Source of the DNA: Myxococcaceae bacterium
GTDB lineage: Bacteria; Myxococcota; Myxococcia; Myxococcales; Myxococcaceae
DNA length: 33,049 nucleotides
Assembly: GCA_016926755.1 (NCBI GenBank)
Contig: JAFGNZ010000062.1
Location: 1 to 33,049 of the forward strand
Reading direction: 5' to 3'
The notes below the pieces were generated by a model. The model was not told where the DNA came from and did not search any database. It worked only from the letters and a program-made list of their open reading frames with translations. How positions within the stretch are numbered: position 1 is the stretch's first letter; the number at the start of each line of letters is the position of its first letter. This document shows positions 1 to 33,049 of the stretch, one piece after another. The position numbers and the translations under genes are program-made.

Positions 1-192
1 GCCGTGCTGGACGACGCAAACCGTTTCGAGGTTGCCAAGGCGCTCAGCTCGTGGATTGCCTTCACCCCAGAACCTCATCAGGAGCGAGCAAGGCAGATCG
101 CGGCAGCGCTCCTCGCCACGCCGCCGGGCTGGCGCCCGCGCGGCCCCGATGACGAGCTGCTCCGCACGCTCTTGCCCGACGAAGAAGTCTGA
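1..192 (+). CDS. C-terminal end of an unidentified protein (partial)
   Basis: The reading frame is open from the first base of the window and ends with TGA at 190-192, so this is the last ~63 codons of a gene that begins upstream. The visible part is a soluble, Ala/Leu/Arg-rich, probably helical tail (…RARQIAAALLATPPGWRP…) with an acidic end. No family can be recognised from this piece. About 120 bases separate it from the next gene on the same strand. An internal GTG at position 4 could also be a start, but nothing supports that over a partial gene. Confidence 0.5.
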   Translation, partial: AVLDDANRFEVAKALSSWIAFTPEPHQERARQIAAALLATPPGWRPRGPDDELLRTLLPDEEV

Positions 193-311
193 CCGGGAAT
201 TCCACACTGTTGTAGCTCACGAGACATTCACGGCCTGGACACGTGCACCGCCCGACTTCTGGACCGGAGTCCGGATTGCTGGGAGCCCGATCGGCGCTCA
301 GGCTCCCGCGC

Positions 312-1337
312 ATGAACCGAAGAGAGTTTCTCGAGGCCACCCTCACGCTGATGGTCGCGCCCACCGCCCTCGCGGCCTCGGAGCCGGCTTCAGCCCAGCC
401 CGTCCCGCGACGGAGGCTGGGCCGCACCGGCGAGCAGGTGTCCTGCGTCGGCGTCGGCGGCTTCCACATCGGCATGCAGCAGGATGAGGCGGAGAGCCTC
501 CAGCTCATCCGGCGTGCGCTCGACAACGAGATCAACTTCCTGGACAACTGCTGGGACTACAACGAGGGCCAGAGCGAGCTCCGGATGGGCAAGGCCCTGA
601 GGGACGGCTATCGGTCCAAGGCGTTCCTGATGACCAAGATCGACGGCCGGGACAGGAAGACGGCCGAGGCGCAGATCAACGAGTCCCTCAAGCGCCTGCA
701 GACCGATCACCTCGACCTGCTCCAGCTTCACGAGGTCATCTACGAGAAGGATCCGGAGCATGCCTTCTCCAAGGGGGGCGCGATGGAGGCGCTGATCGCG
801 GCGCGCAAGGCGGGCAAGGCGCGCTTCCTCGGCTTCACCGGGCACAAGTCGCCCGCCATCCACCTGAAGATGCTCGAGGCGGCGAAGAAGCACGGGTTCC
901 GCTTCGACGCGGTGCAGCTGCCGCTCAACGCGATGGATGCCCACTTCGACAGCTTCGAGAAGCGCGTGCTGCCCGTCCTCGTGCGCGAGGAGATCGGCGT
1001 GCTGGGCATGAAGCCGATGGGGGGCAGGGTCATCCTGCAGAGCAAGACGCTCACGGCGCCCGAGTGCCTGCGCTACAGCCTGTCCCTGCCGGTGAGCGTG
1101 GTGATCACCGGGATGGACACCCTGGCGCGGTTGGATCAGGCGCTCGAGGCCGCGCGCGCGTTCAAGCCCCTGTCCGAGCAGGAGGTGGCGGCGCTGCTCG
1201 CCAAGACCGAGGAGGCCGCGAAGGACGGCACCTTCGAGATGTACAAGACCAGCCGCCAGTTCGACGGCACCTTCCGGCACCCGGAGTGGCTGGGCCCCAC
1301 CGCGGCCGTCGTCCTCCCCGGAGCGCCAAAGCGCTGA
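312..1337 (+). CDS. Tat-exported aldo/keto reductase
   Basis: A 341-residue NAD(P)H-dependent oxidoreductase of the aldo/keto reductase superfamily. The N-terminus has a twin-arginine signal (NRREFLEA at 2-9, then a hydrophobic stretch and Ala-rich cleavage region to about residue 29), so the enzyme is probably exported folded through the Tat pathway. The catalytic tetrad is visible: Asp78, Tyr83 (in DNCWDY), Lys109 (MTKID) and His140 (LQLHE). The ATG at 312 is chosen because it gives the twin-arginine signal directly; the frame also stays open back to a GTG at 243, which would bury the signal 23 residues in. Its substrate cannot be read from the sequence. It converges on rlmE with only 7 bases between the stops. 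A TatA gene is present at 12445. Confidence 0.85.
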   Translation: MNRREFLEATLTLMVAPTALAASEPASAQPVPRRRLGRTGEQVSCVGVGGFHIGMQQDEAESLQLIRRALDNEINFLDNCWDYNEGQSELRMGKALRDGYRSKAFLMTKIDGRDRKTAEAQINESLKRLQTDHLDLLQLHEVIYEKDPEHAFSKGGAMEALIAARKAGKARFLGFTGHKSPAIHLKMLEAAKKHGFRFDAVQLPLNAMDAHFDSFEKRVLPVLVREEIGVLGMKPMGGRVILQSKTLTAPECLRYSLSLPVSVVITGMDTLARLDQALEAARAFKPLSEQEVAALLAKTEEAAKDGTFEMYKTSRQFDGTFRHPEWLGPTAAVVLPGAPKR

Positions 1338-1344
1338 GGCGCGC

Positions 1345-1953
1345 TCAGGGCGCGGCGGCCTTCAGGCGCAGGCCCACCAGGTACACCTCCATGCTCGCGC
1401 CGCGCGTGGCCTCCGGGCGCACCACCTTCACTTCCTCGTAGTGCGCGCGCAGCTGGGCGCGGAACTCCTCGAAGTCGCGGCCCATGAACAGCTTGGCCAC
1501 GAAGCTGGAGCCCGGCCGCCCTCGCGCCGCCGCCACCTCCAGCGCCTTGCCCGCCAGCCGCAGGCTGCGCGCCTCATCCGTGGCCTTGATGCCGCTCGTC
1601 TTCGGCGCCATGTCCGAGATCACCGCGTCGAACGGCCCCTCGTACAGCGCGAGCAGCTTCGCGTCGAAGTCCTCCGCCAGCACGTCCAGCACCGCCGTCG
1701 TCACGTGCTTCTGCGTGAACGGGCGGATGGCGACGATGTCCACGCCGATCACCCGCCCGGACGGCCCCACCGAGTCCGCCAGGATCTGCAGGAAGCCCCC
1801 TGGCGCGGCCCCCAGGTCCAACACGGCCCCACCTTTCCTCACAATGGGGAAGCGCTTGAGGATCTCGTCCACCTTGAAAGCGGAGCGCGCCCTTAGCCCT
1901 TCTTGCTTGGCTTTCTGGAAATAGTGGTCTTTCGGACGGTAGGGCTTGCCCAT
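1345..1953 (-). CDS. rlmE: 23S rRNA (uridine-2'-O-)-methyltransferase RlmE (FtsJ/RrmJ)
   Basis: SAM-dependent methyltransferase that methylates the 2'-O of a uridine in the A-loop of 23S rRNA during 50S maturation. It is 202 residues long, close to the family's usual length. The SAM-binding motif DLGAAPGGF lies at 46-54, and the K-D-K-E catalytic set is complete: Lys27 (SAFK), Asp114 (SDMAP), Lys154 (FVAKLF) and Glu189 (SMEVYLV). The start at 1953 (MGKPYRPKDH) matches the usual N-terminus; an ATG nine codons further up would add a non-conserved extension. It diverges from the small membrane protein gene at 2050. Confidence 0.93.
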   Translation of the reverse strand: MGKPYRPKDHYFQKAKQEGLRARSAFKVDEILKRFPIVRKGGAVLDLGAAPGGFLQILADSVGPSGRVIGVDIVAIRPFTQKHVTTAVLDVLAEDFDAKLLALYEGPFDAVISDMAPKTSGIKATDEARSLRLAGKALEVAAARGRPGSSFVAKLFMGRDFEEFRAQLRAHYEEVKVVRPEATRGASMEVYLVGLRLKAAAP

Positions 1954-2049
1954 GGCAGAGGGCGTCCCTAGCATCTCCAACTGTCCTCGGGGAAGTGCAG
2001 GGCGGCCGCGGGTGTCGGATACCCGCGCATTGGGCGCATCGGAGGGTCC

Positions 2050-2472
2050 ATGGGTACCCGTAACGTGGTGGCGGCCGTCTGCGTCTCCCTCCTCTCATTG
2101 GGTGGAGCCGGGTACTGCTACACGCGCTCCACGGCCCTGCAGACCGAGGCGCGCTGGCTGATGGAGCGCGGCAACGCCCAGGCGATCGAGTACGCCCAGC
2201 GGCTGGACAACACCGTGGCGGACGCGCAGCTCAAGACGTTCGCCTCGCGGCGCACGGTGATGGAGCGCGCCCACCAGTGGCAGCGCGGGCAGATGCTCGG
2301 GGTGATGGCGGGGGTGCTCGCCGCCCTGGCCGCGTACATGCTGTACCTGCTGCGGCGGCTGGACTCCCAGTTGGATGACGTGGCCGCCGAGGCGCCGGAC
2401 GAGGAGGACTCGGGCCGAGCGCACGCCTCCTCGAAGGCCGCCTCGCCGCTCGTGCCCAGCCCCCACCGCTGA
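2050..2472 (+). CDS. Small two-transmembrane hypothetical protein
   Basis: A 140-residue protein of unknown function. It has an N-terminal hydrophobic segment (about residues 5-24, possibly an uncleaved signal anchor), a charged helical middle of some 55 residues rich in Arg, Glu and Gln that could form a coiled coil (…TEARWLMERGNAQ…), a second membrane segment (about 82-101, ending LYLLRR), and an acidic, Ser-rich cytoplasmic tail. This topology would place the helical domain outside the cytoplasmic membrane. No catalytic motif is seen. The next gene follows 54 bases downstream on the same strand. Confidence 0.7.
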   Translation: MGTRNVVAAVCVSLLSLGGAGYCYTRSTALQTEARWLMERGNAQAIEYAQRLDNTVADAQLKTFASRRTVMERAHQWQRGQMLGVMAGVLAALAAYMLYLLRRLDSQLDDVAAEAPDEEDSGRAHASSKAASPLVPSPHR

Positions 2473-2526
2473 GCGCTCCCCGCTCCCCGTGAAGCACTGG
2501 CAAGATGGCGCCCTCTGGGAGGTGCC

Positions 2527-2814
2527 ATGACCGGCTGCGCTCACTGCGGGAAGCGGCTCGACATCATCGGAAACCAGGTGGGGCGGCGAGACACCTGCCC
2601 GCACTGCGGCGAGGAGCTGCACTCATGCCGCAACTGCCGCCACTTCGATCTCACGGTGGCCAAAGAGTGCAAGGAGCCGTTCGCGGACGTGCCCTCCGAC
2701 AAGGACTCGGCCAACTTCTGCGAGCTGTTCCAGATCGGCGAGGGGGGCCTCCACGCCAAGGAGAGCAAGGATCAGCTCCTCTCCGCCGCGGAGGCCCTGT
2801 TCCGCAAGAAGTGA
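2527..2814 (+). CDS. Eight-cysteine zinc-ribbon-like small protein
   Basis: A 95-residue soluble protein with four pairs of cysteines: Cys4/Cys7, Cys24/Cys27, Cys34/Cys37 and Cys48/Cys65. The first two pairs (CAHC and CPHC) form a classic zinc ribbon; the second two may form another metal site or bind a cluster. The C-terminal third is charged and helical (KESKDQLLSAAEALFRKK). A good ribosome site (GGGAGG) precedes the ATG at 2527. The function is not recognised; small zinc-ribbon proteins of this kind often bind nucleic acids or protein partners, but nothing here decides that. It converges on the acyl-CoA dehydrogenase gene with a gap of 5 bases. Confidence 0.75.
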   Translation: MTGCAHCGKRLDIIGNQVGRRDTCPHCGEELHSCRNCRHFDLTVAKECKEPFADVPSDKDSANFCELFQIGEGGLHAKESKDQLLSAAEALFRKK

Positions 2815-2819
2815 GGGCC

Positions 2820-3959
2820 TCAGAAGCCGTAGAGCTTGGAGATGATCTCCTTCATGATCTCGGAGGTGCCGCCGCCGATGGTGATGAGGCGCACGTCCCG
2901 CCAGGCCCGCGCGATCGGCGTCTCCTCGATGTAGCCCATGCCGCCGAAGAACTGCTGGCAGTCGTAGGCCACCTTCTGCGCCAGGTCTCCCGCGAAGAGC
3001 TTGGCCATGGAGATCTCCTTCACGGGGTTCTCCTTCGCGTCGAAGAGCGCCACCGAGTGGTAGGTGAGCCGCTTGGCGGCCTCGATGGCGGTGAGGTGCT
3101 CGACGAACTTGTGGCGCCACACCTGGAACTTGATCAGCGGCCTGCCGAAGGCCTCGCGCTCGTTGCCGTAGCGGATGCAGTCCTCCACCATCCGCTCCAT
3201 GCCCGCCACCGTGGCGATCGCGCCGACCAGGCGCTCGCCCTGGAAGTTGGTCATGACGTGGTAGAAGCCCTCGTTCTCCTCGCCCAGCACGTAGCGCTTG
3301 GGGATGCGGCAGTCCTCGAAGTAGAGGATGGCCGTGTCCGAGGAGAGGTTGCCCACCTTGTCGAGCTTCTTGGACACCGAGAAGCCCTTCACGTTCGTGG
3401 GGAACGTCACCAGGGAGATCCCGCCGTAGCCGGCCTCGCCCGTGCGCACCGCGAGCGTGATGAAGTCGGCCCGGGTGCCGTTGGTGATCCACATCTTCGA
3501 GCCGTTGATGACGTAGTCGTCGCCGTCCTTGCGCGCCGTCGTCTTGATGCTGGCCACGTCCGAGCCGCACCCGGGCTCGCTCACGCCCAGCGCGGCGATC
3601 TTCTCGCCCTTGAGCGCGGGCTCGAGGAACTCGCGCTTCTGCTCGTCCGTGCCGAGCTCGTTGATGATGGGCGTGGCCATCTGGCTCTGGACCATCAGCG
3701 CCATGTTCACCCCCGCGTTCTGGCTGCGCGACAGCTCCTCGCAGAACGCGGTGACGAACCAGTAGTCCAGCCCGCTGCCGCCGTACTTCGGATCGTGGTT
3801 GATGCCCAGCAAGCCGAGCTCACCGGCCTTCTTGAAGATCTCACGCGGGAAGATGCCCGCGCGATCCCACTCCAGCGCGTGTGGCGTCAGCTCCTTTTCG
3901 ACCCAGGCACGTACCGTCTTGCGGAAGGCCTCGTGCTCCTCGGTGAATGGGTTGACCAT
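2820..3959 (-). CDS. Acyl-CoA dehydrogenase (long-chain / isovaleryl-type active site)
   Basis: FAD enzyme of 379 residues catalysing alpha,beta-dehydrogenation of an acyl-CoA, the first step of beta-oxidation or a related catabolic route. Typical motifs are SEPGCGSD (127-134), the FAD-contacting MWITNGT (156-162), REAFGRP (268-274) and [16 protein letters not shown] (336-351). In the segment where many family members have a catalytic Glu (YEGT), this one reads [11 protein letters not shown], as in long-chain and isovaleryl enzymes; the likely base is instead Glu242 (QGERL). A strong ribosome site (GAGGAG) precedes the ATG. A palindrome shared with the SCP2 gene lies 19 bases before the start, suggesting control by a lipid-responsive repressor. 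It diverges from the gene at 4040. Confidence 0.93.
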
Positions 3960-3978
3960 GGTCGCTCCTCGAAAAAGA

Positions 3979-3994
3979 TTGATTCATCAGTCAA
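3979..3994. promoter_or_regulatory. Candidate operator, copy 1 (upstream of the acyl-CoA dehydrogenase gene)
   Basis: TTGATTCATCAGTCAA is an imperfect palindrome with arms TTGAtT/AgTCAA, 19 bases upstream of the dehydrogenase start codon and 45 bases upstream of the divergent gene at 4040. The same 16-base element, read on the opposite strand with one difference, lies upstream of the SCP2 gene (10714-10729). The size and symmetry resemble TetR-family operators. That assignment is inference; the similarity of the two sites is seen directly. Confidence 0.6.
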
Positions 3995-4039
3995 TAGCAG
4001 GCGACCCGCGCGCGAACAAGCACCCTCCTCCGCCCTTCC

Positions 4040-5110
4040 ATGCTCCCTATCCCCCTGCTGCTCCTCGGGCTCGCCACCGCCCCCCCGCCTGCCTCCCCCT
4101 CCACCGGGGAGCAGCTGAGGGCGCTGTGCCGCGCCCACGCCGCCGATCCGTCGAACCCCTGGGCGCTGGCCCACGGCATCACCCTGGAGGGGCGCGGCTT
4201 CCGGGCGCGGGATGGGCGGCCGGCGGCGGAGATCATCGTCTCGGGCTTCCTGCGCCGGGAGGAGCCGGGGCGCGGCCTGTACTTCGAGCCCTTCACCCCG
4301 AGCGGAGCCCCGATAGAGCCCCACCCGGCCCTCCAGGTGAAGACGCTGGTCCGGGCGGGCGTTCCCCTGGGCCGGACGTTCCGGGCCTCCTGGGGGCCGG
4401 TGACGCCGAGGGCGCTGGTGGAGGAGCTGCAGCGCGACTTCCGGCCGAGCCTGGCCACCTCGCCGGACGGCGCCTGGGCGCTGGATGCGCTGGGCCAGGT
4501 GCTCGCTCCGGGGGCGAGCTTCCGGAACGGCGCGGGGGAGACGGTCCGCTTCGACGCGGTGATGGACGAGGCGCTCGCCACCCTGGAGCGCGCCCAGGCG
4601 GAGCTGGCCGCCGGCATGAAGGCAGGGCTGTCCCAGGTGCCCAAGCAGAAGCAGGGCATCTATGCGCACCCGTGCGGGGGCCTCCACTTCTTCCAGGCCG
4701 TGGCGAGCTGGGCGCGCCACCCGTCCGTGCGCGAGGCGTGGGGCCAGCGCCTGGACACGCAGGTGGACGTGCTCGTCTACCGGCTGGGCTCGGAGGCCCG
4801 GCAGTACGAGGCCGCGCTCGCGCAGGCGCCCCAGCATCGGCTCGCGCTCCTCTCCCAGTCGCTCAAGTTCTACGGCCACTTCCTGGAGACGCTCGGGCAG
4901 TACCGGCGGGAGAACGGCTGGAGCCCCACGCCCAGGCAGCAGCAGGCGGTGACGCGCGCCCGCCAGCTGCTCGACGCCACGGTCCGCCGGCTCGGCGAGG
5001 CGGGGGCGTTCCGGGACCTGGAGCGCCTGGCGAGGCAGCAGCCCCAGCTCTACCTGGACCTCGTGGGGGACGCATGCCACGCGGCCCACGGGCTCACCCT
5101 GTGGCCATGA
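4040..5110 (+). CDS. Exported hypothetical protein
   Basis: A 356-residue protein beginning with a short hydrophobic stretch (MLPIPLLLLGLATAPPPASP) that looks like a signal peptide. The rest is soluble and mostly helical, with a probable beta-rich region at about residues 50-130 and a conserved-looking HPCGGLHFFQAV segment near 220-231. No enzyme family is recognised. There are few cysteines and no lipobox. It diverges from the acyl-CoA dehydrogenase gene, so the palindrome at 3979-3994 might influence both. Its stop is only 6 bases from the stop of the convergent acyl-AMP ligase gene. Codon use fits a real gene (strong GC3 in this frame). Confidence 0.7.
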   Translation: MLPIPLLLLGLATAPPPASPSTGEQLRALCRAHAADPSNPWALAHGITLEGRGFRARDGRPAAEIIVSGFLRREEPGRGLYFEPFTPSGAPIEPHPALQVKTLVRAGVPLGRTFRASWGPVTPRALVEELQRDFRPSLATSPDGAWALDALGQVLAPGASFRNGAGETVRFDAVMDEALATLERAQAELAAGMKAGLSQVPKQKQGIYAHPCGGLHFFQAVASWARHPSVREAWGQRLDTQVDVLVYRLGSEARQYEAALAQAPQHRLALLSQSLKFYGHFLETLGQYRRENGWSPTPRQQQAVTRARQLLDATVRRLGEAGAFRDLERLARQQPQLYLDLVGDACHAAHGLTLWP

Positions 5111-5116
5111 ACGAGG

Positions 5117-6838
5117 TCAACTCCGAATCCGCTGCAACGCCGAGCCCAGCGCCGCGCGCCCGGAGTGGAGCCAGCGGCCGCCGCGTTTCCGGACCTCGAA
5201 CAGCGAGCCGTGGAGGATCCGCTGGGCGCGCATCCGGAGCAGATCCGCGCGCAGCTCCATGGGCGTGGCGACGCGGATCCGGCCCTGCTCGTATGCCTCC
5301 GCGAGGGCCTGGCGCTGGAGCTTGCCGCTGCTCGTCTTCTGGATCTGTCCATAGCGGATGAACAGCACGTCCTCCTGCGCCACGGAGACCCCCACCGCTT
5401 CCTGGATCGCCGCGCATACCCGCTGCTGGCTCCGGGCGCGATCCTCCAGGACCGACGGGCGATGGACCTCGGCGAGCACCACCACGCGCCCCCTGACGTA
5501 GATGACCGCCGTCCTGCCAGCGCGGATGAACGGCAGGCGCTCGACGGCCTGCTCGAAGTCGCTGGAGAAGTAGCTCTGCCCGTTGATCTTGAACCGATCG
5601 TTGATGCGCCCGGTGATGAACAGCTCCCCATCCTGGAGGAAGCCCACGTCCCCCGTGGCGTAGAAGCCATCCTCGCCTCGCAGGGGACGCTCGTCCGCAT
5701 AGTATGAGGCCGCGAGGCTGCCTCCCCGGAGCTCGAGCTGCCCCAGCTCCCGCTCGCCGCAGAGCCGCCCATCCTCGGCGCGCAGCCGCACCTCGAACTC
5801 GCCCAGCGCGGGCCCGACGGAGATGGCGGGCCGCCCGTTGGGAGCGGTGACGACCCGCCCTCCTTCGGGCCCCGCGCAGGAGACCATCAGCACCGCCTCG
5901 GCCATGCCGTAGCAGGGCCGGATCGCCTGCCGCCGCAACCCCCGAGGCCCGAGCAGCTCCGTGAAGCGCTCCAGGTTCGGGATGTTGATGGGCTCGCTGC
6001 CCAGGTACACCGTCCGGAGGGCCGCCAGCTCCAGGCGCGCCAGCTCCTCCGCGTCCAGCGCTCCCAGGGTCTTCAGCGCGTAGTCGATCGCGAAGTTGGG
6101 AATGACGGCGTGGGTGTTGCGGCACTTCGACATGAACTCCAGCCAGCCCACCGGATCCATCAGGAAGCTCATGGGCTGAGCCAGGTGACAGTCGCAGCCT
6201 ACGTAGATAGCGGTCAGCAGCCCGCCCACCAGCCCCATGTCGTGGTACAGCGGCAGCCAGCTGCACACGCGGTCACTGCTCGTGAACCCATCCTGCGTGG
6301 AGATCATCCTCATGTTGGCGGACAGGTTCCCCCAGGTGATGGGCACGCCCTTCGGGAACGAAGTCGATCCCGAGGAGAACTGCACGAAGGCCAGCGCGTC
6401 CGGAGCGGGCTCGCGCAGGCGCGCCACCTCCGCCCGAGCCCCCGCGGGAGGGAGCGCCACGCGCTGCATGGGCAGCTCCACCGCGCTCAGGCTCGGCACG
6501 TCCAGGATGCGAGCGGCGCCGTGGCGCTCGGAGATCCGCGACAGGAACTCCTGGTAGGCCCGCTTCGGAGTGCTGAGGATGTAGGGCTTGACCGACAACG
6601 GCAGCGCCCCCAGCTCCAGCAGCCCGAGGAAGGAGACGATGACGGCCTCCGAGGTCTCGAACGGGAAGAGGATCCGATCCCCCGGCTGCACGCCCTGCCG
6701 CCGGAAGTGCTCCGCGCAGGAGGAGACGCGCGACGGCAGCGCTCCGTACGAGAGGAACACAGGGGCGTCAGCGAAGTCCTCGTAGAGGTACAGGCCACGC
6801 TGGGGATCGGCCGACGAGATTCGCGCGAAGAGGGACAT
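5117..6838 (-). CDS. Fatty acyl-AMP ligase (FAAL)
   Basis: A 573-residue adenylating enzyme that activates a free fatty acid as acyl-AMP and, in FAALs, hands it to the phosphopantetheine thiol of an acyl carrier protein. The ATP-binding loop FSSGSTSFPKG is at 154-164, with the SS-GST form usual in FAALs, followed by LPLYHDMGL (195-203), YGMAEA (310-315), FYATGD (392-397), the hinge segment GRINDRFKINGQ (410-421) and the C-terminal lysine in KTSSGK (Lys506). It is the last gene of a five-gene operon, 14 bases after the thioesterase stop; the operon's own carrier protein is the likely acceptor. The start at 6838 avoids a long overlap with the thioesterase; the frame stays open to 7168 only as a shadow. 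Chain length and branching of the substrate cannot be read. Confidence 0.9.
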   Translation of the reverse strand: MSLFARISSADPQRGLYLYEDFADAPVFLSYGALPSRVSSCAEHFRRQGVQPGDRILFPFETSEAVIVSFLGLLELGALPLSVKPYILSTPKRAYQEFLSRISERHGAARILDVPSLSAVELPMQRVALPPAGARAEVARLREPAPDALAFVQFSSGSTSFPKGVPITWGNLSANMRMISTQDGFTSSDRVCSWLPLYHDMGLVGGLLTAIYVGCDCHLAQPMSFLMDPVGWLEFMSKCRNTHAVIPNFAIDYALKTLGALDAEELARLELAALRTVYLGSEPINIPNLERFTELLGPRGLRRQAIRPCYGMAEAVLMVSCAGPEGGRVVTAPNGRPAISVGPALGEFEVRLRAEDGRLCGERELGQLELRGGSLAASYYADERPLRGEDGFYATGDVGFLQDGELFITGRINDRFKINGQSYFSSDFEQAVERLPFIRAGRTAVIYVRGRVVVLAEVHRPSVLEDRARSQQRVCAAIQEAVGVSVAQEDVLFIRYGQIQKTSSGKLQRQALAEAYEQGRIRVATPMELRADLLRMRAQRILHGSLFEVRKRGGRWLHSGRAALGSALQRIRS

Positions 6839-6852
6839 GGGACGCTTGCTCC

Positions 6853-7281
6853 TCAGGCCTTCTGGTTGCGAGCCGCCTCGAGGAACTCCTGCAGCGAGCT
6901 CAGGGAGCGATCCGCCCCGCGGACGAACGCCGCCTGCACGTGCGCCTCCACCGCGACCTGGCTCCCGGAGCCGACGAGGATCTTCTGGTGGAAGCAGGCC
7001 CGGTAGTGGATCGCCTCCACGTCCCCCAGCTCCTCGGCCTCCGGGGACTCGAGGTGCGTCCAGACCACCACGTCCCCTGGCGAGATCTCCTTCCGGTAGT
7101 CCACCTCGATGCGGATGGTGAGGGCGACGATGCTCCCCCCCCGGCGAAGGGAGTTCCGCTCCATCCACGCCCAGCGCCCGGCCTCCAGGTACTCCAGCGC
7201 CGTCGCGTTGTTCACGTGCCCCAGGCTGTCCAGATCATTGGGGCGCACGCGCAGCGTCAGGGAAGAGTCTTCGAAGCGCAC
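6853..7281 (-). CDS. Hotdog-fold acyl thioesterase (4-hydroxybenzoyl-CoA thioesterase family)
   Basis: A 142-residue single hotdog domain. The N-terminal signature RPNDLDSLGHVNN (13-25), with Asp18 as candidate catalytic residue, is typical of the 4HBT/YbgC/FAT-like group that hydrolyses acyl thioesters of CoA or acyl carrier proteins. The remaining pattern (VDYRKEISPGDVVVW, then alternating strands) fits the fold. It lies between the AcpS-like gene (20-base gap) and the acyl-AMP ligase gene (14-base gap). The most economical role is release of the finished acyl chain from the operon's carrier protein; CoA thioester hydrolysis is also possible. Confidence 0.85.
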   Translation of the reverse strand: MRFEDSSLTLRVRPNDLDSLGHVNNATALEYLEAGRWAWMERNSLRRGGSIVALTIRIEVDYRKEISPGDVVVWTHLESPEAEELGDVEAIHYRACFHQKILVGSGSQVAVEAHVQAAFVRGADRSLSSLQEFLEAARNQKA

Positions 7282-7301
7282 GGGTCAGCCTCCTCCGGGA
7301 A

Positions 7302-7673
7302 TCAGGCGCGGCCCGGCCCCTCGATGATCACCACCGTCGAGACGAAGCCGCCGCTATGGGAGATGGAGAGCAGCGCCTGCCATCCGTGACGCTCCATGTG
7401 CTCGCGCAGCGCGCCGTGGAAGCAGAAGCGAGGGGCGTGCCGCTCGTCATGGACGACTTCGGCGTCGGTCCAATGCCACTCCGCCAGGACCGGGAGCGCC
7501 TTGAACAGGGCCTCCTTGCTCGAGAACCCCGCGGCGAGGCTCTCCAGCGGCGAGCGGCTCTCCTGGAAGCGCGCGGTCTCCCGCTCCGTGAAGAAGGCGC
7601 CGGGCTCCCACAGCTCCTCCACGCGCGTCATCTCCTGGAGCGCCTGGAGATCATGCCCCAGGCCGATCAGCAC
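7302..7673 (-). CDS. Holo-[acyl-carrier-protein] synthase-like 4'-phosphopantetheinyl transferase
   Basis: A 123-residue enzyme, the usual AcpS length, that would transfer phosphopantetheine from CoA to a serine of a carrier protein. Motifs: a beta strand ending in GHDL with Asp8 (most AcpS proteins have G-I/V-D-L, so His7 is unusual), FFTERE (27-32), FSSKEALFKAL (50-60) with the Mg-binding Glu54 and Lys58, and a C-terminal SISHSGGF (103-110). The GTG at 7673 is chosen because it puts the GHDL strand at the N-terminus and overlaps the desaturase stop by 7 bases, a sign of translational coupling; the frame stays open further upstream only as a shadow. It probably serves the carrier protein two genes upstream. 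Confidence 0.85.
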   Translation of the reverse strand: MLIGLGHDLQALQEMTRVEELWEPGAFFTERETARFQESRSPLESLAAGFSSKEALFKALPVLAEWHWTDAEVVHDERHAPRFCFHGALREHMERHGWQALLSISHSGGFVSTVVIIEGPGRA

Positions 7674-8668
7674 CCGACCAGCTCCATCCACTGCGCCTCC
7701 ACCTCCTCGGCGGAGGCGCAGGCGATCCCCGTGATGCGCTTGAGCGCGTGCAGGATGAGCGAGCGCTTGCGCTCGAGCGCCTCGGGCGCCGCGACGGTCT
7801 GGCCCGTGCCGCCCTCGAGGTGATCCCACCAGTTGATGTGGGTGGGCCGGTACTCCACGTGCTCCCGCGCGCTGCCGTAGAGCTCGCCCCCCTCCCGCAG
7901 GAAGAAGTGCGCCACGGCGAACGCCTCCTTGGCCGGGTACGCCCCGCTGTCCACCAGCGCCTTGGCGAACGAGATGAAGTACTGCATGTGCTGCACCTCG
8001 TCGGCGCCCACGTGCTTGAGCAGCGCCTTGAGGCCGGGATCCTCGACGCGCCGCGCGTACTGGCCGTAGTTGACCGCGGCGATGCCCTCGGAGAATGACA
8101 GCATCGTCACCGTCCTCAGCAGATCATCGTCCGGGAAGATCTTCCGGTGCTCGATCACGGCGGCGTCGCTGAGCGGCTCGAAGCCCAGCATGCGCGACAG
8201 CTGGGTGAAGCCCATCTCGTGGTGGGACTCCTCCTCGTTCCAGTAGCGGCTCCAGGTGCCGAGCGACTGGATGATGGACGCCACCACATCGTCCTTGCCC
8301 AGGAAGCGCCGGCACTCCGCGTCGGTCAGCCGGGACATGCGGTCGGCGCTCGGCTTGGCCGTCATCTCCGCCCGCCCCGCGCTCCACACGACGAACCGAT
8401 CCAGCTCGGTGAGCTTCTCCAGCCGGACGGCCTCCACCAGCCGCACCGCGCTCCAGCGCCGCGCCTCGTGGAGCCGGTGCTGCTCCCACGTGATGTCCAC
8501 CAGCGTGCGGCCCTCTTCCCTGAAGGCCCGGTAGAGCTCCCGCACCACCGCGGGCCGATTCAACGGAAGCGGGCCTGCGTCGCCTCCGGCCAGCCCGGCC
8601 ACCTCGAACACGGGCCTCTCGGGTGTCGGTCCTGTCTGTGCCACGTCCCGACGGAGCGTGGCCTCCAT
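7667..8668 (-). CDS. Diiron acyl-ACP desaturase-like oxygenase (ferritin-like fold)
   Basis: A 333-residue soluble helical protein with iron ligands in the order and approximate spacing of plant-type acyl-ACP desaturases: Glu101 (RAEMTA), EEESHHE (145-151, an E-x-x-H pair), Glu194 (SFSEG) and ADEVQH (222-227, E224-x-x-H227). This predicts an O2-activating diiron centre acting on an acyl chain held by a carrier protein. The ATG at 8668 overlaps the carrier-protein stop as ATGA, so the two are probably translated together. An ATG eight codons upstream is also possible. Desaturation is the first guess; hydroxylation, acetylenic bond formation or N-oxygenation (AurF-like relatives use an extra His) cannot be excluded. 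Electron donors such as ferredoxin are not encoded nearby. Confidence 0.8.
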   Translation of the reverse strand: MEATLRRDVAQTGPTPERPVFEVAGLAGGDAGPLPLNRPAVVRELYRAFREEGRTLVDITWEQHRLHEARRWSAVRLVEAVRLEKLTELDRFVVWSAGRAEMTAKPSADRMSRLTDAECRRFLGKDDVVASIIQSLGTWSRYWNEEESHHEMGFTQLSRMLGFEPLSDAAVIEHRKIFPDDDLLRTVTMLSFSEGIAAVNYGQYARRVEDPGLKALLKHVGADEVQHMQYFISFAKALVDSGAYPAKEAFAVAHFFLREGGELYGSAREHVEYRPTHINWWDHLEGGTGQTVAAPEALERKRSLILHALKRITGIACASAEEVEAQWMELVGC

Positions 8669-8958
8669 CAAGCCGCCCTCCCCTGCTGGCACTCCTGGAG
8701 GAACAGCTCGACGACTCGCGAGATGGGCGTCTCCAGCGAGAGCGCCGGGAGCCGGACCCGGAGGCCGTACTGCTTGCGCAGCGCATTGGACGACTTCGCG
8801 AAGGCCTCCATCAGGTCGACGCTGTTGTTCACCTTCTCAGAGCGCGAGATGATCTCTGCCAGAGAGAGGTCGTCCCCGAACAGCTCGTCGAGCGTCAAAC
8901 CCACGTTCTCAGAGAACTTCCGGCAGATGAAGTCCTTCAGATCGGTGACTTCCGCCAT
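8668..8958 (-). CDS. Divergent acyl carrier protein
   Basis: A 96-residue small protein that looks like an acyl carrier protein: an acidic helix, an SVDLMEAF segment starting at Ser46 in the position of the usual D-S-L-(x)-x-V/M-E phosphopantetheine site, and a final helix (ISRVVELFLQE). The site reads NNSVDLME, so the Asp before the serine is replaced by Asn. The start at 8958 has a strong ribosome site (GGAGGAAG); the frame runs open to 9033 but without such a site. It is the first gene of the operon and shares ATGA with the desaturase gene. The AcpS-like enzyme of the same operon would add the prosthetic group, and the FAAL would load the acyl chain. Confidence 0.75.
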   Translation of the reverse strand: MAEVTDLKDFICRKFSENVGLTLDELFGDDLSLAEIISRSEKVNNSVDLMEAFAKSSNALRKQYGLRVRLPALSLETPISRVVELFLQECQQGRAA

Positions 8959-8980
8959 GGCTTCCTCCAGAAACCGCGAG

Positions 8981-8994
8981 CTACATCTATGTAG
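8981..8994. promoter_or_regulatory. Perfect inverted repeat before the FAAL/ACP operon
   Basis: CTACAT-CT-ATGTAG is a perfect 6+6 inverted repeat with a 2-base centre, 22 bases before the start codon of the carrier-protein gene and thus between promoter and ribosome site. It is AT-rich compared with its surroundings. A dimeric repressor site is the simplest reading. No regulator gene is adjacent. Confidence 0.45.
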
Positions 8995-9102
8995 TTTCCG
9001 CGAGTTCGAGAGGAATGCCAAGAACATACCCACCCCTTGGGTTCAGGGTGATGGATCCGCCCCTTGAAGTTATGAGGGCGACACCTGAGTCACCCTAAGG
9101 GC

Positions 9103-10275
9103 TCAGAACCCCAGTCGCGCCAGCTCCTCGGAGGTGAAGCCCGCCTCGGCGAGGATCTCGCGAGAGTGCTGACCCAGCGCGGGCGGCGGCCGCAGCGGCG
9201 TCTCCCCCAGGCGCAGCGGGGTGAGGAGATGGACTACCTTCCTTCCCCGCTGTGCGTCCTCCGCCTCCACGAAGAGGCCTCGGGCGCGGAGCTGCGGATC
9301 AGCGAGCACCTCATCCCCCTCCAGCACCGGCTCGATGCACAGGTCCGTCCCCGCGAAGCGCTGCTGCCAGTGGGCCAGGGGGTGCTCGGCGAAGATGCGG
9401 CCGAGCTCGGCCTTCACGCGCTCCGCGCCCTCGCCCATGTCATAGCCGTCCGCGAACAGATCCATCCTCCCGAGCCGCTCGCACAGGCCGGAGAAGAACT
9501 TGGGCTCCAGCGCGCCCACCGAGAGCCACCGGTCATCCTTCGTGCGGTAGAGGCCGTAGCAGGCGTAGCCGCCGTTGAGGGGCTCCTTCCCGCGCTGGAG
9601 CGGGTGCCCCTGCTCGCCCATGGCCAGCCGCGCGGCCAGGTGCATGTGGAGGAAGGCCATGGCCCCGTCCGTCATGGACACGTCCACGAAGCGGCCGCGC
9701 CCGGTGCGCTCGCGCTCGTGCAGCGCGGCGAGGATGCCCACCAGCGCGAACAGGCTCCCTCCGCCAATATCTCCCAGCTGCACGCCGGGAAAGGCGGGGG
9801 CCCCGCCCGCCGCGCCGCCGTACGCGAGCACCCCCGCGCGCGCCGCGTAGTTGAGATCGTGCCCCGCCTTGAGGCGGTCCGGCCCCGTCTGCCCGTACCC
9901 GGAGATGGCGCAGTAGATGAGGCGCGGGTTCTCCGCGCGCAGGGCCGCCTCGCCCACCCCGAGCTTGTCCATCACGCCGGGCCGGAAGCTCTCCACCAGC
10001 ACGTCGTAGCTTCGGGCCAGGCGCTTGAGCGCGTCGCGGCCCTCGGGGGACTTGAGGTTGAGCGTCAGCGAGCGCTTGTTGCGGTTGAGCCCGTAGAAGA
10101 GCGCGCTCTCGTCATCGCGCAGGGGCGGCATCTGGCGGATGTAGTCGCCGCCCTCGGGCTCCTCCACCTTGTCCACGGTGGCGCCCAGGTCCGCGAGGAC
10201 GAGCGTGGCATAGGGGCCTGGCAGCAGGCGGGAGAGATCCAGCACCTTGAGGCCGGTGAGCGGAAGCGTATTCAT
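9103..10275 (-). CDS. Family III CoA transferase, alpha-methylacyl-CoA racemase-like
   Basis: A 390-residue CaiB/BaiF family protein. The N-terminus PLTGLKVLDLSRLLPGPYAT (5-24) and SFRPG (96-100) are typical of the fold. The segment KAGHDLNY (136-143, with His139/Asp140) matches the GHD-INY active-site motif of alpha-methylacyl-CoA racemases rather than formyl-CoA transferases, so epimerisation of the 2-methyl centre of branched acyl-CoAs is the best guess, a step needed before beta-oxidation of branched or steroid side chains. The ATG at 10275 fits the family N-terminus. It lies downstream of the SCP2 gene on the same strand, 97 bases away, with a GC hairpin between them. Confidence 0.85.
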   Translation of the reverse strand: MNTLPLTGLKVLDLSRLLPGPYATLVLADLGATVDKVEEPEGGDYIRQMPPLRDDESALFYGLNRNKRSLTLNLKSPEGRDALKRLARSYDVLVESFRPGVMDKLGVGEAALRAENPRLIYCAISGYGQTGPDRLKAGHDLNYAARAGVLAYGGAAGGAPAFPGVQLGDIGGGSLFALVGILAALHERERTGRGRFVDVSMTDGAMAFLHMHLAARLAMGEQGHPLQRGKEPLNGGYACYGLYRTKDDRWLSVGALEPKFFSGLCERLGRMDLFADGYDMGEGAERVKAELGRIFAEHPLAHWQQRFAGTDLCIEPVLEGDEVLADPQLRARGLFVEAEDAQRGRKVVHLLTPLRLGETPLRPPPALGQHSREILAEAGFTSEELARLGF

Positions 10276-10297
10276 GGGAGCGGGGGGAGAGACGACA

Positions 10298-10330
10298 GCG
10301 GCGCGGCCCCCGGGTGGGAGGTCGCGCCGC
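10298..10330 (-). terminator. GC-rich hairpin between the SCP2 and racemase-like genes
   Basis: GCGGCGCG (10298-10305) pairs with CGCGCCGC (10323-10330) across a 17-base loop, just after the SCP2 stop on the minus strand. There is no T-run, so it may attenuate rather than fully terminate, or be only a GC-rich coincidence. Confidence 0.35.
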
Positions 10331-10372
10331 GGTGGGGGCACCCACGCGGGGCGCCACGAGCAGGGAGAGCGC

Positions 10373-10699
10373 CTACGACAGCAGCTTGGCCAGCTTCATC
10401 GCCAGGCCCATGTCCATCGGCTTGAACTTGAGCTTGCCCTGCATGGCGGCCATCTGCGGGTTGAGCTGCTTCTGACGGATCTTCACGAAGTCGTCGTTGC
10501 TCACCGAGATGGTCATCTTCGGCGTCCCGTTGGCGCCCGAGCTGACCCAGTCCTCGGACTTGGTGAGGTCCAGCGTCCACTTGCCGCCGTTATCACCCGT
10601 GATGTCGAAGTGGATGACCGAGTTGATGTCCTTGGCCAGCTCCGGCTTCGCCTTCAGCACACCGGGAATCTCCGTCTCGAGAATGTCCTTTGCCGTCAT
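10373..10699 (-). CDS. SCP2 sterol-carrier domain protein
   Basis: A 108-residue stand-alone SCP2 domain. The family binds sterols, fatty acids and acyl-CoAs in a hydrophobic tunnel and works as a carrier. Matching features are an opening amphipathic helix, VIHFDITGDNGGKWTLDL (29-46), the strand segment KMTISVSNDDFVKI (61-74), GKLKFKPMDMGLAMKL (88-103) and the helical end. A strong ribosome site (AGGAGG) precedes the ATG at 10699, and the shared palindrome lies 14 bases before the start codon. Context with a racemase-like CoA transferase, and the operator shared with the acyl-CoA dehydrogenase, place it in lipid catabolism. Confidence 0.9.
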   Translation of the reverse strand: MTAKDILETEIPGVLKAKPELAKDINSVIHFDITGDNGGKWTLDLTKSEDWVSSGANGTPKMTISVSNDDFVKIRQKQLNPQMAAMQGKLKFKPMDMGLAMKLAKLLS

Positions 10700-10713
10700 G
10701 GGTCCCTCCTGGT

Positions 10714-10729
10714 TTGATTGATGAATCAA
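10714..10729. promoter_or_regulatory. Candidate operator, copy 2 (upstream of the SCP2 gene)
   Basis: TTGATTGATGAATCAA has perfect 6-base arms TTGATT/AATCAA around GATG, 14 bases before the SCP2 start codon. On the complementary strand it differs from the site upstream of the acyl-CoA dehydrogenase gene (3979-3994) at one of 16 positions. Both sit between the ribosome site and the presumed promoter of a minus-strand lipid gene. Confidence 0.6.
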
Positions 10730-10764
10730 CGACGGGCGGACCGTAGTGGCCGGCCCCAGGCGGG

Positions 10765-11211
10765 TCAAGCCCGAGGGAGCTCCTTGGAGGCCTGCGCCGC
10801 CTGTGGCTGCCCCTTGAGCGCGCGGCGCACCATGTCGAGCAGATCGTTCAGCTCGAAGGGCTTGGCCAGGTGGCCCACCGCGCCAATGTCCAGGGCCTTG
10901 CTGCCCACGTTGCGATCCGCGCTCAGGACGATCAGCGGGATGCTCGCCACCGCCGGGGGGCGCTGCCGCATGCGCTGGGCGAACTCCCACCCGTCCATCA
11001 CCGGCATCATCAGGTCCAGGAGGATGAGCTGCGGCGGATCTGGCTCCAGCCGCTCCAGCGCCTCCTTGCCATTGCGAGCGCGACGAATCTCGAAGCCCTC
11101 AGCCTCGAGGATCTCCGAGAGGGCCTCGAGGATGTCCGGGTCGTCATCGACGACCAGGATGACGGTCGAACCACTGTGTGCGTTGGACGAAGCCAGAGAG
11201 TCTTCTCCCAT
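10765..11211 (-). CDS. Single-domain response regulator (CheY-like receiver)
   Basis: A 148-residue receiver domain with no output domain. All functional residues are present: the acidic pair in VDDDPD (21-26), the phospho-acceptor Asp66 (LLDLMMP), Ser97 (VLSAD) in the Thr/Ser position, and Lys117 (AKPF). Without an output domain it would act by protein-protein contact or as a step in a phosphorelay. It diverges from the degenerate kinase-like gene at 11357, with about 145 bases between the starts, so the two may be partners. The N-terminal 15 residues and the C-terminal ~18 residues lie outside the fold. Confidence 0.92.
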   Translation of the reverse strand: MGEDSLASSNAHSGSTVILVVDDDPDILEALSEILEAEGFEIRRARNGKEALERLEPDPPQLILLDLMMPVMDGWEFAQRMRQRPPAVASIPLIVLSADRNVGSKALDIGAVGHLAKPFELNDLLDMVRRALKGQPQAAQASKELPRA

Positions 11212-11356
11212 GGATGCGGCGAGGATTCTCCATCAATTCAGCGACCTGGGGGCGCAAGAAAATGGGGGCCCCGGCATCCCGGAAGGGGCCCGTTGCAAAA
11301 CCGACAGTCGCTCCCCACCCTTTCCCGTGATTCGTTCGGTAGAAGGGAGAGGCGTG

Positions 11357-12370
11357 ATGGGCCAGGGGGAGCGAGCGGCAGGCGGCACCACGGAGGCCCC
11401 TGGCCTTGCCCTCCTGCCTCGCCAGGGGCCCCCTCGCCTGCTCAGCCGGCGGCTGCTGGAGCACCTGAACCTCCAGGCGCTGCCCCCCTTCATCGAGTCC
11501 GCCAGCGAGCTGCTGGAGCTGGCCGGCTTCCGGCCCAGGCCTGGCGCGCCGGAGCTCTGGGAGCGCGAGGGCAAGGCCGTCCGCGCGGGCGAGTGCCCCC
11601 TGGAGGACGGCGCGCGGCTGGTGTGGACGTACGGGGAGGCCGACGTGGACGCGGAGGCCACGCGCCGCCGGGTGCGCTACCTGGGCCTGGCCTCGCACGA
11701 TCTCCGGGGCGCCCTGGCCAACATCCGCTCCTACGCGGCCATGCTCCTGAGCGGCCGGATCCCCCTGGAGCCCAAGGCGCAGCGCGGCCTGGAGACCATC
11801 CTGCGCAACGCCGACCGGGCGCTCTCCTTCGCGCAGGACTTCTTCGACTCGAGCCGGGCCGAGCTGGGCTCGCTGTCGTTCGAGCAGGAGCGGCAGCCGC
11901 TCGAGCCCCTGCTCGCCGCGGCGGTGGAGCGCCATCAGGCGGCGGCGAAGACGGCGAGCGTGGCGCTGGTGCTGGACGGGCACTCCCCCCTGCCGATGGT
12001 GGAGATCGACGCCGGCCGCATCCAGCACGCGGTGGAGGCCTTCGTGCAGCATCACCTGCTCCGCGCCCAGCCCGGAGAGCTCATCCACGTGCGCGCCGTG
12101 CCGGCGCCCTCGGGCGTCCGCGTCGAGGTGAGACGGGAGGGCCTGCCGCTGTCGGAGGAGGACACCGCCCTGGTCTTCGGGCACCAGGAGCGGGCCTTCC
12201 GGGAGAAGAAGCTGGAGGATCCCCTGCGCCTGCACCTGGCCCGCCAGGAGGTGGAGGTGCAAAGGGGCAGTGTGGGGGTGGAGACAGATGCGGGGGGCAC
12301 CACCCTGTTCCTCACCCTGCCCACCGAGGTAGCCCGAGAGCTTGCCCCCCCAGCCACCATCCAGCCCTGA
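11357..12370 (+). CDS. Degenerate histidine kinase-like protein
   Basis: A 337-residue soluble protein with an N-terminal region of ~100 residues without recognisable sensor, then a dimerisation/phospho-acceptor helix pair with an intact H box (LASHDLRGAL, His114), and a C-terminal region that lines up with a GHKL ATPase domain. The ATP-binding motifs are lost: the N box reads RIQHAVEAFVQHHLLRA (221-237) without the Asn, the G1 box D-x-G-x-G reads VRREGLP (258-264), and the glycine-rich lid reads EDPLRLHLA (287-295). The last strands (GSVGVETDAGGTTLFLTLP) keep the kinase pattern. It probably cannot bind ATP normally and may be a phosphotransfer or scaffold protein. The ATG at 11357 follows a GGGAG site. 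Confidence 0.8.
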   Translation: MGQGERAAGGTTEAPGLALLPRQGPPRLLSRRLLEHLNLQALPPFIESASELLELAGFRPRPGAPELWEREGKAVRAGECPLEDGARLVWTYGEADVDAEATRRRVRYLGLASHDLRGALANIRSYAAMLLSGRIPLEPKAQRGLETILRNADRALSFAQDFFDSSRAELGSLSFEQERQPLEPLLAAAVERHQAAAKTASVALVLDGHSPLPMVEIDAGRIQHAVEAFVQHHLLRAQPGELIHVRAVPAPSGVRVEVRREGLPLSEEDTALVFGHQERAFREKKLEDPLRLHLARQEVEVQRGSVGVETDAGGTTLFLTLPTEVARELAPPATIQP

Positions 12371-12444
12371 GGGCATCACCGAGTCACTGGCGGCCCGCCC
12401 CTCTCACCGCTATGCTCGGCGGACTGACTTCCAGGAGTGATGCA

Positions 12445-12684
12445 ATGGGTCTGAAGATGTCGGAGATTCTGCTGATCATGGCGGTGCTGCTGTTGCTCTT
12501 CGGGGCCACGCGGCTGCCGCAGCTCGGCGCATCCCTGGGGAGCGCGATCCGCAACTTCAAGAAGGGCTTCACCAGCGATGGTGAGCCGGAGCCCGACGAG
12601 AAGAAGGCGCAGCCCGGCTCGCTCGCCAGCGCCAGCACGGTGGATCCGAACGCCGCGGCCAAGTCGCCCAGCCACCAGGGCTGA
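12445..12684 (+). CDS. tatA: Sec-independent protein translocase TatA
   Basis: A 79-residue protein with the TatA/E layout: a short N-terminus, one membrane helix (about 7-20, EILLIMAVLLLLFG), the Phe-Gly hinge at about residues 19-20, an amphipathic helix (RLPQLGASLGSAIRNFKKGF, 23-42) and a polar, disordered tail. TatA multimers form the pore of the twin-arginine pathway that exports folded proteins. No tatB or tatC is nearby. It follows the kinase-like gene by 74 bases and ends before a bidirectional hairpin. Confidence 0.9.
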   Translation: MGLKMSEILLIMAVLLLLFGATRLPQLGASLGSAIRNFKKGFTSDGEPEPDEKKAQPGSLASASTVDPNAAAKSPSHQG

Positions 12685-12716
12685 GCCGCCCGCCGCTCCG
12701 CCCCCCGAGCGCACGA

Positions 12717-12756
12717 ACGCCCGACCCACCTCGCGTACCGAGGTGAGGCCGGGCGT
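12717..12756. terminator. Nested hairpin, probable bidirectional terminator
   Basis: ACGCCCG (12717-12723) pairs with CGGGCGT (12750-12756), and inside it CACCTCG (12727-12733) pairs with CGAGGTG (12739-12745) around a 5-base loop. It sits between the convergent tatA and acyl-CoA synthetase genes. There is little T-run on either side. Confidence 0.6.
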
Positions 12757-12769
12757 CGTCGTTCCTGGC

Positions 12770-14632
12770 TCAGTCGGCGCTCTTGCCCTCGTAGAGCTTG
12801 TCGATGATCGCCGCGTACTTCTGGCTGCAGAACTTGCGCTTCACCTTGAGCGAGGGCGTCAGCTCGCCCGTCTCCTGGGAGAAGTCCGCCTCCATGATCT
12901 CGAACTTCTTGAGGGTGCCGTAGGGCGGCTGCTCCGCGTTGACGTGGGCGATGACGTCCTGCACGGCGGCGCGGAGCTCCGGCTTCTTGCCCAGCTCCGC
13001 GTACGAGCCCACCTGGATGCCCTTCTCCGCCAGCAGCTTGCTCGCAGCCTCCTCGGACACGGTGATGAGCACCACCAGGTACGGGCGCTTGTCGCCGTAG
13101 ACCATGGCCTGGCTGATCAGCGGGTACGTCTTCAGCGTGTTCTCGAGGTTCTGCGGCGCCACGTTCTTGCCGCCCGCGGTGACGATGATGTCCTTCTTGC
13201 GGTCGGTGATGCGCAGGCAGCCTTCCGCGTCCAGCTCGCCAATGTCCCCGGTGTGGAACCAGCCGTCCTGCTCCAGCACCTCCGCGGTGGCCGACGGGTT
13301 CTTGTAGTAGCCCTTCATCACGCACGGGCCGCGCACGAGGATCTCGCCATCCGCGGCGATCTTCACCTCGGTGCCGGGCAGCGCCTGGCCCACCGTGCCG
13401 ATCTTGATCTTCTCCGGCCGGTTGCAGTTGCAGGGCGCTGACGTCTCCGTGAGGCCGTAGCCCTCCAGCACCTTGTAGCCGAGCAGATCGAAGAAGTAGG
13501 CGATCTTGGGCGACAGCGGCGCGCCGCCGGAGACGAACAGGCGCATGTGGCCGCCCAGCTTCTCGTCCAGCGTCTTGCGCACCTTCTTGAACACCAGCTT
13601 CTGCGCCAGGGAGAACCCCAGCGAGCTGAACTCGGTGCCCTTGCGCTTGGCCTCGGCGTACTCGTCGAAGAGCCGGAAGGCCCAGCGGAACAGCTTGCCC
13701 TTCATGCCCGGCGCCGCCGAGCCGTTGGCCACCACGTTGTTGTAGACCTTCTCGAAGACGCGGGGCACCGCCGGCAGCACCGAGGGCTTCGTCTCCATCA
13801 GGTTGGGCAGCAGCTTCTCCACCGACTCCGCGAAGATCAGCCGGAAGCCCATCCCCAGCCACGCCGCCTTCACCACCTGCGCGAACGAGTGCGCCAGCGG
13901 CAGGAACAGCATCACCGAGTCCGTGGGATCCATCAGGCCAATGGCCCGCGTCGTCTCGGCCTGGTAGGCCCAGTTGCCGTGCGTGAGGATGACGCCCTTG
14001 GGATCGCCCGTGGTGCCCGAGGTGTAGATGAAGCCCCAGGTGTCATCCGGCTTCACCGCCTGCGCCCGCGCCTCGAAGGCCTGGGGCTGCGCCTTCTCCT
14101 CCGCCTGCCCCTGCGCCAGCAGGTCCGCCAGCGCCATCTCCCGATCCCCGGAGACCGGGCCCTCGAAGACGATGACCTTGCGCACGGTGGGGCACTCGCC
14201 CAGCCGCTGGCGGATGCGCGTAAGGCGCCCGGCCTGCTTGGCGTCCTTCTCGTCGTTGTCCACGAAGAGCAGCGTGCTCTCGGAGTGGTTGAGGATGTAG
14301 CGGCACTCGTCCGGGGTGTTGGACGAGTAGATGGGCACGGTGATGGCGTGCGCGGCGGAGATCGCCAGATCACAGATCATCCACTGCAGGGTGGTGGCCG
14401 AGAAGATGGCGACGCGATCCCCCGGCTTCACCCCCTGCGCAACCAGGGCCGCCGAGAGCACCTTCACCTCCTGGAGCACATAGCCCCAGGAGACGTCCTG
14501 CCACTGCCCGTTCTTCTTCTGGGTGGCCGCGACCTTCGAGGCATCCCTGGCCTGGTGGAGCAGCAGCTCGACCAGGTTCTTCGTCCCCGCCGCACCGGCG
14601 ACAGGAGCCACCATCTGACTCTCTGCTCTCAT
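12770..14632 (-). CDS. Long-chain acyl-CoA synthetase (FadD15-like)
   Basis: A 620-residue AMP-forming ligase that converts long-chain fatty acids to acyl-CoA. The P-loop IYTSGTTGDPKG is at 202-213, GYGLTETSAP at 391-400, WFHTGD at 458-463, ITDRKKD at 475-481, and a Lys-rich C-terminus (TPSLKVKRKF) holds the catalytic lysine. The long central segment (RVFEKVYNNV … FDEYAEAKRK) is typical of the long-chain branch found in many myxobacteria and actinobacteria. The start at 14632 overlaps the stop of the TPR-like gene as ATGA, so the two are probably translated together. Unlike the FAAL at 5117 it has the G-T-T-G loop expected of a CoA ligase. Confidence 0.93.
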   Translation of the reverse strand: MRAESQMVAPVAGAAGTKNLVELLLHQARDASKVAATQKKNGQWQDVSWGYVLQEVKVLSAALVAQGVKPGDRVAIFSATTLQWMICDLAISAAHAITVPIYSSNTPDECRYILNHSESTLLFVDNDEKDAKQAGRLTRIRQRLGECPTVRKVIVFEGPVSGDREMALADLLAQGQAEEKAQPQAFEARAQAVKPDDTWGFIYTSGTTGDPKGVILTHGNWAYQAETTRAIGLMDPTDSVMLFLPLAHSFAQVVKAAWLGMGFRLIFAESVEKLLPNLMETKPSVLPAVPRVFEKVYNNVVANGSAAPGMKGKLFRWAFRLFDEYAEAKRKGTEFSSLGFSLAQKLVFKKVRKTLDEKLGGHMRLFVSGGAPLSPKIAYFFDLLGYKVLEGYGLTETSAPCNCNRPEKIKIGTVGQALPGTEVKIAADGEILVRGPCVMKGYYKNPSATAEVLEQDGWFHTGDIGELDAEGCLRITDRKKDIIVTAGGKNVAPQNLENTLKTYPLISQAMVYGDKRPYLVVLITVSEEAASKLLAEKGIQVGSYAELGKKPELRAAVQDVIAHVNAEQPPYGTLKKFEIMEADFSQETGELTPSLKVKRKFCSQKYAAIIDKLYEGKSAD

Positions 14633-15369
14633 TCCAGTTCCTCCGCGATCTCAGCTTCGACCTTCTTGGCCATCTCCTGGACGCGCCGACCCTCCGGTGG
14701 GTCGTACGCCACGCTGCCCTGCTTCACCTTCAGGACCCTCTCACGCGCCTTCTCCGCCTTGTCGTCCGCCAGCAACGTCTCCGCCAGGAAGAGCTGCGCG
14801 CGCAAGTTGTCCGGAAACTTCGCGATGACCTTCTCGTATAACTTCGCGGACTCGGCCAGATCCCGCTTGGGCCAGGGCAGCTCGTAGTGGTAGCGCCCCT
14901 TGGCCAGCAGGGGAGCGCCGCGATCGAAGTCGGGATCGATCTTGATCGCGGCGTCCAGCCGCGCGTTGAACTTGCCCTCCAGCCCTTCCCCCAGCGCCTT
15001 CATGATGCCCACGGCCTGCGAGTACATGCCGATGCCCGCGGCCGCGTAGTACTGGCACTCGACGCGCTGGGGAGCCACCTTCACGCCGCGCTCACACACG
15101 TCCCACGCCTGCTTGCCGAGCACCTTCTTCAGGCGCGCGTCGCTGGCGCCGTCCGCCTGCCAGTTCAACAGGCGCGAGCTGCGCCACAGCAGCTCGTAGT
15201 CCTCGGGCGCGGCCTTCAGCTCCTTCTTGAGCGTCTCCTCCTGCTCCTTGAGGGCGGCGGGCTCCGCACGTCGTTGGTCCAGCGCATCCAGGGATGTCAG
15301 CAGCTCCGGCGAGGCCGCGCGGGCCGGCAGAACCACCAGCAGGCAACCGGCAAGCAAAATCAAGCGCAT
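14629..15369 (-). CDS. Exported TPR-like helical protein
   Basis: A 246-residue protein with a signal peptide (MRLILLAGCLLVVLPARA) and a helical body rich in Ala, Leu, Lys and Glu, arranged like tetratricopeptide repeats: a YYAAAGIGMYSQAVGIMKAL stretch near the middle, and SAKLYEKVIAKFPDNLRAQL near the C-terminus, the latter close to a TPR consensus. The function is unknown; such proteins usually bind other proteins. Its stop overlaps the start of the acyl-CoA synthetase gene (ATGA), suggesting a linked role at the membrane or in lipid handling, but this is inference. The ATG at 15369 gives a clean signal peptide; a start six codons upstream is also open. Confidence 0.75.
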   Translation of the reverse strand: MRLILLAGCLLVVLPARAASPELLTSLDALDQRRAEPAALKEQEETLKKELKAAPEDYELLWRSSRLLNWQADGASDARLKKVLGKQAWDVCERGVKVAPQRVECQYYAAAGIGMYSQAVGIMKALGEGLEGKFNARLDAAIKIDPDFDRGAPLLAKGRYHYELPWPKRDLAESAKLYEKVIAKFPDNLRAQLFLAETLLADDKAEKARERVLKVKQGSVAYDPPEGRRVQEMAKKVEAEIAEELE

Positions 15370-15465
15370 GGGCGGCGGTGTTAGCACGCACGCTCATCCG
15401 CCAGCAACCCAACCACTCGTATCAGGTAGGGTCCCGGACGGATCAGGCGGCAAGCCCGGGAAAAC

Positions 15466-15511
15466 GAGAAGGGCGGCCGAGGAGCCTGCGCCCCATCGTA
15501 CCGCCCTTCTC
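15466..15511 (-). terminator. Rho-independent terminator of the sigma-factor gene
   Basis: GAGAAGGGCGG (15466-15476) and CCGCCCTTCTC (15501-15511) are perfect 11-base arms with a 24-base loop. On the minus strand the stem is followed by GTTTTC. It lies 37 bases past the sigma-factor stop and about 100 bases before the next minus-strand gene. Confidence 0.75.
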
Positions 15512-15548
15512 ACTGCATGGACTCGGAGGAGAGCTCGGAGAGGGCCGC

Positions 15549-16292
15549 TCAGGCCGCGTCGGCCGCCATGTTCTCGTTCTCCTCGTCCTGGTTGAACGCG
15601 GAGAGGTAGCGCTCGAGGAAGCTCTTCGTCTTCAGCTCCACCTGGCGCACGCGCTCACGCGACACGCCCCAGCGCTGGCCCAGCTCCTCCAGCGTCAGCG
15701 GCTTGTCCTGGGTCAGCCGCTCCGTGAGGATGTCCCACCCCAGATCGCCAATGCGCTTGCGCACCTTGGCCAGCGCCTCTTGAACCTCCTCGTCCTGCTC
15801 GCGGGACAGGAAGACGTCCTGCGGAGACGGCCCCGCGTCCTCCAGCCGATCCAGGAAGGTCGTCTCACCCTCCTCGTCAATGGAGGCATCCAGCGAGAAG
15901 TCCACCATGCTGCCGCGCTCGGACTCACCTCCGCGCACCTGGCTGCGGTTGTCCTTCAGGTAGCGGGTGATGTAGGCGCGAATCCACCAGACGGCATAAG
16001 TGGCAAAGCGAACATTCTTCTTGGGATCGAAGTGCTCGATCGCCTTCATCAGCCCGACATTGCCCTCCTGGATGAGATCGTCCAGGCGAGCGCCCCGGCT
16101 GGCGAACTTCTTGGCGACGGCCACCACGAAGGCCAGGTTCGAGGTGGCCAGGGTCTGCCGGGCCGCCTCCTCGCCTTTGCGCGCACGCCTCGCCAGATCG
16201 TATTCCTGCTCACGCGTCAGCTGCTGGTGCCCCCCCAGGTGACGCAGGTAGTGCGACAAGCCCTCTGCCGCATACTTCGTCGTGTTGGCCAT
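15549..16292 (-). CDS. RNA polymerase sigma-70 family factor (RpoH-like, group 3)
   Basis: A 247-residue sigma factor. Region 1.2/2.1 begins at LSHYLRHLGGHQQLTREQEYDL, region 2.2-2.4 shows the core-binding DLIQEGNVGLMKAIEHFDP and the -10 recognition segment RFATYAVWWIRAYITRYL, and region 4 ends with the helix-turn-helix LTLEELGQRWGVSRERVRQVE that contacts the -35. It lacks the long N-terminal region of housekeeping RpoD and shows no clear RpoH box (Q-R/K-K/R-L-F-F-N-L-R), so it resembles the developmental/heat-shock-like sigma factors of Myxococcus (SigB, SigC, SigE) more than enterobacterial RpoH. A strong ribosome site (GGAGGT) precedes the ATG. Which of these it is cannot be decided from one window. 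Confidence 0.9.
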   Translation of the reverse strand: MANTTKYAAEGLSHYLRHLGGHQQLTREQEYDLARRARKGEEAARQTLATSNLAFVVAVAKKFASRGARLDDLIQEGNVGLMKAIEHFDPKKNVRFATYAVWWIRAYITRYLKDNRSQVRGGESERGSMVDFSLDASIDEEGETTFLDRLEDAGPSPQDVFLSREQDEEVQEALAKVRKRIGDLGWDILTERLTQDKPLTLEELGQRWGVSRERVRQVELKTKSFLERYLSAFNQDEENENMAADAA

Positions 16293-16423
16293 GTTTCCCG
16301 ACCTCCGTTCCGAGATGCTGCCGACGCGCTCAGCTCTTCCCCCGCGCCGCCTGCTACTAAGACGCGCAACGAGCGAAATGGTTTCTCATTCCGGTGCGAG
16401 GAATTTTTCGCCTGATTAGGGAC

Positions 16424-16443
16424 GTGTGACGGGACCGTCACAC
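16424..16443. repeat. Perfect 9+9 inverted repeat between the FAD oxidase and sigma-factor genes
   Basis: GTGTGACGG (16424-16432) and CCGTCACAC (16435-16443) with a 2-base centre. It is 50 bases past the stop of the FAD oxidase gene and 132 bases before the start of the sigma-factor gene, both on the minus strand. It may be a terminator without T-run for the upstream operon or an operator of the sigma-factor gene. Confidence 0.6.
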
Positions 16444-16492
16444 CCACCTGACGAGGCGTGGACCTGAGCGCGTTTCCAATGGTGCTGCGTCT

Positions 16493-17923
16493 CTAGAAAC
16501 GCTCGGGATCGGGAAACATTTTCTCAGGATTGAGGAGGCCTGCTGGGTCGAAGAAGGCCTTGAGCCGGCGCTGCAGCTCGAGCACCGCGGCCGGCTGCTC
16601 CAGGGCCAGGTAGTCCCGCTTGGCGTGTCCCACCCCGTGCTCGCCGGTGATCGTGCCTCCCATCTGCACCGTCATTTCGAGCATGCGTCGGATGGCCGTC
16701 TCCACGAGCGGGCGCTGGTGGGGGCCCTCGTAGAGGATGTTGGCGTGGAGGTTGCCGTCGCCCGCATGCCCATAGGTGGCCACGACGAGCCCCAGCTCGG
16801 CTCCCAGGGCCTTGAGCTTCTCGATGATCTCGGGAATACGCGAGCGGGGTACGGCGATGTCCTCGGAGATCTTGTGGGGCTTGAGGGCTCGCAGGGCCGT
16901 GGACACCACGCGCCGGGCGGCCCAGAGCTTCTCGCGCTGCTCCTCGTTCTGCGCGACGAGCGTCTGGGTGGCCCCCAGGCGCTCGCAGATCTCTCCGGCC
17001 TGGGCCAGCTCGGCCAGCAGGCCTTCCTCCGCGTTGCCGTCCACCTCGAGGATGACGGCGGAGCCGGCGCCGGGCGGGAAGTGGAAGCCGCGGCCGTCCA
17101 CGGCGCGCAGGGCCACGTCGTCGATGAGCTCCAGGGTGCGCGGCAGCACGCCCGCGGCGAGCACCGCGGAGACGGCGCGCGCCGCGGCGAGCACCGAGTC
17201 GAAGATGATGAGCGCCGTCATCACGTGCCGGGGCCTGGGGATGAGCTGGAGGGTGATCTCCGTGGCCACCCCGAGCGTGCCCTCCGAGCCGACGAAGAGG
17301 CCGACGAGATCGTAGCCGGCCACGCCCTTGATGGTGCGCCGCCCCACCTGGAGGATCTCGCCGCTGGGGAGCACCCACTCCAGGCCGATGACGTAGTCGC
17401 GCGTGACGCCGTACTTGAGCGCCCGGGGGCCACCCGCATTCTCCGCGACGTTGCCACCCAGGGTGCAGAACTGCCACGAGTTGGGATCCGGCGGGTAGAA
17501 GAGGCCCACCGCCTCCACCGCCTTCATGAAATCGCCCGTGATGACGCCGGGCTCCACCACGGCGGTCAGATCCTCCACGGAGAGGGAGCGGATGCGGTTC
17601 ATCCGCTCCAGGCTCACCGCCACCCCGCCTCGCAAGGGCAGCGAGCCGCCGCTCTTGCCGCTGCGCGCTCCGCACGGGGTGAAGGGGACACCCAGGGCCT
17701 GGCACGTCTTGAAGACGGCGGAGACCTGCGCGGCGCTCTCCGGGAAGACGATGAGGTCCGGTGCGTAGCTGCCAGTGTCCGACTCGTCGCGGGAGTATTG
17801 CTCGCGCGTGTCCTCGTCGCGGCGCACCTGTCCCGAGGAGAGCACCTGGGTGAGCTCAACCCACGCGCGCTCGATGCGCTCGGGCTCCACGCGGGGGAAG
17901 ACCTTCTCGGAGGGCATCATCAT
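16493..17923 (-). CDS. FAD-linked oxidase, GlcD / D-lactate dehydrogenase family
   Basis: A 476-residue flavoprotein of the vanillyl-alcohol-oxidase fold that oxidises a 2-hydroxy acid such as D-lactate or glycolate. The FAD-binding half contains VPFTPCGARSGKSGGSLP (79-96) and the glycine-rich DPNSWQFCTLGGNVAENAGG segment; the C-terminal half ends with the family motif GEHGVGHAKRDYL and the LNPEKMF tail. No Fe-S domain is fused, and no separate GlcE/GlcF genes are next to it, so a one-subunit D-lactate-type dehydrogenase is likely. The first of three consecutive ATGs (17923) overlaps the stop of folE as ATGA; the exact start among them is uncertain. It is third in an operon with a Rieske protein and folE. 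Confidence 0.9.
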   Translation of the reverse strand: MMMPSEKVFPRVEPERIERAWVELTQVLSSGQVRRDEDTREQYSRDESDTGSYAPDLIVFPESAAQVSAVFKTCQALGVPFTPCGARSGKSGGSLPLRGGVAVSLERMNRIRSLSVEDLTAVVEPGVITGDFMKAVEAVGLFYPPDPNSWQFCTLGGNVAENAGGPRALKYGVTRDYVIGLEWVLPSGEILQVGRRTIKGVAGYDLVGLFVGSEGTLGVATEITLQLIPRPRHVMTALIIFDSVLAAARAVSAVLAAGVLPRTLELIDDVALRAVDGRGFHFPPGAGSAVILEVDGNAEEGLLAELAQAGEICERLGATQTLVAQNEEQREKLWAARRVVSTALRALKPHKISEDIAVPRSRIPEIIEKLKALGAELGLVVATYGHAGDGNLHANILYEGPHQRPLVETAIRRMLEMTVQMGGTITGEHGVGHAKRDYLALEQPAAVLELQRRLKAFFDPAGLLNPEKMFPDPERF

Positions 17924-18546
17924 CGCTGCATCCCCAGCCGCGCCCACAGCTCGCGGCGCATGGCCCCGTCCCGCCTCAGGCGGCCCTCATAGGCCTCCGC
18001 GTGGGTGATGGCGTCTTGCTGCTGGGCGCCTCGCAGGCGCAGGCACTGCTGCTTCGCCTCGAGGATGCACGCGGTCGCGGGGCTGCCCAGCACGCGTGCG
18101 AGCGAGCCGGCCACCTGCCGGGCCAGCTCCTCCTGGAGGATGAGCCGGTGGGCGAAGCAGTCCAGCAGCGCGCCGAGCCGGCCGAAGCCCACCACCTGCC
18201 TGCCAGGCACGTACGCCACGTGCGCGCGGCCCTCATAGGGCAGCAGGTGGTGCGGGCACATGGAGTGGAACCGCAGGTCGGTCACCACCACCAGCTCGCC
18301 CGAGGAGCCCCGAGGCGCCGGGAAGAGCTCCCCGAGCGCCTCCTCGGGAGTCCGCGCGTAGCCGTCGAGGAACTCGTTCGCCCAGGCCTCGGCCACCCGC
18401 TCCGGCGTGCGGTCGAGGTTGGAATCCGTGAGCGGCACGCCCGCGGCCCGCAGGAAGTCCTTCACCGCGGAGCTCATGGCGGCCATATCCGGAGCGGCGG
18501 GCTGGGGACGTCGAGGCGGGCGGCGGGGGGCTCGGGGGGTTGCCAA
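17920..18546 (-). CDS. folE: GTP cyclohydrolase I
   Basis: Converts GTP to dihydroneopterin triphosphate, the entry step of tetrahydrofolate and pterin synthesis. Zinc ligands are conserved: Cys97 and His100 in HSMCPHHLLPY, and Cys168 in QQCLRLRG. VAYVPGRQVVGFGRLGALLD (110-129) matches the family core. The TTG at 18546 is preceded by AGGAG at a good distance (8 bases) and adds a Pro/Arg-rich extension of about 20 residues; ATGs at 18486 and 18477 would start nearer the conserved domain. With the TTG start it is 208 residues, slightly shorter than the E. coli enzyme. The gene lies 24 bases after the Rieske gene and overlaps the FAD oxidase gene. Confidence 0.9.
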   Translation of the reverse strand: MATPRAPRRPPRRPQPAAPDMAAMSSAVKDFLRAAGVPLTDSNLDRTPERVAEAWANEFLDGYARTPEEALGELFPAPRGSSGELVVVTDLRFHSMCPHHLLPYEGRAHVAYVPGRQVVGFGRLGALLDCFAHRLILQEELARQVAGSLARVLGSPATACILEAKQQCLRLRGAQQQDAITHAEAYEGRLRRDGAMRRELWARLGMQR

Positions 18547-18570
18547 GGACAGTGCTCCTTCATGAAGGCA

Positions 18571-18915
18571 TCAGGGGGCCGAGACGCTACCCGAGATGGG
18601 CGCGACCTGAATCTCCTCTCCCACCACGCGAACGGCATAGATGCGGATCCGGGCCCCCGCGTTGCTCGGACAGACGCCCGAGCGCACATCGAAGGGCCAG
18701 GCATGCAGGGGGCAGTGCAGGAGGTAGCCCTCCACGTCTCCCTGCGAGAGCGGCCCCCCTCGGTGGGGGCAGGTGTCCTGCAAGGCGAACAGCTCTCCCG
18801 CGACGCGGACGAGGGCCACCGGAGTGCCCCCCACGTCCACCACCGCGCGCCCCCGCTCGTCCAGATCCGAGAGCCGCGCCACCGGCATGTATGGCCCAGG
18901 AGGTTGTCTCTCCAC
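18571..18915 (-). CDS. Rieske-type [2Fe-2S] ferredoxin
   Basis: A 114-residue small Rieske protein. The cluster ligands are Cys49 and His51 (TCPHRGG) and Cys68 and His71 (HCPLHAW), the two-Cys/two-His arrangement typical of NirD-like and dioxygenase ferredoxins. It has no membrane segment, so it is probably a soluble electron carrier. The GTG at 18915 has GGAG 7 bases upstream; an ATG at 18888 is the alternative. It is first in an operon with folE and a FAD oxidase and diverges from the zinc-uptake operon. Its partner enzyme is not evident; feeding electrons to or from the FAD oxidase is conceivable. Confidence 0.88.
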   Translation of the reverse strand: MERQPPGPYMPVARLSDLDERGRAVVDVGGTPVALVRVAGELFALQDTCPHRGGPLSQGDVEGYLLHCPLHAWPFDVRSGVCPSNAGARIRIYAVRVVGEEIQVAPISGSVSAP

Positions 18916-19018
18916 GCAGGGACTCCAACACCCGGGGCGGGTGGGTCATCCCCGCCCGCCCCCCCGCCTCCGGCCGGAGACCGGTTGAATGGCGAGGGCC
19001 TTCGCGCCGTCGGCTGCC

Positions 19019-19047
19019 TTGACTCCTTCGGAGTACGTCAGTAGAGC
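19019..19047 (+). promoter_or_regulatory. Possible sigma-70 promoter of the zinc-uptake operon
   Basis: TTGACT (19019-19024), a 17-base spacer and TAGAGC (19042-19047) resemble -35 and -10 boxes; the -10 match is weak. Just downstream, AGGTTACCT (19052-19060) is a small odd-centred palindrome where a Zur-like repressor could sit. Both are pattern guesses. Confidence 0.25.
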
Positions 19048-19069
19048 AGTCAGGTTACCTCATCCTCAG

Positions 19070-19489
19070 ATGATCGATCGCATCGCCACCCTCCGAGGCT
19101 ACATCGCGACGCTGCTCGTCGCGCTGTGGGGCATTCAGCCGCTGGTGGCCTTCGTGCACGCGCGGGAGCACGCGCACCGCTTCTGCCCGGAGCACCAGAC
19201 CTTCGAGGAGACGGTGCGCGGCGTGGGCCCATTGCAGAACCTGGCCAGCAGCACGCCCGTGCTCTCCGCGATCCGGATCGACATCGGGGTGGACTCGGCG
19301 CGCACCACCCACGAGACCTGCCCGCTGCTGACGGCCAGCACCCGCGGCGACGCGCTGGCCTCGGAGGCGGTGACGAGCCTCACGACGCGCCTCGCCACGA
19401 GCCTCGCGGCCACCGCGCCGCCCACCTCCCGCTGCTCCGTCCCCATCCTCGCCACCGCGCCCAAGTCATCACCTCCTGTGCACGCCTAG
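19070..19489 (+). CDS. Membrane-anchored His/Cys-rich small protein, probably metal-related
   Basis: A 139-residue protein with one N-terminal membrane helix (about 10-28) followed at once by a cluster of possible metal ligands: His30, His34, His36, Cys39 and His42 (…RFCPEHQ…). A second site HETC (81-84) and a C-terminal APKSSPP motif follow. The same layout (His, nine residues on Cys-x-Glu-His, a later His/Cys site and a terminal APKSSPP) occurs in the truncated frame at 27516-27875, so this is a small family present twice here. It is the first gene of the zinc-uptake operon, 67 bases before the outer-membrane protein gene. A role in periplasmic metal sensing or delivery is inferred from this. 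The ATG at 19070 starts directly at the signal anchor; the frame stays open upstream to 18989. Confidence 0.72.
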   Translation: MIDRIATLRGYIATLLVALWGIQPLVAFVHAREHAHRFCPEHQTFEETVRGVGPLQNLASSTPVLSAIRIDIGVDSARTTHETCPLLTASTRGDALASEAVTSLTTRLATSLAATAPPTSRCSVPILATAPKSSPPVHA

Positions 19490-19556
19490 CGTCCGGAAGT
19501 GAAAGACTGTGGATGGCTGCCCGTGCCCCGGGCGCCCGGTTCCGAGGAGTCAAAGA

Positions 19557-20897
19557 GTGTTCCCCCCAGCACGCCGGCCCTCCGGCCTCATCATCGTCAG
19601 CCTTCTCTGGTTGTGTACCCTGCCCGCCCAGGCCCAGGAGGCGCCCGACGCGGGCACTCCGCCCGCCGACGCCGCCGCCCCACCCGCCGAGGGCACTTCC
19701 GAGGCGGAGCCTTCCGCGGACGATCTGGCGGAGATCGAGAAGGCCCTGGGCGCGGACAAGGCCGCCGCGGAGCCCAGCCCGACCGGGGCGCCCCCCGCCT
19801 CCGACTCGGGTGCGGCCGTCAGCCCCTCCCGGGTCTCGGTCAGCCCCAACAACCAGTGGCTGGATCTGAGCCTCGTGCTGGACATGGCGCTCGCGGCCTT
19901 CACGGCCGAGGAGCCGCTGCAGACGGGCGGGCATGACCCGAACACCAACGGGTTCAACTTCCAGCAGCTCGAGCTGAGCATCCGCAGCGTGGTGGATCCC
20001 TACTTCCGCTTCGACAGCAACCTCGTCTTCGCGCTGTCGGGCGTGGAGATCGAGGAGGCGTACGTCACCACCCTGGAGCTGCCCGCCAACCTCCAGGTGC
20101 GCGCCGGCCAGTTCCTCACGCGCTTCGGCCGCATCAACCCCACCCACCCGCACGCGTGGGACTTCGCGGATCAGCCCTTCGCCATCGGGCGCGTCTTCGG
20201 CGCGGAGGGCAACAGCGGCCTGGGCGTCGAGGTCTCCTGGCTCTCCCCGCTGCCCTGGTACCTGGAGCTGGTGGGCTCCACCACGGACGCCAGCGGCGAG
20301 GGCTCCGCGCGCAGCTTCCTGGGCGGCGGAGGGGGCCGGGTGGTCTCCCTGCTCGACTTCCAGTTCACCGGCGCGGTGAAGCAGTTCTTCCCCCTGTCCG
20401 ACGATCTGTCGCTGCTGTGGGGGCTGTCCTCCGCGACGGGCCCCAACGCCTCGGGCCACCGCAACTACACCAACGTCTTCGGCACGGACGTCTACCTCAA
20501 GTACCGGCCCACCACGATGGCGAGCTACAGCGTCATCTCCCTGCAGGCGGAGCTGCTGTACCGCCGCCGGCAGATCCCGGATGACGTGCTCTCCGACTAC
20601 AACGGCTACGCCCAGGTGCTCTGGCGCTTCGCCAAGCGCTGGTCCACGGCCGCGCGCTACGAGTTCGGCACCGCGGCGCGAGACCAGGACGGCCGCGTCG
20701 CGGACGATCCGCTCGATCCGGAGTGGACCGACACCCGCCAGCGCATCTCCGCCAACGTCACCTTCTGGCCCACCGAGTTCTCCCGCCTGCGCCTGCAGGC
20801 CGCCACCGATCGCGCCGCCTGGCGGGACGAGGCGGACTACTCGGTCTTCCTCACCCTCGAAGCGGTGATGGGCGCGCACGGCGCCCACGCCTTCTAG
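19557..20897 (+). CDS. Outer-membrane porin-like protein of the zinc-uptake operon
   Basis: A 446-residue exported protein. After a signal peptide (hydrophobic GLIIVSLLWLCTLPAQAQ, about 10-27) comes a long Ala/Pro/Glu-rich disordered linker (about 28-95) and then alternating amphipathic strands ending in a beta-barrel-like C-terminus. The stretch FLTRFGRINPTHPHAWDF (about 187-204) with several His and Asp residues resembles proteins annotated as zinc-regulated outer-membrane receptors. No TonB box or plug domain is evident, so passive passage or TonB-independent binding is possible. The GTG at 19557 is chosen for its GAGGAG ribosome site 8 bases upstream. Its stop is 21 bases before znuA, so metal import across the outer membrane is the likely job. 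Confidence 0.8.
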   Translation: MFPPARRPSGLIIVSLLWLCTLPAQAQEAPDAGTPPADAAAPPAEGTSEAEPSADDLAEIEKALGADKAAAEPSPTGAPPASDSGAAVSPSRVSVSPNNQWLDLSLVLDMALAAFTAEEPLQTGGHDPNTNGFNFQQLELSIRSVVDPYFRFDSNLVFALSGVEIEEAYVTTLELPANLQVRAGQFLTRFGRINPTHPHAWDFADQPFAIGRVFGAEGNSGLGVEVSWLSPLPWYLELVGSTTDASGEGSARSFLGGGGGRVVSLLDFQFTGAVKQFFPLSDDLSLLWGLSSATGPNASGHRNYTNVFGTDVYLKYRPTTMASYSVISLQAELLYRRRQIPDDVLSDYNGYAQVLWRFAKRWSTAARYEFGTAARDQDGRVADDPLDPEWTDTRQRISANVTFWPTEFSRLRLQAATDRAAWRDEADYSVFLTLEAVMGAHGAHAF

Positions 20898-20918
20898 CCC
20901 CTTCCTCCGGAGCCACTG

Positions 20919-21836
20919 ATGAGAACCTTCCGATTCCCGGCCCTGTTCGCCGCCCTCCTCTGCCTCCTCTCCCTGCCCGCCCGCGCGGATCTGAACATCG
21001 TCACCACCGTCCCGGACCTCGCCGCCCTGTCCAAGACCATCGGCGGTGAGAAGGTATCGGTGACGCCGCTGGCGCTGCCCACCCAGGATCCCCACTTCGT
21101 GGACGCCAAGCCCAACCTGGCGCTCGCGATGAACAAGGCGGATCTGCTCATCACCATCGGCCTGGATCTGGAGATCGGCTGGCTGCCCACGCTCCAGCTC
21201 GGCGCGCGCAACTCGCGCATCCAGACGGGCAACCCCGGGTACCTGGACGCCTCCCAGTTCGTGAACGTCCTCGAGGCCCCCGTCGTCAAGGTGGACCGCA
21301 GCCAGGGGGATGTGCACCCGGGCGGCAACCCCCACTACCTCCACGATCCACGAATGACCGTGCTCGTGGTCCGCGGCATCCAGGCGCGCATGGCGCAGCT
21401 GGATCCGAAGAACGCCGCCACCTACCAGGCGAACGCGGAGAAGTTCATCACCGAGCTGGAGGCGGCGCGGGCCGACTGGGAGAAGCGCCTGGCCGGGCTG
21501 CGCGGCGTGCCCACCGTGGCCTACCACAAGACGACGGCGTACCTGGCCGACTGGCTGGGCTTCAAGAACCTGGGCTACCTCGAGCCGAAGCCGGGCATCC
21601 CGCCCACGCCCTCCCACGTGGCCCAGGTGCTCTCGCTGGGGCGGCAGCAGAAGGCCCAGCTCGTCATCCAGGAGGAGTACTACCCGGACTCCACCTCCAA
21701 GCTCGTGGCCTCCAAGATCCCGGCCGGCCTGGCGATCCTCCCGAGCGGCGCGAAGTTCCGCGAGGGGGAGACGTACCTCCAGCGCATGGAGCGGCTGGTG
21801 CAGAGGTTGGAGCAGGGCCTGGCGGGCAAGAAGTGA
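20919..21836 (+). CDS. znuA: Zinc ABC transporter, periplasmic metal-binding protein
   Basis: A 305-residue cluster A-I (TroA/ZnuA) binding protein with a signal peptide (MRTFRFPALFAALLCLLSLPARA). Candidate ligands are His59 (QDPHFVD), His139 in GNPHYLHDP with His133 just before, His203 (AYHKTTAYL) and Glu252/Glu253 (VIQEEYYPDS). The long His-rich loop of many ZnuA proteins is missing; Mn or another divalent metal cannot be excluded, but the porin-like neighbour supports zinc. ZnuA captures the metal in the periplasm and passes it to ZnuB/ZnuC encoded downstream. Confidence 0.9.
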   Translation: MRTFRFPALFAALLCLLSLPARADLNIVTTVPDLAALSKTIGGEKVSVTPLALPTQDPHFVDAKPNLALAMNKADLLITIGLDLEIGWLPTLQLGARNSRIQTGNPGYLDASQFVNVLEAPVVKVDRSQGDVHPGGNPHYLHDPRMTVLVVRGIQARMAQLDPKNAATYQANAEKFITELEAARADWEKRLAGLRGVPTVAYHKTTAYLADWLGFKNLGYLEPKPGIPPTPSHVAQVLSLGRQQKAQLVIQEEYYPDSTSKLVASKIPAGLAILPSGAKFREGETYLQRMERLVQRLEQGLAGKK

Positions 21837-21844
21837 GGCCGAGC

Positions 21845-22690
21845 ATGCGCCAGAGCCTGCTCCTTTGCCTCGTGCTGTCCGCCGGCTGCGCCTGGGATGC
21901 CGGCGAAGGCTTCGCCGTGCTCGAGCCCTCCGTCAGCGCCGCGTACTCGCCCCTGCCCGACCGGGATGCGGGGGGCGGCTATCAGCAGCTCGCCTCCAAC
22001 TTCCAGGTGCGCCTCACCACCGCTCGGATGCGGCTGGAGTACATCGAGCTGCTCGGGCGCACCGGCGGGGGCGGCCCCACGAGCTTCGATCCGGCCAACC
22101 CTCCCCCGGGCTACACCCTCTGCCACAACGGGCACTGCGATCGCGAAGACGGCGCACTGGTGTCCTATGAAGAAGTCGAGGCCGAGCTATCCGGCGGCGC
22201 GTCCTCGGCCTCCACCGTGGCCACCCTGAGCGTGGGCGACATGGATCTGCTGGCCCCGGAGACCTTCACGCCAGGCTGCAAGCCCGACTGCGAGCTGCCT
22301 CGCACCACCCTCTCCAACGGGCGCTGGGCGGTGACGGCCCTGCGGCTCGAGGGCACGGTCCGGGACGCGCTCGCCAGCCCGCGCTTCACCGGCGAGCGCC
22401 CCTTCCGCCTGGAGCTAACCCCCGCCGGTGCCCAGGCCGAGCCGGTCCTGGAGCTCACCGGGGCGCTCGACATTCCCTCGGACCGCGAGCACGCGCCGCG
22501 CGTGCTGCTGGGGCTCCGGCTCGACGTGACGCCGCGAGTCTTCGATGCGGTGCCCTGGGAGAACACCACTCCGGGAACGGATGGCACGGTGGACCTGGGC
22601 CATGCCGACAACGCCGAGGTGCGCAAGGTGCTCCTGGGAGAGTTGAAGGAGCTGAGCCCTGTCGTGGAGGTAGAGCGTGAAGACCGATGA
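21845..22690 (+). CDS. Lipoprotein with a Cys/His cluster, in the zinc-uptake operon
   Basis: A 281-residue lipoprotein: signal peptide with lipobox LSAGC (Cys15). No known domain is recognised. The middle contains CHNGHCDREDGALVSYEEVE, two Cys and two His within six residues next to acidic residues, and a later pair CKPDCELP; these are plausible metal ligands. The C-terminal half is a beta-rich domain with repeating hydrophobic strands (RLELTPAG, LELTGALDI, LLGLRLDV). It sits between znuA and znuC, 8 bases after the former and overlapping the latter by 14 bases, so it is translated with the transporter and probably has a metal-storage, chaperone or sensing role. The ATG at 21845 is preferred to one four codons upstream inside znuA. 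Confidence 0.75.
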   Translation: MRQSLLLCLVLSAGCAWDAGEGFAVLEPSVSAAYSPLPDRDAGGGYQQLASNFQVRLTTARMRLEYIELLGRTGGGGPTSFDPANPPPGYTLCHNGHCDREDGALVSYEEVEAELSGGASSASTVATLSVGDMDLLAPETFTPGCKPDCELPRTTLSNGRWAVTALRLEGTVRDALASPRFTGERPFRLELTPAGAQAEPVLELTGALDIPSDREHAPRVLLGLRLDVTPRVFDAVPWENTTPGTDGTVDLGHADNAEVRKVLLGELKELSPVVEVEREDR

Positions 22691-23492
22691 TCCCCCCAAG
22701 CCGGGCGAGACCTCGGCTGCTCCCCAACTCCCGCCCGGCGAGCTGCTCGTCTCGTGCGAGGAGCTCGCCGTTGGCTACGGGGAGACGCCCATGCTGCCGG
22801 CCTTCAACCTGAAGATCTACAAGGGCAGCTTCGTGTCCGTGGTGGGCCGCAACGGCTCTGGCAAGAGCACCTGGTTCAAGACGCTGCTGGGGATGATTCC
22901 CCCCGTGTCCGGGCGCGTCGTGAAGCACCGGCCGGAGCTGAAGTGGTCCTACGTGCCGCAGACGGTGGGCATCGACACCATCCTGCCCATGCGCCCCAAG
23001 GAGATGGTGATCTGGGGGCGCCTGTCCGGCTGGAACTTCCTGCGGCCCTTCTCCACCTCGCAGGAGCGGAAGCTCGCCGAGGAGGCCATCGACACGGCGG
23101 GCGCGAGATCCTTCGCCCACCGCCCCTACCGTGAGCTGTCCGAGGGCCAGAAGCAGCGCGCGCTGCTGGCCCGGGTGATCGCCAGCCAGGCGGAGCTCGT
23201 CCTGCTGGACGAGCCCACCGCGGCCATGGACGCCGTGGCCGAGCAGGAGACGATGAAGCGGCTGGTCCGGCTGGCGCGCGACCAGAACATGGCCGTGGTG
23301 GTGGTGAGCCACGATCTGGAGCTCGCCGCCCGGCACGCCGACGTCCTCGTCTTCCTGGACCGGGAGACGCCCTCCATCATCGTGGGCGACGCGCAGACCG
23401 TCTTCTGCTCTCACGCCTTCCGCCACCAGTACGGCGACGAGTACTGCGCTCGCGCCAAATCCGGTTCCCCCCTTGGACACACCCATGGATGA
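22677..23492 (+). CDS. znuC: Zinc ABC transporter, ATP-binding subunit
   Basis: A 271-residue ABC ATPase. Walker A GRNGSGKST is at 57-65, the signature LSEGQKQ at 154-160, Walker B LVLLDEPT at 174-181 and the H-loop His at about 212 (VSHDLE). It energises uptake through ZnuB. The GTG start at 22677 follows GGAGG and lies within the end of the lipoprotein gene, indicating translational coupling. An N-terminal extension of about 25 residues (Pro/Glu-rich) precedes the nucleotide-binding domain, and the C-terminus ends in GHTHG, which may bind metal. Confidence 0.92.
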   Translation: MKTDDPPKPGETSAAPQLPPGELLVSCEELAVGYGETPMLPAFNLKIYKGSFVSVVGRNGSGKSTWFKTLLGMIPPVSGRVVKHRPELKWSYVPQTVGIDTILPMRPKEMVIWGRLSGWNFLRPFSTSQERKLAEEAIDTAGARSFAHRPYRELSEGQKQRALLARVIASQAELVLLDEPTAAMDAVAEQETMKRLVRLARDQNMAVVVVSHDLELAARHADVLVFLDRETPSIIVGDAQTVFCSHAFRHQYGDEYCARAKSGSPLGHTHG

Positions 23493-24345
23493 AATCTCGA
23501 AATGGGAGCAGTTCCAGCTCAGCTTCGAGCTGTTCCGCGATCCCATCCTCTGCGCCCTGGTCGCCGGAGGCGTGCTCGGCTTCCTGAGCGTCTACGTGGT
23601 GCTGCGGCGCATGGTGTTCGTCAGCGCCGCCGTGACCCACTCGGCCGGTCTGGGCGTGGCGCTCGCGTTCTTCGTGGACATCCACCTGGGGCTGAGCGTG
23701 GATCCCATGCTGGGCGCCACCATCCTGTCAGTGATCGCCACGCTCCTGCTGATGCTGGATCCGGCCCGGCTGAAGCTCACGCGCGAGAGCATGCTCGGCC
23801 TGGCCTTCGCGTTCGCCGGCGGCGCGGCCGTGCTGGTGGGCGATCGCATCGCCCAGGAGGCCCATGACATCCAGGGCATCCTCTTCGGCACCGCGGTGCT
23901 CGTCACCCCGGAGAACCTCTACACCGTGGCCGGCGTCGGCGGCGCCATCCTCCTGCTCCAGCTCTGGTGGTACCGGGGCTTCACCTTCGTCAGCTTCGAT
24001 CGGGTGGGCGCCACCGTGCAGGGGCTCCCGGTGCGCATGCTGGATGCGGTGCTGATGATGTCCATCGGCATCATGGTGGGCGTGTCGGCGCGGGCGCTCG
24101 GCTCGCTGCCTGTGTTCGCCTTCTCCACCCTGTCCGCCATCGCCGCGCTGGTGCTGGACTTCCGGCTGGGGTGGACGTTCCTGCTGGCCACGCTCTTCGG
24201 GTGCATCTCCGGCGTGGGCGGCTATCTCTTCGCCTTCTTCTATGACTTCCCCGTCGGCGGCTCGCAGACGGTGCTCGCGAGCGTGCTGGTGCTGCTCACC
24301 GCGCTCCTCCGAGGCGGCCTCAACCTCCTGGATCCCACGCGCTGA
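23485..24345 (+). CDS. znuB: Zinc ABC transporter, membrane permease
   Basis: A 286-residue integral membrane protein of the ABC-3 family with about 8 hydrophobic helices. LRRMVFVSAAVTHSAGLGVALAFF is the typical N-terminal core, and the helices around AVLMMSIGIMVGVSARALGSL resemble the coupling region that contacts ZnuC. The ATG at 23485 overlaps the end of znuC by 8 bases; a TTG four codons upstream is possible. It forms the channel that moves the metal delivered by ZnuA into the cytoplasm and completes the operon 19070-24345. Confidence 0.9.
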   Translation: MDEISKWEQFQLSFELFRDPILCALVAGGVLGFLSVYVVLRRMVFVSAAVTHSAGLGVALAFFVDIHLGLSVDPMLGATILSVIATLLLMLDPARLKLTRESMLGLAFAFAGGAAVLVGDRIAQEAHDIQGILFGTAVLVTPENLYTVAGVGGAILLLQLWWYRGFTFVSFDRVGATVQGLPVRMLDAVLMMSIGIMVGVSARALGSLPVFAFSTLSAIAALVLDFRLGWTFLLATLFGCISGVGGYLFAFFYDFPVGGSQTVLASVLVLLTALLRGGLNLLDPTR

Positions 24346-24377
24346 GGCCAGGGGCATGCCGGGTGTCCTGGGGGGGC

Positions 24378-24408
24378 GCCCGCGCGGTCGATATGCGGCC
24401 GTGCGGGC
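24378..24408 (+). terminator. GC hairpin after the zinc-uptake operon
   Basis: GCCCGCGCGG (24378-24387) pairs with CCGTGCGGGC (24399-24408), including one G-T pair, around an 11-base loop. It lies 32 bases past znuB and 37 bases before the next start codon; the T-run is poor. Confidence 0.55.
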
Positions 24409-24444
24409 AGCGTTGTAGGGGACAGCACATTCCCCGGAGCCTCC

Positions 24445-25914
24445 ATGTCCCACCGCATCCTCCTGTCCTGCCTCCTGGCAGTGATGGCCGGCTGTACCCG
24501 TAGCGCCCGGCCCGACTCCGAATCCGAGACGCCTCGCTACGAGCACGTCTTCCTCAAGCCGCTGGAGGAGGCGCTGGCGGAGACCCAGAAGCTCCTCGCG
24601 GAGAAGGGCTACACCTTCGTCCCCACCGAGGATGAGACGCTGCTGCTCACCCGCTGGCAGAAGACCAACGGGGCGCAGTGGGGCAACGAGTCGGAGTACC
24701 GCTACCTGGTGTCCGGGCTCCGCCTGGGTTCCAAGCAGTCGGTGGTCCGCATCTTCCGGATGTGGCGCACGGAGATCAGCAACAACAGCGAGCAGCGGCC
24801 GAACCTCTACAAGTTCATGCAGTACCACCACACCATCTTCGAAGCGCAGGAGCGCAACCCGATCGAGGAGGTGAACAAGGATCGCGGAGGGATGCACGGG
24901 CTGCGCGATCTACCGCTGGAGAAGGAGCTCGCCCTGCGCCTGGAGTCCGGCGCCGGCATCGAGGTGGTCGCCAGGAACATCGCGCCGGGGGCCGATCGCC
25001 CCCACCTCCGCGGCCCGGACTTCTATCTCGCGCGCTGGAAGCAGGACGTCTCCGGGCCGGCCACCGAGGTGCAGCCCTGCCCCCAGGAGGTCCGTGAGCT
25101 GAACACCCTGCTCAAGCCCCGACTGACGATGCTCATCGGCGAGCAGCTCGGCAGCAGCGAGACTCCCCGCGTCGTGGGTGATGCGGCGTGCCAGTCCGCC
25201 GCCGCGGGCCTCGCTGTGACGCTGGGCCTGTCCATCCCCCGCACGGAGCAGGAGCGCATCAACCGCTACCTGGCCAGCCCCGGCGCCCCTGGCGACCAGG
25301 ACGAGCTGCTGCGCGGCCCGTTCTGGCGCAGGCCGTACCAGGATGGGCGCAGCAGCCGTGCGATCATGGACCTGATTGATCGCATCCGCTCGCTGCGCAC
25401 CTATGGCCTGTTCATCTCCGTGGTGGCCTACGACACGGATGAGGCGACCGGCACCGCGCGCGACGCCCTGCTCTCCGAGGTCTGGGAGAAGCGCCGCAAG
25501 GAGCGCCCGGAGGAGCTCTTCATCATCCTGGCCGGCAACACCCACGCGCGCACCGTCGAGGGGACCTCGTGGGATCGAGACTTCGTCCCCATGGCCAGGC
25601 GCCTGGCGAGCAACGATCCCGGCATGCGGATCTTCGATCTGAGCTACGCGCAGGGCAGGCGCTGGGGGTGCGATCTGAACCGGCAGGCGAAGCTGGTGTG
25701 CACCGTGGTGGGCGCCAGCCCCAGCGAGCGGGTGGCCGCGGCCCCCGGGCAGACCCCCTACGTCAAGCTGTTCGCCCAGCCCACCGAGGAGGGCCACCAC
25801 GGCCTGCTCTACGTGGGGGCGCTCACTCCCTCCATGCCGGCCATCTCGCTGGAGGGCCATGAGCCGCCTCCCGAGTCGAAGGCGCCGCAGCCCCCCAAGC
25901 GGACCCGCGACTAG
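24445..25914 (+). CDS. Large lipoprotein of unknown function
   Basis: A 489-residue protein with a lipoprotein signal (lipobox MAGC, Cys17). After a short Ser/Glu-rich linker comes an N-terminal domain with strands such as YRYLVSGLRL and VVRIFRMWRTE (about 90-112). The C-terminal half holds a hydrophobic strand followed by GNTHARTVEG (about 361-370), reminiscent of the strand-G-N-x-H pattern of ChaN/heme-uptake-like and TraB/Tiki-like folds, but the resemblance is too weak to name a function. The tail is Pro/Lys-rich. It is separated from znuB by a hairpin and about 100 bases, so it may or may not belong to the zinc operon. It converges on the isochorismatase-like gene, 6 bases apart. Confidence 0.75.
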   Translation: MSHRILLSCLLAVMAGCTRSARPDSESETPRYEHVFLKPLEEALAETQKLLAEKGYTFVPTEDETLLLTRWQKTNGAQWGNESEYRYLVSGLRLGSKQSVVRIFRMWRTEISNNSEQRPNLYKFMQYHHTIFEAQERNPIEEVNKDRGGMHGLRDLPLEKELALRLESGAGIEVVARNIAPGADRPHLRGPDFYLARWKQDVSGPATEVQPCPQEVRELNTLLKPRLTMLIGEQLGSSETPRVVGDAACQSAAAGLAVTLGLSIPRTEQERINRYLASPGAPGDQDELLRGPFWRRPYQDGRSSRAIMDLIDRIRSLRTYGLFISVVAYDTDEATGTARDALLSEVWEKRRKERPEELFIILAGNTHARTVEGTSWDRDFVPMARRLASNDPGMRIFDLSYAQGRRWGCDLNRQAKLVCTVVGASPSERVAAAPGQTPYVKLFAQPTEEGHHGLLYVGALTPSMPAISLEGHEPPPESKAPQPPKRTRD

Positions 25915-25920
25915 CGCGCC

Positions 25921-26469
25921 CTAGCGGACCGCGGCGGAGATGGCCTTGAACTCGGGCGAGCCGGCCCGCCCGAGCATGTCGAAGAGCGCGGACTCCACCG
26001 TGGTGACTCGCGCGCCGATCTCCTTGCACAGCTCGAAGCCCACGCGCCGGTCCTCCGCCGAGCGGGAGAGGACCGCGTCCGCGCACAGCCACACCTCGAA
26101 GCCCTTCTCCACGAGATCGCGCGCCGTCTGGAAGACGCAGATGTGCGTCTCCATTCCCACCAGGAGGAGCTGCTTGCGCCCCTGGAGCCCGGCGAGGACC
26201 TCCGGCGTGGCCGCGCTGAACTCCAGCTTCTCCACCGGCTTGAGCTCGCCCAGGCGCTCGCGCAGCCAGGCGTGGGTGGGCCCCAGCCCCTTCGAGTACT
26301 GCTCGGTCACCAGGATGGGCAGCTTGAGCGCCTTGGCCCCCTCGATGGCGGCGCCCGCGCGCTTGAGCATCCGCTCGAGCGGCTCCTTCTCCATGGCCGC
26401 GCAGAGGCGCTCCTGGATGTCCACGACGAGCAGCGCGGCGTTGCCGGAAAGAAGGCGGTAGTGGGGCAT
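25921..26469 (-). CDS. Isochorismatase-family cysteine hydrolase
   Basis: A 182-residue alpha/beta hydrolase of the isochorismatase/nicotinamidase superfamily (YcaC-like). The Asp-Lys-Cys catalytic triad is seen: Asp17 (LLVVDIQE), Lys81 (VEKLEFSA) and Cys111 in GMETHICV, the motif that carries the nucleophile after the usual cis-peptide. The ATG at 26469 directly precedes the first conserved strand; the open frame further upstream is non-conserved. The substrate is unknown; family members cleave nicotinamide, isochorismate, carbamoyl compounds and others. It is alone on its strand. Confidence 0.9.
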   Translation of the reverse strand: MPHYRLLSGNAALLVVDIQERLCAAMEKEPLERMLKRAGAAIEGAKALKLPILVTEQYSKGLGPTHAWLRERLGELKPVEKLEFSAATPEVLAGLQGRKQLLLVGMETHICVFQTARDLVEKGFEVWLCADAVLSRSAEDRRVGFELCKEIGARVTTVESALFDMLGRAGSPEFKAISAAVR

Positions 26470-26762
26470 GGGCTCCTCTGGGAAGGCGGTTCCAGGCTCA
26501 CGAATTGCTGAACCCGCCCCGGCCGTCAAGGGGAGGCCCCCACCCCGAGGAGGCGATGCTCAGCACGAGACCTTCTCCCAGAGGGGAAAGGCGCCGGGCT
26601 CCTGGGGTGCCACTGGCTCCGCGCCTACCACGCGCAGGTGGCGCCCTCGCCCGGCCATGAAGCTCCGGGCGCGCTGCAGCTCAAGGTGGGGCGAGGGAGG
26701 CCCGCCCAGGCACCTCCCTCCGGTGAGGCCTGCGCCTCTATGAGCCCAGCTCTCGGAGGGGC

Positions 26763-27239
26763 TCAGTGCTCGTGCGCACCGGCCTCCTCCTCGATGACGA
26801 TCGAGACGGAGGTCTGCGTCGTGGGGCCGAAGGTGATGGTGTGGGTCCCCACCTTCATGGGGAACGTGTGGCGGCCCTTGATCTCGGTGCACTCGGAGGA
26901 GGAGCTCGCGCTCTCCTCGGAGGCGACCGTCTGGCCGTTCGCGTCCTTGATGGCCAGCGGCACGTCCGCGCTGGTGAAGATGATGTAGTGCACCGCCTCC
27001 GCCGCGGCGAAGGAGACCGTGCCGCCCTTGCCGCCCGCCACGTCGGTGAGCGTGATGTCATAGCGGCGGTGATCGTTGCTCACCGCGGGTGCGCCGCTGG
27101 TGCTCGCGGAGGCGTTGACGGACGAGGCCGGCCCCTCCTGGAGGTGCTCGCACCCCTCGACATCGGGGCTCGCCTCATCGCCGCAGCCGATGAGCAACGC
27201 GGTGGACAGCAGGACAGCGGAAAAGAACTTCAGTTTCAT
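26763..27239 (-). CDS. Lipoprotein with C-terminal His-Glu-His
   Basis: A 158-residue lipoprotein (signal MKLKFFSAVLLSTALLIGC, lipid Cys19). It has a beta-sandwich-like body: YDITLTDV, GGTVSFAAAEAVHYIIF, a VPLAIKDANGQTV stretch and GTHTITFGPTTQTSVSIVIEEE, with cysteines in GCEHLQE and SECTEI and a final AGAHEH. The spread of Cys and His, the HEH tail and the position after a truncated His/Cys protein suggest a metal-related surface protein, but the family is not recognised. The ATG at 27239 opens the signal peptide; the frame upstream to 27320 is a shadow. Confidence 0.7.
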   Translation of the reverse strand: MKLKFFSAVLLSTALLIGCGDEASPDVEGCEHLQEGPASSVNASASTSGAPAVSNDHRRYDITLTDVAGGKGGTVSFAAAEAVHYIIFTSADVPLAIKDANGQTVASEESASSSSECTEIKGRHTFPMKVGTHTITFGPTTQTSVSIVIEEEAGAHEH

Positions 27240-27515
27240 GGTGTGACTCCACGGGTAGGTACAGCGGTACGACAGCCAGTCACCTCGAGCACCGCGCTCC
27301 CTGGAGGGGAGGCCCGGCACGCAAGGCGCAAGAAGGGTAATGCAGGGAGAGCGCGCGCAGCGCGGGAGCCCACGCGTGGCGGAGCCTCACGTCAGCCGAG
27401 GGGACCCCACGCGCGAAGGCTCCGCCGCAGCGACAGCCAGCGCACGTGTGACGGCGAGAAGCCCCCTCGCCCGCACGGCGCGAGGAGGCCGCACGGCGGA
27501 CGCGCTCCGAGCAAC
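27240..27515. other. Intergenic stretch with two hairpins
   Basis: No gene is evident. It holds the inverted repeat GGCGGAGCC (27378-27386) / GGCTCCGCC (27418-27426) and a shorter one CCTCGC (27465-27470) / GCGAGG (27480-27485), either of which could end transcripts coming from the lyase side on the minus strand. The rest presumably holds the promoter of the HEH lipoprotein gene. Confidence 0.4.
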
Positions 27516-27875
27516 TCAGGACAGCGGCGGAGAAGACTTGGGCGCCAGCCGCAGCCGGGCCACGGGCTCCGGGTGGAGCTGCTCCAGCGGGAGCACCGGG
27601 CTGGACTGCGCCTCGGGCTCCGCGCTGATCAGATACCAGGCCGCGGGCATCAGGCCCTCGCGGCGGAGCAGGGTATGCGAGCAGTGGGCCTCGGCGCCGT
27701 GCGCCGGCGTGGCAGCCTGGCTCGTCCGGGTGATGCGCACGTCAGCGAATGAATCCGCGAGCCGCGGAGGTTGCGCGTGCGCCTCGGCCTCTGCCTCGCT
27801 GACGTGGATGAGCTCGCCGTGCTCCAGGCACGTGGCGTGCTGGACGAGGGCGTAGTGCGCCGCGCTGCCCAGCAA
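27516..27875 (-). pseudogene. 5'-truncated relative of the His/Cys-rich protein at 19070
   Basis: The frame encodes a tail matching the small protein at 19070-19489: His, nine residues later Cys-x-Glu-His (HYALVQHATCLEHGE), a second site (EAHCSHTLL) and the end APKSSPPLS against APKSSPPVHA. The membrane anchor that precedes the first His in the other copy is missing: in frame, only six codons lie between the TTG at 27875 and the TGA that ends the upstream lyase gene. No ribosome site is seen before that TTG. I read this as a gene that lost its 5' end, perhaps by deletion fusing it to the lyase gene. A short functional protein from the TTG start is possible but would not be exported. Confidence 0.55.
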
Positions 27876-27893
27876 GCAGGGCGCGGACTTCGC

Positions 27894-29546
27894 TCAGACG
27901 GCGTAACCCATCGCCCCCGCCTTCACGGGAGCGTCCGGATCGAGCATCACGTTGACGCAGGCCACCGTGCCGCTGGCCACCGCGCGCTCCAGCGCTGGCC
28001 GGATCTGTGAGGGCTCCGTGACGTGCTCACCGTGCCCGCCGAGCGCCTCCACCACCTTGTCATACCGGGTGGGGGCCAGCAGCGTGCCCGGGGACTTGTC
28101 CTCGCCGAACATGCTCACCTGCGGCAGCCGGATCTGTCCCCAGGCGGCGTCGTTGCCCACCACGCACACCATGGGTAGCTTGAAGCGCACCGCCGTCTCG
28201 AAGTCCATGCCGTTGAGGCCGAAGGAGCCGTCCCCCTGGATGACCCAGTGGGTGCGCTCGGGGTGCAGCACCTTGGAGGCGATGGCGAAGGGCGCGCCCA
28301 CGCCCAGGCACCCGAGCGGCCCCGGATCCAGCCAGCGGCCCGGGTTGCGCAGCTCGATGACCTTGGCGGCCATGGCCACCCAGTTGCCGCCGTCCGCGAT
28401 GAACACCGGATCCTGCCCCGCCGCGTTGGCCACGTCGGACATCTCCTTGGCGAGCCGGTAGTGGTGGATGGGGACGCTGTCGTCCTTCGTCCACTGCTCC
28501 AGGTCCTTCGCCCGCTTGTCCTCGCGCGAGCGCAGGCCGGACAGGAACGTGTCGCGCTGGAGGCGGGGCGCCGCGTCCGCGAAGGCGGTGAGCGCGCTGA
28601 AGCTGTCGGCGATGATGCCCACGTCCACCCGGCGGTTGCGCCCGATCTCCGTGGGATCGATGTCCACCTGGACGATCTTCGACTCCGCGCTGAAGGTGGG
28701 CTCGGCGCCATAGTTGAGGCGGAAGTCGAACGGGGTGCCGATGACGAACACCACGTCCGCGCCGGAGAGGGCCTCCTTGCGCGTGTGCTGGAAGAAGAGC
28801 GGGTGGCCCGCGGGCAGGCAGCCGCGCCCGGCGCCGTTGAGGTAGACGGGCACCTGGGCCGTCTCGCAGAAGCGGCGCAGCGGCTCCCACGCGCCGTCCC
28901 AGTAGACGGAGGAGCCGGCGATGATGGCGGGGCGCTCGGCGGCCTTGAGCAGCGCCATGGCCTCGTCCACCTTGCGCGGATCCGGCACCTGCCGCGCGTC
29001 CGTGCGGTAGCGCTCCGGCATCTGCAGGCTGGCCTCGTCCGCGCCGTTGCAGAGCACGTCCCACGCCAGCTCCAGGAACACGGGCCCCGGCCGCCCGGAG
29101 AGCGCCACGCGGAACGCCTTGGCCAGGTACAACGGCACCAGCTCCGGGGTGGGCACGCGGTCCGACCACTTGGTGATGCGGTGGAACAGGTCCACCTGCT
29201 CCATCTCCTGCAGCGAGCCGCGGCTCTGGTTGAAGATGGGGGCCGCGCCGCCCAGGAGGATCAGCGGCGAGCTGGCCGCGTTGGCGTTGGCCACGCCGGT
29301 GAGCGCGTCCGTCACGCCCGGCCCCGCCGTCACCACCGCCACCCCCACCCCGCGAGTCACCCGGGCGTAGGCGTCCGCGGCGTGCGCGGCGGCCTGCTCG
29401 TGGCGGGTGTCGATGACCTGGATCCCCTCCTCCACGCAGCCCGCGTAGATGGGCGCCACGTGAAGGCCCGAGAGCGTGAAGATGTGCCGCACGCCCTCCT
29501 TCTTGAGCATCCGCCCGACGAGCTGCCCTCCGGTCACCATGGACAT
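27894..29546 (-). CDS. Thiamine-diphosphate lyase (benzaldehyde lyase / 2-hydroxyacyl-CoA lyase-like)
   Basis: A 550-residue ThDP enzyme of the acetolactate-synthase superfamily. Glu50 (DTRHEQAA) is the cofactor-activating glutamate, and the ThDP motif GDGSFGLNGMDF lies in the C-terminal domain. His29 (LSGLHV) and Gln112 (GSLQEMEQ) fall at the active-site positions His29 and Gln113 known from benzaldehyde lyase, and the segment RPGPVFLELAWDVLCN also resembles that enzyme, so C-C bond cleavage or formation with aldehydes or 2-hydroxyacyl-CoAs is more likely than acetolactate synthesis. No small regulatory subunit is present. It follows the isomerase-like gene by 44 bases on the same strand, probably as an operon. 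Confidence 0.85.
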   Translation of the reverse strand: MSMVTGGQLVGRMLKKEGVRHIFTLSGLHVAPIYAGCVEEGIQVIDTRHEQAAAHAADAYARVTRGVGVAVVTAGPGVTDALTGVANANAASSPLILLGGAAPIFNQSRGSLQEMEQVDLFHRITKWSDRVPTPELVPLYLAKAFRVALSGRPGPVFLELAWDVLCNGADEASLQMPERYRTDARQVPDPRKVDEAMALLKAAERPAIIAGSSVYWDGAWEPLRRFCETAQVPVYLNGAGRGCLPAGHPLFFQHTRKEALSGADVVFVIGTPFDFRLNYGAEPTFSAESKIVQVDIDPTEIGRNRRVDVGIIADSFSALTAFADAAPRLQRDTFLSGLRSREDKRAKDLEQWTKDDSVPIHHYRLAKEMSDVANAAGQDPVFIADGGNWVAMAAKVIELRNPGRWLDPGPLGCLGVGAPFAIASKVLHPERTHWVIQGDGSFGLNGMDFETAVRFKLPMVCVVGNDAAWGQIRLPQVSMFGEDKSPGTLLAPTRYDKVVEALGGHGEHVTEPSQIRPALERAVASGTVACVNVMLDPDAPVKAGAMGYAV

Positions 29547-29590
29547 GCCGTGTCTCCTCTCTTGAGTGGATGAAGCCCTTGTGGCGCCGC

Positions 29591-30184
29591 TCAGGCCGCG
29601 CGCAGCGCCCGCTCGACGAGCACCAGTCGATCATTGCCGAAGTACATGTCCTCCCCCACGAAGAACGTGGGGGCCCCGAAGGCGCCTCGCGAGACGGCCT
29701 CCTCGGTGTTGCGGCGCAGGGCGTCCTTGATCTCCTGGGTCTCGGACCGCGCGAGCGCCGCCTCCGGCTCCAGGCCCGCCGCGCGCGCCAGCTCCTGGAG
29801 CACCTTGGGATCGCCCAGGTCCTTGCCCTCGACGAAGGCCGCCCGGTAGGTCGCGTGGGAGAAGGCGGCGATGCGGCCCTGCTCGGCCGCCACCAGCCCG
29901 AGCCGGTCCGCCTTCAGCGAGTTGACGGGGAAGGCCTCCGGCATCCGGAGCTCCGGCAGCCCCTGGTAGCGGCACCAGTCCAGCAGGTCCTTGCCCAGAT
30001 AGCCGGCCTTGCTCGGGTTGCTGATGGGTGGCACGTTCCCCGTCGCCTTGAACACGGCGCCCAGCAGAAAGAGGCGCCAGCGGAGCTCTGCCCCGGTACG
30101 CTCCGCGAGCGCTTCCACCTGCTCCGAGGCGAGGTAGGAATAAGGGCTGGCGTAGTCGAAGAAGAACTCGAGAGTCTTGGCCAT
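29591..30184 (-). CDS. 2-hydroxychromene-2-carboxylate isomerase-like protein (DsbA/kappa-GST fold)
   Basis: A 197-residue thioredoxin-fold protein. The N-terminus FFFDYASPYSYLAS (7-20) matches the family motif F-D-x-x-S-P-Y-S-Y with Ser13 in the place of the CxxC of true disulfide oxidoreductases. The C-terminal GAFGAPTFFVG supplies the cis-Pro loop. These proteins bind glutathione and isomerise aromatic catabolic intermediates, or act on other adducts. It precedes the ThDP lyase in a probable operon; in the naphthalene pathway this isomerase works just before an aldehyde-releasing lyase step, which makes the pair suggestive. The ATG at 30184 is used; the upstream in-frame codons are not conserved. 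It diverges from the ATP-grasp gene. Confidence 0.87.
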   Translation of the reverse strand: MAKTLEFFFDYASPYSYLASEQVEALAERTGAELRWRLFLLGAVFKATGNVPPISNPSKAGYLGKDLLDWCRYQGLPELRMPEAFPVNSLKADRLGLVAAEQGRIAAFSHATYRAAFVEGKDLGDPKVLQELARAAGLEPEAALARSETQEIKDALRRNTEEAVSRGAFGAPTFFVGEDMYFGNDRLVLVERALRAA

Positions 30185-30251
30185 CGAGAGGCTCCACCCA
30201 GGCACCCCGAAGGTGCCGGGCCGAAGGTTGCGAGGAAGAGGGTTTATCCCC

Positions 30252-31724
30252 GTGAATGAACTTTTAGAAGTGCTGAGGTTTCAGGCCCCCAAATTCGGAG
30301 CGGAGCTGGCTCGCACGGCCCATGGGCGAGGCCTGGCCGTCACCCAGAAGGACGGCACCACCCGCCCCATCCCCATCACCGCCACGCCCGTCATCCTGGA
30401 CGCCGCGGAGATCCGCCGCCGCGCCGAGCTGGCCGCGAAGCTGTCCTCCGCCACGCTGAAGATGGCCGACGCGGTGCTCAACGGGGGCTCGCGGGACGTG
30501 CTGCTCGGGGCGCTCTCTCCCCTGGAGCGCTCCATCGCCGAGCGGACCTGGCAGCAGGTCGTCCGGCTGGCCACCACGCGGGTGGACTTCTTCGTGGACA
30601 CGGGGAACCAGCCGCGCGCGCTGGAGATCAACACCACCATCCCCGCGATGCAGGGCTACTCGGACATCGCCGCGCGCTCGTTCATCGAGGTGGTGGCCCG
30701 GCACTTCAACTACCCGGAGCGGGCCATCCACGCGCTGCTGACGCTCAACGGCAGCAACGCCATGGCCCTCTACCGCGCCCTGCTGGACGGGTACGCCCTG
30801 GAGCGCAAGGGCCAGCAGCCGGAGACCATCGCCCTGCTCTGCCGCCGCAACGACGCGCAGCTCACCGAGCTGCGCTACCTGGCCGAGCGCTTCCGCGAGT
30901 TCGGCGCGGACGCGGACCTCGTCCACCCGGACGAGGTGTCCGGCGATGACGCCTTCATCGTGAACGGCAAGAAGTACGATCTGGTCTACCGTCACCTCTT
31001 CGTGCGGCGGCTGGAGGAGCACCCGGCGCCCTGGGTGGAGGAGTTCCTGGGGACGGTGCCCGGCAAGAAGGCCGTCTTCCTCAACCCGCCCACCTCGCAG
31101 ATGGAGGTGAAGGCGACCTTCGCCCTGCTCTCCCAGGCTGTGGCCGAGCCGGAGCTCGCGGAGGGCGCGGGCCTGAGCCCCGAGGAGCTGGAGGCCATCC
31201 GAGCCTGTGTCCCGTGGACGCGGCGCTTCCGGCGCGGTCCGGCCGTGGGCCCCGGCGGGGATAAGTGGGACGATCTGGTGGCCGCCGTGGCCGCCGAGCC
31301 TCGCCGCTTCGTGCTCAAGCGCTCCTGGGACTACGGAGGGAAGGCCGTCTTCCTCGGCCGCTCGGTAGGCAGCGTGCCGTACAACGAGCGGGCCCAGGCG
31401 CTCTATGGAGGCCCGCTGAGCTGGGCGGAGCTCTGCGAGCGCGCCACCTCGGACACCACCGGCGGCGGCTACGTGGTGCAGGAGGTGGTGGAGACGCAGC
31501 CCGAGGACCACCTGCTGTGCACCGAGACGGGGGCGCTGCCCACGTCCTTCTACGTGGACTACTCCGCCTACGCCTCGGTGGGGTTCTCCAAGCAGCCCGC
31601 CTGGGGCGGCGTGTGCCGCGGCTCCATGGGGGAGATCGTCAACATCGTGGGCGGCGGCGGGGTGCTGCCGCTCATCACCACCGAGGTCGCCCACAAGCTG
31701 CTCATGGCCTGGAAGGCCATCTGA
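30252..31724 (+). CDS. Circularly permuted ATP-grasp-like enzyme
   Basis: A 490-residue soluble protein with the ATP-grasp arrangement found in glutathionylspermidine-synthase-like proteins: ALEINTT (123-129; Glu125/Asn127 could bind Mg) comes early, and the phosphate-binding strand-loop FVLKRSWDYGGKAVFLG (353-369; Lys356) comes late. These enzymes join a carboxylate to an amine through an acyl phosphate. No amidase domain or partner gene is present, so the product is unknown. The GTG at 30252 is used because the upstream frame overlaps the divergent isomerase gene; a purine-rich ribosome site precedes it. Confidence 0.75.
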   Translation: MNELLEVLRFQAPKFGAELARTAHGRGLAVTQKDGTTRPIPITATPVILDAAEIRRRAELAAKLSSATLKMADAVLNGGSRDVLLGALSPLERSIAERTWQQVVRLATTRVDFFVDTGNQPRALEINTTIPAMQGYSDIAARSFIEVVARHFNYPERAIHALLTLNGSNAMALYRALLDGYALERKGQQPETIALLCRRNDAQLTELRYLAERFREFGADADLVHPDEVSGDDAFIVNGKKYDLVYRHLFVRRLEEHPAPWVEEFLGTVPGKKAVFLNPPTSQMEVKATFALLSQAVAEPELAEGAGLSPEELEAIRACVPWTRRFRRGPAVGPGGDKWDDLVAAVAAEPRRFVLKRSWDYGGKAVFLGRSVGSVPYNERAQALYGGPLSWAELCERATSDTTGGGYVVQEVVETQPEDHLLCTETGALPTSFYVDYSAYASVGFSKQPAWGGVCRGSMGEIVNIVGGGGVLPLITTEVAHKLLMAWKAI

Positions 31725-31799
31725 CAGCGAAACCGCCTGCGCCGCGCTATAAGGAGCGGGCACCGCCGGAATGCCGGCATGGAAAGGACGAAGTTCACT

Positions 31800-32513
31800 A
31801 TGGCCTGGGAAAACAACCCTGGATGGCAGACCTCCTCCGCGGCGGAGGTGAACTCCACCCTCGTGCGCGAGGCGCAGCGCACGTTCATGTCCCGCGTGTA
31901 CGGCTGGATGTTCGCCGGGCTCATGCTCACCGGCGTGGTGGCGATCGTCACCGTCACCAACGAGCCGCTGCTCGAGGTGGCCCTGGCGTGGCGCTTCCCG
32001 CTGCTGCTGGCGGAGCTGGGCCTGGTCTTCGGGCTCTCGCTGGCGGCGCCCAGGCTGTCCGGCCCGGTGGCCGCGCTGATGTTCATGGCGTACGCGGCGC
32101 TCACCGGGATGACGCTGTCCATCTACTTCCTCATCTACACCGCGGGCTCCATCGGGCAGGCCTTCCTCATGACGGCCGGCGTCTTCGGGGCGATGAGCCT
32201 CTACGGGACGGTCACCAAGAAGGACCTGGGCGGCTGGGCCTCGTTCCTCTTCATGGGCCTGGTGGGCGTGATCATCGCCGGCGTGGTGAACATCTTCATG
32301 CGCAACGACATGATGTCGTTCGTCATCGCCTGTGCCTGCGTCGTCGTCTTCGCGGGCCTGACGGCGTATGACACGCAGAAGCTGCGGCAGCTGCACGCCT
32401 CCAGCGGCTACAGCAGCGCCGCCACCATCAGCGTGGTGGGCGCGCTCACGCTGTACCTGGACTTCATCAACCTCTTCCTCGCCCTGCTGCGGCTCTTCGG
32501 GCGCCGGCGCTGA
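31800..32513 (+). CDS. Bax inhibitor-1 / YccA family membrane protein
   Basis: A 237-residue integral membrane protein with about seven hydrophobic helices and the BI-1 signature at AYDTQKL near the sixth to seventh helix. Bacterial members (YccA, YetJ) affect membrane proteostasis, interact with FtsH, or act as pH-sensitive calcium leaks; which applies here is not visible. The ATG at 31800 follows AAAGGA; an ATG seven codons upstream is alternative. A short inverted repeat GCCGG-AATG-CCGGC (31765-31778) precedes the gene, and TATAAG at 31748-31753 might be a -10 box. Confidence 0.9.
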   Translation: MAWENNPGWQTSSAAEVNSTLVREAQRTFMSRVYGWMFAGLMLTGVVAIVTVTNEPLLEVALAWRFPLLLAELGLVFGLSLAAPRLSGPVAALMFMAYAALTGMTLSIYFLIYTAGSIGQAFLMTAGVFGAMSLYGTVTKKDLGGWASFLFMGLVGVIIAGVVNIFMRNDMMSFVIACACVVVFAGLTAYDTQKLRQLHASSGYSSAATISVVGALTLYLDFINLFLALLRLFGRRR

Positions 32514-32577
32514 TCCGCCTGCCCCCAAGGACATTCGTTCCTGTGAGGCGTAGAGGGTCACCCATGGCAGCGGAACC

Positions 32578-32967
32578 ATGACGAACCCCACGCTTCTGTC
32601 GGACCCACAGCCCGTGGTTGGGAGGCAATGGAGCAAGGACTCATCACCTGAGCGGAGACGGCTCCTGGGCCTGGCACGCGACGCGCTCCTCTTCATTGAC
32701 GTCACCGGCCAGAGGTATCGCTTCGAGGACTTCCGAAAGAGTCCAAGGGCCGACGCTCCACCGCGAGCGGAGGGCCCAGCGAGCCTCAGGGAGCACTTGA
32801 GCAAGACGACGGAGTTCTTCACGCAGCTCCGCGACGAGCCAGAATCCTCCGCGGAGAGAGAACTGATTCAAGTCATTCTCGACGCACTTCACTTCATCTC
32901 GTCAACGGGACAATACAGCGCGTTCAGAGAGTATCTTGAGCATGTCGAGGCTGGCGGTCCTCCTTAG
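32578..32967 (+). CDS. Small protein with two copies of a DAL-FI-TGQ repeat
   Basis: A 129-residue soluble protein of unknown family. Residues about 22-62 and 90-129 are two copies of one unit: SSPERRRLLGLARDALLFI…TGQ…FEDF…PP and SSAERELIQVILDALHFI…TGQ…FREYL…PP. The unit looks like a helix, then a turn (FI-x-x-TGQ), then a second helix. The gene uses fewer GC-ending codons than its neighbours, and the surrounding DNA is more AT-rich, so it may be acquired or fast-evolving. No promoter motif is clear. It is 64 bases after the BI-1 gene; nothing downstream of 32967 in the window codes. Confidence 0.7.
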   Translation: MTNPTLLSDPQPVVGRQWSKDSSPERRRLLGLARDALLFIDVTGQRYRFEDFRKSPRADAPPRAEGPASLREHLSKTTEFFTQLRDEPESSAERELIQVILDALHFISSTGQYSAFREYLEHVEAGGPP

Positions 32968-33049
32968 GAGGCTGGAGGAAATAAGTTTTCCACTTTCAGT
33001 TGTTGCTCCAATGAACTCAGCGGCGAGGAACGCGGATGGACGAGGAAGC

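Follow-up and report, generated by a model that had tools for sequence, protein, structure and literature searches.

A putative mobile cassette for fatty-acid oxidation on a dedicated carrier protein in Myxococcaceae

The window analysed here is a DNA stretch of 33,049 nucleotides from a Myxococcaceae bacterium (assembly GCA_016926755.1, contig JAFGNZ010000062.1, positions 1 to 33,049). It contains a block of five minus-strand genes encoding an acyl carrier protein (ACP), a diiron enzyme, an AcpS-type phosphopantetheinyl transferase (AcpS), a hotdog-fold acyl thioesterase (TE) and a fatty acyl-AMP ligase (FAAL) (Table 1). An earlier sequence-only reading had described these genes as tightly packed or overlapping and free of ketosynthases. 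This is the case: the diiron gene overlaps the ACP stop by 1 nt and the AcpS gene overlaps the diiron gene by 7 nt, gaps of 20 nt and 14 nt separate AcpS from TE and TE from FAAL, and none of the five genes encodes a ketosynthase. The further claim that every step of a pathway is supplied was too strong; the enzyme classes are present, but no electron-transfer gene lies within the cassette. A promoter scan found no promoter.

Table 1. Genes of the block at 5117-8958 and its two boundary genes (the start of the CoA-transferase gene is our choice)
Feature	Coordinates	Strand	Description
ACP	8668..8958	-	96 aa; variant phosphopantetheine site NSVDLME, Ser46
Diiron enzyme	7667..8668	-	333 aa; soluble, ferritin-like, acyl-ACP-desaturase-like, type A paralogue
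AcpS-type phosphopantetheinyl transferase	7302..7673	-	123 aa, GTG start; PF01648
Hotdog-fold acyl thioesterase (TE)	6853..7281	-	142 aa, GTG start; PF13279, PF03061
Fatty acyl-AMP ligase (FAAL)	5117..6838	-	573 aa; PF00501, PF23024
Upstream boundary gene, CoA-transferase family III	9103..10278	-	PF02515; conserved neighbour outside the cassette
Downstream boundary gene	4040..5110	+	no Pfam match; conserved neighbour outside the cassette

The window ACP has no match in Pfam (including PF00550) or in NCBIfam. The motif NS(V/I)DLME is found in 31 of 31 ACP homologues, all with the serine equivalent to Ser46, and in every one of them Asn, not the Asp of the DSL motif, precedes this phosphopantetheine serine. 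In an AlphaFold model of the ACP (pLDDT 87.6) a helix begins at residue 46. When the model was re-aligned with VIA-align, the 50 matches listed were mostly carrier proteins or complexes (Z 6.3-9.1), some of the entries being what we take to be carrier-containing complexes, although such Z values can reflect common helical arrangements. Foldseek with the same model gave no match at E ≤ 0.001 (E-values of 0.3 or worse), and a sequence profile of 13 ACPs gave none at E ≤ 1 against solved structures. The model predicts a four-helix carrier fold with the phosphopantetheine serine at the start of helix II, and the earlier assignment as a carrier with such a site holds, in a variant motif.

AcpS is recognized by PF01648 (33.7 bits, cut-off 25) and matches the holo-ACP synthase 2wdy (E = 3e-9); the genome has three PF01648 genes, this one included. 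TE is recognized by PF13279 (46.5 bits, cut-off 25.5) and PF03061 (30.1 bits), and matches the putative thioesterase 2cye (E = 1.1e-6). FAAL is recognized by PF00501 (162 bits, cut-off 29.9) and PF23024 (32.6 bits, cut-off 27), with E. coli FAAL (EcFAAL, 3pbk) as its best solved match (E = 3.3e-58). It has 19 alignment columns fewer than 3pbk after YGMAE, where the FAAL-specific N-terminal insertion presumably lies; the stretch from YGMAE to SVG spans 30-31 residues in all 17 cassette FAALs compared. According to excerpts of PMC8460268, the CoA pocket of EcFAAL is plugged by W224, P226, M231, F279 and the helix T252-R258. Aligned to 3pbk, the window FAAL keeps the W, P, M and F matching the residues named in these excerpts, together with a PMSFLMD helix, a register shift of one in this matching being our reading. 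The possibility that the five are defence-system proteins was rejected, as none of them has a PADLOC match.

Genes for an acyl-CoA dehydrogenase, a CoA-transferase, an SCP2 protein and an AMP-binding enzyme flank the cassette, which would fit a reading of the five genes as part of the ordinary fatty-acid metabolism encoded in this CoA-transferase/acyl-CoA dehydrogenase region, grouped with no shared pathway. However, in three of the four cassette-free genomes read at this site the boundary genes lie only 19, 34 and 39 bp apart, indicating that the cassette is a discrete block. The junction is empty in G028, G020 and G121; G020 carries a cassette on another of its contigs, and G003 likewise has a second cassette (without AcpS) on a different contig. 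Chance grouping with the flanking acyl-CoA genes is rejected by these empty junctions and displaced cassettes, and, with the plasmid copies described below, the ordinary-metabolism reading is largely refuted and very improbable. The downstream boundary gene borders the cassette in 23 of 25 loci.

In 195 Myxococcota genomes 28 copies of the ACP were found, and after all 28 the diiron gene comes immediately. TE is present in all 25 FAAL-bearing cassettes, AcpS in 20 (five are without it) and an α/β hydrolase in 18. The sequence-only reading had proposed a five-gene unit, and the gene set and order are indeed kept in related myxobacteria; most relatives, however, add the hydrolase between TE and FAAL, a sixth gene that the window lacks, and the ancestral unit was probably one of six genes. 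The same gene order occurs on two Nostoc conjugative plasmids (diiron protein 56% identical) and one Xenorhabdus plasmid (53%), the latter with a broken AcpS. These are the 3 matching records among 72,556 in the plasmid collection, and the same three were returned with the Nostoc protein as query; the distant L028 diiron protein returned five records, one of them from Nostoc. Spread outside the Myxococcota is thus seen in the plasmid collection only, a single-protein scan of genome contigs having given one locus. The arrangement is not due to chance, as it recurs at 25 loci in myxobacteria and on three plasmids from other phyla. All dN/dS ratios obtained were below 1: like-for-like comparisons gave 0 to 0.40, and the maximum among six comparisons across paralogous cassettes was 0.55, for the TE of the window and that of the L021 cassette (the ratio of the printed dN and dS).

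The genome searches scored the best 25 first-look candidates per genome (the best 10 for the diiron profile), and copies may have been missed. With the diiron profile, 62 of the 195 genomes matched. The cassette is present in 24 of them; in the other 38 all matches are distant, and 19 of these genomes belong to one other family (f5). Gene context was viewed in 10 of these 38 genomes. FAAL-ACP clusters accompany the match in G054, G155, G133 and G034, an ACP and ketosynthases in G011, and the match in G008 lies on a 4.2-kb piece; comparison with the query set recognized no such unit in G096, G186, G014 and G044, with an AMP-binding-like gene about 0.8 kb from the diiron match in G096. No description of the cassette was found in the literature searched, whose reach left out most subscription-journal papers and bioRxiv preprints.

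In the diiron enzyme, E101, E147, H150, E194, E224 and H227 are kept in 20 of 20 aligned rows and occur in three distant rows as well; E146 is also invariant. By the motif E...ExxH...E...ExxH, E101, E147xxH150, E194 and E224xxH227 are assigned as putative diiron ligands. The window protein scores 18.4 bits with PF03405 (FA_desaturase_2), below the cut-off of 22.7 that its Nostoc (25.1) and Xenorhabdus (22.8) orthologues pass, and it is therefore called desaturase-like, its own score not being enough to assign it to the family. Weak EncFtn and ferritin Pfam matches are also present. Searched against solved structures, a 16-row family profile places the mycobacterial desaturase DesA2 (1za0) first (E = 9.6e-9), with a designed helix bundle, bacterioferritin and an encapsulated ferritin ranking between it and the plant desaturases. 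An 8-row profile again finds DesA2 first (E = 6.8e-5), followed by ferritin-type rows without a plant desaturase. In a PDB search with the window protein alone, a threonine synthase ranks first (E = 0.0016), presumably by chance, and DesA2 follows (E = 0.0045). The AurF-type N-oxygenases (PF11583) were rejected, with no match at E ≤ 1 in Pfam for the window protein or among solved structures for either profile, although the distant L028 protein has an AurF match of 23.7 bits, under the cut-off of 29.6. The earlier view of the oxidase as ferritin-like and distinct from membrane desaturases is upheld as well; the window protein has no PF00487 match at E ≤ 1. An AlphaFold model from three sequences had a mean pLDDT of 42, not good enough to judge an acyl channel beside the diiron site.

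Hydroxylation, N-oxygenation and cleavage are also among the reactions of ferritin-like diiron enzymes, and those that oxygenate include proteins with the same ligand set. By the same carrier logic, the cassette enzyme might hydroxylate or otherwise oxygenate the bound chain, the product being a hydroxy acid or a shortened one that might act as a signal. The type A clade of the window enzyme has a long stem branch (0.72 changes per column), for which reason its reaction may differ from that of its relatives, and it carries fixed substitutions at sequence positions close to the metal ligands (102, 104, 107, 111, 136, 183 and 189). Against this stand the profiles, with a desaturase as best solved match and AurF absent, and the linked genes. 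In four related genomes the enzyme classes of the cassette occur in two further arrangements, one of them with an added cyclopropane synthase (CMAS), whose family acts on double bonds. At L104, ACP, CMAS, a PF03405 protein (67.7 bits) and FAAL are accompanied by a hydrolase and TE on the other strand; at L028, L099 and L100 the order is diiron-TE-ACP-FAAL, with a hydrolase. CMAS is linked in two further loci, L024 and L027, where it is found next to the ACP-diiron pair together with a membrane desaturase and hydrolases; identities between the two loci are 76-86%. In mycobacteria, double bonds made by DesA1/DesA2 are a prerequisite for cyclopropanation, as stated in excerpts of PMC8872791. Desaturation is thus favoured over hydroxylation by family and linked genes, and we regard the hydroxylation alternative as rather unlikely, while the proposal of a stand-alone pathway for one or the other reaction is supported.

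We consider it reasonably probable that the block is a discrete, horizontally mobile cassette with which a free fatty acid is loaded onto a dedicated ACP, oxidized there, most likely by desaturation, and then released. AcpS would convert the ACP with the NS(V/I)DLME site to its holo form, and FAAL would adenylate the free fatty acid and pass the acyl chain to this ACP with no need for coenzyme A. The soluble diiron enzyme would then abstract hydrogens from the bound chain, most likely leaving a cis double bond, with electrons probably drawn from a housekeeping ferredoxin, and TE would free the product as an unbound acid, which might feed membrane lipids or a signal, as the sequence-only reading had suggested. 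In most relatives the α/β hydrolase may supply or process the fatty acid; the window locus appears to have lost it. More tentatively, and with somewhat less than even confidence, the cassette can be read as an orthogonal, horizontally transferred acyl-editing pathway, in which the non-canonical ACP and usually its own AcpS would keep the fatty acid from the ACP of fatty-acid synthesis and from CoA during its modification by a soluble desaturase, differently arranged clusters would have arrived at these five functions by convergence, and the ACP-diiron pair would have been duplicated in the Stigmatella/Hyalangium-type lineage, the changed surround of the type A active site giving a different product. 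Stigmolone, which we take to be a Stigmatella pheromone, was considered as a cassette product; the literature searched gave no match for stigmolone with biosynthesis, which counts neither way.

FAAL-ACP pairs often feed polyketide synthases (PKS) or non-ribosomal peptide synthetases (NRPS), and the cassette could instead supply a starter unit for a remote lipopeptide or polyketide, handing on the oxidized acyl-ACP with TE only editing, in the manner of AFC-BC11 or JamABC. About 8 kb from the cassette of Xenorhabdus there is a 6.1-kb gene whose annotation reads AMP-binding protein, and at L059 a second AMP-binding gene resembling FAAL, truncated by the end of the locus, is located about 7 kb from the ACP. 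The AFC-BC11 cluster of Burkholderia, as described in excerpts of PMC12186527, likewise combines a FAAL (AfcA), a sole carrier (AfcK) and two putative acyl-ACP desaturases (AfcN, AfcD); unlike the cassette, it is a 25-gene lipopeptide cluster with peptide-forming enzymes, and its FAAL puts the acyl chain onto a carrier-bound peptide. However, seven scanned neighbouring myxobacterial proteins, most of them large, include no PKS or NRPS (an efflux pump, a MarR regulator, a histidine kinase, a peptidase-ABC transporter, an RCC1-repeat protein, a protein kinase and one unmatched protein), the Nostoc plasmid annotations show neither, and no FAAL-bearing cassette lacks TE. We regard starter-unit supply as quite unlikely.

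If fatty acids are indeed desaturated on the carrier and released, the cassette would offer a transferable way of making unusual unsaturated acids, of use for engineering and as a source of new myxobacterial lipids. Its variant phosphopantetheine motif and linked AcpS make a candidate orthogonal ACP/PPTase pair, and the A/B duplication would offer a natural pair for mapping regioselectivity. Bacterial fatty-acid desaturation mostly takes place during synthesis or by membrane enzymes, and the best-known soluble acyl-ACP desaturases are those of plants and mycobacteria. Mycobacterial meromycolate modification (DesA1/DesA2, AcpM, cyclopropane synthases, FadD32) also employs such desaturases, with CMAS acting after them, and a FAAL, but its genes belong to chain elongation and are not known to form a compact FAAL-ACP-AcpS-TE unit. 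The JamABC/TtuABC terminal-alkyne cassettes, like the present one, combine a FAAL and a dedicated ACP with an oxidase for the ACP-bound chain; their oxidase is a membrane desaturase, whereas here a soluble ferritin-like enzyme is joined by AcpS, TE and usually a hydrolase. The mycobactin side-chain genes MbtL-MbtM-MbtN likewise provide an ACP, a FAAL and an acyl-ACP dehydrogenating enzyme, with no TE or AcpS known in that set; MbtN is flavin-dependent, unlike the diiron enzyme of the cassette. NCBIfam has models named for MbtM and MbtN.

The sequence-only reading had described five minus-strand genes forming a self-contained carrier-protein fatty-acid oxidation operon, and all five were confirmed with exact coordinates (see the table below; G-numbers denote Myxococcota genomes and L-numbers denote loci). 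They lie on contig 85 of a 9.59-Mb genome in 409 contigs, and the AcpS, hotdog thioesterase (TE) and fatty acyl-AMP ligase (FAAL) all score above their Pfam cut-offs. At sequence level the gene set and its interpretation hold, with a sixth gene to be added: the alpha/beta hydrolase of relatives, which is missing from the window cassette. The cassette belongs to a kind already known, the FAAL-ACP-oxidase systems, and has a soluble desaturase-like oxidase and its own AcpS. Among such systems it stands out by that oxidase, the private AcpS, transfer across phyla and the repeated coming together of these functions.

Coordinates of the cassette and of related loci
Feature	Position	Strand	Content
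Window cassette, five genes	5117-8958	minus	From upstream end: ACP 96 aa, diiron 333 aa, AcpS 123 aa, TE (hotdog) 142 aa, FAAL 573 aa; the first two junctions overlap (1 and 7 nt), the last two are spaced by 20 and 14 nt
CoA-transferase gene, upstream boundary	9103-10278	minus	
Downstream boundary gene	4040-5110	plus	
L027 (G000:C314, the window's own genome)	2634-9497		Second ACP-diiron pair, 66% identity, with neighbouring genes
L104 cluster	6960-11969		ACP-CMAS-diiron-FAAL; hydrolase and TE on opposite strand
L029	7754-13117		Ferredoxin-diiron fusion with neighbouring ACP and ketosynthase-like genes
L030	2029-3054		Ferredoxin-diiron fusion
L060 (G125)	5637-7732		Cassette without hydrolase
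L136 (G155)	2308-5100		Junction with a different open frame
L097 (Burkholderia arboris replicon)	5024-8993		Diiron gene and FAAL-like gene
L096 (Xenorhabdus plasmid)	12873-13142		AcpS-like sequence

Twenty diiron proteins from cassettes were aligned, and E101, E146/E147, H150, E194, E224 and H227 are invariant among them (20/20). The window protein scores 18.4 bits against the acyl-ACP desaturase family PF03405, below the cut-off of 22.7, which is passed by the Nostoc and, narrowly, the Xenorhabdus orthologues. When a 16-row profile, three rows of which are distant, was compared with solved structures, DesA2 (1za0) ranked first (E 9.6e-9), followed by a designed helix bundle, bacterioferritin and encapsulated ferritin (E 4.5e-5 to 1.2e-4); plant acyl-ACP desaturases ranked below the ferritin-type rows (E from 7.6e-4). 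A profile of eight rows, none of them distant, gave DesA2 at 6.8e-5 and then weak ferritin-type rows only. AurF was absent at E <= 1 among solved structures with either profile, so the grouping with AurF that would have pointed away from fatty acids was not seen. As a single query, the window protein placed threonine synthase (0.0016) above DesA2 (0.0045), and its AlphaFold model is of poor quality.

In other ARRANGEMENTS, distant diiron relatives occur within FAAL clusters arranged differently. L028, L099 and L100 carry diiron-TE-ACP-FAAL with a hydrolase. The diiron protein of L104 (FA_desaturase_2) scores 67.7 bits for PF03405, and this independent cluster, which includes a cyclopropane synthase (CMAS), is possibly a desaturase/cyclopropanase pathway on a private carrier. 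CMAS recurs in L024 (G020), where a hydrolase, CMAS, a membrane desaturase and two further hydrolases stand directly upstream of a full cassette, and in L027, where hydrolase, CMAS, membrane-desaturase and hydrolase genes precede the ACP-diiron pair and an MFS transporter gene follows it. The upstream series of L027 is 76-86% identical to that of L024 and lacks the last hydrolase. Mainly because this pairing recurs, and given that a passage of PMC8872791 describes mycobacterial cyclopropanation as requiring prior DesA1/DesA2 double bonds, we infer that the cassette chemistry is desaturation rather than hydroxylation. Around four further distant diiron genes, those of L101-L103 and L105, no FAAL cluster of this kind was recognised. 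L029 and L030 have an N-terminal 4Fe-4S ferredoxin domain fused to the diiron domain, and the L029 gene adjoins an ACP and several ketosynthase-like genes. In L097, a stretch that carries no annotation in its record, an AMP-binding FAAL-like gene has a relative of the L028 diiron gene 1.4 kb away.

The window diiron gene falls in a clade of seven rows, here called type A (support 100/100, stem 0.72), outside which the L027 copy is placed. Sixteen positions of the 20-row alignment have a residue that is fixed in type A and occurs in none of the remaining 13 rows; those close to the ligands in sequence include 102, 104, 107, 111, 136, 183, 189, 196 and 204. The FAAL tree groups the window with four loci carrying type A only (97/96). 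These observations suggest that the product of the window's diiron enzyme may differ from the ancestral one.

The window ACP has no Pfam or NCBIfam match. AlphaFold modelled it with confidence (pLDDT 87.6) from an input of three sequences, and Ser46 is the first residue of a helix. Foldseek alone found nothing at E <= 0.001; after structural re-alignment the neighbours were mostly carrier proteins (Z 6.3-9.1, scores that can be common among helical proteins). The phosphopantetheine site, on which the sequence-only reading depended, is present as a variant, NS(V/I)DLME, in all 31 homologues (28 myxobacterial, three plasmid-borne). Most ACPs have Asp where the cassette ACPs carry Asn, which may explain the usual presence of a dedicated AcpS in the cassette; the window's genome has two further PF01648 genes.

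The nearest solved FAAL to that of the window is E. coli 3pbk (E 3.3e-58). FAALs have a CoA pocket plugged by defined residues, and those listed in PMC8460268 are present in the window FAAL by alignment. Relative to 3pbk, it is 19 columns shorter directly after YGMAE. Because the YGMAE-to-SVG spacing is short (30-31 residues) in 17/17 cassette FAALs compared, this shortening is a family trait.

An ACP profile search over 195 Myxococcota genomes matched 28 places in 24 genomes and 4 of 90 genera. All were examined in context, and the diiron gene is directly next to the ACP in every one. Three pairs lack their own FAAL (the one in L027 and the leading pair of each tandem in L021 and L023). In the remaining 25 cassettes the genes are kept together: TE and FAAL in 25, AcpS in 20 and a hydrolase between TE and FAAL in 18, with AcpS and hydrolase both missing from four relatives' cassettes. 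The FAAL of L060 was detected by tblastn, having been overlooked by a simple gene caller. When like was compared with like, dN/dS lay between 0 and 0.40; between paralogous cassettes it reached at most 0.55.

The position between the two boundary genes is shared by 23/25 cassettes. The cassette-free junction was examined in four genomes: by match ends, the boundary genes are 19 (G028), 34 (G020, whose cassette is on a different contig) and 39 bp (G121) apart, and in G155 the place is taken by a different open frame, 930 aa long with a weak match to PQQ_2, which makes the junction a possible insertion hot spot. The block is thus gained or lost at this site as a unit. By match coordinates the boundary genes are ~110 and ~130 bp apart in G127 and G143; in G013 and G034 they are ~28 and ~35 kb apart.

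Diiron relatives covering 88-89% of the protein length were found in 3 of 72,556 plasmid records, with 56% identity on conjugative plasmids of two Nostoc strains and 53% on a Xenorhabdus plasmid. Both Nostoc plasmids carry ACP, diiron, AcpS, TE and FAAL in the window's order, and the Xenorhabdus plasmid carries ACP, diiron, TE, hydrolase and FAAL. At the usual AcpS place, the latter has a frameshifted AcpS-like sequence, unannotated in the record.
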